Below are positions 1-64,000 of a stretch of 64,000 nucleotides of DNA, one piece after another. The number at the start of each line of letters is the position of its first letter. The first letter of the stretch is position 1. Origin of the DNA: Chthonomonadaceae bacterium (lineage in GTDB: Bacteria; Armatimonadota; Chthonomonadetes; Chthonomonadales; Chthonomonadaceae). The stretch covers positions 1 to 64,000 of the forward strand of contig DAIDKH010000013.1 of the NCBI GenBank assembly GCA_027450145.1, in the 5' to 3' direction. The notes below the pieces were generated by a model. It saw only the letters and a list, made by a program, of their open reading frames with translations. It was not told the DNA's origin and searched no databases. The position numbers and the translations under genes were made by a program.

Positions 1-1065
1 GGTTTTAAGTTCTCAGTCAATTGGCATCATGAATACATTGCCTGGGCGATTGACGAGGTGGTTGCAAGCCGGATTGATAATCTGGTCATAAACGTTCCAC
101 CAGGCAGCGGTAAAACCATGCTCGCCCGACGGGTACCCTCCATCCTGCCACCGATGCAGGTTAATGAGGCTTTAGAAGCCACAAAACTTTATTCCGTCGC
201 TGGTTTACTTACTGCAGAAAAATCGCTAATAAATGTGCGCCCGTTCAGGTCTCCGCACCACACTGTGAGTACCGCCGCACTGGTTGGCGGCGGTACTATC
301 CCGCGCCCCGGAGAGGTGAGCCTGGCCCATCACGGCGTTCTGTTTCTCGACGAGCTTCCGGAATTTGCCCGTGACGCTCTCGAGGTTCTCAGGCAACCAC
401 TGGAGGACGGGATTGTTCACGTGGCGCGCGTTTCCGCAACATTTGAGTTTCCTGCACAATTCACGCTTGTGGCTGCAATGAATCCATGCCCATGCGGTTA
501 TTTTGGGGACACTTTTCGTCAATGTACCTGTGTCCCAACTGCTGTACAAAAATATCAAAAGCGAATTTCAGGGCCACTGCTCGACAGAATAGATATCCAT
601 GTTGAAGTCCCACGCCTATCAGAAAACGAACTATTGCAAGTTCAACAGGGTGAGCCGTCTTCATCGATTCGGGACAGAGTATGCGAAGCCAGGAGCATTC
701 AAACGAGAAGGTTTGCGTCGGCAATTGCTACTCCAACGATAACATATACCGAGGACTCACCACCACATCCGGCTGATGAGACGTCTGTCAACAGCGACAA
801 AAGGGACCGTTACTCCCGCCCAATCTTTTGCAATGCGCAGATGGGTCCCGCTGAGATCCGCGAGTATTGCGCACCGTCCACAGACGTGAAAAATGTACTG
901 AAGGCTGCAATACAGCAGCTAGGACTTTCTGCTCGCGCATACGATCGTCTACTAAAAGTTGCTCGTACAGTTGCAGATCTTGCAGGTAGTACTAATATTG
1001 AGGTTGAACACATTGTTGAGGCGACGACATATCGAAGCTTAGACAGGAAGTTTTGGGGCGGATAA
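1..1065 (+). CDS. comM: ComM/YifB-type Mg-chelatase-like AAA+ ATPase, incomplete or chimeric at its N-terminus
   Basis: The reading frame is open to the left edge, so the start is not visible; a GTG at 58 is only an internal candidate. From the Walker A PPGSGKT (nt 91-111) onward it is a standard ComM: FRSPHHT, Walker B VLFLDELPEF (about nt 337-366), AMNPCPCGYFGD (about nt 475-510) and the C-terminal Mg-chelatase region with RAYDRLLKVART. ComM is a hexameric helicase for branch migration in natural transformation. Family members have about 500 residues and a Lon-like N-domain before Walker A. Here the residues before Walker A (NWHHEYIAWAID, then NLVINVPPGSGKT) instead resemble the N-terminus of phage terminase large subunits. 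This may be real recombination or an assembly join. The gene ends at a strong terminator. Confidence 0.85.
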   Translation, partial: GFKFSVNWHHEYIAWAIDEVVASRIDNLVINVPPGSGKTMLARRVPSILPPMQVNEALEATKLYSVAGLLTAEKSLINVRPFRSPHHTVSTAALVGGGTIPRPGEVSLAHHGVLFLDELPEFARDALEVLRQPLEDGIVHVARVSATFEFPAQFTLVAAMNPCPCGYFGDTFRQCTCVPTAVQKYQKRISGPLLDRIDIHVEVPRLSENELLQVQQGEPSSSIRDRVCEARSIQTRRFASAIATPTITYTEDSPPHPADETSVNSDKRDRYSRPIFCNAQMGPAEIREYCAPSTDVKNVLKAAIQQLGLSARAYDRLLKVARTVADLAGSTNIEVEHIVEATTYRSLDRKFWGG

Positions 1066-1109
1066 CCTGCAATTCGCAATTGAATTGCAGAAAAGGTTGA
1101 CAGATGGCA

Positions 1110-1148
1110 GGCCACTCTAGTCTTGGTACAGACCAGAGTGGCCTTTTG
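1110..1148 (+). terminator. Rho-independent terminator after the ComM gene
   Basis: Nine-base-pair perfect stem GGCCACTCT (1110-1118) / AGAGTGGCC (1135-1143), followed by TTTT. It lies 45 nt after the ComM stop and separates that gene from the hemerythrin operon. Confidence 0.85.
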
Positions 1149-1283
1149 CTTGGGTATTAATCAGTTCGTCGCCTGGCACCTTATTGCTGTGCACCTGGTA
1201 ATTTCCGTCTATTAGCGGATATCAAGCGGTACATAACTCCTTATAATAGTTGCATCATAAAAGCTACCGTTAGAGGTGAAGGA

Positions 1284-1940
1284 ATGTCGATACCGGTCTC
1301 GAATATGCCAGAAGAGGACTTTACGGATCCGCTCGCGAGGCTACAAGACTCCCACCGCAGGATTGAGCGATTTTTGGAGCTAACGCAAAACATTGCACTG
1401 CGCACGAATAGGCTGTCCGATTCTACGGACAGAGAGCACCTAAGGCTAGCATTGCGTTACCTCCGCAATGGCCCGCGCGTTCATTCTGACGATGAAGAGA
1501 TGTCGCTGTTCCCAAGGTTAAGGCAACTACGAAGCAATGATTGTCTGCTTGTAGCCGCAACAATAGATGATTTGGAAAAAGAGCACAACGTTGCGGCCCA
1601 TTCACACCGCAATATTGAGGAGCTATTTGAACGGTGGCTGAATAGCGGACCGCTAAACCAGGGTCATTACGTTCAGATCGTTCAAATGACAAATTCACTT
1701 CGGGAAGCTTACAGGTCGCACATAGAATACGAGGATACGGTGCTGTTTCCGCTCGCAAGCTCACTATTAACTGCTGAACAACTGTCGATAATAGGTAGCG
1801 AAATGCTAGATAGGCGCGTGCGAGCATCTGTCAGCATGTCAAGTACCTCCAAATGCGCAATTCGCCGACAGCAGCATCTACGTTCGTCATCCGACGAAAC
1901 TATCCAAAACTACGAGAAATCAGGTGGTTCACGACCGTGA
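1284..1940 (+). CDS. Hemerythrin-like (HHE domain) protein
   Basis: 218 residues. The spacing of His and acidic residues fits an HHE four-helix bundle: an early H in DSHRRIERF, then HSDDEEMSLFPRL, EKEHNVAAHSHRNIEEL and SHIEYEDTVLFPL, the duplicated H..E/LFP signature that binds a di-iron centre. Such proteins sense or bind O2 or NO, or help repair iron centres. The start ATG follows AGAGGTGAAGGA. The last ~40 residues are low-complexity and Ser/Arg rich. The stop overlaps a GTG for the next radical SAM gene (GTGA), so the two are probably translationally coupled. Context suggests a role in iron, heme or nitrosative-stress metabolism; that is inference. Confidence 0.85.
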   Translation: MSIPVSNMPEEDFTDPLARLQDSHRRIERFLELTQNIALRTNRLSDSTDREHLRLALRYLRNGPRVHSDDEEMSLFPRLRQLRSNDCLLVAATIDDLEKEHNVAAHSHRNIEELFERWLNSGPLNQGHYVQIVQMTNSLREAYRSHIEYEDTVLFPLASSLLTAEQLSIIGSEMLDRRVRASVSMSSTSKCAIRRQQHLRSSSDETIQNYEKSGGSRP

Positions 1941-3100
1941 CAACCATAAACCATTCACCAGCGCCAACTGCAAAAATTCCATACACTGCATTAGATTTCG
2001 CATCCAGTCCATTCGTTGCTTTCTATGAGGTAACACGAGCATGCGACTTGGTATGCAAGCATTGTCGAGCATGTGCCCAACCGCTATCTCATCCCCATGA
2101 GCTAACCAACTCCCAATCTCGAGCACTAATAGACCAATTCGCGTCCTTTCCAAAGCCTCCTACGCTTGTCTTCACGGGTGGCGACCCCATGAAGCGGGCG
2201 GACATCTTCGATCTTGTATGGCACGCAACGTCCGCCGGACTTACCACTGCAATGACCCCATCTGCTACGCCGTTGGTCACTAAAGAAGCAATCAAACGCC
2301 TTAAGGATGCAGGAATTAGTCGGCTGGCCGTTAGCTTGGATGGAGCAAATGCAACAACGCATGACGTGTTTCGTGGAGTTCCGGGTAGTTTCGACCGTAC
2401 GATGGAGATTCTCTCGAACGCAGAGGATGTAGGGTTAACCACGCAGATCAATACAACGGTAACCAGAAGGAACCTCAGTCAAATTGATGAGATTGCTGAT
2501 TTAATTGCCTCAAAACATATCGTGCTTTGGTCGGTATTTCTTCTCGTGCCAGTGGGACGTGGATTGGCTGAACAGAGAATTCGACCACACCAATACGAAG
2601 AAGTTTTTGATGTTTTATGGAGACAATCTCAGAAACAACAGTACGCAATAAAGACCACAGAAGCTCACCACTATCGTAGATTCGCATTGCAGCGGCTTGG
2701 AATTGATCCTGACGCGAATGGTAGTAACCTGCCTTCACAAGGCTCCCGCGTCGCCAGCCAACCTATAAAGGACAGAATACAACGCGCTCCATTGGGTGTT
2801 AACGATGGAAAGGGATGCATGTTTGTCAGCCACACCGGTGCCGTATACCCAAGCGGATTCATGCCTATTTCTGCGGGTAAGTTCCCTCGCCAGTCCATTG
2901 TAGACGTGTACCAGCACAGTGAGATCTTTAAAGCCTTGCGTAACCCTGATCTACTTGAAGGCAAATGCGGTCAATGTGAATACAGGACCATCTGCGGAGG
3001 AAGTCGCGCCCGTGCATTTTGTGTAACGAGAAATCCGTTGGCTGCTGAACCGGATTGTGTCTATATACCTACGGCATTAAGAACGGAGTCATCATGTTAA
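1937..3100 (+). CDS. Radical SAM/SPASM protein of the TIGR04053 type
   Basis: The radical SAM 4Fe-4S motif CDLVCKHC is at about residues 36-43, followed by FTGGDPMKR (the GGE-like SAM motif), TPSATPLVTKEA and LAVSLDGA. The C-terminal SPASM-type cluster includes KCGQCEYRTICGG and further Cys. The phrases TTVTRRNL and LWSVFLLVPVGRG are typical of TIGR04053 proteins, relatives of the heme-modifying enzymes AhbD/NirJ whose exact reaction I cannot state. I chose the GTG at 1937 because it overlaps the hemerythrin stop as GTGA and sits shortly before the conserved domain; an upstream ATG at 1853 would overlap that gene by 88 nt. It overlaps the next gene by 7 nt. Confidence 0.85.
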   Translation: MTTINHSPAPTAKIPYTALDFASSPFVAFYEVTRACDLVCKHCRACAQPLSHPHELTNSQSRALIDQFASFPKPPTLVFTGGDPMKRADIFDLVWHATSAGLTTAMTPSATPLVTKEAIKRLKDAGISRLAVSLDGANATTHDVFRGVPGSFDRTMEILSNAEDVGLTTQINTTVTRRNLSQIDEIADLIASKHIVLWSVFLLVPVGRGLAEQRIRPHQYEEVFDVLWRQSQKQQYAIKTTEAHHYRRFALQRLGIDPDANGSNLPSQGSRVASQPIKDRIQRAPLGVNDGKGCMFVSHTGAVYPSGFMPISAGKFPRQSIVDVYQHSEIFKALRNPDLLEGKCGQCEYRTICGGSRARAFCVTRNPLAAEPDCVYIPTALRTESSC

Positions 3101-4281
3101 GTGTAAGTAACCTGCTGTGCGACCACAAGGCCGGTAACGAAAAGCTAAGGTACGGCCACAAAAGTGCCGACCTTAACGGACCACCAAGGCCAGTTGTTGT
3201 ATGGGGTGTAACTAGAGCATGCAATTTGCGGTGCGTACACTGTTACGCTTCAGCCACGCCCGGCCCAGCACCCGGCGAACTGAGTCATGAGGAGGGAATT
3301 GCGCTCCTCAATGATTTAAAGAGCTTTGACGTACCTGCGGTACTTTTCAGTGGTGGTGAGCCGCTCGCTAGACCAGACACACCGGAACTGATTGGATATG
3401 CGTCGTCAATCGGGCTTACCAGTACACTGTCGACAAACGGCTTACTAATAGATGACACTATGGCAGATCGATTGGCAAGCTTGGGGCTCAAATATGCGGG
3501 AATAAGCATCGACGGCATACCGGAACGGCATGATAAACTTCGTGGAATGCCAGGAGCATTTGAACGGACGCTTGGTGCAATCGATCGATGCAGGGCGCGC
3601 GGAATTAAGGTTGGTATGCGCTTCACCGTCCACGGCCTCAATCGCTATGATCTCGACGAGATCTTTGATCTCTGTTTAGAACATGACGTTCAGCGTCTTT
3701 GCGTATACCACCTTGCCTATTCGGGGCGAGGAGGGAGCATGCAAAAGGTCGATCTAACCGCCGCCCAAACAAGGGACGTTGTCGACAAGATTTTTGAACG
3801 AACGCGCGAATGCCAACAAAATGGCAACGATTTAGAGGTTCTTACGGTCGATAACCATGCGGACGCAGCTTACGTTCTTCTAGCCCTTGAGGAGACAGAC
3901 CCACAGCGTGCGCAACTTGTACGAGAACGCCTTGCAGGCACTGGCGGCAACAGATCAGGTTGTAACATTGCAGCGATAGATCCAACAGGAAATGTACATT
4001 ACGATCAATTTACTTGGTACTACAACTGTGGAAATGTACGTGAGACACCGTTCAGCCAAATCTGGGCGGACGCAACTGATGAGAGATTAGCAATTCTCCG
4101 TGACCGAAAGCAGCATCTACCAGAGCGATGTAGATCGTGCAGGTTCCTAGACGTGTGCAATGGAAATTTGCGCACACGTGCGGAAGCAGCAACGGGCGAT
4201 TGGCTGGGTATGGACCCCAGCTGCTATCTCACCGACGAAGAGATTGGACGCGTACCTGTTTCCGCTGTGGGTCGGATTTAG
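3094..4281 (+). CDS. NirJ/AhbC-like radical SAM heme-biosynthesis protein
   Basis: 395 residues from the ATG at 3094, which overlaps the previous stop; a longer in-frame start at 3055 lies inside that gene and is unlikely. The radical SAM motif CNLRCVHC is at residues 43-50, then LFSGGEPLARPD, STNGLLID, GISIDG and MRFTVHGLN. The C-terminal part has NIAAIDPTGNVHYDQF, NCGNVRETPFSQIW and a Cys-rich SPASM-like end (RCRSCRFLDVC). This pattern is that of NirJ (heme d1 synthesis) and AhbC (12,18-didecarboxysiroheme deacetylase). No siroheme decarboxylase (AhbA/B) gene is in the window. The operon is hemerythrin, TIGR04053-type rSAM, then this gene. Confidence 0.8.
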   Translation: MLSVSNLLCDHKAGNEKLRYGHKSADLNGPPRPVVVWGVTRACNLRCVHCYASATPGPAPGELSHEEGIALLNDLKSFDVPAVLFSGGEPLARPDTPELIGYASSIGLTSTLSTNGLLIDDTMADRLASLGLKYAGISIDGIPERHDKLRGMPGAFERTLGAIDRCRARGIKVGMRFTVHGLNRYDLDEIFDLCLEHDVQRLCVYHLAYSGRGGSMQKVDLTAAQTRDVVDKIFERTRECQQNGNDLEVLTVDNHADAAYVLLALEETDPQRAQLVRERLAGTGGNRSGCNIAAIDPTGNVHYDQFTWYYNCGNVRETPFSQIWADATDERLAILRDRKQHLPERCRSCRFLDVCNGNLRTRAEAATGDWLGMDPSCYLTDEEIGRVPVSAVGRI

Positions 4282-4301
4282 GCGATGGCGTAGGATATAT
4301 T

Positions 4302-4348
4302 GTAGAGAGGCGCACTGGTGGTTCGCACCAGCACCTCTCTACTTTTAA
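4302..4348. terminator. Hairpin terminator between convergent operons
   Basis: Long stem GTAGAGAGG (4302-4310) / CCTCTCTAC (4334-4342) with an inner CTGGTG/CACCAG stem, followed by TTTTAAC on the plus strand and by an AT-rich tract (AATATATCC) on the minus strand. It lies between converging genes and probably serves both. Confidence 0.85.
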
Positions 4349-4379
4349 CTGTTCCACGTGAAACAACTGGATACTCAAA

Positions 4380-5426
4380 CTACACAACCACACATGCTTT
4401 GATAATATCTAGTTCCCCATTTGCCAACCCCTGAAGCGTTGCAGGCACCTCAGTCAGAGAAATATGGGTACTTATAAAGGAAGACGCATTAATGTCTCCA
4501 GAACGAATAAGTTGCAAAGCTCTTCGGAATGACCGCGGTGTATGGTGAAAGGATGCACGGAGCGTGATTTCATCGTAATGTAGACGCGTAGTATCTACCG
4601 TGATCGTACTTCCGGATGAACATCCTCCGAAGAGGTTCACTATCCCCCCCTTACGAACCATGTCTATTGCCAATGTCCAAGCCTGTGGTGAGCCAACAGC
4701 CTCTATCACCATATCCGCGCCGTAGCCTTTGGTAAGAGCTCGAACTTGCGATAGCACATCTGTGTGTTCGTCGACATCCACTGTTTGTAACGCGCCGAAC
4801 TCTTCGGCCAGTCGGAGTCTCGTTTGCCGACGTCCGACCGCGATGACCGAGCATCCGGCTAATACACTTAAGCGCACAAACATCAGGCCGATAGGTCCCA
4901 ATCCTAGCACCACAACCGTCGCACCTGCTTCTAACGGTGCAACTTCGAGACCACGCACGACGCAGGCAAGGGGCTCACTCATCGCAGCACACTCAAGAGG
5001 GGTACACTTGTCTACTAACAGCATGTTTTTTTCAACTATTCGAGCGGGAACTATTGCTTGTTCAGCGAACGCACCGTTAAAGAACTGCAAGTCCTCACAC
5101 AATTCCTCGCGACCGAGCTGGCAATAATAACAGCGGTTGCATGGCGCAGAATTTGCAGCCACGACCCTATCCCCCACGTGCCAGTTTGTTACCTTGGGTC
5201 CAACCTCTTCAATTACACCGGCAAACTCGTGCCCAAAAACCGCGGGTGGCGTGATCATTCGAGCATGATGGCCACGCCGAAAGACTTTTACATCTGTTCC
5301 ACATGTTAGCGCGCGCTCAACCCTAATCCGCACCTCTCCGGAGCCGGCTGAACGTATAGGCACATCTTCTAGAACCGCAGATTCTTTCCCATGTAGGACA
5401 ACGGCTCGCATATTCCAGCCTGTCAT
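4380..5426 (-). CDS. Zinc-dependent medium-chain alcohol/polyol dehydrogenase
   Basis: 348 residues, the usual size for the MDR family. Catalytic zinc ligands are visible as CGTDVKVF near residue 42 and GHEFAG, the structural zinc lobe as CNRCYYCQLGREELC, and the NAD(P) Rossmann motif as VVVLGLGPIG. It resembles sorbitol/threonine dehydrogenases; the substrate cannot be read from the sequence. Its start overlaps the stop of the upstream gene (ATGA), so it is the last gene of a three-gene minus-strand operon with a second MDR enzyme and a secreted beta-helix protein, which points to uptake and oxidation of a sugar or polyol. Confidence 0.9.
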   Translation of the reverse strand: MTGWNMRAVVLHGKESAVLEDVPIRSAGSGEVRIRVERALTCGTDVKVFRRGHHARMITPPAVFGHEFAGVIEEVGPKVTNWHVGDRVVAANSAPCNRCYYCQLGREELCEDLQFFNGAFAEQAIVPARIVEKNMLLVDKCTPLECAAMSEPLACVVRGLEVAPLEAGATVVVLGLGPIGLMFVRLSVLAGCSVIAVGRRQTRLRLAEEFGALQTVDVDEHTDVLSQVRALTKGYGADMVIEAVGSPQAWTLAIDMVRKGGIVNLFGGCSSGSTITVDTTRLHYDEITLRASFHHTPRSFRRALQLIRSGDINASSFISTHISLTEVPATLQGLANGELDIIKACVVV

Positions 5427-6481
5427 GAAACATTCACCACCACTTTCAGTACCCCATCCATCGGATGTGAGGCTGTGGCGAATGCCTCATTTAGATCCCG
5501 AAGGGGATAGTGGTGAGTTATTAGCTCGTCGACGTTGTAGTCGCCACCCCAGATCATTTCGGCGACCTCATTTTGTAGTGTGATATCACTGCTGTACGAA
5601 CCAATCACTGTCTTCTCATTAACGCATACCTCGCCAACGTCCAATTGAACGTTATCGTTCAATTGGGTTTGAGCAAATAATAGTATGCTCCCTCCCGGTC
5701 GCACCGAACGCATGCCACTCTTCAAAACTGCTGCATGAGGCACTGCAATCACCGCAACATCCGCGCCATCCGCAACCCCAAGCTCGGTAAGCCCAGCACT
5801 AACCTCATCAGGTGTCACAGCTAACGAGGCGCCAAAGCGTAGCGAGCTTTTCCTTCTGTAGGGCAAGGGATCTACTGTCACAACGAGCGCTCCCATTGAC
5901 GCTGCAGTTTTTGTAATTAGCAATCCAATTGGCCCCTGCCCGAATATTACTACGGCATCCGATGGCTCGACCTTACTACGTCGTAATCCCTTTACTACCG
6001 TATTTACAGGTTCCACCAGGGTCGCCGCCTCAAAGCTTATACCATCCGGTATACGTACCATACCGTGTCGTGTACAATGAGGCAGTACTCGCACGTACTC
6101 CGCATAGCCTCCACCAGCCGGCTCAAATCCCGCAGTGACCCCTGTCAATTTATACGTTGGACATTGAGCATAATCCCGATGTCTGCAATACCTGCAACTC
6201 GATTGGCAACACGGCACATGGTGCATTATCGCCACTCGATCGCCAACACTCCAGCCTTGCACATCCTGCCCAACTTGCACAATGGTTCCAGAAGTCTCAT
6301 GACCAAATACGCGGGGACCGGGTAACGAACCATGGTGAATTTTTTTTAAGTCCGTGCCGCATACACCGCACACCTCAACTTTTACAAGTACCTCTTCAGA
6401 GTGTATCGTAGGTATCGGTATCTGTTCTACGCGCACGTCATCTCTGCCGTAGTAAACTCCAGCCCACATCCTGTTATTCAT
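5423..6481 (-). CDS. Zinc-dependent medium-chain alcohol/polyol dehydrogenase, second copy
   Basis: 352 residues. It shows CGVCGTDLKK and GHETSG for the catalytic zinc, a modified structural zinc lobe with four Cys (CCQSSCRYCRHRDYAQC), and VVIFGQGPIG for cofactor binding. It is related to its downstream neighbour but clearly diverged, so the two probably act on different substrates or successive steps. ATGA overlaps occur at both ends, with the beta-helix gene upstream and the other dehydrogenase downstream, so the three genes are transcribed and translated as a unit. Confidence 0.9.
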   Translation of the reverse strand: MNNRMWAGVYYGRDDVRVEQIPIPTIHSEEVLVKVEVCGVCGTDLKKIHHGSLPGPRVFGHETSGTIVQVGQDVQGWSVGDRVAIMHHVPCCQSSCRYCRHRDYAQCPTYKLTGVTAGFEPAGGGYAEYVRVLPHCTRHGMVRIPDGISFEAATLVEPVNTVVKGLRRSKVEPSDAVVIFGQGPIGLLITKTAASMGALVVTVDPLPYRRKSSLRFGASLAVTPDEVSAGLTELGVADGADVAVIAVPHAAVLKSGMRSVRPGGSILLFAQTQLNDNVQLDVGEVCVNEKTVIGSYSSDITLQNEVAEMIWGGDYNVDELITHHYPLRDLNEAFATASHPMDGVLKVVVNVS

Positions 6482-8559
6482 TTGCGTAAATCCAGAGGAA
6501 AGGTTTCAGGTTCGTTCAATTTTTTCTGCAACTCACTACTATAGAGACTACTGCCCCAGCCATGCATTGGTATCCGTTTGATACCCAGCGCGAATGCAGG
6601 CGACTGGTCGCGCAGTCTAAAATCATGTAAACCAGGGTTTACAAACAGCGGGCGGGCTATCTTAGAATGCACATCCTGACCACGTCCCTGCCACTGGGCT
6701 AATGTAAGCCCTGCGAACGTAACGGGTCGCAGAGACGAGTTCCAATAGAGGTTATGGTCCATTTTAAAGTTGTCACCCGACCAATTTCCACCCAATAGAT
6801 CACCTTCATTGAAGTATACAATGTTATGTTCGAATGTAAATGACAGATGGTTTTCAGCAAGGCTTCGACGAATTTGCATGGACCGCGCAAACGCAAATAT
6901 ATTGTTTGTCACAAGATTATTCGCGCCATAGTGCTGATGCAACCCCCCAGATTGAGTGTTGTACACCACATTATTCTCTGCAATCACATTGGAGGTTCCT
7001 TCATCGAAGTAAATACCCCACCCACCATACGTTGCCGATGTGATGTCGTGAAGCAGATTGTGCCTAAGCACGGTGCCCGGCGCAACACCAAGTAAATAGA
7101 TGCCCCCCATATCCGATAACACCCCTTGACCAACACGTTCGATTACGTTGTTAGCTATGAGATTGTGATTGGCCTGGGAGGGAGCATATCCCCACGTCCA
7201 CCCCACGGAAATTCCTGTGTAATAGAGGTCTGCAATTGTGTTGTGATCCACAACATTGTGTGATGAACGCCCTATCCAAACGCCCGTTGCTGCTGGATGA
7301 ATGCGCCCGCATGCATCAAATACGCAGTTTCGAATAGTGTCATGGCCCGCGTTTAACTTCCCAACACGCTCAACAGTCTCTCCGATCTTGATACCACCGC
7401 TTCCTAAATCATAGCCCAAACAGTTTTGGACCAAGTCATACCTGCACCCTTCTCCCAGTTGTACTGCCCACGTACCAGTGTGCTCTACTCTGCAGTCTTG
7501 TAGTGCGACGTGCCTTGCTGATGTCATTTCAATTGCGGCGCCAAGGTCCGCGTCAGCCTGCGGAAAGTCATGGCCCAAAGGAGGTGTTAGATATGCTGTG
7601 TCCGCAAAAGTGAGTCCCTGGATTATAACATTTTTGACAAATCGATTCTGTTCACCATCACCCTCAACACGTAGTAGACAACTGAGCCGGGGCACAATAA
7701 CCTGTGTGGTCTCTGGCCGTTCATTTTGCACGGGTATATACGTTAAGGTGCTCGAAGGCCTATCCAGATACCACTGTCCAGGGTTACGAAGGCTTTCTTT
7801 AACGTTCGAGAAAGCGTAGCGATCCCCAGCATTGTAGTTTGCCCAGCCTGCCAAACTACATGTTGGGCCCGTGAAGGTAATAGTACGCGTAAGCGGATCA
7901 ATTTTGCGGATCCTGTTGCGAGCCATTGCCCAAATGTGAACGCACAATACCTCTACGTCCTGCTGATTCTGAAACGAGGCCGGCACCTGACCTTGTTTGT
8001 ACTGAAATTGATCATATCCAACCTTCGAGTTGGCAGGAGTCGGGTTAAGTGAATGCTGTACGGTGAACCATCCTCTAGCGGGCAAGCGGGGCCTTGATCG
8101 CCTTATGCCATTAGCCCACAGTTCCTGAAAATTAAACCCCGGTGAAGTCTTGGTTTGCCACCAGCCATTGGCACCTACCTGCCAGTGCGAAATAACCACG
8201 CCGCCTGTGAGGATCGGATGAGCATGCATTTGAGCCTTTATTATAAGTGGTGAGGTGCGACCACCGCACTCATCTGGAGTTATTACGATAGAGTGCTTTA
8301 GAGCGAACGTACCCGCTTCGATGATAATTGCGATAGGGCGGTTATAGTGCGGATTAGCTTTACGGAAGGCACTTACTTCTTGAAGAGCTCTACCTACTGT
8401 TGCAAATGGACCCATATTACTATTTGCAACTCTGTATGCGTTTGAACCACTCCAATCATCATTGCCGCGCACCGAAACATAAATGTCTAGCGAGTGTGCA
8501 CAAATTGGAATGGTGATAAGCATAAAGATGGGCAGCACGCTTCTGAACATTGATCTCAT
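6478..8559 (-). CDS. Secreted right-handed parallel beta-helix protein
   Basis: 693 residues from the ATG at 8559, chosen because AGGAG (complement of 8568-8572) lies eight bases upstream; an in-frame start 24 nt earlier lacks this. Residues 1-23 form a signal peptide ending near CAHS. The mature part begins with IYVSVRGNDDWSG, the usual opening of DUF1565-type beta-helix proteins, and its middle is a run of N-rich rungs (HNLIANNV, RHNLLHDI, ENNVVYNT, TNNIFAF) typical of pectate-lyase-like or NosD-type solenoids. It probably binds or cleaves a polysaccharide outside the cell; the sequence does not define the substrate. It is the first gene of an operon with two zinc dehydrogenases. Confidence 0.85.
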   Translation of the reverse strand: MRSMFRSVLPIFMLITIPICAHSLDIYVSVRGNDDWSGSNAYRVANSNMGPFATVGRALQEVSAFRKANPHYNRPIAIIIEAGTFALKHSIVITPDECGGRTSPLIIKAQMHAHPILTGGVVISHWQVGANGWWQTKTSPGFNFQELWANGIRRSRPRLPARGWFTVQHSLNPTPANSKVGYDQFQYKQGQVPASFQNQQDVEVLCVHIWAMARNRIRKIDPLTRTITFTGPTCSLAGWANYNAGDRYAFSNVKESLRNPGQWYLDRPSSTLTYIPVQNERPETTQVIVPRLSCLLRVEGDGEQNRFVKNVIIQGLTFADTAYLTPPLGHDFPQADADLGAAIEMTSARHVALQDCRVEHTGTWAVQLGEGCRYDLVQNCLGYDLGSGGIKIGETVERVGKLNAGHDTIRNCVFDACGRIHPAATGVWIGRSSHNVVDHNTIADLYYTGISVGWTWGYAPSQANHNLIANNVIERVGQGVLSDMGGIYLLGVAPGTVLRHNLLHDITSATYGGWGIYFDEGTSNVIAENNVVYNTQSGGLHQHYGANNLVTNNIFAFARSMQIRRSLAENHLSFTFEHNIVYFNEGDLLGGNWSGDNFKMDHNLYWNSSLRPVTFAGLTLAQWQGRGQDVHSKIARPLFVNPGLHDFRLRDQSPAFALGIKRIPMHGWGSSLYSSELQKKLNEPETFPLDLRK

Positions 8560-8892
8560 AACCAGTACTCCTGACAAATGCAATCAGGCTAGTATTTGCG
8601 GACAACGCAAGTTATTCCTGCATGCGTGCTGCCTCAGCAATATAACCTGCTGGCAGTTCAGCATAGACTGGTTAAATCATTTCGTGTCTACAACTCAGGG
8701 TACTACCGGATGCTATTGTGCTAAAGCCTCCCTAAGAATAAGCATTTTCACCTGGTGGCACACTTATTCGCGCGGGCACAACAGTGCGCAATTTTATTTT
8801 AAGACGTAACGGGGCTAGAAGCATGGGGCCGGAAGGTGTTTAGCTTGCAAATACGTTGACCGATCACGCTAAACCTCCAGAATGGGGTGTAC
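8560..8892. other. Intergenic region upstream of the beta-helix operon
   Basis: About 330 nt with no convincing gene on either strand. It should hold the minus-strand promoter of the beta-helix/dehydrogenase operon. I see no clear -35/-10 pair or operator. Confidence 0.4.
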
Positions 8893-8931
8893 AAATAGAA
8901 AGCGCCGTCAGCCATTGTGGCCTGCGGCGCT
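8893..8931 (-). terminator. Rho-independent terminator of the Met/His-rich protein gene
   Basis: Stem AGCGCCG (8901-8907) / CGGCGCT (8925-8931), extended by inner CAG/CTG and GCC/GGC pairs. On the minus strand it is followed by TTTCTATTT. It lies 23 nt after the stop of the small exported protein. Confidence 0.75.
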
Positions 8932-8953
8932 ATCATGACCTTCTAGAACTGGC

Positions 8954-9310
8954 CTAGTGGTGCATTTTCATCTTGCCGTGCATCTTCATCTTGGTATGCA
9001 TTTTGCCATGCATCTTCATTTTGCTTTTCTTCTCGACCTTCTTCACAAGGACACTGGCTGGCATCTTGCACTTGCTGCAGCAGTACATGATTGGGCTTTT
9101 CTTCGACAGCCTGACAGCCGTTGGCCTATACTGATTAGCATGGGTAGCGAGCTTCATGTGACACACGGGGCAATACACTGCCTTGGTTTCTACCTTCTTG
9201 GCTGGCTTATGGTGCATAGCCATCTTGTGCTTAGGCGCCGCAACAGCAGCTGTGGCAAGCACACTTACCATTCCGAGAACCGCAGCAGCCTGAGCAATCA
9301 ACTTAGTCAT
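8954..9310 (-). CDS. Small exported Met/His-rich, Cys-motif metal-binding protein
   Basis: 118 residues. A signal peptide (to about residue 24, ATAAVAA) is followed by KHKMAMHHKPAKK, then CPVCHM and CCSKCKM, and a C-terminal tail built from KMKMHGKM/HTKMKMHG units ending in HH. The CPVCHM...YCCSKC arrangement resembles the small treble-clef or YHS/TRASH-like metal-binding motifs of copper proteins. The Met/His tail is of the type that binds Cu(I)/Cu(II). It is probably a periplasmic metal scavenger or chaperone. An excellent AAGGAGA lies upstream of the ATG, and a perfect palindrome sits just before that. Specificity for copper is inference. Confidence 0.75.
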   Translation of the reverse strand: MTKLIAQAAAVLGMVSVLATAAVAAPKHKMAMHHKPAKKVETKAVYCPVCHMKLATHANQYRPTAVRLSKKSPIMYCCSKCKMPASVLVKKVEKKSKMKMHGKMHTKMKMHGKMKMHH

Positions 9311-9332
9311 ATATGCTATCTCCTTGAAAAAT

Positions 9333-9348
9333 GGTAACCGTGGTTACC
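9333..9348. promoter_or_regulatory. Perfect palindrome, candidate operator of the metal-binding protein gene
   Basis: GGTAACC-GT-GGTTACC, a 7+7 perfect inverted repeat, lies 22 nt upstream of the start codon and immediately before the Shine-Dalgarno. Further GTAACC-like half-sites occur at about 9362-9367 and 9381-9386. A symmetrical site here is compatible with a dimeric repressor. No regulator gene is adjacent. Confidence 0.45.
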
Positions 9349-9541
9349 TCGTGAGCAAATTGTAACCGCGAACTACACGTGGTAACACAATAAGCGGGAA
9401 TATGATGCAACCTCACCGATAATTGGGTTGCATTTGCATTCTACACCAAACGATCCAATTATCACATTGATAAACGCAAATGCGCAGTTAATCTACGGCT
9501 TTCAAACCACTTTTGTTTGCACCTAGAAACGATCCGGATCG

Positions 9542-12058
9542 CTAATCATTATCCCACGATATCTGAACAGGCGCAAATCCCTGTAGCACAAAACTTGCAC
9601 TTCCCGGTCCTTTTGGGACTGGAAACAAGACGCTTAAGCTGAGGCCCAATAGTCCCTTATCTTCGTTAACAGTCTGCGTCACCTTTAGCTCGCTTCCTGT
9701 AATCATCATCTTTACGCCGAATTCATCTACTGGCACACCAACCGGTTTCACGGCCTGGTCGCCTGCTACAAAAAGGGTCATGTCGTCCAGTCGTAATTCT
9801 ACTACCGTCGCACTGTGTCGTACTGTGTGCAGTGTAACCGTCACCGACAACAACATGCGCGTATCCAATTCCGGTTCGTTCGCCACCTCGGCAGGCGAGG
9901 CGCCTACTACACAGAACCGAAGATCACCGGCTTCCTGAGTGTCGCGCATCCTCACGATAATCGGGGAAGGGTTGGTGACATTTAAGTACTTGTCCATCCA
10001 GGCTAGGTAGCGTCTTATTTCATCCAGTCGATGATTTGGCTCAAGCAGACCATGGCCCTCGCGGGGATAGTGTACAAACGCAACAGGAATTCCGCGATGC
10101 TTCAGCACCTGGAATAGCTCGCGCGAATTTGCAATGTTGGTGTTGTCGTCGTCTTGTCCATGGACAATGAGGGTTGGAGTGATGATCTCTTTTAGGAATG
10201 CACCTGGCGAATGTTGCAAATATAGTTCGGGCTCTTCCCAGTAATAGGCACCAAGATAATCCTCGTACCACCTGCCTAACGTGGAGTTCGAATAGTCTGT
10301 TTGAAGGTGAAACATGCCGTACGAGGAGATTGCTGCTCCAAACCGTGTAGTGTGTCCAATAATCCAGTTCGTTAAATAGCCGCCGTAAGAGCCACCCATT
10401 ACTCCAATTTTGTCCGGTAACGCGATACCAGCCTCAACACAATAATCAACCCCGCTCATGATGTCGTCGTAATCGCCACCACCAATATCTTTAAAATTAA
10501 GTTTTCCAAACCGATTTCCATAGCCGTCACTTCCGCGGTAGTTCGGGCGCAAAACTGCATATCCTGCAGCACACCAAACGGGCTGCATTCCGTAACCAAA
10601 TATTGTGTTCGAAGCGTGTCCATGCGGCCCACCGTGTAGCTGCACTACCAACGGTAAGCTGGTATCGTTCGATCCTGCGGGTCGCGTCAAAAGGCCTTCA
10701 ATTTCCAGGCCGTCCTTAGACTTCCATCGTACAACACTTTGCTCCGGCAAGGCATAGTTCGCAAGGAAGTCCTTACCAAAACCTGTAATTGTCGTTAAGT
10801 CACCGGCTGCCGAGTAGTACGTCACCTCGGGCGGTTGCTTATCGTTCTCTTCCACCCAAATCATTGCGCTGCTGTAGGGGTCTAGAGCAAGGTATTCACG
10901 CACATTGAACGCGTCGAGTCCAATCGCCTTGACCTCACCGTTGACAATGTAGACTTGTGATCCACAACCTTCAACAGTGACGAGAATCAGGTCTCCGCTT
11001 GAATGCGACCATTCGAATTCTTGAACGTCCCTATCCCAATCAGGAGATGTAATGGGTTGAGAATCGCCAGGTTTGGATTGAGACAACAGACTGGCAAGCC
11101 AATCTATCTCATTGATCTCCTCGTCATGCGCGGATTTTGCCGGGGCAACGAAAATCGTTGAGCGCGAAAACGAGACGGTTGGCTCCAAACACGAAATGAA
11201 GGCAACAGCCGTGCAGTCTGGCGACCAGCGGACATTGCTTTTGTCGCCTAACCGCGTACAAATAGTCTGCTGTTCCTTGTGAACAAAATCGTAGACACAC
11301 ACATGGGCAACGTGGTAGTCATTGGGATCGCCGCTCAGGTTTGTAAGATATGCCAGCCGAGTCCCGTCTGGTGATACCTGAAATGTCGAAATACCGGCAT
11401 CCCCGGTGTATAGCCTCTTTGGCTTTCGATCCTCAATATCGATCATCCAGAACTCACGTAGGTCTCGTCGTATAGGCTCCTCAACGTAATCAAGCTGAAG
11501 TCTGTTTTCTTCTTCGCGCCGCCGATTTTCAAGTGACCTGGGAAGGGCTTGCGTTGTGAGATACACTAATTGCTGAGTATCTGGTACCCAGTTGTAATCA
11601 AGAACACCCTTGGGCACGTCAGTCACTTTAAATGGCTCGCCACCTTCCGAGGACAGGACCCAAATCTGATTCGTGCCGTAGAGAAGCTCGTCCTCATCCT
11701 GTTCTGATGTTACATCCTCGCGAGTAGATAGAAACGCAAGCCATCTCCCATCCGGTGACCAGCGAATATCGGAAACGCCGTCTGGGTGGAAGGTGATTTG
11801 CCTTGGCTGCCAGTCTGGTTCGTCCACAAGATCAATCTGCGGCTCTAGGTCGTCAATCACCCCATCAAAGGCTGGATCAGGAAGATCGCATATCCAGAGT
11901 TGAGAAACATTAGTACTCTTGTCGAAGTCACTTTCAGAGGCTAAAAACGCCGCGCGTGTTCCGCCAGGATGTATCTGTGGCGTCTCGGGTCTTTGCAAGG
12001 CGATCAGACTTTGCGCGGTAATAGGTAAATGCGCGTGAAAACTATCACTTTTTGACAT
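9542..12058 (-). CDS. S9 family prolyl oligopeptidase/acylaminoacyl-type peptidase with C-terminal extension
   Basis: 838 residues from the ATG at 12058 (a TTG 21 nt earlier is possible). The N-terminal half is a TolB/WD40-like beta-propeller with repeated SPDG motifs (RWSPDGRWLAFLS, VSPDGTRLAYLT). The alpha/beta hydrolase half has the oxyanion-region HGGPHG and the catalytic triad Ser in MGGSYGGY (near residue 556), Asp in GQDDDNTN and His in EGHGLL. No signal peptide is visible, so it is probably cytoplasmic. About 130 residues follow the usual end of the domain and form a separate beta-rich tail that I do not recognise. It is divergent from the dGTPase gene. Confidence 0.9.
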   Translation of the reverse strand: MSKSDSFHAHLPITAQSLIALQRPETPQIHPGGTRAAFLASESDFDKSTNVSQLWICDLPDPAFDGVIDDLEPQIDLVDEPDWQPRQITFHPDGVSDIRWSPDGRWLAFLSTREDVTSEQDEDELLYGTNQIWVLSSEGGEPFKVTDVPKGVLDYNWVPDTQQLVYLTTQALPRSLENRRREEENRLQLDYVEEPIRRDLREFWMIDIEDRKPKRLYTGDAGISTFQVSPDGTRLAYLTNLSGDPNDYHVAHVCVYDFVHKEQQTICTRLGDKSNVRWSPDCTAVAFISCLEPTVSFSRSTIFVAPAKSAHDEEINEIDWLASLLSQSKPGDSQPITSPDWDRDVQEFEWSHSSGDLILVTVEGCGSQVYIVNGEVKAIGLDAFNVREYLALDPYSSAMIWVEENDKQPPEVTYYSAAGDLTTITGFGKDFLANYALPEQSVVRWKSKDGLEIEGLLTRPAGSNDTSLPLVVQLHGGPHGHASNTIFGYGMQPVWCAAGYAVLRPNYRGSDGYGNRFGKLNFKDIGGGDYDDIMSGVDYCVEAGIALPDKIGVMGGSYGGYLTNWIIGHTTRFGAAISSYGMFHLQTDYSNSTLGRWYEDYLGAYYWEEPELYLQHSPGAFLKEIITPTLIVHGQDDDNTNIANSRELFQVLKHRGIPVAFVHYPREGHGLLEPNHRLDEIRRYLAWMDKYLNVTNPSPIIVRMRDTQEAGDLRFCVVGASPAEVANEPELDTRMLLSVTVTLHTVRHSATVVELRLDDMTLFVAGDQAVKPVGVPVDEFGVKMMITGSELKVTQTVNEDKGLLGLSLSVLFPVPKGPGSASFVLQGFAPVQISWDND

Positions 12059-12147
12059 ATTATAACTAGTGTAGCACAACCATATTGGCAGATCGTGATA
12101 ATACGATGACGGAGCAGTAACGTTGGCTTGGCGATTGAGAGGCTTGC

Positions 12148-13269
12148 ATGTATATGACTAACACGGCGTTAATACCTAGAGAGCGGCAAGAGCAGTGGGA
12201 GCTTACGGAACTTGCACCGTGGGCGAGTAAAGCAGCATTGTCACGTGGCAGAAGGTATCCAGAGGAGGATGACGAGTTGCGAACAGCCTTTCAGCGTGAC
12301 AGAGACCGAATTGTGCACAGCAAAGCATTTCGAAGACTAAAACATAAGACCCAGGTGTTTATTGACCCAGAGGAAGACCACTTCCGAACTCGTCTTACCC
12401 ATACATTAGAGGTTGCACAAATAGCGAGAACGGTTGCACGGGCCTTGCGGTTGAACGAAGACCTCACCGAAGCCATTTCTCTGGCCCATGATCTTGGTCA
12501 TCCGCCGTTTGGACACGCAGGCGAGGAGGCACTTAATGATGTACTCGCAATCTACGCACCGGGACGATCGTTTTTGCACTACGAGCAAAGCCTCAGGATT
12601 GTAGATCTGCTTGAAACAAGGACCGACGACAATAACGAAACTGACGCACTACAACGCCTAATGGGCCTCAACCTTACCTGGGAAGTATGCGATGGAATTG
12701 CGCACCATAGCAAGGGAGCGGCCGATTTAAATGACGGCTCTGAGCGTTCGCTAACCCTTGAAGGACAGGTAATGCGTATATCCGACCGAGTTGCGTACAT
12801 TAACCACGATATTGACGACGCCATAAGAGCCGGTGTAATAACCGCGAGCGACCTACCATCGGGCCCAATTGGCCTCTTAGGCAATAGCCACAGCAAGAGA
12901 ATTTCTCGGGTAATCTGTGATATCGTTGCATGCAGCCAAGGTATGCCCGCGGTAATGATGTCGAGCGAAGTCCAGAGTGCAATGGATGAACTGAAGGACT
13001 TCATGTTCGAACGTGTCTACTGGAAGGCAGCATCCGGCAACAACGATCTTCATAAAGCGCAGCATGTTATCAAGGCGCTATTTGCACTATACATGGAGAA
13101 TCCTGAGCTAATGACGACGTGGAACAGCACCACAAATGTGACGACTGCCGAGCGTGCCGTTCAGGTTTGCGATTACATTGCAGGAATGACCGACCGCTAC
13201 GCGGTATCCAGGTTTGAATACCATTTTGTACCACAGTCGATGAAGGCCGCACACTCCAATTCTCTATAG
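12148..13269 (+). CDS. dgt: Deoxyguanosinetriphosphate triphosphohydrolase-like HD protein
   Basis: 373 residues; the start may be the ATG at 12148 or the one at 12154. The HD-domain metal ligands are evident: RLTHTLEVAQIAR, LAHDLGHPPFGHAGE and, further on, NHDIDDAIRAG. The N-terminal phrase DRDRIVHSKAFRRLKHKTQVF is a hallmark of bacterial dGTPases. The enzyme removes triphosphate from dNTPs. The family often acts in nucleotide-pool control or antiviral dNTP depletion, but nothing nearby suggests a defence role. Confidence 0.93.
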   Translation: MYMTNTALIPRERQEQWELTELAPWASKAALSRGRRYPEEDDELRTAFQRDRDRIVHSKAFRRLKHKTQVFIDPEEDHFRTRLTHTLEVAQIARTVARALRLNEDLTEAISLAHDLGHPPFGHAGEEALNDVLAIYAPGRSFLHYEQSLRIVDLLETRTDDNNETDALQRLMGLNLTWEVCDGIAHHSKGAADLNDGSERSLTLEGQVMRISDRVAYINHDIDDAIRAGVITASDLPSGPIGLLGNSHSKRISRVICDIVACSQGMPAVMMSSEVQSAMDELKDFMFERVYWKAASGNNDLHKAQHVIKALFALYMENPELMTTWNSTTNVTTAERAVQVCDYIAGMTDRYAVSRFEYHFVPQSMKAAHSNSL

Positions 13270-13327
13270 TGGTGCAAGTTAACTTTTACGGTCGTAATCT
13301 CAAAAATCTCCGTCGGAGACTGGAAAA

Positions 13328-13870
13328 ATGATGACGCAGATAGAAATCGATAATGCGCGCGACGAGGCTATCTCCATGCTCCGCGCCGCGGACATAAGGC
13401 TAACCAACGAAGAGCAGGCTAGCATAGAAATCGCCGATTTTGGGCTTGGTAACCTGCGCATTTCAGGTCTTCAAATCGTGGTGTACGTTAACACTACCCG
13501 CTGTTGCGCGAAAGAACTCGTCATGTTTCCGCGACAGACGTGCCCGCAGCACATTCATCCTCCAGTAGGCAATGATCCTGGCAAGGAGGAAACTTTCCGG
13601 TGCAGGTGGGGTGAAGTTTACCTCTATGTCCCCGGAGAACCAACACCCTCCCCATCATGCGCTGCTCCTGCCGGCCACGAGCCATTTTACACGATTTGGC
13701 ACGAGGTAAAGCTGAAACCCGGTGATCAGTACACCATTCTACCGGGTACTCCGCACTGGTTTCAAAGCGGTAGCGAAGGAGCGATTGTTAGTGAGTTCTC
13801 CACCACTAGCAGAGATGAGTATGATATCTTCCAAGATCCTGCAATTGTTCGCGTTCCTGCAGAAATGTGA
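13328..13870 (+). CDS. D-lyxose ketol-isomerase (cupin)
   Basis: 180 residues, one cupin domain. Metal ligands are visible in QHIHPPVGNDPGKEETFR (two His and a Glu) and PGTPHWFQ (His). The phrase GEVYLYVPG and the overall layout match the YdaE/D-lyxose isomerase family, which interconverts D-lyxose and D-xylulose. GGAG lies nine bases before the ATG. It stands alone after dgt, so it may belong to the same transcription unit. Confidence 0.85.
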   Translation: MMTQIEIDNARDEAISMLRAADIRLTNEEQASIEIADFGLGNLRISGLQIVVYVNTTRCCAKELVMFPRQTCPQHIHPPVGNDPGKEETFRCRWGEVYLYVPGEPTPSPSCAAPAGHEPFYTIWHEVKLKPGDQYTILPGTPHWFQSGSEGAIVSEFSTTSRDEYDIFQDPAIVRVPAEM

Positions 13871-13971
13871 AGATTGCTGGGTGATGCCTCAGGCCCCTGC
13901 CTAGACCGCTTTTGATGAGGTAATCAGGTTTGTGATGTCTGCGGTGCACCACTAAATAACGCGCTATCCTC

Positions 13972-14001
13972 TTGACTAAATTGCAGCGTAACATTTATAA
14001 T
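13972..14001 (+). promoter_or_regulatory. Sigma-70-type promoter upstream of glmU
   Basis: TTGACT (13972-13977), 18-nt spacer, TATAAT (13996-14001). It is well placed about 80 nt before glmU. Confidence 0.7.
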
Positions 14002-14078
14002 GCTCTGTAGTTAATCGCTCATTCATTGTTGGTGAGCGTACTCAACTTTGCATATCAACCGGAGTTTTGCCGCACTTT

Positions 14079-15512
14079 ATGAGCGAATTATCTACTACCT
14101 CTCACCCCCCTGTTGCGGCAATCATTCTGGCCGCGGGTAAAAGTACCCGTATGAAGTCGTCAGTGGCAAAACCCCTTCACACTATCTGTGGCGATACAAT
14201 GGCGTCCCATGTAATTCGAGCCTGCCGCGAGGCGGGAGTGGAGCGAATTGTGATGATTGTCGGTCATCAGTCCGACGTCGTGATAAATGCTCTAACTGAG
14301 TTGGGGGTAGAATTTGCAGTGCAAACCCACCAAAAGGGAACCGCAAACGCAGTTCAAGCCGCTGAGGGGCTTCTTGGAGACTGGCCAGGCGACATTATAA
14401 CCCTCGCCGCAGATACTCCTCTGCTTACCGCTGAATCTGTACGCGCGCTTATAAATCTTCGCAACTCCACCACCGCTCCCATGGCCATGCTCACCGCACG
14501 CTTAGATAACCCAACGGGATATGGGCGCGTCATTCGTAATGAAGATGGTACGGTTAACCGTATAGTGGAGGAAACGGACGCCTCGCCCATCGAGAAACAA
14601 TGCAAGGAATGCAACCCTTCTTTATACGCTTTTCTGGGCGAATACCTGTGGTCTGCACTTAAACTGGTTGGCAATTCTAATGCCAAGGGCGAATACTACC
14701 TCACAGATCTCGTGGAGATCTTTTCTAGGCAGCAAAAGCACGTAGTGGCCAAACCCGTAGAGGATGTAGACGAAGTACTTGGAGTGAATAGCCAGCAAGA
14801 TCTTGCTACTGCAGCGGCGGTGATGCGAAAGAGGCTGTTAAATCGGCTCATGGCCGCAGGTACAGTGGTTGTAGACCCTGCCAGCACATATATAGACATT
14901 GATGTTGAGGTTGGCCAGGATACTACAATTGAGCCATTCTGCATGCTGCTTAGAGGAACGCGCATCGGGACTGGTTGTATCATTGGGCCCTATACTCGTA
15001 TCGAGCAGTCGAAACTTGGCAATGACGTCAGAGCGATAGCGTCGTGGATCAGTTACAGCACAATGGACGACGGCGCAAAGATTGGTCCATACTCGCAGCT
15101 TCGACCTGGCAGCCACCTCGCAAGCGGTGCAAGAATTGGGAATTTTGTAGAGGTGAAGAACAGCACCCTAGGGCCGTCTGCGCAGGCATCTCACCTCTCA
15201 TATATCGGTGACGCACTCGTCGGGGCTGGTGTCAACATAGGGGCTGGTACCATAACGTGCAATTACGACGGGTACTTCAAGCATCAAACGGTGATCGGCG
15301 ACAACGCCTTCATTGGCTCGAATTCCACTCTTATAGCACCGGTCTCCGTGGGAGCTGGTGCATTTGTTGCCGCTGGTTCACCCGTTACTGGTGAAATTCC
15401 TGAGAACAGCCTGGTAATTGCCCGGCAGCGCGCTTCTATAAAAGAGGACTGGGCGCGTGCTTACAGAGTACGAAAGCGGGCAGAGAAGCAACAACAGTCC
15501 ACAAAAGGCTGA
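14079..15512 (+). CDS. glmU: Bifunctional GlmU: GlcN-1-P acetyltransferase / UDP-GlcNAc pyrophosphorylase
   Basis: 477 residues from the ATG at 14079; a TTG 12 nt earlier is only two bases from GGAG and is less likely. The N-terminal uridylyltransferase has AAIILAAGKSTRMKS and GDTMASHVI. The C-terminal left-handed beta-helix shows hexapeptide rungs, RPGSHLASGARIGNF with VEVKNS, and the acetyltransferase region GAGTITCNYDGYFKH. It makes UDP-GlcNAc for peptidoglycan in the cytoplasm. It is followed by prs, a common pairing because both enzymes serve nucleotide-activated precursors. Confidence 0.96.
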   Translation: MSELSTTSHPPVAAIILAAGKSTRMKSSVAKPLHTICGDTMASHVIRACREAGVERIVMIVGHQSDVVINALTELGVEFAVQTHQKGTANAVQAAEGLLGDWPGDIITLAADTPLLTAESVRALINLRNSTTAPMAMLTARLDNPTGYGRVIRNEDGTVNRIVEETDASPIEKQCKECNPSLYAFLGEYLWSALKLVGNSNAKGEYYLTDLVEIFSRQQKHVVAKPVEDVDEVLGVNSQQDLATAAAVMRKRLLNRLMAAGTVVVDPASTYIDIDVEVGQDTTIEPFCMLLRGTRIGTGCIIGPYTRIEQSKLGNDVRAIASWISYSTMDDGAKIGPYSQLRPGSHLASGARIGNFVEVKNSTLGPSAQASHLSYIGDALVGAGVNIGAGTITCNYDGYFKHQTVIGDNAFIGSNSTLIAPVSVGAGAFVAAGSPVTGEIPENSLVIARQRASIKEDWARAYRVRKRAEKQQQSTKG

Positions 15513-15719
15513 TGCTCGAGCGTTTCGGTTTCAATTCGACAAGCCAATCTGAATCTAGTATCCTGCCGTGGGGCAACGTGAGGACGAGCTGAACGCATCT
15601 TGTCAATATGAGCAGATACTTAATGGCTCATAGAAATATCGGCCGCCCAGCGAGGCGGATGCCTCCCAAGTTTAGAGGCACACGCGACAATTAGGCTGAT
15701 CTCGGTAAGGAGAACTTTG

Positions 15720-16682
15720 ATGCAAAGCTTTGACTTGCGTATTTTTACTGGCAACGCTAACCCCGCACTTGCCACGGCTATTGCCGAAGACCTTAACTCC
15801 CCTTTAGGCGCGATTGTAGTGAAGAAGTTCTCTGATGGCGAAATAAGCGTAAAAATTGACGAAAGCGCTCGTGGTCAGGATATTTTTATTGTTCAGCCGA
15901 CCTGTTATCCGGTGAACGATAACCTTATGGAACTACTCATCATGATTGACGCGTTCCGCCGAGCCTCGGCGCAACGCATCACTGTGGTACTCCCCTACTA
16001 CGGCTATGCCCGTCAAGACAAGAAGATGCAGCCGCGTGAACCAGTTACGGCCCGGCTTATTGCCAATCTCATTACTCAGGCAGGCGCCAGCCGCGTTTTG
16101 TGTCTTGACCTTCACGCCGGGCAGATACAAGGCTTTTTTGACCTCCCGGTAGATCACCTATACGCTGGTCCACTCATTGCTCAGTACCTTATAGACAACG
16201 GAATATACAATGGAAACACCGTGGTTGTGTCTCCCGATGTCGGTGGCGTAGCCCGTGCCAGAGCTCTTGCCGAATCTCTAAAAACGCCCATCGCAATTAT
16301 TGCAAAGCGCCGGCCGGAGCCCAATAAAGTGGAGATCATGGAGATCATTGGTGACGTGCAAGGCAAAATTTGTGTCATGATCGACGATATGATCGACACA
16401 GCAGGCACTATTGTCCAAGGGGCCCAGGCACTCATTGACCGTGGTGCCTCAGCTGTTCATGCTTGCTGTACACACCCTATTCTTTCCGGTTCTGCAATTG
16501 AGAAAATTGCCGACTCGCCGTTGCAGACGCTGCTTGTTACAGATACCGTTCCGCTGCCCGAGGATAAGAAAATACCAAAGATTAAAGTTCTCTCTGTCGC
16601 TCCTCTGTTGGCAGATGCAATTCTACGCATTCACGAGGATACCTCTGTAAGCGAACTTTTCCGACACTATGCACGGCACTAA
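15720..16682 (+). CDS. prs: Ribose-phosphate pyrophosphokinase (PRPP synthase)
   Basis: 320 residues. AAGGAG (15707-15712) lies seven bases before the ATG at 15720, which decides against the adjacent TTG. Typical class I motifs are [23 protein letters not shown] (ATP site), [13 protein letters not shown] and the PRPP-binding loop [12 protein letters not shown]. It makes PRPP for nucleotide, His and Trp synthesis. Full length for the family. Confidence 0.96.
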
Positions 16683-16697
16683 TCAACGGAGGGATCA

Positions 16698-17522
16698 GTG
16701 ACCCAGCCATCACAATCGAACGAGGCACTTTTGCGTGACATCCAAGCACCGCTTGTTGCTCATGAACGTGCGGCATTCTGGTGGATGGGACAGCATACGT
16801 TTGTTGTCAAAATCGGTACTGCTACCATTTTTATTGATCCGTTTCTTGCAGACTGGTCGTCGCGTCAAACGCCACCTCTTCTCACCATGGACGAAACATC
16901 GGGGTTTACCTGGGCACTGGTTTCCCACGGTCACGGCGATCACCTGTGCCCGCAAACCCTTAAAGCAATTGCTGCCAACTCACCAGATTGTCGATTTGTA
17001 TGTCCGCAGACTGAAACACACCGATTAGAAGATGAAGCAGGAATATCCCCATCGCGCATCATGCCGCTGAATGCAGACGATTCTGTAACCTTACACGGCA
17101 CATCCATTACCGCGATAAAATCTAAGCACGAGTTCTTTGACGAGCACCCAGAACTTGGCTTTCCATATCTAGGTTATGTCATAGAACGCGACGGTGTAAC
17201 GATCTACCACTCCGGTGACACTATTCCCTATGAGGGTCTGCTTACCACACTGCAAAAATGGAGCCACTTCGACTGCCTGTTTCTCCCTATCAACGGGCGC
17301 GACGCCGAGCGATTCACGGCCAATTGCCAGGGTAATTTGACGTTTCAGGAGTCTGTTGAGATCGCTGGAGAGCTGCAGCCAGGACTGGTTGTGCCAAGTC
17401 ACTATGACATGTTTATAGGAAACCAGGAAGATCCCGCTAAATTTGCTCGTTATATAGAGGCGAAATATCCTACGGTTAGGTACTGGATTGGCGCGCCAGG
17501 GTCTCGCGTAACCATTTCATGA
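16698..17522 (+). CDS. UlaG-like metallo-beta-lactamase-fold hydrolase
   Basis: 274 residues, GTG start after CGGAGGGATC. The metal site is visible in SHGHGDHLCP (HxHxDH variant), KHEFFDEHPELG, HSGDTIPYEG and PSHYDMF. These match L-ascorbate-6-phosphate lactonase (UlaG) relatives. No ascorbate transport genes are nearby, so another lactone or phosphodiester substrate is possible. The stop overlaps the ATG of a small membrane-peptide frame (ATGA). Confidence 0.85.
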   Translation: MTQPSQSNEALLRDIQAPLVAHERAAFWWMGQHTFVVKIGTATIFIDPFLADWSSRQTPPLLTMDETSGFTWALVSHGHGDHLCPQTLKAIAANSPDCRFVCPQTETHRLEDEAGISPSRIMPLNADDSVTLHGTSITAIKSKHEFFDEHPELGFPYLGYVIERDGVTIYHSGDTIPYEGLLTTLQKWSHFDCLFLPINGRDAERFTANCQGNLTFQESVEIAGELQPGLVVPSHYDMFIGNQEDPAKFARYIEAKYPTVRYWIGAPGSRVTIS

Positions 17523-17638
17523 CGACCCAGCCATTAAAGGGAACGCCTCACATCTTTACTAAAGCATTGTTTTTACTGTTTGCCGCCGCCGCCATCGGAG
17601 CCTGTTCGCTCACTATCACTGCAATGTTTCTGCTCTAA
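17519..17638 (+). CDS. Possible 39-residue single-helix membrane peptide
   Basis: ATG overlaps the stop of the UlaG-like gene as ATGA, the usual coupling in this genome. The product starts MTTQPLKGTPHIFTKA and then has one hydrophobic helix (LFLLFAAAAIGACSLTITAM) to its end. The overlap and clean helix argue for a real gene; the short length and the lack of homologues known to me argue against. Function unknown. Confidence 0.45.
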   Translation: MTTQPLKGTPHIFTKALFLLFAAAAIGACSLTITAMFLL

Positions 17639-17696
17639 AAGCGCAGCGCCAACCGTCGATGGCGGTACGGTATTCTTAAGCTTGGCTATATAGTGT

Positions 17697-19181
17697 TTAC
17701 TGACTTTGAGGCGGCGTGAGCCCCAACCGTAAATACTGCTCCGCAGGCGCCTCATAACGCCTAAGTACCTTGTTAATCTGCCCGATAAACGCTTCTTCGA
17801 TAGCAGGATCCTCAATGCAGTCCTCTTGCAGTGGGTCAGTAAGAATGTCATACAGCAAGTGACGACCAACATAAGAGGCCTCACCTCTAAGCGGTGCAGG
17901 GGCAGACCCAGTCGCAGGAATCTTATACAGCGGTAGATTGTACGTGTGTGAGAAATATCGCCCCATCTCAATCTGCCCGTTCAATTCCCTGGGATACCAG
18001 TGGTTGAGCCCTCCAACTGGCATAGCCGTGTATGCATGCAGCGGTCCTCCATCCTCGCGTATGGGGTGACGCATATACACGTACCGGCCATCGGTGATAT
18101 TTAGGGCCATACCAAAATAGCCAAATATTGCACAATCCCGTACCGCCTCTCCTCTGATTGTCGCTTGCAGGGGAATGCCGGTTTGGAATGGCGGAAGGGT
18201 ACATCCGTGATGGTTAAGAATAGTGGGCATTATGTCAACAGTCTGTGTTAGCCCGTTGCATGTAGTGCCAGCCATGTCGCCGCCTGGTAGCCGCATGATC
18301 AGAGGTATTCTAACGATCTCGTTGTACATTGGCATTCGGTTCTTCATCCAGTAGTTGTGCTCCGCGAGCATCGTGCCGTGGTCGGTAGTCAAAATGATCA
18401 ACGTATCCTCTAGGCGCCCCATCTGTTGCATCTCTTGCAAGAGCCTTCCCACCCACTTATCCGACATGCTGATGAGCCCTGCATAACATTTACGTATGTG
18501 TTCAACGGCATCAGGATTTTCGGTAACTTCGCTGTATGTGGGCCAATCAAACAATGGCCCTGTCCAGCTATCTCCATACATCTCGCGATATTCGTCAGTA
18601 CAATAGAACGGTTCGTGCGGATCAAATAGCTCGACCTGCAAGAACCAGTTATCTGCGTGATGATTGTCGCGAAGCCAGTCTATAGCGGCAGCAATTGTGC
18701 GCGGGCCAGAGAAGTCCTCTTCGCGCACCTGTCGAGAACGATTTTGAAGATTGAGAGCAGTGGCCTGCCCCATATGCTCAGGCAGAGCCATACCATCCAC
18801 CAGCGACGCCCAGGGATCGTGCTCCTGCCCCCGGTAAAAATCCCATGTGTTGAACGCAGTATGGTAATTCTCACCACCTAATTCAAAGTAATGGTAGTGA
18901 TCGGTTATTAGGTGCGAGAAGACGTTCTGCTTGCGCAGTTCTCTCGGCAATACATCGTCGTATGGCTCAATTGGGCCCCAGTTTCGGTAAAGAAAATTGT
19001 GGCGCCCCGTCATGAATTCACGTCGCGCAGGCATACAGGGCAGTGATCCTACCCAGTGATTCGTAAATGTAATTCCTTCAGCGGCGAATTTAGCCATGGC
19101 AGGAGTACGCACCCAGGTGCTGCCATAGGGCTCCAGGTAGTCTCTACGAAGCGTATCCAACACGATCAAGACTGTTTTCAT
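17697..19181 (-). CDS. Sulfatase (alkaline phosphatase superfamily)
   Basis: 494 residues from the ATG at 19181, where the conserved opening MKTVLIVLDTLRRDYL begins; 31 further in-frame residues upstream look non-coding. The formylglycine motif is the Cys type, PCMPARREFMTGR. Other metal ligands are in ILTTDHGTMLAEH. No signal peptide is visible, so it is probably cytoplasmic or exported by another route. Substrates of this family are sulfate esters of sugars or, in some members, phosphonates. No anaerobic or FGE-type maturase is recognisable in the window. Confidence 0.9.
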   Translation of the reverse strand: MKTVLIVLDTLRRDYLEPYGSTWVRTPAMAKFAAEGITFTNHWVGSLPCMPARREFMTGRHNFLYRNWGPIEPYDDVLPRELRKQNVFSHLITDHYHYFELGGENYHTAFNTWDFYRGQEHDPWASLVDGMALPEHMGQATALNLQNRSRQVREEDFSGPRTIAAAIDWLRDNHHADNWFLQVELFDPHEPFYCTDEYREMYGDSWTGPLFDWPTYSEVTENPDAVEHIRKCYAGLISMSDKWVGRLLQEMQQMGRLEDTLIILTTDHGTMLAEHNYWMKNRMPMYNEIVRIPLIMRLPGGDMAGTTCNGLTQTVDIMPTILNHHGCTLPPFQTGIPLQATIRGEAVRDCAIFGYFGMALNITDGRYVYMRHPIREDGGPLHAYTAMPVGGLNHWYPRELNGQIEMGRYFSHTYNLPLYKIPATGSAPAPLRGEASYVGRHLLYDILTDPLQEDCIEDPAIEEAFIGQINKVLRRYEAPAEQYLRLGLTPPQSQ

Positions 19182-19439
19182 TGGTTTATGAATACTCCTG
19201 CGGGGAATTTGCGCGGCTGCCAGCGGTATTACTCTGGATGTACACCAGTGCCTATACCAATTCCTCTTGTGCACTCCCAGTTGAATTGCGGTATGCGTTC
19301 AAGGCTACAGGTCTGCTAAGTCATTATTATGAACAAACTTGCCTATTTGAAGTGGCATACCAACGGATGTGGAAAGTAGAACAGAGGCAGGAGCGAAGTA
19401 TGATTGCCAGCTAATGTAACGCGGATGCAGGGGATTACC

Positions 19440-19469
19440 TTGACAGACGGTAGAACTGAATGATAGAAT
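19440..19469 (+). promoter_or_regulatory. Promoter of the tRNA-Thr gene
   Basis: TTGACA (19440-19445), 18-nt spacer, TAGAAT (19464-19469), ending ten bases before the mature tRNA 5' end. Confidence 0.7.
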
Positions 19470-19479
19470 AATCTGACCT

Positions 19480-19551
19480 GCCTCTGTGGCGCAACGGCAG
19501 CGCAACGGTTTTGTAAACCGTAGGTTGTCGGTTCGAATCCGACCGGAGGCT
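19480..19551 (+). tRNA. tRNA-Thr (anticodon TGT)
   Basis: A seven-bp acceptor stem (GCCTCTG / CGGAGGC with one G-U pair), anticodon stem ACGGT/ACCGT enclosing loop TTTGTAA with anticodon TGT, and a T-arm with GGTTCGAATCC. CCA is not encoded. It reads ACA and, by wobble, other Thr codons. Confidence 0.95.
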
Positions 19552-19560
19552 TATCGTCGT

Positions 19561-19584
19561 GGGCGAGCCGTGTAACGGCTGCCC
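19561..19584 (+). terminator. Hairpin after tRNA-Thr
   Basis: GGGC-GA-GCCGT / ACGGC-T-GCCC stem starting ten bases after the tRNA, followed by GAATTTCC. It has a weak T-tract, so it is a probable but not ideal terminator. Confidence 0.5.
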
Positions 19585-19624
19585 GAATTTCCTCATGACC
19601 TCTTTTCTAATGGTTTCGCTGGTG

Positions 19625-20326
19625 CTACAAGGTAATTGCCTCATCGGATGCAAGCCTGCCATCGGTGATTGAGATGACCCGATCACTTCTTCTCGCCAGA
19701 TCGGGATTGTGAGTAATCACAACAAACGTTACACCCAGCGAGCTGTGGAACTCCCGCATTAGTGCAAAGGCTTCATCACTTGCGTGCGTGTCCAGATTTC
19801 CCGTTGGTTCATCGGCAAGAACGAGCGGTTTGCCGCCGGCCAAAGCCCGTGCAATGGCTACGCGCTGCTGCTGCCCACCAGAGATGTCCGTCGCGCGATG
19901 GTGCATTCTATCTACAAGCCCAACCCGCTTTAACAGAGTAACCGCTTCCTCACGGTCTTCACGAGTGGGCTGCCCGTGGGCGATGCTTGCCGGCATCAGA
20001 ACGTTCTCCAGCACTGTGAAGTCTGGGAGAAGATAGTGAAACTGAAAGACGAAACCGATGACGTTGCGTCGCAGAGAGGCACGCTCTTCTGTATCCATGT
20101 TTGATACATTGTGACCTGCTATTCGCAGTTCGCCGGAGGTGGGCCGTTCCAGAGCGCCGATTAGGTGGAGCAAGGTGCTTTTGCCGGATCCTGACGGCCC
20201 GACGATCGAGACAAATTCACCTCGGCTTATTGTGAGGTTGACAGCGGATAAGGCTCTCGTAGGTGACGAACCACCGTAGGAGTAGCCAACATCGCGCAGT
20301 TCCACGAGTGGTTCCGGATCACCCAT
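19625..20326 (-). CDS. ABC transporter ATPase, LolD/MacB type
   Basis: 233 residues with Walker A GPSGSGKST, signature SGGQQQRVAIARAL, Walker B LVLADEPTGNLD and the H-loop VVITHN. The phrase VFQFHYLLPDFTVLENV is characteristic of the LolD/MacB/FtsE branch. It overlaps the upstream permease gene by 8 nt. It powers the MacB-like permease and probably works with the HlyD-like adaptor at the head of the operon, for mechanotransmission-type efflux of a peptide, lipid or drug. Confidence 0.93.
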   Translation of the reverse strand: MGDPEPLVELRDVGYSYGGSSPTRALSAVNLTISRGEFVSIVGPSGSGKSTLLHLIGALERPTSGELRIAGHNVSNMDTEERASLRRNVIGFVFQFHYLLPDFTVLENVLMPASIAHGQPTREDREEAVTLLKRVGLVDRMHHRATDISGGQQQRVAIARALAGGKPLVLADEPTGNLDTHASDEAFALMREFHSSLGVTFVVITHNPDLARRSDRVISITDGRLASDEAITL

Positions 20327-21554
20327 ACCGTATCACCTCGGTGGGATCTAGTGCCGCAGCACGACGCGCTGGAGCTATGCCTGCACCTATGCATACAACA
20401 ATGGCCGTTATGGATGCCTGTGCAACATAGGCAAACTGCCATTGGGCTGGAAAAAGATGGGATCCAGAGGCGGTGTTACCGGGCAATCGCAGCAAGCCAA
20501 AGATGAGTAGAGTTCCCGCAATCGAACCTACGATGGAACCCACCACACCCACGACAATGCCTTGGTATAGAAAAATGAGCGTCACGCTGCGACCGCGTAT
20601 CCCCATACTACGCAATATGCCTATCTCACGCGAACGCTGAACAACCGAAACAACAAGTACGGAAGCGATGCCAAATGCCACCGACAGCATGGTAAACGCC
20701 TCTATCATGGCACTGCTGCCACTTTGAGCCTGAAGCGCGCTAAGCAATTGTGCATTTTGCCTCATCCATGAGCGGGTCTTGAGCCCCGTGGATGCAGCGA
20801 GGTGATCTGCCACGGAATTGGCGTCAAAGATGTTCCGTAGCTTTGTCTCCACCGCCGAGATATAGCCCACAAGGTTGAGGATGCGCTGAGCGTTGGAAAG
20901 TGAAACGTAGAAGGAGCGCTGGTTAACGTCTACAATTCCGGCATCGAAAATACCAGCCACTGTGAATGTCATCCTGCGGTTTTTACTAGACAGGGTGATA
21001 ACCTTGTCTCCAACACCAACACCCAGATTATCTGCCAGTTCAGTGCCAATTACGCAGTGCTGCCCGCTTACGTTGAGACTTCCGGCAACCATATCCTTGC
21101 GTAAATCGATAATACCGTTTTCCCGGCTAGGTTCAATGCCATGGAAGGTGATTGGTTCTGTAAGCTGGCCCCGCGTGGCAAATCCTGCACCGAGAACCGT
21201 GGGGGCAACCGCCGTGAGTGCCGGATCTCCGTCGAGCTGATGGATCACTGGCTGCCAATTGCTTATCCTCGCCTCCAACACACCGTATTTCTCAATTCTC
21301 GTTACGTACTGCATACCCGGATGAACCGGGGTCCGTAGCTGTTGGGGTGTGCGGGGTGGCTTATCCCGGGCTTCCAGGGTGACCTGAGAAATAGAGCCAA
21401 TGGTGTTCTGAATGATCTGTTCCTGCAATCCCCCAATAAGCGAGGCGATAAAGACAAATACCGTTACACCAACAGCTACACCTGCAACCATAAGTACCGA
21501 TTGAAGCCCGGCAGCCCTAAAGTATCGAATGGCGACGCGCCACTCCAGGCTCAT
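20319..21554 (-). CDS. MacB/LolC/E-type ABC transporter permease
   Basis: 411 residues. It has an N-terminal membrane helix after LEWRVAIRYFR, a long extracytoplasmic MacB periplasmic domain, then three C-terminal helices with VQRSREIGILRSMG, the FtsX-domain signature. It couples to the ATPase encoded downstream. The start overlaps the adaptor gene as ATGA. No lipoprotein-sorting partners (LolA/LolB) are nearby, so efflux is likelier than lipoprotein release. Confidence 0.92.
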   Translation of the reverse strand: MSLEWRVAIRYFRAAGLQSVLMVAGVAVGVTVFVFIASLIGGLQEQIIQNTIGSISQVTLEARDKPPRTPQQLRTPVHPGMQYVTRIEKYGVLEARISNWQPVIHQLDGDPALTAVAPTVLGAGFATRGQLTEPITFHGIEPSRENGIIDLRKDMVAGSLNVSGQHCVIGTELADNLGVGVGDKVITLSSKNRRMTFTVAGIFDAGIVDVNQRSFYVSLSNAQRILNLVGYISAVETKLRNIFDANSVADHLAASTGLKTRSWMRQNAQLLSALQAQSGSSAMIEAFTMLSVAFGIASVLVVSVVQRSREIGILRSMGIRGRSVTLIFLYQGIVVGVVGSIVGSIAGTLLIFGLLRLPGNTASGSHLFPAQWQFAYVAQASITAIVVCIGAGIAPARRAAALDPTEVIRYG

Positions 21555-23101
21555 TGTGTTGCTTGCCCAGCCTGTACTACATCTGCGGTGACCCGTTGAT
21601 TGACATGTACCAAGGCAGGATTTGTTACCACAAGGTCTCCAGATGACAGACCAGAAAGTACAACAATAACTCCCTCGCCTCCCGATGTAACGTCCACCTT
21701 ACGAAGAGTGGCACGCCCATTATTCACCACATACACCTGGGCGTCGCCATCTGGATGCAGAACGGCGTCCCTCGGAATTGCGAGTGCATTTGTAAAGACT
21801 CCGGTAGTGATGTTAAGGTCCGCAGTAAGGTGGGGGAGTAGCTTTGACGACGGTTTCAGTAGGGCCACCCTCACCTCTACCGTGCCGTTGCTATTGTCCG
21901 CCTGCGGTACGATCTGCGAAACGCGAGCGGGCAGGCGCAAAGTCGGATAGGCATCTGGCGCCACGACAACGGGTTCACCCGGATGAATTTCGTGGAGGTC
22001 GGTCTCGTCCACATCTGCCCTAATTCGCATGTTACCCGGGGCCGCGAATGATAGAAGGCTCTGTCCCGCCGTGACGACCTCTCCAGGTTGTATCGAGCGC
22101 GCGGTGACCACGCCAGTTATAGGAGAACGCAAGACGGTCTTGTCCTCCTGCACCGCATCCATAACGTACTGCTCAAGCGCGGCCTGCATCGCGGCACGGG
22201 CTGCAGCAACTGTAGCACGATCTGCTATCATATTCGCCTTGGCTTGCACCACTGCCTGCCCGGTAAGAACGCTGTTGTGCAGCGCAATTTTGTTAGCTGC
22301 TAGCGTCTGGAGAGCAGCGGAAAGATTTGCGCGTGCCTGCGTCACTGCTTCATCTGCCTGCACCACGTCTTGAGTGCGGGGAACACGAAGCTCCTGAAGC
22401 TGATTGCCTGCAGAGGTTACCGCAAATTTCGCTGAAAGAAAAGCCGCGCGTGCTGCGTCGAGGTCACTTTGTGCGAGGGCGCCCTGTTTGTGCAGATTTG
22501 TGGCTCGCGAGAAGTTGGCACGTGCAAGCGCTAACTGCGCTTGGGCGCCTTGCAGCTGGGCTTCGGCAGCGTTAACTGCCTGCTGTCTGGCGCCTTCACG
22601 TACCTTCTGATCGTTCTGTTGAGCAATGACCAACTGGGCGCGCATTGAAGCCGCGTTCGCGGCACTCACCGAAACCTGGTTATTAAGGTCAGTGTTGTCG
22701 TGCAGAGCAATTACGGCGAGCTTAAATGAATGGGTGGCTCCCTGCTCCTGTGCCTGAGCCTGCAAGAGGGATGCCCGCGCTTGAAGCAACAGTGCGTGTG
22801 ATCGTGACGCGGCGGCACGCAGGCTGCGCGCATCCAGCAGAATGACGGGTTGTCCAGCAGTAACCTGTGAGCCCTTATCTACCAAAACCTGCAATGCCTG
22901 AACATTGGAAAGTGGTGACGAGAGGTCTGCACGGCTGACTGCCTCAACCTGCCCGGTTACTGCGAGAACGCGAACCACTTTCGCCGGCCCAACCTGCAGT
23001 ACTTTTACGGTGAGCGCAGCAGATTTTCTGCGAATAACCGTGAATGCCAATAATCCGACAACTACTACCAAAATTGCAGCAACTGCGAAGCCGCGCCTCA
23101 T
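21551..23101 (-). CDS. HlyD/MacA-type membrane fusion (adaptor) protein with a long coiled coil
   Basis: 516 residues, large for the family. An N-terminal membrane anchor (GFAVAAILVVVVGLLAF) is followed by a biotinyl-lipoyl half (SRADLSSPLSNVQALQV), a very long Ala/Gln-rich helical hairpin (about residues 100-310), the second lipoyl half (VLRSPITGVVTARSIQPGE) and beta-barrel/MP domains. It probably bridges the MacB-like permease to the outer membrane or cell wall. It is the first gene of a three-gene operon. No TolC-type gene is in the window. Confidence 0.92.
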   Translation of the reverse strand: MRRGFAVAAILVVVVGLLAFTVIRRKSAALTVKVLQVGPAKVVRVLAVTGQVEAVSRADLSSPLSNVQALQVLVDKGSQVTAGQPVILLDARSLRAAASRSHALLLQARASLLQAQAQEQGATHSFKLAVIALHDNTDLNNQVSVSAANAASMRAQLVIAQQNDQKVREGARQQAVNAAEAQLQGAQAQLALARANFSRATNLHKQGALAQSDLDAARAAFLSAKFAVTSAGNQLQELRVPRTQDVVQADEAVTQARANLSAALQTLAANKIALHNSVLTGQAVVQAKANMIADRATVAAARAAMQAALEQYVMDAVQEDKTVLRSPITGVVTARSIQPGEVVTAGQSLLSFAAPGNMRIRADVDETDLHEIHPGEPVVVAPDAYPTLRLPARVSQIVPQADNSNGTVEVRVALLKPSSKLLPHLTADLNITTGVFTNALAIPRDAVLHPDGDAQVYVVNNGRATLRKVDVTSGGEGVIVVLSGLSSGDLVVTNPALVHVNQRVTADVVQAGQATQ

Positions 23102-23148
23102 TATCTGCTCCCCACCGTCCTGCCGGCAGCGGTGGCAATAGTTTAGGG

Positions 23149-23532
23149 TTATTTGCGGCGAGATGAACGCTCGCCATCGTCGCGCAAGAACATATTGAGC
23201 AAACCGGATACGATACCCAAAGCCAAAAACCCAATGAGTGCATTAAGCGGGCCCATTATAACAAAGCCAGGTACCGATGCTGCTGCAAGCCAGAACAGGC
23301 CAACATTTAGACCGAAGCCAAAGAGACCGAACGTAAGGCAATTAACGGGCCAGGCAAAAAAGAGTATGATGGGCCGAATAAATGCGTTGGCCACAGCTAC
23401 CGCCGCCAATACAAGAAACAGAGTAACAACGGAATGCCAGCCTGTGGTTGTAATTTTAATCCCGTGATCCACCTTAGCAACGAGAGCAAGTGTTATTGCC
23501 GATACCGCCCACCTTATGATCAGGTTTTTCAC
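23149..23532 (-). CDS. Phage-holin-family (YvlD-like) four-helix membrane protein
   Basis: 127 residues with four hydrophobic segments. MKNLIIRWAVSAITLALVA at the start and PIILFFAWPVNCLTFGLFGFGLNV in the middle are typical of the mycobacterial-4-TMS holin/YvlD family. Despite the family name these are common chromosomal membrane proteins, often stress-linked. The tail is basic (RDDGERSSRRK). It lies 47 nt upstream of the efflux operon and may be co-transcribed with it. Confidence 0.85.
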   Translation of the reverse strand: MKNLIIRWAVSAITLALVAKVDHGIKITTTGWHSVVTLFLVLAAVAVANAFIRPIILFFAWPVNCLTFGLFGFGLNVGLFWLAAASVPGFVIMGPLNALIGFLALGIVSGLLNMFLRDDGERSSRRK

Positions 23533-23803
23533 TTAAATCTCCTGCGCCAAAAAGGCATAATTTGCGACGTCACATACAGTAATGCACCACGTACAAACCG
23601 TCGCGCACCGTCGTTACAACAACCACAGCAATGGTAATACCCCACGCGTGATCTCAGCCCAACCGCGTGCATAGTACAGGATTAGCGATTAGGGCCATCT
23701 CACAAGCTTCAGGAACTTTGATGTCGCGGCCGATGATCACCAACGCAGGGTAATAGCCATCAGAGCGCAGTCTGCCCACCCTGCAAAAACTGAACTATGC
23801 GGT

Positions 23804-24883
23804 TTAGGGTGTCTGTTGATAAATCAACTGAGTTATTACAGAGCCCACCGCCTTTAGAGAACTTGCACTGCAATGGGCAACGTCGTCATCCACGGTATGC
23901 CACTGTTTGTAAGCGCCTGGAAGCGCTCCAGGCCCGGGAAGCGGCTGTATCAAGTCGATTGTAGATATTTCACCCTGTACGTTCATGGTAATGTGGTCGT
24001 CATCAACATCCTGGCTCTGATCGGTTCTGAAGATGTTGCCGTAGCCAAGCGATTTGGCAATCTGAAATACCTGTTGATTAAGATCGGGATCAAATTGCAC
24101 AGAGTTCAGCTCAGGGTAGATACGCATATCTTTACCGCCAATCATGTCCAAAAGAATACCGAACGCAGGCGCCCCGAAAACAGGATTCTGTCGGTAATGA
24201 GTGGCGAAATAGTGAGCGCCCAGCACCACTCCCTCGCCCTTGCCGTTGTTTGCGCGAAAGTCGCCATAGTCCTCGCCATCATCGAACAGCAAGAGCACGC
24301 CAACAGGTGGAGGGTCTTTGTGGAACATGCGCGCCAGCTGCACGAGGACTGCGACTCCAGAAGCGCCGTCGTTAGCCCCAGGAATTGGGTCGGTGCGGTT
24401 CCAGCCGTTAGGACCATAAACAAATGGCCCTGCAGCTGTTGCCGTAGAATATGGGCCATCGGCTACCGGTCGCGTATCCCAATGGGCCATTAGTAGAATG
24501 GGGTGCTTGGCCGGGGTGGATCGTTGCGCCGGGTAAAACACGCCCACGACGTTGGTGATGGGTATACCGCGATAGCTAAACTGCTGCAGCACCGTGGCAT
24601 TGGCATACTTCTTCATTTCGGATTGAAGATATTTTAACTCAATTGTGTGCGGCGATGTTCCTGGTACTCTGGGTCCCCATGCAACCTGCTTCTTCAGCAC
24701 GGCAAACGCATCCTTGCCGCTAAAAGTAGGCACAGGAGGCTGCGCTAATGTGGCTGCCACAGACATGGTGGGCGCATTGGCAGGCGGATTCCCAGGCGCT
24801 ACGGCTCTTGCCCCGCATCCGCCTGTAAACATCAGGATCGTCGCGCCCACGTACGTAGCAAGTTTATTGCTGAAGTACCACAA
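23804..24883 (-). CDS. M28 family peptidase / glutaminyl cyclase-like lipoprotein
   Basis: 359 residues. I chose the TTG at 24883 because AAGGGGG lies nine bases upstream; a TTG 21 nt earlier is possible. The N-terminus is a lipoprotein signal with lipobox TGGC. Zinc-site motifs are MAHWDTRP, GANDGASGVAVLVQLARM and LLLFDDGEDYG, the order found in M28 aminopeptidases and glutaminyl-peptide cyclotransferases; DxE variants of the last motif favour the cyclase branch. It overlaps the upstream 5'-nucleotidase-domain gene by 20 nt. Confidence 0.85.
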   Translation of the reverse strand: MWYFSNKLATYVGATILMFTGGCGARAVAPGNPPANAPTMSVAATLAQPPVPTFSGKDAFAVLKKQVAWGPRVPGTSPHTIELKYLQSEMKKYANATVLQQFSYRGIPITNVVGVFYPAQRSTPAKHPILLMAHWDTRPVADGPYSTATAAGPFVYGPNGWNRTDPIPGANDGASGVAVLVQLARMFHKDPPPVGVLLLFDDGEDYGDFRANNGKGEGVVLGAHYFATHYRQNPVFGAPAFGILLDMIGGKDMRIYPELNSVQFDPDLNQQVFQIAKSLGYGNIFRTDQSQDVDDDHITMNVQGEISTIDLIQPLPGPGALPGAYKQWHTVDDDVAHCSASSLKAVGSVITQLIYQQTP

Positions 24884-25526
24884 GTCGCCTGTCCCCCTTG
24901 GCAATATCAGGATGCTGTTTGAAGTACTGTTCTATCGACTGCTTAAGCGTTCGGGGTCCAGAGGAAACGATGTCGTCCTTATCCCATACCCGAAAGTACC
25001 CTTGTGCGCCATTCGCGAGCGTAAGCGGCATTGCGATCTTGTAGAATTGGTTTGGTTGAACCAATTTATTATCAATTTTTACGTTGCTGATCACTGCAGA
25101 TCCGTGGTTCATCGCTACAGAGGCCGTTATGCCAGAAATTTGTAGAAATCCGCTGTAACCCACCGGGTAGAGTGTGAAGGACATCTTCAGTCCGCTCACT
25201 ATCTGTTTGCCGCTTAACTTTACAATCGCCACTGCCTCGCTGGGAAACTGAAACGCTTCATAAATATCATCGACGTCAATCGTGCCGGGCCCCAACACCC
25301 GAGAGGACCGAACGAAGGATGCTGCCGCGATAAACGCCCCGTCAGTGTGATTACTCAGCCGCAGAGCATCCGCGGTGAGATCACCTAAATCGCTCTCGCC
25401 ATCGTCAACATGATTTGTAGTGAGCGCAACAGACGTTCGAACCGGCGTCTCCGCCGAAACGGTAGGTTTTGCAAAACCTGGTGCGCAGACAACACAAAAT
25501 ACAAGCGCTAATAATAGTCGTCTCAT
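24864..25526 (-). CDS. Exported 5'-nucleotidase C-terminal-domain protein
   Basis: 220 residues from the second ATG (25526), which has GAGG seven bases upstream. The signal peptide ends near PGFA. The rest is the substrate-binding domain of UshA-type 5'-nucleotidases: DLTADALR, GTIDVDDIYEAFQFP, VKLSGKQIVSGL, PVGYSGFLQISG and PNQFYKIAMPLTLANG. The catalytic metallophosphatase domain that normally precedes it is absent, and no partner is next to it. It may bind nucleotides without cleaving them or may act with a separately encoded phosphatase. Confidence 0.8.
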   Translation of the reverse strand: MRRLLLALVFCVVCAPGFAKPTVSAETPVRTSVALTTNHVDDGESDLGDLTADALRLSNHTDGAFIAAASFVRSSRVLGPGTIDVDDIYEAFQFPSEAVAIVKLSGKQIVSGLKMSFTLYPVGYSGFLQISGITASVAMNHGSAVISNVKIDNKLVQPNQFYKIAMPLTLANGAQGYFRVWDKDDIVSSGPRTLKQSIEQYFKQHPDIAKGDRRLVVLQQ

Positions 25527-25553
25527 GACCATACCTCACGCGCATAAAGAGGT

Positions 25554-26679
25554 CTAACGAGCCTCTGCAACCCGCTGCTGTTGATTCCATTGCAAGTACG
25601 CCTGCATAAATGGATCGAGGTCTCCGTTCATCACCCCAATAACGTCGCCGGTTTCCCACCCAGTTCGCAAATCCTTCACCATAGTATACGGTTGAAACAC
25701 GTATGAACGGTCCTGATTACCCCACTCATTCGCCTTCACCACACCGCGAAGGGCAGCCTCGCGTTCATTCTGCTTTATCTCTTCGTAGGCTGCAAGCCGA
25801 GCCAGCAGAACGTTCATTGCCATCGCCTTGTTCTTGTGCTGCGATCGTTCGTTCTGGCATGTGACCACTATGTTGGTTGGTAAATGTGTCAACCGCACAG
25901 CGGACTCGGTTTTGTTAACGTGCTGACCACCGGCACCACTGCTTCGGTAGTAGTCTATACGAAGGTCGTCGGGATTAATCTCTACCGGAGCCTGATCGCC
26001 CAAATCCGGTAATACTTCCACACGAGCAAACGACGTCTGGCGGCGCTTATTCGCGTCAAACGGTGAGATGCGCACCAGCCTGTGCACACCCTTTTCCGAT
26101 CTCAGGTAACCAAAGGCATTTCGACCTCGAACTAAGAACGTGGTGCTCCTGAAGCCCGCGATGTCGCCTTCACTCTCGTCGGCGATTTCCACCTCAAATC
26201 CTCTTGCCGCTGCCCATTTCAAATACATCTGCTGCAGCATCTGCACCCAGTCACAAGCATCCGCGCCGCCGGCGCCTGCCTCTATCTCAACAATGGCGTC
26301 GCAGCGATCATGCTCACCACTAAGCAGCGTCTCCACCTCCATGCGATCCATGGTATGAGCGGCCTGGGCAAGTTCATTGTTTATCTCGGCAAGGGTATCC
26401 GCATCAACCTCCTCACCTTCACCGGCAAGGTCGATATAGGCATCCAAATCATCGATACTGCGGGACAACGCGACGAACGGCCCAATGCCCTCACGCAATT
26501 TGCTTAGCTTCTGAAGCAGCGCCTGGGCAGCGGCAGGGTCATCCCACAACTGCGGCTCCCCGGACTGCACCTCTAATTCTGCGATGGTTTTAAGGACTTC
26601 GGTCGAGTCAAAGATGCCCTCCCAACTCTACCAGTCTACGGCGCAGATCGCGCGCAGCGCGGCGTAGTTCCTCCAACAA
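25554..26679 (-). CDS. prfB: Peptide chain release factor 2, made by programmed +1 frameshift
   Basis: The main frame (25554-26609) has the RF2 codon-recognition and catalytic features, including SGAGGQHVNKTESAVRLTH with the GGQ loop. Upstream, in the zero frame, TTG at 26679 with AGGAG (complement of 26688-26692) eight bases before it opens 23 codons reading MLEELRRAARDL up to VELGGHL. These are followed by an in-frame TGA at 26608-26610. Shifting +1 at CTT-TGA-C joins this to DSTEVLKTIAELEVQSG, giving 374 residues, near the family's usual ~365. RF2 recognises UGA/UAA, and the TGA autoregulates its own synthesis. Confidence 0.93.
26607..26622 (-). promoter_or_regulatory. prfB programmed +1 frameshift site
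   Basis: On the minus strand GGAGGG-CAT-CTT-TGA-C: an internal Shine-Dalgarno-like GGAGGG three bases before the slippery CTT and the in-frame TGA at codon 24, the same layout as the E. coli prfB site. Translation pauses at TGA when RF2 is low, then slips +1. Confidence 0.93.
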
Positions 26680-26772
26680 TTTACATACTCCTGTAAAATA
26701 GATCCTGCAATACATCCTGTGGCGCATTATACCACAGCCAACATTTACTAAAAGGGGAGTGCATGGGTGATG

Positions 26773-26810
26773 ATCCGCGGGTATCTACAGGGCTGCAAAT
26801 ACCCGCGGAT
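26773..26810. terminator. Long perfect hairpin downstream of the sugar-binding protein gene
   Basis: Twelve-bp perfect stem ATCCGCGGGTAT / ATACCCGCGGAT, 20 nt after the stop of the minus-strand lipoprotein gene. There is no T-tract on the minus side, so it may act as an mRNA 3' end stabiliser or a Rho-assisted terminator. Confidence 0.6.
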
Positions 26811-26830
26811 ATTTCAAACCGAACCTCGGA

Positions 26831-27844
26831 CTAACCCGAGTGCTTAGAGGGGTACAGAACCTGTTGAACCGTAGGTGTATTGAAGTTCTTCATGGTAACC
26901 ACGGTCACGCCGCTATCAGCAAACTTTTTGGCTGCCGGCTTTTTATTAATGGCGTCGATGGCTACCATCACTCCCTGGTATCCCATTTGGTACGGATTTT
27001 GAACTACCAGCGCCTGGATGATGCCGTCCTTTAGGTCGGTTATCTCATCGTTAGAGCCATCGAATGAGACTATCTTCACCTTGCCAACTTTTCCGCTCTG
27101 CTTTAGAAAACTAGCTGCCCCCTGGCCACCAGGCTGATTAGCCGCAAAAATACCGGTAATGGCAGGATTGGCGGTGAGCATATTGGTAGCCTGATTAACC
27201 GCTTTTCCCGTATCACTGTCATCGTACAGAGTGGCAACCACCTGTATTCCTGGGTATTTTTTTATACCCTGCAGAAATCCCTGTATTCTCTGATCGTTAG
27301 ACGCAGCGCCCTTGATAAAGCCTAGCACGCCCACCTTACCGTTATCACCCATCGCTGCAGCAAGTGCGTCGGCAGCCTTAACACCAGCTGCCACGTTATC
27401 GGTAGCGATGTACTCATAACTTGGGTCCTTAGAGGGGTTCAATCCGGAGTCGATCGTCACCACGGGGATGCCCGCCTGAACAGCCTTGTCTGCAGGCGCG
27501 AGAAGTGCATTTTGATCGCAAGCAGCGAGAACAATAGCGTTTACTCCCGCAGTTATCTCGTTATTCACAACATCCACCTGCCCGGTTACATCCGTCTCCT
27601 GGGCTGGGCCATTGAAGACGATGGTTGCGTTCTTCTTTGCCGCGGCAGCCTCGGCACCTAGTTTTACAGTTAGCCAGTAGGAATTCGCTGTACCCTTCGG
27701 TATCACCGCAATCTTCAGCGGGGTTCCACTCGATGTGCCTCCCGCCGGCGTACTGTTGGGCGCCGGTTTGGCGCAGCCACCAAGCAATATGCCAAGACCC
27801 AAAATACCTATCGAGACTCTCCGCATCGTCGAACAGGAGTACAT
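26831..27844 (-). CDS. RbsB-type sugar ABC transporter substrate-binding lipoprotein
   Basis: 337 residues; GAGGAG lies upstream of the ATG at 27844. Lipoprotein signal with lipobox LLGGC. The periplasmic-binding-protein-like I fold is recognisable from LKIAVIPKGTANSYWLTV, VDVVNNEITAGVNAIVLAACD, IPVVTIDSGL and VGVLGFIKGAASNDQRIQGF, all typical of ribose/galactose/inositol binding proteins. No permease or ATPase gene is adjacent, so this is an orphan receptor that must use components encoded elsewhere or serve in sensing. The sugar is not determinable. Confidence 0.9.
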   Translation of the reverse strand: MYSCSTMRRVSIGILGLGILLGGCAKPAPNSTPAGGTSSGTPLKIAVIPKGTANSYWLTVKLGAEAAAAKKNATIVFNGPAQETDVTGQVDVVNNEITAGVNAIVLAACDQNALLAPADKAVQAGIPVVTIDSGLNPSKDPSYEYIATDNVAAGVKAADALAAAMGDNGKVGVLGFIKGAASNDQRIQGFLQGIKKYPGIQVVATLYDDSDTGKAVNQATNMLTANPAITGIFAANQPGGQGAASFLKQSGKVGKVKIVSFDGSNDEITDLKDGIIQALVVQNPYQMGYQGVMVAIDAINKKPAAKKFADSGVTVVTMKNFNTPTVQQVLYPSKHSG

Positions 27845-27981
27845 TCTGAACTCTCCTCTAAATTATCAGCGTTAACTTTCCTGCGACTGAGTTTCACCAA
27901 AGATATACCAAAGTCCTTCACTATTCTTCAGAATATCGAGCAAAATAAACTTCTGTAAGCCATCCTGCGATTGTGATGATC

Positions 27982-29379
27982 TCAGTTTGAGGATATGGGA
28001 CGCCCAAAACAGACAGTTTTCATAACGGACATCTCATCTATGGCGAATCGCACGCCCTCGCGTCCCATACCGCTCTGCTTAATCCCACCGTACGGCATCA
28101 GGTCTGACCGAAATGTGGTGGACTCATTTACAATAACGGTGCCGGCCTGCAATTCACGGGCAGCTCGCATCGCCTCCTCGTAATTGTTCGTCCAAATTGC
28201 TGCGTTCAGTCCGTAGTCAGTACTATTCGCAATGGCAATTGCCTCATCAAACTGCGTGTATTGCAAAAACATTACCACGGGGCCAAATGCCTCCTGTTGC
28301 AGCATGCGACCACCGTGTTCTACCGATGTAAGCACTGTAGGAAGGTAGATGCACTCTGCTTCCCGCTTTCCACCCACAACGACCTGTGCCCCGGCGCTTT
28401 TAAGGTCCGCTACAAGCTTCTCAATGCGGTCGCATGCCTCCCTTGAGATAAGGGTACCAACATCCGTGGTATCGCTAACCGGGTCACCCACCACCAGCTT
28501 CGATGCAACCTCACTTACCATTGTTAGTAGGTCACCGAGAATAGTGCGGTGCGCGATGACCCTCTGCACGCTTATACAGAGCTGCCCTGCTACTGCGAAG
28601 GCACCGCGAACGATGGCATTTGCAGTGGCCTCCAAATTAGCTGACGGTGTTACCACTAACGGGCTATTGCCACCAAGCTCTAGTGACACCTTCTTGAACC
28701 CGGCCGCGGCAGGAAGACGAACACCCACCTCACGACTGCCTGTAAACGAGAGCATTGCTATGTTTGGATGTCGGACGAGCGCATCGCCAGCCTCCTCACC
28801 CAGGCCGGTTATGACCAGTAATCCATTTTCTGGTACCCCAGCGTTGAGCAGCAGATCGCGCAACAGCAGGGAACTTAGGGGCGTCTGCTCTGCTGGTTTA
28901 AGCACAATGCTGTTTCCTGCTGCGAGAGCAGGGGCAATCTTGTGCGCAGCCAGTGCCAGCGGTACATTCCAGGGGGTAATGCCACCGATGATGCCTCGAG
29001 GTTCACGCATGCAGTATCCTGTCATCGCAGCTCCATTGGGTAGAGCATCCAATGCTAGAACGTCACCTGGAGGGGCCACTAATTCCGCAGCCGCGAGGTC
29101 AAAGATAGAGGCGGCCCTATCTACCTCGGCGCGGGTTTCACGGATGGTTTTGCCTGCTTCGCGTGTAAGCAAAACACTAAGCTCGTCCCTATGCTCTTGC
29201 AGCTGGCCAGCAGCGCCTGTAAGCATCCGTCGTCTATCGTGAAGGGTAGTAGCCCGCATACCGGCCGCTCCTTCACGAGCGGTCTCTATAGCTTCATCGA
29301 CCTCGCGGACCATGTTGCGCGGAGCGAAGCCAACTACCTCCCCCGAATACGGATTGCGCACGGTTAGCTTATCGCCCAT
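27982..29379 (-). CDS. NAD(P)-dependent aldehyde dehydrogenase
   Basis: 465 residues from the ATG at 29379, which has AGGAG ten bases upstream and follows the previous gene by four bases. Cofactor motif GGITPWNVPLALAAHKIAPA, Glu in KVSLELGGNSPLVV and catalytic Cys in AGQLCISVQR are all present. The pattern is that of lactaldehyde/succinate-semialdehyde dehydrogenases. It sits directly after a GH30-like glycosidase gene, suggesting a role in catabolism of released sugars. Confidence 0.92.
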   Translation of the reverse strand: MGDKLTVRNPYSGEVVGFAPRNMVREVDEAIETAREGAAGMRATTLHDRRRMLTGAAGQLQEHRDELSVLLTREAGKTIRETRAEVDRAASIFDLAAAELVAPPGDVLALDALPNGAAMTGYCMREPRGIIGGITPWNVPLALAAHKIAPALAAGNSIVLKPAEQTPLSSLLLRDLLLNAGVPENGLLVITGLGEEAGDALVRHPNIAMLSFTGSREVGVRLPAAAGFKKVSLELGGNSPLVVTPSANLEATANAIVRGAFAVAGQLCISVQRVIAHRTILGDLLTMVSEVASKLVVGDPVSDTTDVGTLISREACDRIEKLVADLKSAGAQVVVGGKREAECIYLPTVLTSVEHGGRMLQQEAFGPVVMFLQYTQFDEAIAIANSTDYGLNAAIWTNNYEEAMRAARELQAGTVIVNESTTFRSDLMPYGGIKQSGMGREGVRFAIDEMSVMKTVCFGRPISSN

Positions 29380-29383
29380 CACC

Positions 29384-30841
29384 TTAATTCTCCTTTGCGT
29401 GCGGCCCCCCGAATGTTGACTCGGTTGCATTCTTCCGCTCAGAAGTGACTACAACCGTAACGCTCCACGGAGGCAGATGAATTTGGCGCACGCGGCCATT
29501 CTTAACGAGCCGTCTGCAGGTTAACTGCATATTCATACGAGCTGTGGTGGTGTATACCGCAGCCGCCGTACCTTGGAGTCCCTGAAGATTGAGATTGAGG
29601 GGCAGAGAATGATGCGGGTTGACGAGCAGCACAGTAGTGCCGGCAGCAGTTTGAAATGCTGCAGCATTCATCCATATACCGTCTGCAGTATTAAACTTGG
29701 GAACGGTGCTAACCACGGAATGGCACAACGACCCTGGTGGCACGTTTGTGAACACCTTTTGCAGCACGTAATAGATTGGATACCTGGTATATTCCTTATC
29801 GTCTGCCACCAACACTTCATTCGGTGCAATGCCGGGGGCGTAACCGTCCCACCAAAACCAGTAGTTGTTGCGCACGCATTCCATATCGGAGCATAGTCTT
29901 CGGGCAGACATTACTGCTATGTCAATTGTGGGTGTGTCTTTTTCTCCGTTTTCAATATAGCTGTATTCCGTCATCCACTCGTCTTTGTGCCACATATCGC
30001 AACTAGCAGCCCATTGTTTCAATACCTTTACCGATCCGCCCCAATTGTAGCTGTGAGATGAACAACCCCAAATGGCGCTGTCGAGCTTAGGGTCGCTCAT
30101 GAACGCGGGGAAGCCGTTGCCGCCCAGAAACGCCATACTGCACCCCCAGTTCTTGCCGGTGTCATAGGCTCCATCCTCGGGCCCAAGCAACTTCACCATT
30201 TCAAATCCGTTTGTATCCAACTTCCTTCGCAGTGCCTCAACCACACGGTAGTATTGTGCGTAATCAAACCTAGCCTCGTTGACGAAATGCATACTGTCAT
30301 AGGTTGCTGTATTGGTTGGTTCGTTTTGGATGGTAATTGCGATGGGCAGTGGTAGGCGCTTGTTGTGAATGAATTTGCAGATATTCACGAAATAGTTAGT
30401 GAATGCATCTTCACGATCTATGCGGAGATTTGCTGACGCAACTATGGGGGGATTTTTCATTCCCACAAATGGTGACCAAGAGCACAAAATATATCTAAGG
30501 TGATACCGCGTAAGCAGGGATATCTTATTGCAAACCAGGTCCATCGCCATCGGATTAACGGCACCATTATCGTTCAGCCCGTCATTATGATCAAGATAAA
30601 TCCTGTCTATGGTCATGCCCAGATGCTTATATAGGTCATTGATCACGACATCTGGTATTTTTGGTGCCGCAAAATAGGCATTACAGCCCCAACCCTTCAC
30701 AGTCTGCATGGCCTGTGGTAACACGGTAACAGTATTCTGCTGGGCCGCTGCGCTATGTTCCAGGAAGAATACAAACGAAAGTGCGAGCAACGATCTAAAG
30801 GTTCGTTTTAAAAGCCTGCAAGCAGTTAGAGGTGTTAGCAC
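29384..30841 (-). CDS. Secreted GH30-like glycoside hydrolase
   Basis: 485 residues from the GTG at 30841 (GGGAG seven bases upstream); another GTG 39 nt earlier lacks a clear Shine-Dalgarno. A signal peptide ends at SAAAQQ. The TIM-barrel has the GH30/clan-A acid/base motif ITIQNEP and the nucleophile motif MTEYSYIE, and begins with MQTVKGWGCNAYF, the usual opening. A C-terminal beta domain (AFQTAAGTTVLLVNPH) follows. Likely substrates are xylan, glucuronoxylan or a beta-glucan. It is followed after four bases by the aldehyde dehydrogenase. Confidence 0.8.
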   Translation of the reverse strand: MLTPLTACRLLKRTFRSLLALSFVFFLEHSAAAQQNTVTVLPQAMQTVKGWGCNAYFAAPKIPDVVINDLYKHLGMTIDRIYLDHNDGLNDNGAVNPMAMDLVCNKISLLTRYHLRYILCSWSPFVGMKNPPIVASANLRIDREDAFTNYFVNICKFIHNKRLPLPIAITIQNEPTNTATYDSMHFVNEARFDYAQYYRVVEALRRKLDTNGFEMVKLLGPEDGAYDTGKNWGCSMAFLGGNGFPAFMSDPKLDSAIWGCSSHSYNWGGSVKVLKQWAASCDMWHKDEWMTEYSYIENGEKDTPTIDIAVMSARRLCSDMECVRNNYWFWWDGYAPGIAPNEVLVADDKEYTRYPIYYVLQKVFTNVPPGSLCHSVVSTVPKFNTADGIWMNAAAFQTAAGTTVLLVNPHHSLPLNLNLQGLQGTAAAVYTTTARMNMQLTCRRLVKNGRVRQIHLPPWSVTVVVTSERKNATESTFGGPHAKEN

Positions 30842-31011
30842 ACTCGGTCTCCCGTTGATCTGCCAGCTCGAATAATTCACACATGTGAGTGCGCTCCGGG
30901 TACTGGGTACTGATTTTTACAGGTTAGCTAGTCCATGTTAGTTGAACTGAGTTAACAGCGTTGCCATAGCTACACGCGCCTATCAGGTTGCGTTTGTGCG
31001 TATGCGCCGGC

Positions 31012-31875
31012 CTAGTCGGAAACCGGCTCGCCGAAGCAGAAGCATACTCCATAGGGATCCTGAGCAAAAAACACCTGGTACTTGCTGCCATTGTGTACCT
31101 GCACCGTCACATCCGAAGGCGCTATGTGTGCTGCTTTCAGCTGATTGTGAAGCCCGATCAAACCTGTAACGGCAAAATAGCAGCTTGCCTGCTCAGGATC
31201 TAGATTATTGACTTCAAGCCCAATCTCGACCCCTCCTCTGCGCAGGAAAGCATTTGAATTAGTCTGTCTGGTGACTGCAAACCCTAGCACTAAAGTGTAA
31301 TATCCCAGCGCAGGACCGAGTGTTTTTGCTGGCAACCTCATAATGTCGGTATCACCAATTGGGAAGGCTCTAATGAAGGATGGCTCGCTATGGGGTTCCC
31401 GCATACCAAACCACGGCTCTGTCACCAGGCACTCTTGCAGCCAACTACGGTCGTTTTCATCGACAATCTGCCCGCCAAGTTCCGCAGCAAGCTTATAGTG
31501 ATGGCTGAACTGGTACCGGTCACCAAGTGCGGCATAGGCGCGGGCGAGAGCCTCGTGCGCAAACGGAAGGTCCCAATCCGCCATGCCAGGCGCGCTGCAA
31601 CTTTCAAGGTACAACTGGGCATGAAGGAGCGATGCCGCCCCCTGTTTTAACAAGGCATTTGCGCGGGATATTTGCCATTCGCCACGTCCCATTTGCACTT
31701 CCGTACCAACTTCACCCCAATGGTAGCGGGAAGCATGCGCCTCATGCAGCATCTGTGCGTCGTCGCACGCAGATCGGTCACTGCGCTCCATGAGCTCCCA
31801 AACGTGGTTGAACAGGTCTATAGCAAAAGTACGGTGAACATCCGCACGTCCGGCGTCATTGGCAGGCTCTAGCAT
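31012..31875 (-). CDS. Helical-repeat protein with a C-terminal VOC/glyoxalase domain
   Basis: 287 residues; GAGGA lies eight bases before the ATG at 31875. The N-terminal ~150 residues are helical and TPR-like (MLHEAHASRYHWGEVG, LPFAHEALARAYAALG), a module known from small bacterial proteins of unknown function. The last ~110 residues (AKTLGPALGYYTLVLGFAV, FFAQDPYGVCFCFGEP) form a vicinal-oxygen-chelate domain as in glyoxalase/bleomycin-resistance proteins. The fusion might detoxify or sense a small molecule. No partner is adjacent. Confidence 0.7.
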   Translation of the reverse strand: MLEPANDAGRADVHRTFAIDLFNHVWELMERSDRSACDDAQMLHEAHASRYHWGEVGTEVQMGRGEWQISRANALLKQGAASLLHAQLYLESCSAPGMADWDLPFAHEALARAYAALGDRYQFSHHYKLAAELGGQIVDENDRSWLQECLVTEPWFGMREPHSEPSFIRAFPIGDTDIMRLPAKTLGPALGYYTLVLGFAVTRQTNSNAFLRRGGVEIGLEVNNLDPEQASCYFAVTGLIGLHNQLKAAHIAPSDVTVQVHNGSKYQVFFAQDPYGVCFCFGEPVSD

Positions 31876-32036
31876 TGTTGCGTTCCTCACATACCGCTTC
31901 ACTCGCGGAAACACCACTCGGCTTCTGGCGGCTTACGCGCTCAAATCTCGCGTCACGATTGGATGGACTGCCAAATTAGCACGGCATTTCAGCGGATTTC
32001 ATAACAACCTCTCTCTTTAGTATCCGAATGGGCTGA

Positions 32037-33770
32037 TTACCAGTCACTTCCACCAGTATCCTGGTCACCGAAATCCATGCCACCTGTGTCTTGATCACCG
32101 AAATCCATGCCGCCTGTGTCTTGATCACCGAAATCCATGCCGCCAGTGTCTTGATCACCGAAGTCAACTCCACCTGTGTCCTGGTTACCGAAGTCAACTC
32201 CACCTGTGTCCTGGTTACCGAAGTCAACTCCACCTGTGTCCTGGTTACCGAAGTCGAAATCAGCTCCTGGCTGGGTGTTGATGTCTGCCTGGTTGTTGAA
32301 GTCCAATCCTCCCGTATCCTGAAAATCTGGACCGTTCATCCCAGCTGCCATCTGTCCAGCCAGAAACGGATCGGCCGTAAACCCGCCTGTCGGATCAACG
32401 AAAACAGGGTAAGGAATGGGATCATCGTAGGTATTCAATAGCGATCCAAGCAGAAATCCAGACGTAAAGCCACCATCAGAATACGATATTGGCGTGTAAT
32501 ATGCGGGACTGCCATAATAATCTCGATAGGGATCATACCCCGGTGCCCGGTACCACGGGATAGGATTGCCATTAACCGCCACCGATCTGATTTGCGGTGC
32601 GCTGCCACGCTGCACAATCTGCACATCCTGGCTGCATGCAAGGACCTTACGTCTTTTACCTTCCAGTACAATCGTCACCGGCGTGAGGTCCGACACTCGT
32701 GCAGGTCGTGAACAGAAGAAGCAGGCTGCTCGTTCGTTCTCGGGGATGCTTGCGACTTGGGGATCTTCTACTGCAACGGTAGGCACGTTGGAGTTGTCAC
32801 CAGGTATCGCCTTGAAATCTGTACCATCTACAGCAACCGCAACTCCCGTTCCACCGGTAGCTCGGTCAATGGCGCTTTTACACTGAGCTGCCGCCTGCCT
32901 TGCTAATTCTAAAAGTGCCTCCGCACGGCCCAGCCCTTGAACAGTACCGCTCCTAGCGACGTCCATCGCCTGCTGATCGCTAGCCGCAGCGCTTGCTCTC
33001 GCCGAACGTGCTGCGTCGGCCTCAGCGGACGGGGGAAGTAGATCGAGGTAATTGTCGGCGTATGAAATGCTGTTGACTACGTCTTCATGCAGGAGGTGCA
33101 CCCGGTGCAGCGCAGCAGCGTGTTCAAAGTTCCGTTTTCGAATGCCTTTCACGGCGTTAACCAGTACGGCGACCACAATGATGATGAGCAGCGCCACAAA
33201 TACAGTGCCCAAACCGCCAGACGCCGAGTCGGTTTGCTGTCCAGCAGCATAGCCCGCACCAGCAACAGTATTCGAAGCTGCACCTGGCTGCTCAAGGCCC
33301 GAGACCGTACTAACGATCTGCACAATGCCCGAAGCAGGAGTAGACTTGAGTTGTTGTAAATGGGCACGCAAAACCTGATCGATCTGGGCGCCCGTAAGGG
33401 CGCTGGTTGATAGCGAGACGCCATGCGGGGTCAGCACGATGAGCATGCCGTCACCAAGCCCCAACCACCTATGAAGCGCATGAGTGTACCGGTCGCGTGT
33501 TTTAAACACACTGCCGTCCTTAGGCAGGTATGGCACCACGGCTATTCTTACCGGCAAGGCAGCTGGTTGGCTCTTTGCCAGCTGCACAAGCCTTGCCTGG
33601 TCGGCATCGTTTAACAGGTGCCCTTTTACCACCACGTCTTGAGAACGCAACAGTTGTGCTAGCGGATCGCGGTTGAATACCGAGGAATATCCAGACTGCG
33701 CGATGGACGAACGAACAACCACACTAAAAACGCAAACGAGGAATATCGAAAACGCTTTGCATCGTGGCAC
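32037..33770 (-). CDS. TPM-like exported membrane protein with a decapeptide-repeat tail
   Basis: 577 residues, GTG start with AGGAG six bases upstream. A signal peptide (to SSIAQ) precedes a TPM-like domain (LGLGDGMLIVLTPHGVSLS). One membrane helix (TVFVALLIIIVVAVLVNAV, about residues 190-210) is followed by a helical region and a conserved CFFCSRPARVSDLTP...VLACSQD, possibly a small metal site. A Pro/Tyr/Gly-rich stretch and seven DFGNQDTGGV-type decapeptides form the tail. TPM proteins act in photosystem repair and as membrane-anchored acid phosphatases, but this protein's role is unknown. A paralogue lies immediately upstream. Confidence 0.7.
   Translation of the reverse strand: MPRCKAFSIFLVCVFSVVVRSSIAQSGYSSVFNRDPLAQLLRSQDVVVKGHLLNDADQARLVQLAKSQPAALPVRIAVVPYLPKDGSVFKTRDRYTHALHRWLGLGDGMLIVLTPHGVSLSTSALTGAQIDQVLRAHLQQLKSTPASGIVQIVSTVSGLEQPGAASNTVAGAGYAAGQQTDSASGGLGTVFVALLIIIVVAVLVNAVKGIRKRNFEHAAALHRVHLLHEDVVNSISYADNYLDLLPPSAEADAARSARASAAASDQQAMDVARSGTVQGLGRAEALLELARQAAAQCKSAIDRATGGTGVAVAVDGTDFKAIPGDNSNVPTVAVEDPQVASIPENERAACFFCSRPARVSDLTPVTIVLEGKRRKVLACSQDVQIVQRGSAPQIRSVAVNGNPIPWYRAPGYDPYRDYYGSPAYYTPISYSDGGFTSGFLLGSLLNTYDDPIPYPVFVDPTGGFTADPFLAGQMAAGMNGPDFQDTGGLDFNNQADINTQPGADFDFGNQDTGGVDFGNQDTGGVDFGNQDTGGVDFGDQDTGGMDFGDQDTGGMDFGDQDTGGMDFGDQDTGGSDW
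32046..32255 (-). repeat. Seven 30-bp tandem repeats inside the TPM-like gene
   Basis: Consecutive 30-bp units encode DFG(N/D)QDTGG(V/M). Three V-type units precede four D/M-type units, so the array appears to have grown by unit duplication. Copy number is likely variable. Confidence 0.9.
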
Positions 33771-33957
33771 TATGGTCTCCTAAAGTTTGATGTAGTAGTC
33801 CTTTAGATTGACGAAACATTCACTAGTTGGGTGTCGTGGAGTTTTTGGGCAGTTCATTCACCTCGTTGCGGCGCAGGGAACCAACAAGGCGCGATTGACG
33901 GCACAATGGCTGACGCCCAGGAACGTCTTTAATCCAACTTGCTAAAGTGCCCTAACT

Positions 33958-35526
33958 CTATCCCTGGTTAGTAACTATCACAACCGGTGAAACCTCAACA
34001 ACCACCGGCAGTGTCTGCGGGTGATTGGTAAAATGTGTACGTTGGCTTGTGGCGTTCGGCTTCTGCGCGATGGAGGTGTCACCAGCCAAACTGATGCCAC
34101 TTTTTTGCTCGTTAATTGGAGCATTCGCCGTACTGCCCAAAGGCAGTCCGTCACGCATGCCATTGTTCGGGCTGTAGTACGCGGTTCCAACATAGTAATC
34201 ACAATAAGGATCATAATTGGGCGCCAAGTACCAGGGCACGGATCCATCCGCAGTAGATACCATGCGAATACGCGGTACCATGCCCTGCCTAATGATCTGC
34301 ATATCATCTGCACACACAAGAACTTTGCGGCGCTGCCCGTCCACCGTAACATTCACCACGATAAGTTGCGAAATTCGGCACGGCTTAGAGCAGAAGAAGC
34401 ATGCGCCCCGCTCATCCACCGGTATTTCCTCCTGCATGGGTGTTGCGGCGTCAAACACGATCGTTGGTTCATTCTCCGCCCTCCCGGAGATACCGCCCAA
34501 TGTGGTTTCGGTGTGATTGGTAGCGAGATTAATTGCATCCTTGCAACAGGAAATGTAGTCGCAAGCCTGTTCTAAAAGACACTGCGCTCGCTCTTCGTTC
34601 TGCGGTGTAAGCTGAACAGTCAATTTCTGAACCTGTCTGTCAAGTGCCGCCGCTCGGTCTCTAGCTCGACGAGCACGCACCTGTTGGTCCGAAGGAGGAA
34701 GTACCTCAAGATACTTGTCGAGCATTAAGAGGTTTTCAATTACAAACTGATGAAGCTGCTGTACCTGAGTGGCGGCGCCAGTACTGACTTCGCCCCGTGG
34801 TTGAACCTCATCCGCATCAACCTTCTGTCGCCGAATTTCTGCGATCGGCCGTTCTGGCACGAGCGTTAACAAAGACTTTAGTAATTGGATTACAAAAACT
34901 ATGCCAAATAGACCAAATAGGAGCTCAAACCCGGTACTAAAGAGATCATTAGAAAGAAACGTCGGGGTTGTCGTTGGCATTACCGTATTTGAGTTGTAGT
35001 GATAGTATTCGCTAGGCGATTCTTGAGCAGACGCGTCGTTCTGCAAGAGCCGGCCGTTAATATCGCTTACGGTATCTGATATCCCAGCAATTGGATTTTG
35101 TTTCAACAGCGGGCCGTTGCGCTTTAATATACGATCCAGTTGAGATTTACTGATGTCGCTGGTAGCTATTGAAACTGCGTGCGGCGTGCGAACTACCAGA
35201 ATACTGTTTTGGACTCCTAACCACGATTGGAGCGCATTGGTGTAACTCCTCAATGATTTGAAAGTCCCCCCATGAGTCGGGAAGTGATTGATAAACGCAA
35301 ATTTAAGTGGCAGGTCGGTACCATTGTCAGACATTAGCCTAGAAACTAGCGTACGGTCTAGCTTGGGCAAGTATTTGCCGTCAAAATAAACGTCACCTGC
35401 GGTGAGCTTTTGGGCAATTGCATCGTGTTTGAACACGGAGGAGTACTGGGGTTGTGCCCAGCAGGTGACAGGAACCGCAAAGGCCAGGATAGTTAGAAGA
35501 CTGTAGATGTAGTGACAACGGTTCAT
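33958..35526 (-). CDS. TPM-like exported membrane protein, paralogue without repeats
   Basis: 522 residues; AAGGA seven bases before the ATG. It has the same order as its downstream neighbour: signal peptide (TCWAQ), a QYSSVFKHDAIAQ opening, TPM-like segment (LGVQNSILVVRTPHAVSIA), one membrane helix (FELLFGLFGIVFVIQLLKSLL), a helical region with LEVLPPSDQQVRARRARDRA, and the Cys motif CFFCSKPCRISQLIVV...VLVCADD, then PWYLAPNYDPYCDYY. The C-terminal repeats are missing. Function unknown; the duplicate pair may form a complex. Confidence 0.7.
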   Translation of the reverse strand: MNRCHYIYSLLTILAFAVPVTCWAQPQYSSVFKHDAIAQKLTAGDVYFDGKYLPKLDRTLVSRLMSDNGTDLPLKFAFINHFPTHGGTFKSLRSYTNALQSWLGVQNSILVVRTPHAVSIATSDISKSQLDRILKRNGPLLKQNPIAGISDTVSDINGRLLQNDASAQESPSEYYHYNSNTVMPTTTPTFLSNDLFSTGFELLFGLFGIVFVIQLLKSLLTLVPERPIAEIRRQKVDADEVQPRGEVSTGAATQVQQLHQFVIENLLMLDKYLEVLPPSDQQVRARRARDRAAALDRQVQKLTVQLTPQNEERAQCLLEQACDYISCCKDAINLATNHTETTLGGISGRAENEPTIVFDAATPMQEEIPVDERGACFFCSKPCRISQLIVVNVTVDGQRRKVLVCADDMQIIRQGMVPRIRMVSTADGSVPWYLAPNYDPYCDYYVGTAYYSPNNGMRDGLPLGSTANAPINEQKSGISLAGDTSIAQKPNATSQRTHFTNHPQTLPVVVEVSPVVIVTNQG

Positions 35527-36682
35527 TAGCAGTTCCTTGTGTTCCTCTAAACTTCTTTGTTGGACGAACGTTCCCTACGTTGGGTGTCAAAATTGCCCAG
35601 TACCAACGTTGGAATGGATTTATGCGACCGCCTGTAATCATTACCCAAATACAAGGCGAAAGATTACGCAGCTGGGTTCACATCTGTTTTTATTGCACGT
35701 TTACATGCCTCTCATGCAGACCAGAAGTGAGCCATCAATTTAGCCACCAAAGACGTTGGCAGTGGTTCCTATCAATATTCCGCCGTTCACTTCGACGAAT
35801 ATTTACCTCGCCGAACTGCTCCACCTATGGGCTCACCGTGCCGCAACTTTGTTGTACGCATAAATCACATTTAACAGCAGGTACCAACTCGCTGTTGACA
35901 AGCTCAGAATGTGTAGCTGGCAATTACGGAACGTCCAGACGATTAAGGGGCTGCTGATCGATTATTTGCAGTCTGATGGCGCATAACACTCTCTTTTTTG
36001 GGTCCCATTCTTCAGCGATAAATCGTAAACCGGCAGCATGTCCTGGTTGAAGCAAAAGCGATTGCACCCCGATATTGCTCAATCACTCTTTCCGCTACTG
36101 GACGGAAAATTCGTCGCGAGTATCGCGGCGCAATCTATTATATTTGAAGCGATAACAATGCCCGACCGCCAGCTTCACTCGATTTCGGGAACTGGTCAGG
36201 GCGCCAGCCGATGATCACCAGGCTTACACTAACTAGGGTCAAGTTTGCAGTCTTAAATCATTGATACCGCATTGTTGGAGTAAGGATCCAATACTTGAGC
36301 CGCATTGTTCGCGCGAGGCAGCTCGCTTTGCAATGATTTCATCATCTTTGAAATGAATAAAATATCTGGCTGCATCGTAACACACCTTGTTATATTTGTC
36401 AACATGTTTCTTAGCGCCTAATGATGTCACGGGCACATTCTCGTGCGAGGAAGGCAACGAGTTATGGTTGTGTAACAATCCCGCCACCACACCCTCGCCG
36501 CTGCTAAGTTCCGCAATATCCGCCTGAAACGACGCGCGGATCATTCTGGTTCAGGAACCCGACCATTAAGGGGATTATCGCACACATCTACCAATTGGCC
36601 GGCCCTATCAAAGGTCGACGCGATAACAACCGATCTAGCCGAGCCCTCTAATGCAATCGATTGACCCTCGCACCGGTTAGGT
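35527..36682. other. Gene-poor region
   Basis: About 1.15 kb with only short frames lacking Shine-Dalgarno sequences on both strands. One minus-strand frame (36239-36544) is open for 101 codons but unconvincing. I see no repeat, tRNA or clear hairpin. It may be a decayed gene region. Confidence 0.4.
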
Positions 36683-36835
36683 TCACAATTCAATGCAGAC
36701 CGCGAGCAATTCACCAGCCAATTCCAGGTTACCCGCAGGAAGGTTCTTGTCTGATGCGTCGTTTGGTGAATTCACGTCCCTTGAAGCTAAGCAGCCACTC
36801 TGTAGGTCAGCCGTCACAACAAACTCCGAATTCAT
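36683..36835 (-). CDS. Possible 50-residue peptide, or remnant of a longer frame
   Basis: ATG at 36835, 55 nt after the stop of the membrane protein on the same strand. The product contains LQSGCLASRDVNSPNDASDK and ends LAGELLAVCIEL. The frame is open further upstream (the stretch VILHQSLSCCGADF precedes the ATG) and has protein-like composition, but no good Shine-Dalgarno is visible. It could be a pseudogene end. Function unknown. Confidence 0.25.
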   Translation of the reverse strand: MNSEFVVTADLQSGCLASRDVNSPNDASDKNLPAGNLELAGELLAVCIEL

Positions 36836-36890
36836 TTCGCCGGTTGTAAAATCGGCCCCACAGCAACTCAGCGACTGATGGAGAATAACA

Positions 36891-37337
36891 TCAGGACTTG
36901 AGTTCGACTTTTTGTCGCCATAAGTCAGCTTTCAAGTATCTTTCAAAAAGCCAACCGTTAATTAACGGGCATACCCCGACAAACAAGCAGTCTGTTGCTA
37001 TGGAACGGAATTGTGCTCCACGCTTAAGGTCTTCGAGCAAGACCAGAACACAAAACAGAACGCCACAGACCTTCGCTACCTTCAGTGGGTTCCTAACAGC
37101 ATAACCGATGCCGTTAAGCACCAGTAAAACTGAGCAGTTCAAGGCGATTCCATAACCGTTTGTAAGAATGTTATTCCAGAAACCTAACGCAACTACGGGA
37201 ATTAGCAACGCGTAATAGCTGACAAATGGCGTTAACAAAAACCCCAACATAAACCGTGGCATGGGATCCAGCTTTCTGAGGCGGCCGCACATGCCAGCAC
37301 CTTCAATTTCCATTTTTTCAAGTAAGAACGACTTCAT
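36891..37337 (-). CDS. Membrane protein of an unrecognised family, copy 1
   Basis: 148 residues, about four hydrophobic helices. It is clearly homologous to the protein at 40673-41134. Both start M-x-x-x-LLE-x-x-E, share RF(M/V)LG, YYxLLxxVVALGxW, LVLNxIGY, (P)(L/I)KV and DCxxVGxxPxxNxWxFxxY. I do not recognise the family. The two copies bracket an ABC-2 exporter on the opposite strand. The gene is monocistronic here, unlike copy 2, which ends a four-gene operon. Confidence 0.65.
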   Translation of the reverse strand: MKSFLLEKMEIEGAGMCGRLRKLDPMPRFMLGFLLTPFVSYYALLIPVVALGFWNNILTNGYGIALNCSVLLVLNGIGYAVRNPLKVAKVCGVLFCVLVLLEDLKRGAQFRSIATDCLFVGVCPLINGWLFERYLKADLWRQKVELKS

Positions 37338-37545
37338 AAGTATGTTAGCCTCCGCTGTCTAGAAAGCAGATTGCAGTCCAGTCGAATGGCGCGTTTACTC
37401 CGCAAGCGCTGGCCCCCGGGCCACACGATCTCGGAAGATCCTTAGCATAATTCTAGGCTACAGTCCGAGTTATTCTCTGTCAGATTATACTGCTTACCTC
37501 AGCATAAATCAGGCAATCCTTGCACTTTGGGCTGCAGATACGCGC

Positions 37546-37571
37546 ATTATAACACATTTTTTATTTGTCAA
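37546..37571 (-). promoter_or_regulatory. Possible promoter of membrane protein copy 1
   Basis: On the minus strand TTGACA (complement of 37566-37571) and TATAAT (37546-37551) are both perfect but only 14 nt apart, shorter than the usual 16-18. The block TTGACAAATAAAA is identical to the one upstream of the 43667 operon. Confidence 0.4.
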
Positions 37572-38044
37572 TTAATCTCTAAACATTAATCCTCAAATGC
37601 GTGAGCAGAATTAATTCTTGTGCTCTGTTTCTGTGGCTTCAGTGACTAGGCGTTGTGTGAGCGGAACGATTTGCCTTTTATTATTGCGTTGCGCTTTACA
37701 ATGAACTGGTGTCACCCATCAATTATTGTAAAGAGTGCCTGATTTTAGGTACTAGAACTGTATGTGGCAAAACCCCTATGTGTCTATAATTAATGGCAAA
37801 GTGAAATTGTTAAAGTACGGCATATACTTCGCGTTTCCTAATCCGCGAAATGGTTATTGCAAGGCTTTAATTGCGCACCGCAGCAGAACAGTGCTTCGAA
37901 AGTTTTCGATGGCGGATAGCGTCACGCCAAGCTTACTATAGTCGACTAACGGGGCCGATACAATCCCGCAATAGGAACGCTTGCGCACTCGGATCGCATG
38001 CGCCGAATCTGGTCGAAACCACTCGCGCTTGAAGGCAAACCACG
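37572..38044. other. Intergenic region between divergent units
   Basis: About 470 nt, AT-rich at its left half, holding no convincing gene. It should contain the plus-strand promoter of the ABC exporter; I cannot point to one with confidence. Confidence 0.4.
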
Positions 38045-39031
38045 ATGACATCCCAGATTGAAGTATCAAACCTCGCGAAATCCTTCAGGGTCGCCAAACG
38101 AGCCACTGGCGTGATGGGTGCATTCGGTAGCCTGTTGAAAAGGGAGTACGCCACCAGGGCCGCGCTTAGGGATGTTTCATTCACGCTGAATGCCGGCGAG
38201 CTTGTGGGATATATCGGCCCTAATGGTGCTGGCAAGTCAACCACCGTCAAAATACTGTCTGGTATTCTGGTGCCGGATAGCGGAACCGTGCAGGCGCTTG
38301 GAATGTGCCCGTGGAAACAGCGCACGCAGTATGTGCAGCGTATAGGCGTTGTGTTTGGCCAGCGCACCCAAATGTGGTGGGACCTGCCAGTCATCGACTC
38401 CTTTTGCCTTCTGCGCGATATTTACTCGGTACCAGAAGCGCAATTCCGTAGGCGTTGCGGCGAACTCACCGACCAGATGAACCTGGGTGCATTCCTTAAT
38501 ACGCCTGTACGCCAGTTGAGCCTGGGTGAGCGAATGCGCTGCGACCTCGCGGCAGCACTGCTGCATAGCCCTGGAGTGCTTTTTCTGGATGAGCCTACCA
38601 TAGGCCTGGACGCGGTTTCGAAACTGGCACTACGACAGTTGGTAAAAAGCCTGAATGTAGAGCACGGTGTCACCGTAATCCTCACCACTCACGACATGGA
38701 CGATATAGAAGCGCTCTGCAGCAGAGTGATCGTTATTGGCGATGGCGAGATACTATCGGATGGCCCGCTCACTGAACTGCGGCACAGCATTGCGCGCGAA
38801 CGTTGGCTAACGATAGAACTGGAGGGCAACCAACTGTTTTCCCCTCCCACAAACACTACCATCATGCGCCGCGAAGGTAACCAGGTGTGGCTTCGTTACG
38901 ATCCCGTCATCACGCCCACGCCGCTGCTAATCTCCGCCATAGCCGCCACCAATAACGTGCGGGACCTGCTTGTACAGGAGCCTCCAATAGAAGAGATAAT
39001 CGCCCACATTTACCAGAATGGCCAGCCATGA
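38045..39031 (+). CDS. ABC-2 exporter ATPase (COG4586 type)
   Basis: 328 residues. Walker A GPNGAGKST, a Q-loop region GVVFGQRTQMWWDLP (the WWDLP phrase is typical of COG4586), signature LSLGERMRCDLAAALLH, Walker B VLFLDEPTIGLD and H-loop ILTTHDMDD. It energises the two permeases encoded downstream. Related tripartite systems have been reported to export viologens or drugs, but the substrate here is unknown. The start overlaps nothing; the end overlaps the first permease as ATGA. Confidence 0.9.
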   Translation: MTSQIEVSNLAKSFRVAKRATGVMGAFGSLLKREYATRAALRDVSFTLNAGELVGYIGPNGAGKSTTVKILSGILVPDSGTVQALGMCPWKQRTQYVQRIGVVFGQRTQMWWDLPVIDSFCLLRDIYSVPEAQFRRRCGELTDQMNLGAFLNTPVRQLSLGERMRCDLAAALLHSPGVLFLDEPTIGLDAVSKLALRQLVKSLNVEHGVTVILTTHDMDDIEALCSRVIVIGDGEILSDGPLTELRHSIARERWLTIELEGNQLFSPPTNTTIMRREGNQVWLRYDPVITPTPLLISAIAATNNVRDLLVQEPPIEEIIAHIYQNGQP

Positions 39032-39837
39032 CACCGGTCTCCGCGGTGCGTCCGTACCTCACACTGCTGGTCGCCAGATGCCGACAGGAGACGCAATATC
39101 GCGCCGCCGCACTGTTTGGCATGGCAACGCAGCTCTTCTGGGGTCTGGTGCGCATCGCCATATTCACCGCGTTCCTTAAAGCTGGTGCTAACCGTTCTAG
39201 CATGAGCCTACCACAAACAGTAACATACATCTGGCTGGTGCAGGGCATGATACGCGTTATGCCCTGGTCGGTTGACGCCGACATACGCAACCTCGTACGT
39301 GAAGGCACAGTAGTGTATGAGCTCTTGAGACCTATAGACCTCTACGCAAGCTGGTACATGCGCGCCTTTGCCCGCCATGCAATACCCACGGTTATGCGGG
39401 CCATTCCACTTTTCGCAGCGGCCGTACTGCTGTTTCATATGCAGATGCCCCGCACAGTTACAGATGGTGCGCTATTTGTCGTCGCTGTGGTCCTTGCCCT
39501 TCTGCTCGCAGCCGCAATGTCCACACTCATCAGTATATCGCTGCTCTTCACGCTCTCTGGTGACGGCATTCAGCGCATACTTCCAGCCATCGCTAACTTC
39601 GCCTCGGGCCTGCTCATTCCCCTAAGCTTTCTGCCCACCACGCTACGGCACATCCTGAGGGTGCTTCCATTTTGCGATCTAATCGATACGCCCGCTCGCC
39701 TCTACATTGGGCAGCTTGGCGCGCTTGAGGCAGTGGCCGCATTTGCTCAGACAGTGATATGGACGGCAGCACTGGCATTGCTGGGCAGGTTCCTGGTTTT
39801 ACGAGCGAGCAAACGGATGGTGGTGCACGGAGGATGA
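39028..39837 (+). CDS. ABC-2 family permease, first subunit (COG4587-like)
   Basis: 269 residues, about six hydrophobic segments. Cytoplasmic N-terminus with RQETQYRAAALFGMATQLFW, then VQGMIRVMPWSVDADIRNLV and EGTVVYELLRPIDLYASWY, which match the COG4587/COG3694 half-transporter permeases. It overlaps the ATPase before it and the second permease after it by ATGA junctions. It probably forms a heterodimeric channel with the next protein. Confidence 0.88.
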   Translation: MTPVSAVRPYLTLLVARCRQETQYRAAALFGMATQLFWGLVRIAIFTAFLKAGANRSSMSLPQTVTYIWLVQGMIRVMPWSVDADIRNLVREGTVVYELLRPIDLYASWYMRAFARHAIPTVMRAIPLFAAAVLLFHMQMPRTVTDGALFVVAVVLALLLAAAMSTLISISLLFTLSGDGIQRILPAIANFASGLLIPLSFLPTTLRHILRVLPFCDLIDTPARLYIGQLGALEAVAAFAQTVIWTAALALLGRFLVLRASKRMVVHGG

Positions 39838-40628
39838 AACCCGCAACGTCTGGCAGGTCTGTCTATGTACGCCTTGTTATGGCATGCCTGCGCAGCCAGA
39901 TGCAGTACCGGGCCTCATTCCTGATGATGGCATTCGGGCAGTTTTTGGTGACGGGCCTGGAATTCGCCGCGATTGCGGCGCTTTTCTATCGATTTGGGTC
40001 CATCCATGGGTGGAAGATCTACCAGGTCGCCTTCCTCTGCGGCGTAGTGGGAAGCGGTTACGCGCTGGCAGAAGGACTATGCCGTGGTTTCGACCAGTTT
40101 TCGGCTATTATTCGTCGAGGCGATTTCGACCGGTTGCTACTGCGCCCACGGAGTACGGTCATGCAGGTGGCGGCATTTGAAGTCCAGCTGATGAGGATTG
40201 GCCGGTTTCTGCAGGCGGCGTTCGTACTCGCCTGGGCACTGATGCACCTGCATACGGAACCATGCACACTAATGGTAGCGGCAGCCATGGTGATAGGCAC
40301 TATGTGCACGTTTTGTGGGTTATTCGTGCTTCAGGCAACTCTCACCTTCTTTACCGTAGAAACCCCGGAAATTGTCAACGTGGTAACCTATGGCGGCGTA
40401 GAGACCGCGTCGTTTCCGCTCTCCATCTACCCTGGCTGGTTGCGGTTTACATTCACATGGCTGGTACCTCTCGCTAGCACCGCCTACCTACCGGCAAGAA
40501 TGATCTTTCGGGCCGGGCACGCCACATTGCCGGCGCTGTTTGCACCAGTATTCGGGCTGCTTTTCCTCATGACTTCGTTGCTAATATGGCGTATGGGCGA
40601 GCGTCACTATTCCTCAACGGGAACGTAA
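39834..40628 (+). CDS. ABC-2 family permease, second subunit (COG3694-like)
   Basis: 264 residues from the ATG at 39834, which overlaps the preceding stop as ATGA; longer in-frame starts lie inside the previous gene. It has about six hydrophobic helices, RSQMQYRASFLMMAFGQFLV at the start and DQFSAIIRRGDFDRLLLRP, the second-subunit hallmark. It partners the previous permease. It is the last gene of the exporter operon and is convergent with the minus-strand cassette beginning at 43667. Confidence 0.88.
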   Translation: MKPATSGRSVYVRLVMACLRSQMQYRASFLMMAFGQFLVTGLEFAAIAALFYRFGSIHGWKIYQVAFLCGVVGSGYALAEGLCRGFDQFSAIIRRGDFDRLLLRPRSTVMQVAAFEVQLMRIGRFLQAAFVLAWALMHLHTEPCTLMVAAAMVIGTMCTFCGLFVLQATLTFFTVETPEIVNVVTYGGVETASFPLSIYPGWLRFTFTWLVPLASTAYLPARMIFRAGHATLPALFAPVFGLLFLMTSLLIWRMGERHYSSTGT

Positions 40629-40672
40629 TCTTGCCGCTGGGAGCTCCTACCTATTGAGCCGGGAGATTGAAT

Positions 40673-41134
40673 CTAGACTCTATCTTCAACGGACGTTGCG
40701 TTATGAGTGCGAAATAGGCCCACCGATTGCATGTACTTGCTGAACATCCATGCGTTCACTACAGGCATGAAACCGACTACAAAGCAATCACGCAATACGG
40801 ACCACCATATACAACGCTGGTAAATGTCGACGATTAAGAAAAACAGACTGAAACACGTGCCCGCCACGATGCCTACCTTTATCGGATGGCCAATAAAGTA
40901 GCCGATGATGTTCAGCACCAACATAATAGCGCAGCTTGCCACAATTTGATAGACGAATGTAAGGCTATTCTGCCAAGTGCCAAGGGCGACGACCACTAAG
41001 AGTGGCAAGTAGTAGCCAAGCAACGAACTACCCACCAGGCCCAACACAAACCGAACTCCACGGGGTAAAGCTCTAAGGTGGTCGCTTAACTCTTCACGCG
41101 TCAACTCAACGTTTTCCAGTAACGATGTTCGCAT
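40673..41134 (-). CDS. Membrane protein of an unrecognised family, copy 2
   Basis: 153 residues, about four hydrophobic helices, homologous to the protein at 36891-37337 (shared YYxPLLVVVALGTW, LVLNIIGYF and DCFVVGFMPVVNAW). The ATG lies one base after the stop of the pseudopilin gene, with GGGGGG upstream, so the two are coupled. It is the last gene of the VKOR-like/Cys-rich/pseudopilin cassette. A role in membrane handling of the cassette's exported proteins is possible but only inferred from position. Confidence 0.65.
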   Translation of the reverse strand: MRTSLLENVELTREELSDHLRALPRGVRFVLGLVGSSLLGYYLPLLVVVALGTWQNSLTFVYQIVASCAIMLVLNIIGYFIGHPIKVGIVAGTCFSLFFLIVDIYQRCIWWSVLRDCFVVGFMPVVNAWMFSKYMQSVGLFRTHNATSVEDRV

Positions 41135-41135
41135 G

Positions 41136-41783
41136 CTATATTAACCCCCCTTTTTGTGGGAAAAAGATATAAATCCAGTCAAACGACATAATTACTCCAT
41201 GTGATGCTCGATAGCTATTTGGGGTCAGTTTCACCGTACCGCTGTAGAACAGCCTGAGTACCTTGTCTGGCATCTGGCACGAGACCGGCGACGGATCGTG
41301 ATAACATGGGCCAAGCGGAGTCTCCAAATCTCCATGATGCGGAGACGACCGGGAGTCTGAGTAGAAGACACTGACCAGAATGGATGGATTACCGTGATTT
41401 ATGTCGTTTATGAAACTCAATGGCAGATCATAGGGATCGTCGGTTACCGGTATGATATAGCCATACGAACCTACTAGCGGCTTGCCAAACACCTGGCTGC
41501 AACTCGTGCGCCAATAATCATTCGGATCGCAAGTCGGCTCCTTGGCTAGCACCTTTGACACTACATCGGTGGGAGGTAAATCCTGAATTACACCGCCATA
41601 GTCGTCCACGTACAGCCGCAGTGCGATGCCGCATTGATGAAGGTTTGATACCGACGTCGCCATCCGTGCATCCTTCCGAGCCGAGGCGAATGCAGGAAAA
41701 AGGATTGCTGCAAGGACGGCAATGATCGCGATCACTATCAGTAACTCTATGAGGGTAAATCCCTTTGGACGTTGACTATGCAT
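41136..41783 (-). CDS. Prepilin-like (pseudopilin) protein with five conserved-looking cysteines
   Basis: 215 residues from the ATG at 41783 (GGAG ten bases upstream). N-terminal class III-type leader and helix: [20 protein letters not shown], with cleavage expected after G; then [21 protein letters not shown]. The globular part has Cys in [29 protein letters not shown] and VSCQMP, more than usual for this family. A DUF1559-like C-terminal part is suggested by [14 protein letters not shown]. It lies in an operon with a disulfide-forming membrane protein and a secreted Cys-rich protein, so its disulfides may be made by the same enzyme. Confidence 0.8.
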
Positions 41784-41915
41784 AGTTGTACATCTCCAAT
41801 GGGTAGGAGCTTGAGCTAACAAGTCTACCCATTGAACGGTCGTTTTAGAACAAAGTGCAGAGAGATTGGCACTTTGACCAAATGAACCTCTGATAAACAC
41901 GCGCCATGGCGGAGA

Positions 41916-42284
41916 TTACTGCGGCATACTGGCCGGACACAGATTGGCTGCGCATTTAGAAGAGGTATCCAAATTATCGCAACAGCCGTTGTTATATACC
42001 ATAACACATGAATACAGACTCTGGGAAACCAAAACGTGCGTCGACGGGTTGTAACAACACTCTTCCTGCTGATCCCAATTGACCCCGTAATTCCAGGCAA
42101 ACAACTCGCAATGTTGCGAACCCTCAATGCATCCGGTGCCGTTGGTGTACGCCGCACTCAAAAGACAAATCGGCGTCGGCGGAGGTGTACCCGCAAAGGA
42201 CGGATCAGTAGCGTAAATAACAACGGCCACCAATACAAACGCCACTGTCAACAATTTGAACCACACGTTGCCTTCGGATCTCAT
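41916..42284 (-). CDS. Secreted ten-cysteine protein of unknown function
   Basis: 122 residues from the ATG at 42284, which has AAGGAG nine bases upstream. A signal peptide (FKLLTVAFVLVAVVIYA, cleavage near SFAG) leaves a mature part of about 90 residues with ten Cys, including two CC pairs: ICLL, GCIEG, HCEL, ECCYN, SCVM, GCCDN, KCAAN and LCPA. An even Cys count and secretion predict several disulfides. I recognise no family. The gene is immediately downstream of a VKOR/thioredoxin-like protein, the likely source of the disulfides. It could be a surface adhesin, a toxin or bacteriocin-like peptide, or an inhibitor. Confidence 0.65.
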   Translation of the reverse strand: MRSEGNVWFKLLTVAFVLVAVVIYATDPSFAGTPPPTPICLLSAAYTNGTGCIEGSQHCELFAWNYGVNWDQQEECCYNPSTHVLVSQSLYSCVMVYNNGCCDNLDTSSKCAANLCPASMPQ

Positions 42285-42344
42285 AGAAAGCTTCTCCTTG
42301 TTCACAAAGTCTATTTGAACAGATTTGGCTATAAACTTTAGCAA

Positions 42345-43667
42345 CTAGAATTTTGCACCTCCCTCTAAGTTGGAAATTTGTGAAAGAAAATGATCGCGGC
42401 TGCTAGACTCTGTGAACCAACCTTCGTGTTGAAAGGTGATTTGCCCTTTTGGGTTGGTCATTAAAAACAATGGGGCGGGGAAGGTGTGGCCAGGATCCGT
42501 AAAGCAACCTTTTGATTCCAAATACCCGCATGTACTGACCTGGGTGTAGGCTAATTTCGCCGTGTTTAAGTAGGTGATCGCCTTTGAACAAACCTCGCAG
42601 CCGGGTATGGTTACGACGATTAACTCGTTAGCCGGAATAACTGCGTCGCCAACAAACTGCGATATCGGGTGACCAACGAGGTCAACCTGTTGAACAGTCT
42701 CGTTGCTTGGAACCTTGACAATCCCCATTGCCATGAGTGAATCATGTGTAAAAAGAAGAAATATAATAACGAGAAGTACTGCCGCTGCTGGTTTATTCAC
42801 CACGATGAGTTTCCTCTGCGTGCCATTTAAGATTTGCAACAAACCGAAAAGGCTAGTCGCAGCGATGAAAGTTACCGTTAGGCAAATGGGACAAAGACGT
42901 GGAAAAAAGATGAGTAACACACCCTGGGCAAAAGGTAGAATGGCAGATGCAACCGCGAGTATGACTAGGTTTAACCTCGTCGCATATTTATCTAGTGACA
43001 GGAGCGTAGCTGCCGCCGCCATGTAGACCAGGCCCAACAGCGGCAATACGGCTTCAATAACCGATCCACCGATTTTACACATCGCGCAGCTGCCCCAAAG
43101 GGCCCCCAACACTACAGTGCCCACCATCGGCATCAATGAAATTATCGTTAACAATTCATCGCTAAATGCACATGCCGCAAGAACGAGCAAGAACATTATT
43201 GCAAGGGAGACCCGGGATTTCGCATACGGCGTTTGCCTGTCCATGTACGGGCGCAGGTAGTTAGCGACGTCCGCGTTTCCTGCTACGTAGAACGCCTGAT
43301 GGTGTGCCTGTACGTATATGGTAGGATTTAGGACTTTGGAGACACCCATGTATTTCAGCACAATTTTGCCAGACCCGGGCGCCAACATGTTGACCAAATG
43401 AAGGTGTAATTGGGACCGCGCGTAAGATGCCAGTTGGTCATCATATTTTGAGGTTGGTGCGTAAAATAGTGTGGAGTGCTGCAGCTCTGAAATCGCTTGC
43501 GACGCCCTGTGGTTCAGCTGGTAATTTATAGCAAGAAAAGCAACGGCCAATGCGACCAGGTAAATAACACGAAACCGCGCTCCCCCCCCCCCAGACGAGT
43601 AGTTATTGGCCGACCGCAATGAAGCTTCCACTAGGACATTTGGATTATTATCATTCATTTTTCGCAT
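42345..43667 (-). CDS. Membrane disulfide-forming protein: VKOR-like domain fused to a thioredoxin-like domain
   Basis: 440 residues. Helix 1 (FRVIYLVALAVAFLAINYQL) is followed by an extracytoplasmic stretch of ~95 residues, then five or so helices. These contain SCAMCKIGGSVIEAVLPLLGLVY, laid out like the paired Cys and GxPxALxG region of vitamin K epoxide reductases, and RLCPICLTVTF, like their active CxxC. The C-terminal ~110 residues have VTIPGCEVCSKAITYLNTA, a thioredoxin-type CxxC, and PAPLFLMTNPKGQITF. Such fusions oxidise substrate thiols via quinone. Assignment to VKOR is by motif pattern only. First gene of a four-gene cassette. Confidence 0.6.
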   Translation of the reverse strand: MRKMNDNNPNVLVEASLRSANNYSSGGGGARFRVIYLVALAVAFLAINYQLNHRASQAISELQHSTLFYAPTSKYDDQLASYARSQLHLHLVNMLAPGSGKIVLKYMGVSKVLNPTIYVQAHHQAFYVAGNADVANYLRPYMDRQTPYAKSRVSLAIMFLLVLAACAFSDELLTIISLMPMVGTVVLGALWGSCAMCKIGGSVIEAVLPLLGLVYMAAAATLLSLDKYATRLNLVILAVASAILPFAQGVLLIFFPRLCPICLTVTFIAATSLFGLLQILNGTQRKLIVVNKPAAAVLLVIIFLLFTHDSLMAMGIVKVPSNETVQQVDLVGHPISQFVGDAVIPANELIVVTIPGCEVCSKAITYLNTAKLAYTQVSTCGYLESKGCFTDPGHTFPAPLFLMTNPKGQITFQHEGWFTESSSRDHFLSQISNLEGGAKF

Positions 43668-43720
43668 CCCACTTTAGCAATGATTACGCCAATTTTACAA
43701 CTAACAGCGAATGTAAGAGC

Positions 43721-43749
43721 ATCATAACATAACTACTTTTATTTGTCAA
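43721..43749 (-). promoter_or_regulatory. Promoter of the VKOR-like/Cys-rich/pseudopilin cassette
   Basis: Minus strand TTGACA (complement of 43744-43749), 17-nt spacer, TATGAT (43721-43726), ending about 55 nt before the first gene. The block TTGACAAATAAAA is shared with the region upstream of 37337. Confidence 0.65.
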
Positions 43750-44238
43750 CTTCGTTTTCAGATAGCAAGCATTGGTATCAAATCACATCCATCTGCCCAA
43801 TTCGACCGGCATGCGCCCGATATACCGGCGATGGACTTTCGAATTCAGTACTTACACGATTCTAAGATCATTTGCGCAGCAATTCATCAGCAACAGGGTA
43901 AAGCCTCTCTAAAGTGAAGGTAGCTCGAAAATTGCCCAGGCTCACACCAGGTTTACTGTTTGGCTACCGGTCCACAGTTTTTGGCACTGAAACGTAGATT
44001 CGGCATGAAGGTAGCGGCAGTTTGCACAGATATTGCCTTATTATATTGATAGTAGTTCAACGACTTTGACTGTGATCGGCTTACGGGGCTAATGGAACCA
44101 TCGCTCATATACAATAGTATAGTCACATAGATTGAGTGCACTATAGGCAAGTTTGTCTAGCACAATTTTTCAGTTTGTGCCATAATTTGCCTGCTCATTA
44201 AAAATGCAACAAGCGGTAAGTGCCGCAAGAGAAACGAT
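43750..44238. other. Intergenic region between divergent cassette and lon
   Basis: About 490 nt. A 65-codon minus-strand frame (43953-44150, ending SAKNCGPVAKQ) has no Shine-Dalgarno. I see no CIRCE-type repeat before lon. Confidence 0.4.
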
Positions 44239-46758
44239 ATGGAAACCAAAAATCTCGCCAATATCCTGGATGAAACCACCGATTCTGTTCGCACGGAAGG
44301 GGAAATGCCTCGCGAAGGAAACCTTGTAGTGCCTGAGGTATTATGCCTGCTGCCGTTGCGTGAGGTCGTCATTTTTCCCGCCCTAATGGCGCCCCTTTCT
44401 GTTGGGCGTGAAAGCAGCGTCCAGCTCGTGAACGACAGTATGCACGATGGAAACAGGTTGCTAGCTGTAGCGTGCATGCGAGACCCAACGATCGATAATC
44501 CCACCGTTGAACACATCTATTCGATGGGTGTTGTAGTAGCGGTTCGGATGATGACCCAGACACCTGAGGGCATACGCATTATTGTGCAGGGCCTGCACCG
44601 GTTCGCAATTGAAGAGGTCGTGCAGACATCGCCCTACCTGAAGGCCAAAGTAAAGCTGCTAGAAGACGAACCAGTTTCAGAAGCAGACGCCATGGAAGTG
44701 GAAGCACTGAGGCGTAACATAGGAGAGATGTTCAGCAGAATTGTGCAGTTGTCACCCGACCTGCCAGATGAGATGCAGAACATGCCATCCAATGTCCAGG
44801 ATGCAAGTACACTTGCAGACCTTGTTGCTGCTCAGGCGCCGCGGCTTACCTACCAGGAACGCCAGGAGGTTTTGGAACTGCTAAACGTGAAAGCGCGCAT
44901 GAACAGGCTTATGCAGCTGCTTGCGCGTGAGCTGCAGGTACTGGAACTTGGCAGCCGTCTACAGTCCGAAGTCGTTCAGGAGATGGGTAAAACACAACGG
45001 GAATACTATCTGCGAGAACATTTGCGCCAAATTCAAAAGGAGTTAGGCGAGGGCGACGACCGAACGCAGGAGATAGACGAGCTGCGGGCGCGCATTAATG
45101 ACTGCGGCATGCCCGAGGAGGCTCACAAAGAGGCGGAGAGAGAACTCGACCGCCTTTCCCGTATGAACCCCGCGGTACCAGACTATAATGTGGCACGAAC
45201 CTACCTCGATTGGATGGTAGCAATGCCGTGGAAGACGTCTACCACCGACAACCTGGACATTCCCTCTGTTAAGGCCGTGCTAGATGAGGATCATTATGGC
45301 CTGGAGCGTGTTAAGGACCGCATTCTGGAGTATCTGGCTGTACGCCGTTACAAGCCGGATGGTACTACGCGTCAACCAATCCTCTGCTTTGTGGGACCTC
45401 CAGGTGTAGGGAAAACATCACTGGGACGATCCATTGCGCGTGCGCTTGGCCGAAAGTTCGTAAGAATGTCGCTGGGTGGTATACACGATGAAGCGGAAGT
45501 ACGTGGTCATCGTCGCACATACATTGGAGCTCTGCCTGGGCAGATAGTGCAGGGGATAAAACGAGCCGAGAGCAACAATCCTGTCTTCATGATGGATGAA
45601 ATAGACAAAGTGCATTCCGATTTCCGGGGAGATCCCAGCAGCGCACTACTCGAGGTCTTAGATCCCGAGCAGAACTCCACGTTTAGAGATCACTATCTGG
45701 ACGTGCCCTTTGATCTTGGCAATGTGCTCTTCATTACAACAGCGAACGTGCTGGATTCTATTATTCCACCACTACGCGACAGGATGGAGGTCATAGAGAT
45801 CGCTGGTTACACAGAAGAAGAGAAGATAGCGATTGCTCGTACTCACCTGGCGCCGCGGCAGGCAGCGGAACATGGTATAGAAAAGCGAATCACGTTCACG
45901 CGTGAAGCACTACAAGCTTTGGTGCGCGGCTACACCCGAGAAGCGGGCGTCCGCAATCTTGAGCGTGAAATAGCAAACATCTGCCGCAAAGCAACACGTG
46001 AGTTCGTGGAAGGTAAGGCCAAAAAAACGCGCGTTACGCCCACAGTAGTCGCACGGTTTCTAGGTGCGCCTAGGTTCGAGAATGAAGAGGCTCTAGAGCG
46101 TGTAACACGGCCAGGCGTTGCCACGGGCTTAGCCTGGACGCCCGTTGGCGGCGATATCATGTTCATTGAAGCCGCAGCTATGCCCGCCCCAGGTAACCGA
46201 CCACCGGTCCTAACCCTAACCGGTCAATTAGGCGACGTAATGCGCGAAAGCGCACAGGCGTCACTCTCATGGGCTCGTGCTCATGCGGCGCAGTTCGGAG
46301 CGCCTGCGGCTTTCTACGAGCGCAATGACGTACACATACACGTACCAGGCGGTGCGATCCCGAAGGACGGCCCATCTGCAGGTATCGCCATGACAACCGC
46401 GCTGGTCTCGCTGTTTAGCGGCAGGCTCACCAAGCCGCTTCTTGCCATGACAGGGGAGATCACTTTAAGTGGCAAGGTACTTCCTATTGGCGGCGTGAAG
46501 GAGAAGGTTCTCGGCGCGAAACGAGCCGGTATTAAGACTGTTCTGTTACCAGAAAAAAACCGGAAAGACCTGATGGAAGACCTGCCGGAATCGATCAGAA
46601 GCGAAATGACTTTCCATTTTGTGAAAGACATGGATCAGGTTCTGGAGTTAGCGCTTGAACCAGAGGCTGGCACGGTGCGTAAACCACGAAGGAGCTCTGG
46701 CGTAGCTGTTGGCAGCAGTACGCAGGTACCAAATAATCCGGCACATACCGTGCACTAA
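44239..46758 (+). CDS. lon: ATP-dependent protease Lon
   Basis: 839 residues, full length. N-terminal LON substrate domain (VLCLLPLREVVIFPALMAPL), AAA+ module with Walker A GPPGVGKTS (near residue 386), MSLGGIHDEAEVRGHRRTY and Walker B VFMMDEID. The C-terminal serine-lysine protease has PKDGPSAGIA (catalytic Ser near 713) and GGVKEKVLGAKRAG (Lys near 754). It degrades misfolded and regulatory proteins in the cytoplasm. The tail after residue ~810 is short and unordered. A strong terminator follows, so it is probably monocistronic. Confidence 0.97.
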   Translation: METKNLANILDETTDSVRTEGEMPREGNLVVPEVLCLLPLREVVIFPALMAPLSVGRESSVQLVNDSMHDGNRLLAVACMRDPTIDNPTVEHIYSMGVVVAVRMMTQTPEGIRIIVQGLHRFAIEEVVQTSPYLKAKVKLLEDEPVSEADAMEVEALRRNIGEMFSRIVQLSPDLPDEMQNMPSNVQDASTLADLVAAQAPRLTYQERQEVLELLNVKARMNRLMQLLARELQVLELGSRLQSEVVQEMGKTQREYYLREHLRQIQKELGEGDDRTQEIDELRARINDCGMPEEAHKEAERELDRLSRMNPAVPDYNVARTYLDWMVAMPWKTSTTDNLDIPSVKAVLDEDHYGLERVKDRILEYLAVRRYKPDGTTRQPILCFVGPPGVGKTSLGRSIARALGRKFVRMSLGGIHDEAEVRGHRRTYIGALPGQIVQGIKRAESNNPVFMMDEIDKVHSDFRGDPSSALLEVLDPEQNSTFRDHYLDVPFDLGNVLFITTANVLDSIIPPLRDRMEVIEIAGYTEEEKIAIARTHLAPRQAAEHGIEKRITFTREALQALVRGYTREAGVRNLEREIANICRKATREFVEGKAKKTRVTPTVVARFLGAPRFENEEALERVTRPGVATGLAWTPVGGDIMFIEAAAMPAPGNRPPVLTLTGQLGDVMRESAQASLSWARAHAAQFGAPAAFYERNDVHIHVPGGAIPKDGPSAGIAMTTALVSLFSGRLTKPLLAMTGEITLSGKVLPIGGVKEKVLGAKRAGIKTVLLPEKNRKDLMEDLPESIRSEMTFHFVKDMDQVLELALEPEAGTVRKPRRSSGVAVGSSTQVPNNPAHTVH

Positions 46759-46788
46759 CGGTACTCGCTGGGTATTTAACTGAAAGCA

Positions 46789-46827
46789 CAGGCAGTCTAC
46801 CTAATCACGGCAGGCTGCCTGTTTTTT
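46789..46827 (+). terminator. Rho-independent terminator of lon
   Basis: CAGGCAG (46789-46795) / CTGCCTG (46815-46821) stem followed by six T. Confidence 0.88.
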
Positions 46828-46974
46828 GTTGCTGATTTCAAGCAAACGGCATCGGCTTTTACCTACTGTAAAGCCGACTCGTTACGATATTGCCATAAGT
46901 TACATTAACGCAGGAGTTATCACTTTCGTTGATGAATTATTATAAGCAATTTGAGGTTGGCGGAGGCAGTGGCG

Positions 46975-47955
46975 ATGCGATATTTTGTAGGGATAGACAG
47001 CGGACAAACCTGTACGACTGCAGTCATTGCAGACGATACGGGCAGTCTGCTGGGCATGGGCCACACTGCCTCCATTGGCGCAATTCGCGAACCTGCGGAT
47101 GCGGAGCGCGGAAGACGACTGGTAGCCGAAGCACTGGTGACAGCCACCAAGATGGCGAACCTTGAAAACGCACACTTTTCTGTTGCGTGTCTTGGCCTGC
47201 AAGGCAACCAGAATGTAATGGAGTCATTTCTCGAGCCGTTTATACCTGTAGAACACGTCATATTTTCTGTGGGCCGCAGATTAGCGCTCTACTCCGTCAC
47301 AATGGGCAGACACGGCGTCGTGGTAGCCGCAGGTACGGAATCGTATGCTTTTGGCAGAAATGAGCTGGGCGAAGAGGCATCCACTGGAGGCTGGGGCCTC
47401 CCGGGCGGCGACGAGGGAAGTTCCACGTGGATTGGGCAACGAGCACTCAGTACGATCTGTCATGCCGTAGACAAGCGAGAGGACTCTGGCCGACTGCTCC
47501 CCGCGCTTCTCACCCATTTTGAGGCAACAGACCTCAATCATCTGCTTCATCTTACGCTGGAATCTGGCAGAATGCGCGCTGATATGGCAGCCATTGCAGA
47601 GGTTGTCAGTAAAGAGGCTGCCACCGGTGACGCCGCGGCTGCGAGGCTGCTAAGATGCGCCGGTACCGAATTAGCCGTACTTGCTGTCACGGCAATTAAT
47701 CGATTAGAAATTGCAGACGCCGGTGTGATTGTTGGTACTACGGGAGATGTATTTCGAGCGGGGCGCACTGTTCTGCACGCGTTTAGAGCGCGGCTTAAAA
47801 AAGCCGTTCCCGGTGCTATAATTGTTGCGCCACGACTCCCTGCATCGGTAAGTGCCGCACTCATTGCAATGGAATACCTTAATATCACACCAGATGAAGC
47901 GCTTACTCAGAGGCTGCAAAGTTCAATGATTCGCCTGGGAACGTCAAAATACTGA
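46975..47955 (+). CDS. BadF/BadG-type ATPase, N-acetylglucosamine-kinase-like
   Basis: 326 residues from the ATG at 46975 (GGAGG eight bases upstream). ASKHA fold: phosphate-1 YFVGIDSGQTCTTAVIAD, phosphate-2 GVVVAAGTESYAFG, then STGGWGLPGGDEGSSTWIG, the BadF/GlcNAc-kinase signature, and an adenosine region near the C-terminus. It probably phosphorylates an amino sugar such as GlcNAc recovered from the wall or medium. The gene is followed 27 nt later by a divergent Hsp70. Confidence 0.85.
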   Translation: MRYFVGIDSGQTCTTAVIADDTGSLLGMGHTASIGAIREPADAERGRRLVAEALVTATKMANLENAHFSVACLGLQGNQNVMESFLEPFIPVEHVIFSVGRRLALYSVTMGRHGVVVAAGTESYAFGRNELGEEASTGGWGLPGGDEGSSTWIGQRALSTICHAVDKREDSGRLLPALLTHFEATDLNHLLHLTLESGRMRADMAAIAEVVSKEAATGDAAAARLLRCAGTELAVLAVTAINRLEIADAGVIVGTTGDVFRAGRTVLHAFRARLKKAVPGAIIVAPRLPASVSAALIAMEYLNITPDEALTQRLQSSMIRLGTSKY

Positions 47956-47982
47956 ATGCCTGTTCGTATATAACATTACTAT

Positions 47983-49620
47983 ATGGAAACACACTGGGCG
48001 ATAGACTTAGGAACGACCAACACGCTGGTTGCAAAGTGGGTAGGTACACATGCCGTTACAGTTACGCTGGACGAGCTTGTGGATTATGAACCTGCCTGGC
48101 ATACACCGCTAATACCTTCTATAATCTATTTTCAGGACACGCAACGCGCAATAATCGGGCGCCCTGCACTCGCAGCCAAAGAGATTCTGCCGGGCATCGA
48201 TATTGGTACTCTTAACCCTCTGGCTCGCTCCTTCAAGAAGACGCTCGCCCGCACAAGCCAACAGGCAGTTGCGCAGGTTGGCGCCGACACAATATCCGCT
48301 CGCACCTGCGCCACCATCTTTTTACGTGAACTTTTGGACGATTGCGGCGACTACGAGCGGATGCACACAGACCCTAACCGCTCCCGCATGCAGCGGCTCA
48401 TGCGCAAGTTGACATTTTGGCGCCGTGAGGGGCAAGTTACCGATTTAACCATGACCGTGCCGGTAGACAGCTATGAACCTTATCGCGCTGAACTGTACCA
48501 GATTGCGCGAAAACTTGGTGTTTCACGATTTCACACACTGGATGAACCGGTTGCTGCGGCATTGGGATACGGAGTGGATCTTACAGATGAGAAGCACCTT
48601 ATGGTCGTCGACTTTGGTGGTGGTACCCTGGATCTAGCCATTGTGAAGACACATAATCCTCAACAGAGCAGCGGCAAAGAGGGTGATCAACGTAAGGCAA
48701 AGCTAATTGCGGGCCGTGGAATGAACTTGGGGGGCGAGACCGTCGACAACTGGCTGGCAGACCTCGCCTGTGAAAAGCTTACTGCTCACCAAAACACCTT
48801 GCGCCCCATTCTTTTGAGCCAAGCCGAAACGGTAAAGAAAGACTTAAGCAACAAGGCAAATGTAGCCGATTCCAGTTACTTCCTGTTGCAGGGCGGATCG
48901 CGCATCGAGGTGACGCGGCACGAGTTCCTAGAGCTTCTTAACAGCAAAGGACTTTATCGCACCCTTGAAACCCTTGCAGAAGCCCTGTTGGATGATTGCA
49001 AGCACGAACTGGACGAGAGCGAAATAGATGCGGTACTCATGGTCGGCGGCAGCACGCTGCTCCCCGGAGTGCGTGACCTGTTTGAAAGGATATTTGGCCC
49101 GCAGCGAGTACACTACTGGGAGCCATTTGAGGCCGTTGTGAAGGGTGCTGCCGTTTTTGGTGCAGGTTACACCGTAGATCAAATAGTGCATCACGACTAT
49201 GCTATACGAGTGTATAACGATGCGCAGCAGCGTCCAGAATACGAGCGATTGGTTCGCCGAGGTACGTCGTATCCCACGCCAAACCCCTTTGAAACGCGGT
49301 ATTATGCAGTAACCGAGGGGCAACAATTCTTTAGGCTGCCAATCTGCGAGGTGGGCTATGCCGGTAGAACAGCCCTTAACTGGAGCCGGCGAAGTAACGG
49401 TAACGAGTATTGGGTACCCAGCGACGCCGAAGAGGCGGAGTGTGTGATTGCGTTGAATGAGGGCGATACATTGCGCATGGCACGCCCAGGACAGGGGAGT
49501 CAGGCGCGCTTGCGCATCGACTTTTCGATAGATATTAACCGTTACCTCTGCGCAACCATTCATGACCTTCTTGTTCAGCGCGACCTGCGCACTGAAGAAC
49601 GTGTAGTTAAACTACGTTAA
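47983..49620 (+). CDS. Divergent Hsp70-family protein
   Basis: 545 residues, shorter than DnaK (about 640). The nucleotide-binding domain is clear: WAIDLGTTNTLVAKWVG, DEPVAAALGYGVDL, VVDFGGGTLDLAIVK and VLMVGGSTLLPGVRDLF. After about residue 400 a beta-rich ~150-residue region replaces the usual substrate-binding domain and lid. The insert RMQRLMRKLTFWRREG within the NBD is unusual. No DnaJ or GrpE is nearby. It is followed by a TPR membrane protein, with which it may act. Confidence 0.85.
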   Translation: METHWAIDLGTTNTLVAKWVGTHAVTVTLDELVDYEPAWHTPLIPSIIYFQDTQRAIIGRPALAAKEILPGIDIGTLNPLARSFKKTLARTSQQAVAQVGADTISARTCATIFLRELLDDCGDYERMHTDPNRSRMQRLMRKLTFWRREGQVTDLTMTVPVDSYEPYRAELYQIARKLGVSRFHTLDEPVAAALGYGVDLTDEKHLMVVDFGGGTLDLAIVKTHNPQQSSGKEGDQRKAKLIAGRGMNLGGETVDNWLADLACEKLTAHQNTLRPILLSQAETVKKDLSNKANVADSSYFLLQGGSRIEVTRHEFLELLNSKGLYRTLETLAEALLDDCKHELDESEIDAVLMVGGSTLLPGVRDLFERIFGPQRVHYWEPFEAVVKGAAVFGAGYTVDQIVHHDYAIRVYNDAQQRPEYERLVRRGTSYPTPNPFETRYYAVTEGQQFFRLPICEVGYAGRTALNWSRRSNGNEYWVPSDAEEAECVIALNEGDTLRMARPGQGSQARLRIDFSIDINRYLCATIHDLLVQRDLRTEERVVKLR

Positions 49621-49633
49621 CCCGGAGAGTTAA

Positions 49634-50473
49634 ATGAGCGCTGAACGCGACCGCGGGTTGGCCGCTTTGCGCCGCCAGGATTATGACGCTGCGCTGCCTC
49701 TACTGGAACAGGCGTGCGCCAACAGCCCAAATGACTTTTACGCACACCAGGTGCTTGGCGGTCTCTACTATGAGCTGAAGCGCGATAAAGACGCCGTACG
49801 CATGCTGCTGCGCTCTGTTCAGCTTGCGCCCGACAGCGCGCAGGCGCGGTACAATTTGGGTATCGCCTTAGAACGCCTTGGTAGAACCGCAGATGCCATT
49901 ACTGCACTGGAAAGCGCAATAGATTTAGAGCCAGACTACGAACAGGCAGTGCAGGTACTTAAACGTTGGCGAGAGAAGCTCGCAGATAGCAGTTTTGCCG
50001 CAGCTAATCAATCTGTTAATCCAAATGATGTCGGCACGGAAGACTCAACTGCCGAACAAGTTGACGAGCATGAGGAAAAGAGCGGCGCCCTCGTAGCCAA
50101 GTCCGGTGAAGACGATATACAACCGTTCAATCTTCCGCAACCAACACGCAAGCCAAGGCGCGCCGCAAGAAAAGCTACCGGCAAATCTGCGCCCGATTTG
50201 CAGGGCAGGTACCACTTTGAACCAATAGCATGCCGCGAGGCTCAACAGGCGCTTCACCTCTCGGTACTTAGTCTCATCCCTGTTGCTGGCATAGTCCTTG
50301 GCCCTTATGCCCTGTCACGGGCACTTGCGGCGCGCAGGCTCATAAGCTCCAGCAGGTATTTAAGCGGTAATTCGCTGGTCATCACTGCCGCATTCATTAC
50401 TGTGCTTTCCACCTGCCTCTCGGTAGTTGAGATTGTACACTGGGTCTTCCCCATGATTTTTGGTGTAAGTTAG
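49634..50473 (+). CDS. TPR protein with C-terminal membrane helices
   Basis: 279 residues. About three TPR units span residues 1-115 (RRQDYDAALPLLEQACANSP, YAHQVLGGLYYELKRDKDA, ARYNLGIALERLGRTADAI). A charged low-complexity linker follows, then an RKPRRAARK basic patch and two hydrophobic helices (ALHLSVLSLIPVAGIVLGPY and LVITAAFITVLSTCLSVVEI). The helices place it in the membrane with TPRs in the cytoplasm, where it could hold the preceding Hsp70. The stop abuts the start of the next gene. Confidence 0.8.
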   Translation: MSAERDRGLAALRRQDYDAALPLLEQACANSPNDFYAHQVLGGLYYELKRDKDAVRMLLRSVQLAPDSAQARYNLGIALERLGRTADAITALESAIDLEPDYEQAVQVLKRWREKLADSSFAAANQSVNPNDVGTEDSTAEQVDEHEEKSGALVAKSGEDDIQPFNLPQPTRKPRRAARKATGKSAPDLQGRYHFEPIACREAQQALHLSVLSLIPVAGIVLGPYALSRALAARRLISSSRYLSGNSLVITAAFITVLSTCLSVVEIVHWVFPMIFGVS

Positions 50474-51412
50474 GTGACAGCGACCGAAACTGCCCAGACC
50501 AGGGTTGTAGCTGCTGGCGCCACAGGATTTATCGGCAAAGCAATGGTTGCTCACCTTCTCGATGCCGGCTTACCCGTCACCGTTCTTACCCGAAGTAATG
50601 TGCAAAATGGGCTTTCACGCGCTCAGTTCGTGGAATGGCAACCTGGAATACCGGGCGATTGGCAGAAGGTGGTAGCCGACGCGGATGTTGTCATTAACCT
50701 GGCAGGCGCATCCGTGGCTGGCCAACGGTGGACACCCACCCGGAAGACAGAGATCCTTCGGTCGCGAGTAGACACTACCAATGCGCTAGTATCTCACATG
50801 ACGCACGGCAGACTTGTCTCTGCTTCAGCCGTTGGGTTCTACGGGGACACCGGCAACGAGATAGTTCAGGAGGACCATCCAAAAGGAGCCGATTTTCTTG
50901 CAGGCGTTTGCCAAGCCTGGGAGGATGCCGCTCAGTCGGCAATTAACCGAGGCATAGATACAGTCATATTCAGAATAGGTGTTGTACTTGGTTCGCAGGG
51001 TGGCGCTCTTGCGGCGCTGCTTCAACCTCCATTTTTGCCCTTTAGTCCATGGCGATTTGGACTCGGTGGTCCATTAGGCAGCGGCAAACAGTGGATGCCC
51101 TGGATACACATTAACGACGTAGTGGCTGCATTTGTGGGTGCGGCACTTGAACCTAAATACCATGGCATATTTAATCTGACAGCTCCTAATCCCGTAACCA
51201 ACAGCAATTTCAGCAAGGAACTTGGCCGCGCTTTAAACCGACCAGCCGTTATGCCCGTGCCGGCATTCTTGTTGCAATCCCTACTCGGTGAATTTGCGTA
51301 TACCCTAATAACAGGCCAGCGGGCTATTCCTGCTCGCCTCATGCAAATGGGCTTTACCTTCAGCTTTCCTACCATCCACGAGGCGCTGAAGGAAATTCTC
51401 ATGAAACGGTGA
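50474..51412 (+). CDS. TIGR01777-family epimerase (SDR-like)
   Basis: 312 residues, GTG start directly after the previous stop. The nucleotide-binding motif is AAGATGFIGKAMVAHLL, followed by VINLAGASVAGQRWT and HINDVVAAFVGA; the C-terminal DUF1731 region contains PVPAFLLQSLLGEFA and RAIPARLMQMGFTFSFP. This is the conserved YfcH/TIGR01777 arrangement, a cytoplasmic protein of uncertain substrate. In cyanobacteria a relative acts in cell division. Co-transcription with the Hsp70/TPR genes is likely from the spacing. Confidence 0.88.
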   Translation: MTATETAQTRVVAAGATGFIGKAMVAHLLDAGLPVTVLTRSNVQNGLSRAQFVEWQPGIPGDWQKVVADADVVINLAGASVAGQRWTPTRKTEILRSRVDTTNALVSHMTHGRLVSASAVGFYGDTGNEIVQEDHPKGADFLAGVCQAWEDAAQSAINRGIDTVIFRIGVVLGSQGGALAALLQPPFLPFSPWRFGLGGPLGSGKQWMPWIHINDVVAAFVGAALEPKYHGIFNLTAPNPVTNSNFSKELGRALNRPAVMPVPAFLLQSLLGEFAYTLITGQRAIPARLMQMGFTFSFPTIHEALKEILMKR

Positions 51413-51552
51413 CGCCACTATCTACAGAATCTCCGCTACTTCGGCACAATAATTGCAGCACCAATTAACTAGTTGTCCAAGAGTTCTGTTCGGCAGCACC
51501 CTGCGACGGGGCGCGAGTGTAATTATGGAGTAAATATTATCATCCACCATTT

Positions 51553-52662
51553 ATGGGGAAACTCTTGCTAAGAGCAGATAGTGTAATTACCGTAAATCAC
51601 GTACAGGCGAGTGAACAACAGTATATTGGATCGCCCTCCATAGAATCGCTTCCTGATGGACGCCTCGTATGCAGTCATGACCTTTTTGGGCCCGGTTCAT
51701 CGTGCAATACCACGTTTGTGTATCACTCATACGACTTAGGGAACAATTGGAAACACGTAAGTACCATCTCCGACCAGTTTTGGTCCTCGCTATTTGTATT
51801 GCAGGGTGAGCTATACATCCTTGGTACCAGTTGCGAAGGTGGGCACGTCGTGATACGTCGATCACGTGATGGTGGCTGCACCTGGACACACCCGGACTCT
51901 CCAGAAACCGGCCTGTTGTTAAACGACGGAATCTATCACTGTGCACCAACCCCGGTGCTGGTTCACGACAAACGGGTGTACCGAGCGATGGAGGACATGA
52001 TGGGCCCCGGTCATTGGGGCACATGCTTTCGTTCGTTCGTAATTTCAGCGCCGCTGGGATGCGACCTGTTGAAGGCCGCTAACTGGACTAAGTCCAACGT
52101 ACTACCGCGTGACGCCTGCTGGTTGAATGGACGTTTCGGAGGATGGCTGGAAGGCAACGTGGTTGCGGACCGCAACGGAAAAGTGATGAACATATTAAGA
52201 GTTCACACAACTGACCATCCTGAATATGCAGCTATCGTTGACATAGTTGAGGAGGGAGCGACGTCCGTATTCAATCCTGATACTGGATTTGTACCGTTTC
52301 CTGGGGGCGGCAAGAAATTCACGATCAGGTTTGACCCGTTTTCAACCTATTATTGGACGCTCTGCAACTACGTGCCGCCATCTTACCGAGGTCGAGCACC
52401 GGCAGAAACCCGCAATACCCTCTGCCTCGCACGATCACGCAATTTGCGAAAGTGGGAGATACGAACCACGCTCCTACATCATCCCGAACCGGTCTACCAT
52501 GGCTACCAGTACGCGGATTGGCAATTTGCAGGAAGCGACCTCATTGCGGTCATTCGCACAGCTGATGACGACGAGCATGGCGGCGCCCATAATCACCACG
52601 ATGCTAACTACTTGCGCTTTGCGCGGATACCGCACTTCAGATGTGCCATAGACAGCAACTAG
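51553..52662 (+). CDS. Sialidase-fold (BNR-repeat) protein
   Basis: 369 residues, no signal peptide. Asp-box/BNR-like units such as VIRRSRDGGCTWTHPD, HSYDLGNNWKHVST and SIESLPDGRLVCSHD suggest a six-bladed sialidase fold. The C-terminal part has LARSRNLRKWEIRTTLLH and HHDANYLRFARI, which recur in planctomycete and armatimonadote proteins annotated as exo-alpha-sialidase-like. Sialidase activity is not established: I do not see the full Arg triad. It may act on another glycan. Confidence 0.75.
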   Translation: MGKLLLRADSVITVNHVQASEQQYIGSPSIESLPDGRLVCSHDLFGPGSSCNTTFVYHSYDLGNNWKHVSTISDQFWSSLFVLQGELYILGTSCEGGHVVIRRSRDGGCTWTHPDSPETGLLLNDGIYHCAPTPVLVHDKRVYRAMEDMMGPGHWGTCFRSFVISAPLGCDLLKAANWTKSNVLPRDACWLNGRFGGWLEGNVVADRNGKVMNILRVHTTDHPEYAAIVDIVEEGATSVFNPDTGFVPFPGGGKKFTIRFDPFSTYYWTLCNYVPPSYRGRAPAETRNTLCLARSRNLRKWEIRTTLLHHPEPVYHGYQYADWQFAGSDLIAVIRTADDDEHGGAHNHHDANYLRFARIPHFRCAIDSN

Positions 52663-53115
52663 CGTCTGCTGACCGCTTCCCTAGAGACTTTTCAGCATAG
52701 TTTAGAAAATTACAATTGGCCCTAATGACGCCCGTATAGGAGGAAAGGAACTTAAATTACTCGTCTAACAAGGTGAGTTTTCAGCTATGACTCAAAACTT
52801 TTTAGAAACAACACTGAATACTGTACTGAATGCTGAAAAATCTGATGAGTTACATTACTGGATCTGATATTCAACGGACAATTTTCCATTATCGGAATAA
52901 CTGCACGAATTCTACAGGTAGAATAATATACACCATTCGTTTGGCACGTTATCTATCAATAGCTGGTAATTGCACTGTATATTTGCTATGTCTATAGACC
53001 GGTATCGTATTTTACTGGCTTGTGTATACGGAGTTATGAGACTTTTGAGCACTCTAATAAGAATAATCACATCTTTATATAAAGAGTCCGGACTCCAGAG
53101 GGTGGTTCATATCGA
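52663..53115. other. AT-rich intergenic region with an orphan Shine-Dalgarno
   Basis: About 450 nt of much lower GC than its surroundings. It contains AGGAGGAAAGGA (starting near 52738) with no start codon at the right distance, and a 26-codon plus-strand frame at 52787-52867 preceded by AAGGTGAG. No DnaA boxes (TTATCCACA type) are visible. Confidence 0.4.
52787..52867 (+). CDS. Possible 26-residue peptide
   Basis: ATG nine bases after AAGGTGAG; product MTQNFLETTLNTVLNAEKSD followed by ELHYWI. It lies in the AT-rich gap. The amphipathic composition and start context are plausible, but the length gives little support and it may be chance or a gene remnant. Confidence 0.25.
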   Translation: MTQNFLETTLNTVLNAEKSDELHYWI

Positions 53116-54348
53116 TTGGTGGTTCGCTTGTTAATCGAGAATTTGTCTCTCACTAACTTCCGCATATGTCGAGAGATTGAGCTGGCACCCTGCCAGGGCA
53201 TCAACATATTGCAGGGCCAGAATGCACAGGGTAAAACGACCGTTCTAGAAGCTATATGGCTTTTGGCTACAACCAGGTCACTTCGCGCGCAGCGTGAGGG
53301 TGAAATGGTTGCACAAGGCGAATCGGCGGCGGCGGTAAACGCAACCATTCTAACCGAACATCGCGGCCAGGTAGAACTGCTTGTGAACGTACAGTGTAAC
53401 GACCGCAAAAGTGTTACTGTTAATGGTTCCAAACGGCCGCGTGTTGTGGATCTCCTCGGTTCTCTGAACGTGGTCTTTTTCAGCGCAAACGACCTTCCGC
53501 TGCTGGATGGAGAACCAGCCGACCGTCGACACTTCCTTAATATGGAGATATCACAAATTAGCCCGCGGTACGTTCATGACTTTGCACAATACCGACGCAT
53601 CCTGGAACAGCGCAACAGGCTTTTAAAGGACATTCGCGACCATCGTACGTCGCTGGAGAGTTCCGGCCTTGCAGAATGGACCACACAGCTCATATCCTAC
53701 GGCGCAGTGATATCCAACAAGCGTAGCGAATACCTTCGCCAACTGGCGCCACTGGCATGCGAAGCGCACAAGGAACTGACCGATGGCCTGGAGGAACTGG
53801 AGTTAAGGTATTTGCCAGGTTTTGCCCTGCCGGAATGGCCCAGTGCAGTGGCAGAGCGCCGAAGTGAGGCGTGGTATGCGGATGAGCCATTGGAAGCCGA
53901 GGAGGATACAACGAACGAGTATATTCCCGCCCCAGAGCAGATCGCACACGCATTTCAAGCGCAGCTTGACCAGGTGCTTAACGACGAACTGCGCCGAGGC
54001 ACCACACTGCTGGGTCCGCAGCGTGACGACATTCAGTTTGTAATCAACGGCCGCAACGCGCGGTTGTATGGTTCCCAAGGGCAGCAGAGAACGGCAGCAC
54101 TCGCGGTGAAGCTTGCCGAGTACCGCCTTATAGAGCAACAGGTGGGTGAACCACCGGTGTTGCTGTTAGACGACGTTATGAGCGACCTGGATGATGCCAG
54201 ACGCACGCACCTTATGCATTGGGCAAATGGTGCCAACCAGGTCTTCATTACCTGCACCAATCTGCGCTTCTTGCCAGACACAATGAGGGACCGTTCTGCC
54301 ATTTACCGCATGGAAAAGGGTGAATTAACCCTCTGGAGCGATCATTGA
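53116..54348 (+). CDS. recF: DNA repair ATPase RecF
   Basis: 410 residues; the start is uncertain (TTG 53116 or GTG 53119), and neither has a close Shine-Dalgarno. SMC-like head: LTNFRICREIELAPCQGINI and Walker A GQNAQGKTTVLEAI at the N-terminus; RRHFLNMEISQISPRYVHDF is a typical RecF phrase. Signature LYGSQGQQRTAALAVKLAEY and Walker B VLLLDDVMSDLD lie at the C-terminus. It loads RecA at gaps with RecO/RecR. It is longer than the usual ~370 because of an acidic insert near residues 255-275. The stop overlaps the next gene (TTGA). dnaA, dnaN and gyrB are not beside it. Confidence 0.95.
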   Translation: MVVRLLIENLSLTNFRICREIELAPCQGINILQGQNAQGKTTVLEAIWLLATTRSLRAQREGEMVAQGESAAAVNATILTEHRGQVELLVNVQCNDRKSVTVNGSKRPRVVDLLGSLNVVFFSANDLPLLDGEPADRRHFLNMEISQISPRYVHDFAQYRRILEQRNRLLKDIRDHRTSLESSGLAEWTTQLISYGAVISNKRSEYLRQLAPLACEAHKELTDGLEELELRYLPGFALPEWPSAVAERRSEAWYADEPLEAEEDTTNEYIPAPEQIAHAFQAQLDQVLNDELRRGTTLLGPQRDDIQFVINGRNARLYGSQGQQRTAALAVKLAEYRLIEQQVGEPPVLLLDDVMSDLDDARRTHLMHWANGANQVFITCTNLRFLPDTMRDRSAIYRMEKGELTLWSDH

Positions 54349-54977
54349 GAAGAAAGAGGGAAAGCGGCGATCGCGCCCGGATAGATGATGTACTTCCAGA
54401 GGTGATTTCTCTAATGCCCAATGCAGCCAGGCTGCGCGAATCCATGGCCATTCCGTTTTGGGCAGATGCCGTAGGAGAGCAGGCGGCAAAAGCAACCAGG
54501 GTAGAGAGAGTACAGGACGGCATTATATTTGTACGCACTAAAAGCAGCGTCTGGTCACACGAGTTAAACATGCTGCATGAGGAGATAATGAAGCGGCTCA
54601 ACAGACGGCTAGGTGGGGATGTCATTAAAAAGATCATCCTTAGGCCGGATGGTGAGTTCATGGCGCAAGGCGCAATGATTAGCCGCGAACCCAGTATGGA
54701 GGAACTTGAGGCGCAGGTGCTTACTCCCGGTGAACAGAAGCAGCTCGACGTGCAGCTTGAAAAGCTGAGTGCCATCCCCGTGGAGGCTATACGCAGCGCT
54801 ATAGGTCGCCAGATACGTGCGACGGTTCTGTTGCACCACTGGAGACTAATGCATGGCTGGAAGCAGTGTAAGGAATGCGGGAGCGCCTTTGAGACAGGGA
54901 TGGAGCTTTGCCCGCTATGCAGGTTAAGTGTTCATGCGGGCGCACCACAGTGGCGTGAACCTAACGGGCAAAACTAG
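54345..54977 (+). CDS. DciA-like (DUF721) protein with a C-terminal zinc ribbon
   Basis: 210 residues, TTG start overlapping the recF stop. The DUF721 core is recognisable from IPFWADAVGEQAAKATRVERVQDGIIFVRTKSSVWSHELNMLHEEI; its relatives (DciA) load the replicative helicase. The end carries CKECGSAFETGMELCPLC, a four-Cys ribbon that most family members lack. The recF-DciA pairing is a classic origin-region arrangement, although the other origin genes are absent here. Confidence 0.85.
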   Translation: MRRKRESGDRARIDDVLPEVISLMPNAARLRESMAIPFWADAVGEQAAKATRVERVQDGIIFVRTKSSVWSHELNMLHEEIMKRLNRRLGGDVIKKIILRPDGEFMAQGAMISREPSMEELEAQVLTPGEQKQLDVQLEKLSAIPVEAIRSAIGRQIRATVLLHHWRLMHGWKQCKECGSAFETGMELCPLCRLSVHAGAPQWREPNGQN

Positions 54978-55281
54978 AGCTACACCTGCCATAAATACGA
55001 TGACCCGCTTGCAGGTTCCACAAAGCGTTGCTCCGAGCGATTTCCGGTAGGAGTGTGCCGCCAACGACCAGGTGGACTGGCGATGCTTGACTACAACGGA
55101 GTTCTAAGCCCCCTCTTCGGTGGAAGGATCTTCCTATCGCTCGTGTTGCAAACCACTCGAAGGTATCGCAGGAATACTCAATCTACGGGTAGAGAATTGA
55201 GCCCACCATCAGGCCGCTTTACCATGCTCGCGCGGTGTTCCTACCATCAGTAACGCCTTGGCTATGATCATTGTACTAAGG
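54978..55281. other. Intergenic region between convergent genes
   Basis: About 300 nt. I see no gene and no clear hairpin. Confidence 0.4.
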
Positions 55282-57699
55282 CTAATTTCGTGGCTTTGTA
55301 AGGCCATTCTCCAAGGCAATTCGTGCGGCTTCAGTGCGGTTTGAAACCTGCAGCTTAGAGAAGATGTTGCTGAGGTGAAACTCCACAGTCTTTGGAGCCA
55401 GGAACAGCGCTGCAGCGATTTCCTTGTTGCGTGAGCCTTGCGCGAGCAGTGCTAGTACCTCCATCTCGCGTTCGTTAAGTCCAAAGGTTGTACCTGTTGG
55501 GACGACGGATGGCGCCGTGGGCTGGTTTGTCGCCATGGCCGCAAGCCGAGTAGAGAGCAAGGAGGAGAGGACCGTTTCTCCTCGTACGGCCGCCCGTACG
55601 GCAGCTAGTATTTCCGGTCCTGCAGCGTCCTTTAGTAGGACGCCCTTGGCACCTAGTGTGAGCGCTTCTGCAATTTGAGCGTCGGTTGCTGCAGATGTAA
55701 TGATAATGACAGGCATTTCTGGCAGATCTGCCCGAATATGTTTGAGCGTCTCAATACCGTCCCAATCCGGCATTTGAAGGTCTAGAAGTACAACGTCCGG
55801 CCGCAATCTTGCTGCTATCTCATAGGCAGCTCTGCCGTTAGGTGCTTCTGCTTCGACAGTTATAGTCGGATCGGTTTCCAACATGGAACGAAGTCCCTGG
55901 CGCGCAAGCGTATGATCGTCGGCTAAAACGATGCGCAAGTGGTCTACCCGCACGTTTTCCACTATGGCTGGTTCTACAGGCAGCGCAGGCACAGATTGCA
56001 CTGCCTCCATAGCAGTTACCGCCCTGCAGGGCACAGATGCACGTATGCGCGTTCCCCAGCCCGGTGTGGAGTCGATCTGTAGGGAGCCTCCAAGCAACAG
56101 TGCACGCTCTTCCATCCCAAAGAGCCCATAGCCACCTTCCGTTCCTGGAGTGCGTTCGCGCGAAGTATCGAACCCTACGCCATCGTCTTCCACCAGAAGA
56201 ACAAGATCCTCGGGAGTATACTGCAGTCCCACACGAATTCTATGGGCGCCAGCATGACGACGAGCGTTGTTTAACGCTTCCTGAGCAATACGCAGTAGGG
56301 CAGTACCAATTTCTGGTTGAACCTGGCGCTCCGTACCCGTAACAACGAACTGTGTGGAGACATCCTCGTCTTTGAAATTGCGCGAAAGCTCCTCGGAGAT
56401 CGCTTCAGGCAAGGAGAGTGTATCAAGCGGTGCGGCTGACAGGCCTTGAATCGCTCGACGTGTTTCCTGAAGAGCAGTCTTGGCTTGACCGCGGACCGCT
56501 CTCAACATCTCATCAGCGGAGGTTCTATCACCACTTTCCAAGTATGCCTGTGCGGTTTCGAGTTGTAGACTTAGCGCGGAGAGCGATTGTGCAACAGTGT
56601 CATGAATTTCGCGAGCCAGACGGTTGCGCTCCGCAAGAGCGGCTACACTGCGCTGCTCCTCAACCTGGCGGCTTGCGGTTACTGAAAGGGCGGCCATATC
56701 TGCAAAGCCCTGGAACATCGAGATCTCGGATGGCGTTAGATTGCGGTCTATCCGCGGATACACCACCAACATGCCCAATCGCTCACTTTCGTGTTGAAGT
56801 GTGGCCATCAGCACAGACTCAATTGCTTCACTCTTCATAAGCGATTTTAGTTCGTCTGGCAGTGTTACGTCGTCTTGCACGTTGGGGATATATACTGGAA
56901 GGCTCGTTGCTTCAGCGCGTGCTCGGATGGGAGACCGCTTGGCAAGGTTGAGTACGCCCTCCACGTAGTGAGTGGAAATATTTCGTAGCGCCGCCGGTAC
57001 GGTTACTCCGCGGCGATCTGTTAGGAACAGGCCAACTTTGTCGATATGAAGCCTCTGCGAGATAAGTTCGCAAATCCGTTGACTTGTCTCGGCAATTGGC
57101 TGACCTTCCAGTATCGCAGCGGCGATTTCGCGCAGGTAGCCGCGTCTCAGCCGCTCCTCATACAGTTCTGCGCTTTGCCGTTGCAACTGCGACGCCAAAC
57201 CACCGGCACGCATGTGCAGCACGGCACGCTGACTCCACAGACTAGTGATCCGAGGTTGCCCGTCATGCGGTTCGGCCAGGATGACGGCGGGAACGATCGT
57301 GTGCAATGTAAGGGGAAGAACATACAACCCTTGTGAATTCAGGCATTGAATGTAGTCCGGTACGGAGTCGTTGCTGGAAGTAGCCAGTGGTGTTCGCTGT
57401 TTGACTGCTTCCCCTATGCGCGGGTAATCTGCGCTATTACCGGACCATCCAACGGAGTCACTATCTGCCCAACCAATCTCCAGTGCACGATACAGCCTGC
57501 CGCTGATGTCGTCGTGCATCAGCACAGCCATTCGGCCTAAGTGAAGGTCCGCTTGCATGTCGGTGAACGTACGCAGTACCTCTGTTTGTACCACGGCAGG
57601 TCCCACAGCGCAACCAGTAGGCTGTACCATCCAGTCGTACTCCGAAATAATGGAGGGTGGTAGTTTTGCGAGTGAGTCGTTTTCTAGAGGCTCTGCCAT
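55282..57699 (-). CDS. NarX/NarL-type histidine kinase and response regulator in a single polypeptide
   Basis: 805 residues. Two GAF-like sensory domains (about 1-180 and 190-345) precede HisKA_3 with the phospho-acceptor His in LAREIHDTVAQSLSALSLQ (near 366) and HATPase_c (NNARRHAGAHRIRV, VEDDGVGFD, GGYGLFGMEERALLLGG). A receiver domain follows with LADDHTLARQGL and the Asp in VVLLDLQMPDWDG (near 637), then a LuxR HTH (LNEREMEVLALLAQGSRNKE, KTVEFHLSNIFSKLQV). Kinase, receiver and DNA-binding output are thus one soluble chain with no membrane helix, sensing a cytoplasmic signal. The ATG lies one base after the stop of the DprA-like gene. Confidence 0.9.
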   Translation of the reverse strand: MAEPLENDSLAKLPPSIISEYDWMVQPTGCAVGPAVVQTEVLRTFTDMQADLHLGRMAVLMHDDISGRLYRALEIGWADSDSVGWSGNSADYPRIGEAVKQRTPLATSSNDSVPDYIQCLNSQGLYVLPLTLHTIVPAVILAEPHDGQPRITSLWSQRAVLHMRAGGLASQLQRQSAELYEERLRRGYLREIAAAILEGQPIAETSQRICELISQRLHIDKVGLFLTDRRGVTVPAALRNISTHYVEGVLNLAKRSPIRARAEATSLPVYIPNVQDDVTLPDELKSLMKSEAIESVLMATLQHESERLGMLVVYPRIDRNLTPSEISMFQGFADMAALSVTASRQVEEQRSVAALAERNRLAREIHDTVAQSLSALSLQLETAQAYLESGDRTSADEMLRAVRGQAKTALQETRRAIQGLSAAPLDTLSLPEAISEELSRNFKDEDVSTQFVVTGTERQVQPEIGTALLRIAQEALNNARRHAGAHRIRVGLQYTPEDLVLLVEDDGVGFDTSRERTPGTEGGYGLFGMEERALLLGGSLQIDSTPGWGTRIRASVPCRAVTAMEAVQSVPALPVEPAIVENVRVDHLRIVLADDHTLARQGLRSMLETDPTITVEAEAPNGRAAYEIAARLRPDVVLLDLQMPDWDGIETLKHIRADLPEMPVIIITSAATDAQIAEALTLGAKGVLLKDAAGPEILAAVRAAVRGETVLSSLLSTRLAAMATNQPTAPSVVPTGTTFGLNEREMEVLALLAQGSRNKEIAAALFLAPKTVEFHLSNIFSKLQVSNRTEAARIALENGLTKPRN

Positions 57700-57700
57700 T

Positions 57701-58669
57701 TCAGCTTAGTGCTCCAAGCCGTGCGCGAATCTGTGCGGTGATTGCATCGTCGGTATCTTCGAGCCAAATGGCGCCCTCATCAACCAGTATCCTGCATCCA
57801 TCGCGCCCCCGCTTGTCTGCAAAAACCGGAATACCAGCTGCCATTGCTCGGCGGCAATGCTCAAGCATTCCGCCATCCGGGCTAACGTCTATGGCAATAA
57901 CCGCTTGGGAAAGAGCAACGACGATCTTGTCACGTCTAACGTTGTTTCCGCCAACGCAATGATCATTTAACCTAAAAGGAGATATCACGAGATCTCTATC
58001 GCATGCAAAGACCTCATCACGAATGCGTGCTGCAGCAAATAGCGGTCTGGTACACGCCGGCCCCATGGCTTCCAGCAAGCCTCTGTCCAGTATAAAGATG
58101 CCTGGCTTGCCGAGCCGTTGCGCGGTGAGTGCCAGGCGCTGATACGCCGGCCGGTCATGACCAGTAACGGGCACACCGCCTAGCGCGATGAGGCCGTTGG
58201 CGATACCCTCCTGCCACTCGAGCGCCTGCCTGGTATGGCCCCGTGAAATGGCTGCGGTAAATGTGAAGGCATTTTGATTCTGGTTAAGTAGAGGCTGAGC
58301 GCCTCGCATGTACAGAACTGGTGGCATGTCATCGTCGAAGGACTCTATTCTATGAGGATATGTCGCGTTCTGACAGGTGACGAGCTCAATATCGAGATTT
58401 CTGAGCAGGCGGGCCTGTTCAGTAACCGCAGCAGGCAACACGTCGATGTGAGCCTTAAGATATTTAACGGCCTTGAGGTCGAGGCTGAAATCGCTGATCC
58501 ACTGTTCCTCGCCCATAGTCAGGAAATCTTCCGTAGTAAACCCTTGGGTAATAGCAGCCCGCAGTACACGAGCAATGGTGCGGTCGCCAATTCTGGGTAC
58601 GGCATGAAGCAACAGTGCGAACTGGTTTATTGTTTGCCCGTCACAGTTTCTGCGTGCCGCGCTGTTCAC
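57701..58669 (-). CDS. Degenerate DprA/Smf-like Rossmann protein
   Basis: 322 residues, GTG start with AGGA eight bases upstream, two bases after the thrC stop. The first half matches DprA's N-terminal helical region (LLHAVPRIGDRTIARVLRAA) and the YPHRIESFDDDMPPVLYMRG lead-in. The C-terminal half keeps the order ISPFRLNDHC, RRDKIVVALSQAVIAIDVSP, MAAGIPVFAD and GCRILVDEGA. The usual GSR and SGLARGID motifs of DprA are replaced (AAISRGHTRQ, VPVTGHDRPA). It may therefore have lost RecA-loading activity or be a DprA relative with another ligand. Confidence 0.7.
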   Translation of the reverse strand: MNSAARRNCDGQTINQFALLLHAVPRIGDRTIARVLRAAITQGFTTEDFLTMGEEQWISDFSLDLKAVKYLKAHIDVLPAAVTEQARLLRNLDIELVTCQNATYPHRIESFDDDMPPVLYMRGAQPLLNQNQNAFTFTAAISRGHTRQALEWQEGIANGLIALGGVPVTGHDRPAYQRLALTAQRLGKPGIFILDRGLLEAMGPACTRPLFAAARIRDEVFACDRDLVISPFRLNDHCVGGNNVRRDKIVVALSQAVIAIDVSPDGGMLEHCRRAMAAGIPVFADKRGRDGCRILVDEGAIWLEDTDDAITAQIRARLGALS

Positions 58670-58671
58670 GG

Positions 58672-59724
58672 TTACAATCCTATGGCTTTTAGCACCGCAG
58701 ACTTATCTGCCGGCACAGTTTGTGGGGTTTCTGAGAGCCGTAAGGCACAATCGGGATCTTTAAGGCCATGACCAGTAAGTGTGAGAACGACCACACAGGG
58801 CCTGTTGAAGTAGCCGCTTTTCCCTAGATTGAGAAGTCCAGCCACAGGCGCGGCGCATGCGGGCTCTACAAAAATACCTTCCAGTGAAGGAAGCAATCTG
58901 TAGGCGCTCAGGATCTCCTCGTCCGTAACAGATTCAATGCGGCCATTGCTTTGGTCTCGGGCGTTTAAGGCGCCGGTCCAACTAGCTGGGTTGCCAATTC
59001 GTATGGCGGTCGCAACTGTCTCTGGGTTGTCAACAACCTGGCCCAGCACAATGGGCGCCGCGCCCGCAGCCTGAAAACCCAGCATGGTTGGCAGTGTATC
59101 GCTCAGCCCTGCACTTTTGTACTCGTTGTAGCCTTGCCATATAGCTGTAATGTTCCCGGCGTTACCCACCGGAAGCGCATGGTAATCCGGCGCTTTTCCC
59201 AGTTGGTCGATCACCTCGAATGCAGCGGTTTTTTGGCCATGAATACGAAAGGGATTGACGGAGTTGACTAATGCGATGGGATGTTCATTGCAAAGCTCCC
59301 TAACGAGACCCAAGGCCGTGTCAAAATTACCATCAATGGCTATGATTTTGGCGCCGTGTGCGACAGCCTGCGAAAGTTTGCCAAGCGCAATTTTGCCTCC
59401 TGGTATAAGTACGACACAGCGCACACCGGCGCGCGCGGCGTAAGCCGCTGCGGAGGCGGATGTGTTTCCTGTTGAAGCGCACATCACTACCTTGAAGCCC
59501 TGCGAAACCGCATGGCTGACTGCGACCGTCATGCCGCGGTCTTTAAATGAACCAGTTGGGTTCATGCCATCGAACTTCGCATATAACGTAACATGCTCGC
59601 TGATGGCTGCAGCCAAACGCGGCATCGCTATCAGCGGGGTGTTTCCTTCCTGCAACGTAATTACTGTATCGGTTGCCTGCAGTGGCATCCATTGTCGGTA
59701 ACGATCTATCAGTCCGTTATACAC
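58672..59724 (-). CDS. thrC: Threonine synthase
   Basis: 350 residues from the GTG at 59724: AGGAG (complement of 59731-59735) lies six bases upstream, and the length matches the ~350-residue short-type enzymes, so a longer 412-codon frame is rejected. PLP lysine is in [17 protein letters not shown]; other motifs are [32 protein letters not shown] and [13 protein letters not shown]. It converts O-phosphohomoserine to threonine. It is the first of three tightly spaced minus-strand genes, followed by a DprA-like protein and a sensor/regulator. Confidence 0.93.
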
Positions 59725-60184
59725 AAAAAACTCCTGTAAATTGCCTTCTACTAAGTAATTGTAGCACGGCTTGCGAAACCTGGTAGACGTTGGTATAACC
59801 TGATATCGGTAACATGATGACGTGCACTCTGCCGCCGGTCGGCAGGAGACTGAATCGCTAAACAGAACGGCAAAATATCCCATGTGACATAATTTTATGA
59901 AACAGAGCAAAAACGGTGCTAACTAGCCGGTGTGCACCTGAGATCGTTTGGCGCTTCAATAGTTTCAAACCGGTAAATTGTTCGAAGTGCGGGCCGCACG
60001 CGATACTCTGCGCTAATATGTTCGCGCTAAAAATACTGGTACTGCACCCGCCAGGCAACGTTCATCCCAATAGGTGGCCATTGCGAGCAAGGGGTGTTGA
60101 CCAGGAGTTGCACGTTTAGTTGCCGGTCGGGAAATAGCCCACTGGGTCACCCCGGTTCTTAGATTTTACGTAAGGGTAGTAACT
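59725..60184. other. Intergenic region between thrC and the divergent lipoprotein gene
   Basis: About 460 nt. No convincing gene on either strand. No T-box or threonine-type attenuator could be identified by eye. Confidence 0.35.
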
Positions 60185-60751
60185 ATGAGATTAACAGTCG
60201 ACAGGCTGGCAATAGCCGCCGTGACCGTGCTAGTGCTCGCTGGATGCAGCAATGGTTCGCAGTCTACGGCGGGCTCCCAGGGCCAGGTTTCTTATCCAAC
60301 ACAGGGCCAGACCAAGGCAATCCCAGCTGCCTCTATTCAACAGCTCGAAAAACTTCACCTTCCTGTCTATCCTGGCGCTACCACTTTTCCCGGTGGCGGA
60401 TTATCTCAAATTAATAGCGGATCGCTGTTGACTCTTATGCTCTCCACCAACGACTCTACGGCTGCGGTGGTATCGTATTATAGAAAGCACCTGGCGATCA
60501 TACGAAACGGTGTTAGTGTGCCGCCTACTGTAACCACGGGAAATATGGAAGGTGCAACCACGACCATCATCACGCAGAATTACCGTAACAGCGTGAGCAC
60601 GGTAGAGATAAAACCAACATCCTCTGGTTCTAACACTATACAACTCATGAGGTTACCTGGTGGTGCATTGTCGCGATCGATTGTTAGCACGAACCTGAAG
60701 CCTCACAGCCAATCGGATTCGTCCAGGCTGGATCAACAGGGATTACCGTAA
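60185..60751 (+). CDS. Lipoprotein of unknown function
   Basis: 188 residues, with AAGGGT upstream of the ATG. Lipoprotein signal with lipobox LAGC, then a Ser/Gln-rich linker and a compact domain starting LHLPVYPGATTFPGGG and containing VVSYYRKHLAII. The YPGA...VxxYYRKxL pattern is common in bacterial lipoproteins whose function is not known. It is probably anchored on the outer face of the cytoplasmic membrane. The strong promoter for the next gene starts 66 nt after its stop. Confidence 0.75.
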   Translation: MRLTVDRLAIAAVTVLVLAGCSNGSQSTAGSQGQVSYPTQGQTKAIPAASIQQLEKLHLPVYPGATTFPGGGLSQINSGSLLTLMLSTNDSTAAVVSYYRKHLAIIRNGVSVPPTVTTGNMEGATTTIITQNYRNSVSTVEIKPTSSGSNTIQLMRLPGGALSRSIVSTNLKPHSQSDSSRLDQQGLP

Positions 60752-60816
60752 GTGCGACTGCTGTTCGCAGCTGTTACCTGGTAATACACTGGGGCTGTGT
60801 TACTTGCTTCAAAGTG

Positions 60817-60845
60817 TTGACACTTCTGAAACCTCATGTTAAAAT
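60817..60845 (+). promoter_or_regulatory. Near-consensus sigma-70 promoter before the nfo-moaD gene
   Basis: TTGACA (60817-60822), 17-nt spacer, TAAAAT (60840-60845). Transcription should start near 60852, which excludes the in-frame ATG at 60836 and favours 60926. Confidence 0.8.
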
Positions 60846-60925
60846 GTGCATTGAACTGCGATGCAATTGCCGGACGTGCACGCGCAAAATATAGGTTCGG
60901 CGAAAGACAGAGCACACAAACAATA

Positions 60926-62092
60926 ATGGACCATGACACCGGCCCCAGTACCTTGTCCTCACAGGAGGACACTGTTTCGGGCAGCGCTCGTCTAATCGGC
61001 GCACATATGCCAACTGCCGGCGGCCTTAAGAATAGCCTAACATCTGGTAAGGAGATTGGATGCACGGCGGTTCAGCTATTCACTGGCAACCCACGCCAGT
61101 GGAGTCATCCATCGCTTACTGACGACGAGATTCGAGAATTTCGTTCCACACATGAACAGACCGGAATCCCCTTTCTAGTCGCGCACGATTCCTACCTAAT
61201 TAACCTTGCAGCTCCGGCAGCCGATGTGCTGGAGCGATCGCGAAGCGCATTTCGCGGTGAATTAGATCGTGCACACGCACTGGGCATACCATGGGTGGTA
61301 ACGCACATGGGTTCCCACCTCGACCAGGGTGAGGAAGAAGCAGTTCAGCGCCTCATCACCAGCCTTCGGGAGATACTGGAGGAGACCGAGGCGGAAGGCT
61401 GTACCGCGGGCGTTGCGTTGGAGACAACAGCGGGCCAGGGTACGGGATTAGGCTGGTCCTTTAACCAGTTGGGCGATATCTTGAAAGGCGTGGGAGAAAA
61501 TCCTCGCCTTGGTGTATGTATGGACACCTGCCATGTATTCGCAGCGGGATACGACATTCGTACGCCAGAAACGTACCGTGACACAATTCAAAAATTTGAT
61601 GAACTGGTGGGTATTAATCATCTAAGAGTTATTCATACGAACGACTCCAAAAAGGGATTAGGAAGTCGGGTTGACCGCCACGAACACATCGGCATGGGCG
61701 AGATAGGGATGGAAGCATTTTCGCTCCTGCTTAATGACGAACGTTTGATGCATGTGCCTGTCATTGCCGAGACGCCAGATGCCCAGACAATGCATCGGGT
61801 GAACGTGGCGCGGCTCCGAAGGCTGGCTGCCAGCGGGGCATATGGAATCGTGGTTACTGCCCAGCTCTTTGGCCATTACAGTGAGCTGTTCCCAGGCGGA
61901 ACGGTCGATGTTCTGCTACCCAAGGGCGCAGTGATAAATGACCTCGCCGCGGCGCTAACCGACCTTAATCCTGCATTGAGCGACCTTTCCACCCATTGTC
62001 GCTTTGCCATTGCCGATGAGTTGGTAGATGGTTCGGCAGTACTTCGTGAAGGGTGTACTGTAGCGGCTCTTCCACCTAGCAGCGGCGGGTAG
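60926..62092 (+). CDS. nfo: Endonuclease IV with an in-frame C-terminal MoaD-like domain
   Basis: 388 residues from the ATG at 60926. Residues ~20-300 are a full AP endonuclease IV: RLIGAHMPTAGGLKNSL, WVVTHMGSHLDQG, LETTAGQGTGLGWSF, GVCMDTCHVFAAGYD, IHTNDSKKGLGSRVDRHEHIG and VIAETPD, the three-zinc ligands. Without a stop it continues into ~80 residues resembling MoaD (VVTAQLFGHYSELFPGG, LLPKGAVINDLAAAL, TVAALPPSSGG), ending in the GG of molybdopterin-synthase small subunits. moaE follows 24 nt later. An in-frame GTG at about 61848 could also give free MoaD. The fusion may be genuine or result from loss of a stop. Confidence 0.85.
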   Translation: MDHDTGPSTLSSQEDTVSGSARLIGAHMPTAGGLKNSLTSGKEIGCTAVQLFTGNPRQWSHPSLTDDEIREFRSTHEQTGIPFLVAHDSYLINLAAPAADVLERSRSAFRGELDRAHALGIPWVVTHMGSHLDQGEEEAVQRLITSLREILEETEAEGCTAGVALETTAGQGTGLGWSFNQLGDILKGVGENPRLGVCMDTCHVFAAGYDIRTPETYRDTIQKFDELVGINHLRVIHTNDSKKGLGSRVDRHEHIGMGEIGMEAFSLLLNDERLMHVPVIAETPDAQTMHRVNVARLRRLAASGAYGIVVTAQLFGHYSELFPGGTVDVLLPKGAVINDLAAALTDLNPALSDLSTHCRFAIADELVDGSAVLREGCTVAALPPSSGG

Positions 62093-62116
62093 CCGCCACT
62101 TTAAAGGAAACTACTG

Positions 62117-62554
62117 ATGGCGTACGCTCATATAGGCACCGAAGTCATTGACACCGCGGCGCTTGAAGCCCGGGTCGTCACTGTTGAAGATGGCGCAGTT
62201 TGTACGTTTATTGGTAACGTTCGACGACGTTCCCGTGGGCGAGAGGTTGCCTACCTGGAGTACAACGCCTATCTTCCCATCGCAAACAGGATGCTTCAGG
62301 AGATAGCGGACGAGGCGGAGAGCCGCTGGCAGGTAAAGCTCGCTGTTCAACATCGCATCGGCCGTGTAGACCTGGGGGAAGCGGGTGTTGTAGTAGTCGT
62401 GACGTCGGTGCATCGTGCGGAAGCGTTCGATGCCTGTCGCTTCTGCATAGATACGCTCAAAGAGAATGTGCCCATTTGGAAGCGTGAAGTTTGCCCAGAT
62501 GGAGCATTCTGGATTGAGGGCGAAGTGTCGCTTCCCGCATCTAAGGCAGACTAG
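62117..62554 (+). CDS. moaE: Molybdopterin synthase catalytic subunit MoaE
   Basis: 145 residues. Characteristic motifs are GAVCTFIGNVRRRSRGREV, LEYNAYLPIANRML, VQHRIGRVDLGEAGVVVVV, SVHRAEAFDACRFCIDTLK, and PIWKREVCPDGAFWIEG with the catalytic Lys. MoaE and thiocarboxylated MoaD convert precursor Z to molybdopterin. The only MoaD candidate in the window is the domain fused to endonuclease IV just upstream. Other Mo-cofactor genes are not in view. Confidence 0.95.
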   Translation: MAYAHIGTEVIDTAALEARVVTVEDGAVCTFIGNVRRRSRGREVAYLEYNAYLPIANRMLQEIADEAESRWQVKLAVQHRIGRVDLGEAGVVVVVTSVHRAEAFDACRFCIDTLKENVPIWKREVCPDGAFWIEGEVSLPASKAD

Positions 62555-62556
62555 TT

Positions 62557-63066
62557 GTGCTAGCGCGTGCAGCACTCGTACTGGCAGTTGCAACGATTAC
62601 TTTCCTGCTTTTGTGGCACTTTGCGCTTCGCAGATATCTTACTTCGACTGCAGGCCCACGCAACGTCTCACCGACCATAGGCGCCAATCCTGCGCCAACG
62701 ATACTTCGAAACTCCTCCGCAGCACAAGCTGCCGTACCGGTTCCTCTCACCGCAGCGCAGCAGAAAGCAGCGGCCCTTTCAACCGCTCGTGAGCCCTTCT
62801 TCAGCATGCTGGTCAACCAGAGTGATGGCGCAGTTGGAGACGCCGAGGCAGATCAGTTGCGGCCAAGCACGCTCATTGTTCACATGACCACCACTTCCCA
62901 GGCCGCCCAGGTGATTTCGCGGATTATTGTCCCTTACGCCGACCAATACGGGTTCAATCATGCCCGCATCTACGTACCTCAAGACTCAACTACAGGCGGA
63001 GCCTACAGACTTGCCTATGAATTAGATCATCCTGCAAGCCAAGGATGGATCACTTTCGCCAAATGA
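62557..63066 (+). CDS. Membrane-anchored protein of unknown function
   Basis: 169 residues, GTG start two bases after the moaE stop. One N-terminal helix (AALVLAVATITFLLLWHFAL) is followed by an Ala/Pro-rich linker and a C-terminal domain (STLIVHMTTTSQAAQVISRI, YGFNHARIYVPQDSTTGG) that I do not recognise. Topology is probably single-pass with the domain outside. The spacing suggests co-transcription with moaE, but the function need not be related. Confidence 0.65.
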   Translation: MLARAALVLAVATITFLLLWHFALRRYLTSTAGPRNVSPTIGANPAPTILRNSSAAQAAVPVPLTAAQQKAAALSTAREPFFSMLVNQSDGAVGDAEADQLRPSTLIVHMTTTSQAAQVISRIIVPYADQYGFNHARIYVPQDSTTGGAYRLAYELDHPASQGWITFAK

Positions 63067-63202
63067 GGACAACCAGTCATGCTGCTGCTCCATCTGAAGT
63101 CATAGAAAGCTTAATTATGGCTAAGAGGTGCCATGGTTGAGCCTGTACCTAGCAGAAATTGTCTACTTTTTATATTGCACAGCATTCAGTCTCAATTTTG
63201 TG

Positions 63203-63211
63203 TGTTATAAT
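63203..63211 (+). promoter_or_regulatory. Extended -10 promoter element before the prepilin-like gene
   Basis: TGTTATAAT: TG, one base, then a perfect TATAAT (63206-63211), about 140 nt before the gene. No good -35 is visible, consistent with an extended -10 promoter. Confidence 0.5.
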
Positions 63212-63350
63212 TTAGTATCTCTCGTACTTGTCAATCTTGATGAAACAGATCTGACACATTCAGTATCCCGACGCTGTTGTCTGGCACCACCCAAGCTATT
63301 CACTCTCGGCAGGGCAAATAGCAAGCTAGAATCAAGGAGGGTACATCCCC

Positions 63351-64000
63351 GTGAAAAATCACCACCACGCATTCACATTAATTGAGCTATTGGTTGTGAT
63401 CGCAATTATTGCCATACTGGCTGCGATCCTGTTTCCGGTCTTCGCTCAAGCCCGTGAAAAGGCAAGGACGATTTCGTGCCTCAGCAACTGCAGGCAGATC
63501 GGGCTTGGAGTAATGATGTATGTTCAGGATTATGATGAACGGTTCTGCCCGTATTTTAGTGGATACGATCCAGCAAACAACCACTATTATGCGCCGTCAT
63601 TATATTGGCCGCAGTTAGTATCTCCGTACATCCAGAGGGCCGCAGGCAATGGTCAAGGCGGGCAGTCACTCGTGGCGGATCTATCCGGTGTTTTCATCTG
63701 TCCGGATACTACTGCTCCCACTGCAGCCCAACAAAAATCTGCGTGCGGTGGTTATGGTAATATCACATCTTACGGGTTAAGCGACGACATTGTAAATTGG
63801 TGGGAACCGGATGGAGTTGCGACTACTTATGTCCCCGTTGACCTTGCGCAAGTTAGCGCACCGGCGGACGCTGTACTAGGAACGGAGACTTACGACTGGC
63901 TTTGCAATGGGCAGATGCCCGGTGCGGCGCTCGTATTGAGCTACTTCGACGATGCATACGGTTCCATTCCCTATCCCAAGTTTAATGGTGCTGATGCCGA
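63351..64000 (+). CDS. Prepilin-like protein (DUF1559-type), cut by the window end
   Basis: 216 visible residues, open at the right edge. GTG start with AAGGAGG (63334-63340) ten bases upstream. A short leader with a His run (KNHHHA) precedes [18 protein letters not shown], the class III prepilin helix, then [52 protein letters not shown] and [10 protein letters not shown], which define the DUF1559 family abundant in Planctomycetota and Armatimonadota. Here the peptidase site has Ala before the Phe rather than the usual Gly. Probably a surface or pseudopilus protein. Confidence 0.88.

Follow-up and report, generated by a model that had tools for sequence, protein, structure and literature searches.

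The window, which is the whole 64,000-nucleotide stretch analysed here, carries on its forward strand an nfo-moaD fusion gene followed by moaE. The features of the locus are as follows:

60926..62092, + strand: nfo-moaD fusion gene, 388 amino acids plus stop, based on the open reading frame and family matches
60926..60988, + strand: variable N-terminal extension, predicted to be disordered (residues 1–21)
60989..61825, + strand: endonuclease IV (Nfo) domain (residues 22–300)
61826..61849, + strand: linker (residues 301–308), the end of the last Nfo helix plus about four loop residues
61850..62089, + strand: MoaD-like sulfur-carrier domain (residues 309–388) with a Ser-Gly-Gly end
61850..61852, + strand: GTG, originally put forward as an internal start, probably just Val309
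62103..62109, + strand: AAAGGAA, probable ribosome-binding site of moaE, from sequence (duplex −5.7 kcal/mol, near background)
62117..62554, + strand: moaE, molybdopterin synthase catalytic subunit, 145 amino acids (PF02391)

The original prediction described an AP endonuclease frame that runs without a stop into MoaD, ends in Gly-Gly and is followed by moaE, and both this description and its coordinates were correct. There is no in-frame stop among the 388 codons of 60926–62092. The stop of the fusion lies at 62090–62092, and moaE is a separate gene that starts at 62117 after a gap of 24 nt. The GTG that had been placed at about 61848 exists, with its exact position at 61850 (residue 309). 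The Met1 start of the fusion gene is also kept in two sister species (L004 and L005). Residues 1–19 had a pLDDT below 50 in an AlphaFold2 model, and the N-terminal extension differs between genera.

The N-terminal part of the protein was compared with known endonuclease IV. Residues 23–298 matched nfo (TIGR00587) at 294.9 bits (cut-off 129.65) over profile positions 2–277 of 279, and E. coli Nfo (1qtw) matched the fusion at 223 bits (4.9e-65). Mapping on E. coli Nfo located all nine metal ligands (H87, H127, E166, D200, H203, H237, D250, H252, and E282), which were invariant in an alignment of the 13 fusions described below. The corresponding E. coli ligands are H69, H109, E145, D179, H182, H216, D229, H231, and E261. 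The Nfo part of the model gave a TM score of 0.92 against E. coli Nfo structures, normalised to the E. coli target. A full-length TIM barrel and nine metal ligands are shared with endonuclease IV (Nfo/Apn1, TIGR00587), whereas the known form ends after its last helix and the window's form adds a C-terminal MoaD domain. The host genome contains one Nfo in total.

The C-terminal part is more divergent. Residues 313–388 matched ThiS/MoaD (PF02597) at 26.8 bits (cut-off 22.5), and the best NCBIfam match was moaD (TIGR01682) at 36.5 bits, which is under the equivalog cut-off of 66.15. Fusions of relatives scored 69.6 (L008, above the cut-off), 66.0 (L018), and 61.2 (L012) against the same profile and so lie near or over it. 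The Ser-Gly-Gly before the stop is invariant in the 13 fusions. The AlphaFold2 model, for which the 13 fusion sequences served as input (mean pLDDT 85, pTM 0.82), shows two well-formed domains: an Nfo barrel and, after a short linker, a beta-grasp-like domain from residue 308, whose order of strands and helices fits the ThiS/MoaD type. Around the linker, the model has a helix at residues 288–303 and a strand from 308; both the sequence and the length of the linker differ from genus to genus. With MoaD (TIGR01682/PF02597) the domain shares the beta-grasp, the C-terminal Gly-Gly, an adjoining moaE, and co-loss with Moco genes. The known form is free and has 80 residues, whereas the window's copy has a DNA-repair enzyme attached to its N-terminus. 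The Nfo domain and the MoaD domain of the fusion both look functional.

The moaE product matched PF02391 at 117.6 bits, with further matches to 2wp4, 1fm0 and others. Its LKxxxPxWK motif is intact (LK115ENVPIWK122) and holds both lysines, Lys115 and Lys122; the catalytic lysines of E. coli MoaE are K119 and K126.

Fused, split and MoaD-less loci in the order

We used the MoaD part to search 291 genomes of the phylum and then read the matched loci. The fused frame was found in 13 genomes, which belong to 11 genera and three families of a single order (Chthonomonadales, Armatimonadota), and in 13 of 13 moaE came next on the same strand. Recurrence in this many genomes and genera places the fusion far beyond chance. 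The relatives, in which the original prediction had advised looking for the fusion, therefore bear out its reading of a true fusion, as the fused arrangement is conserved across the order. Outside Chthonomonadales and HR16-type bacteria, no nfo beside moaD was found among the best 80 GTDB Nfo loci, and no plasmid record matched over 80% of the fusion.

In the window's genus, the frame is free of indels in three species (the host, L004, and L005), with synonymous sites in the two sister species near saturation. The MoaD part showed a dS of 1.6–2.5 vs. a dN of 0.04–0.08, and the short junction stretch had 9–13 synonymous vs. 0–5.5 amino-acid-changing differences. Purifying selection acts on either side of the junction within the genus. 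The nfo-moaD join is genuine and ancient, and it has been conserved.

Six genomes of three genera carry nfo, moaD, and moaE as separate neighbours, with the same gene order as in the fusions. In three of these genomes (G043, G041, and G039, from two genera), nfo and moaD share a reading frame with a single TAG between them, so that a change of one base would be enough to fuse or separate the genes. The loss or gain of a stop between in-frame neighbours is a plausible evolutionary route to or from the fusion. G043, which is split, and G044, which is fused, are members of one genus. On the Nfo tree, the fused and split states require at least four changes; fused loci occur in each of the three families, and the outgroup, of HR16 type, is split. 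One ancestral fusion with three later fissions would be the simplest reading of this tree, whose backbone is poorly resolved. The tree of MoaD plus MoaE was compatible with vertical descent inside the order.

Eight further genomes have Nfo but neither the MoaD part nor moaE nor moaC, and one of them (G045) is a single contig of 3,437,861 bases. Where moaD was linked to nfo, moaE was adjacent (19/19), and genomes without moaE had no linked moaD (0/8). This association gave a Fisher value of 1e-5 for genomes that are not phylogenetically independent, and it corresponds to three changes on the tree. Because the MoaD part is absent where moaE and moaC are absent, the C-terminal domain tracks Moco synthesis. 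Nfo is retained alone when Moco is lost.

Other arrangements were observed while reading these loci. In two HR16-type loci (L100:2965-4130 and L101:2965-4130), nfo is overlapped or closely trailed by a moaD in another frame, with no adjoining moaE. At L020:390-835 (G039:C539:489-802), moaE lies in two overlapping frames while nfo and moaD are intact, which reflects a frameshift or an assembly error.

Moco genes and sulfur carriers of the host

A check for another, free MoaD gene had also been proposed, and we ran it on the host genome, which is 96.65% complete; no second MoaD was found there. A ubiquitin-like gene on host contig C32 was rejected as MoaD, as its best match was SAMP1 and it sits between thrC-like and NIL-type genes (both neighbours named by eye from sequence). 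The ubiquitin-like (Ubl) part on the host MoeB was rejected as well, being N-terminal, with its Gly-Gly inside the chain, and not MoaD-like. MoaA, MoaC, and MoeB are all encoded in the host genome. Molybdoenzyme-type proteins are also present (NasC/formate-dehydrogenase-like, DMSO-reductase-like, FdhF/YdeP-like, and MsrP-like), so the cofactor has likely users.

At L002:1498-1785, a SAMP1-like Ubl gene lies between threonine-synthase-like and NIL-type genes, and similar small genes occur across the order. Its product may be a sulfur carrier that serves the synthesis of methionine or homocysteine. PF00384 frames of the formate-dehydrogenase type, each containing a single in-frame TGA, were seen in G041:C549, G040:C248, G039:C43, G044:C482, G043:C178, and G038:C80, which suggests selenocysteine in the host's relatives.

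A probable single fused product and the alternatives

We consider it probable, at roughly 80%, that the gene represents a true fusion, stably passed on, whose product is a single bifunctional protein of ~42 kDa with two domains that we infer to be active when fused. The N-terminal part would act as an endonuclease IV, cleaving DNA at abasic sites. MoeB would adenylate the free Gly-Gly end of the MoaD part, which would then gain sulfur as a thiocarboxylate and hand it to MoaE. With MoaD at the end of the chain, the C-terminus of this domain needs no cleavage to be free, and the fused protein would presumably undergo no processing. The fusion most probably arose in an ancestor of Chthonomonadales by loss of the stop between neighbours in an nfo-moaD-moaE operon, with later re-splitting or loss in some lineages. 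Its benefit would be no more than co-expression, or there may be none.

The frame could also be a two-product gene that yields the fusion plus a free MoaD from an internal start codon, as the original prediction had suggested for the GTG; we regard this as unlikely, and in the window's genus it is unsupported. At the junction codon the window has GTG, but L004 carries GTC and L005 carries GTA, leaving no conserved in-frame start, and L004 has no ATG, GTG, or TTG anywhere in the 25 codons around the junction. The GTG at 61850 is the in-frame candidate closest to the MoaD start in the window; of the internal in-frame start codons, 27% have a Shine-Dalgarno score at least as strong as its −5.6 kcal/mol. 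In the split genomes, moaD begins at an ATG preceded by a ribosome site that scores well (−7.0 to −13.1 kcal/mol). The score by itself does not decide against the GTG, because the nfo start and the moaE start of the window are also weak (−2.1 and −5.7), and the lack of codon conservation carries more weight. Taken together, the GTC and GTA of the sister species and a score at background indicate that an internal start is not conserved in the genus. Two other fusions present a different picture: G031 (L008) has GGAGG-N10-ATG at the MoaD start (duplex −10.3), and G037 (L021) has a G-run and an ATG there (duplex −9.9). Both scores are as strong as those seen for moaD starts in split loci, against a mean of −3.7 for the internal baseline. 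These well-placed ATGs make two products possible in G031 and G037, where they could be relics of old moaD starts or could still be in use.

Post-translational cutting of the linker by a protease, which would free Nfo and MoaD in the manner of MoaX in Mycobacterium, is quite unlikely. MoaX is an established case of a molybdopterin synthase fusion that is cleaved (PMC4326299), and MoaD-MoaE fusions in general need such cleavage to free the Gly-Gly (PMC4326299; PMC11237513), whereas the end of Nfo-MoaD is already free. The linker is conserved between genera in neither sequence nor length, and no protease gene was seen adjoining the fusion.

More doubtful still is a role for the MoaD end in tethering, regulating or conjugating endonuclease IV, via MoaD/MoaE binding or the thiocarboxylate, which would couple Moco synthesis to abasic-site repair. 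Moco does have ties to base-analogue and oxidative damage: PMC1173102 describes a Moco-dependent system that guards E. coli against N-hydroxylated base analogues, and in Deinococcus radiodurans loss of moaE sensitises cells to DNA damage and 6-hydroxyaminopurine (PMC9916421). The persistence of the fusion across 11 genera would also fit a functional link. However, nfo and moaD are split in three genera, other genera drop MoaD and keep Nfo, and the adjoining moaE is accounted for by ordinary Moco synthesis. Moreover, the base-analogue repair enzyme named in this literature is endonuclease V, not IV. These known ties are without endonuclease IV and do not imply coupling by the fusion. Were the coupling true, it would be a case of a ubiquitin-like domain acting on a bacterial DNA-repair enzyme.

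Finally, an assembly error, frameshift or recent stop loss that joined two separate genes, an idea to which the three relatives of two genera with nfo and moaD in one frame and a single stop between them lend some colour and which had been raised as loss of a stop codon, can be dismissed, as the fusion occurs in independent assemblies of 13 genomes, with the frame kept in the genus and purifying selection on both sides of the junction.

Relation to other MoaD fusions

Fusions of MoaD to MoaE and to MoeB have already been described (PMC11237513). MoaX and other MoaD-MoaE fusions (PMC4326299; archaeal cluster 419.1, PMC11237513) resemble the single fused protein favoured here in that MoaD is part of a longer polypeptide of a Moco locus. 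In those proteins, however, MoaD is N-terminal and has to be cut after the Gly-Gly, and the partner is MoaE, whereas in the window MoaD is C-terminal with a free end and is joined to an enzyme from outside Moco synthesis. The window is not of the MoaX type, as MoaD and MoaE are on separate polypeptides. MoaD-MoeB or Ubl-MoeB fusions (PMC11237513; in the order, L171, L172, and L186) likewise join a Ubl sulfur carrier to another protein. The Ubl is N-terminal in these three loci, in contrast to the C-terminal MoaD of the window, and their pathway link is obvious because the MoeB partner activates such carriers. No literature linking endonuclease IV or deoxyribonuclease IV with MoaD was found in a search of mainly openly accessible papers. 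We regard the fusion as a novel and conserved combination of two well-known families.

The fusion provides genomic evidence that, across one order, MoaD can work while permanently attached to the C-terminal end of a 33-kDa enzyme to which it is unrelated. This raises the question of how the MoaD2-MoaE2 molybdopterin synthase and MoeB accommodate the Nfo partner. The fused, split and MoaD-less close relatives form a natural series for judging whether fusing neighbouring genes of an operon brings a benefit or is neutral. For annotation, the fusion carries a warning, as the sole moaD of these genomes is hidden in a gene likely to be named nfo.

Several other frames were considered as further fusions of this type. 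ThiS-matching frames of 490–529 amino acids in relatives were rejected as Nfo-MoaD, and the two that were read have an N-terminal Ubl on MoeB. Frames of 231–245 amino acids in other families were also rejected, and those read are MoaD-MoaE fusions. The 304-amino-acid frame of L030 is not claimed, as it has no Pfam domain ahead of MoaD. MoaD-MoaE fusions of 231–245 residues were seen at L016:1021-1755 and L027:1477-2172 in other Armatimonadota families and represent the opposite way of fusing MoaD. At L171:1631-2500, L172:1529-2500, and L186:319-1158 (G051, G046, and the host, G000, respectively), a MoeB/MoeZ-type adenylyltransferase has an N-terminal SAMP1/CysO-like domain with an internal Gly-Gly. 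In G051 and G046, this gene comes after cysM-like and JAMM-protease-like genes.
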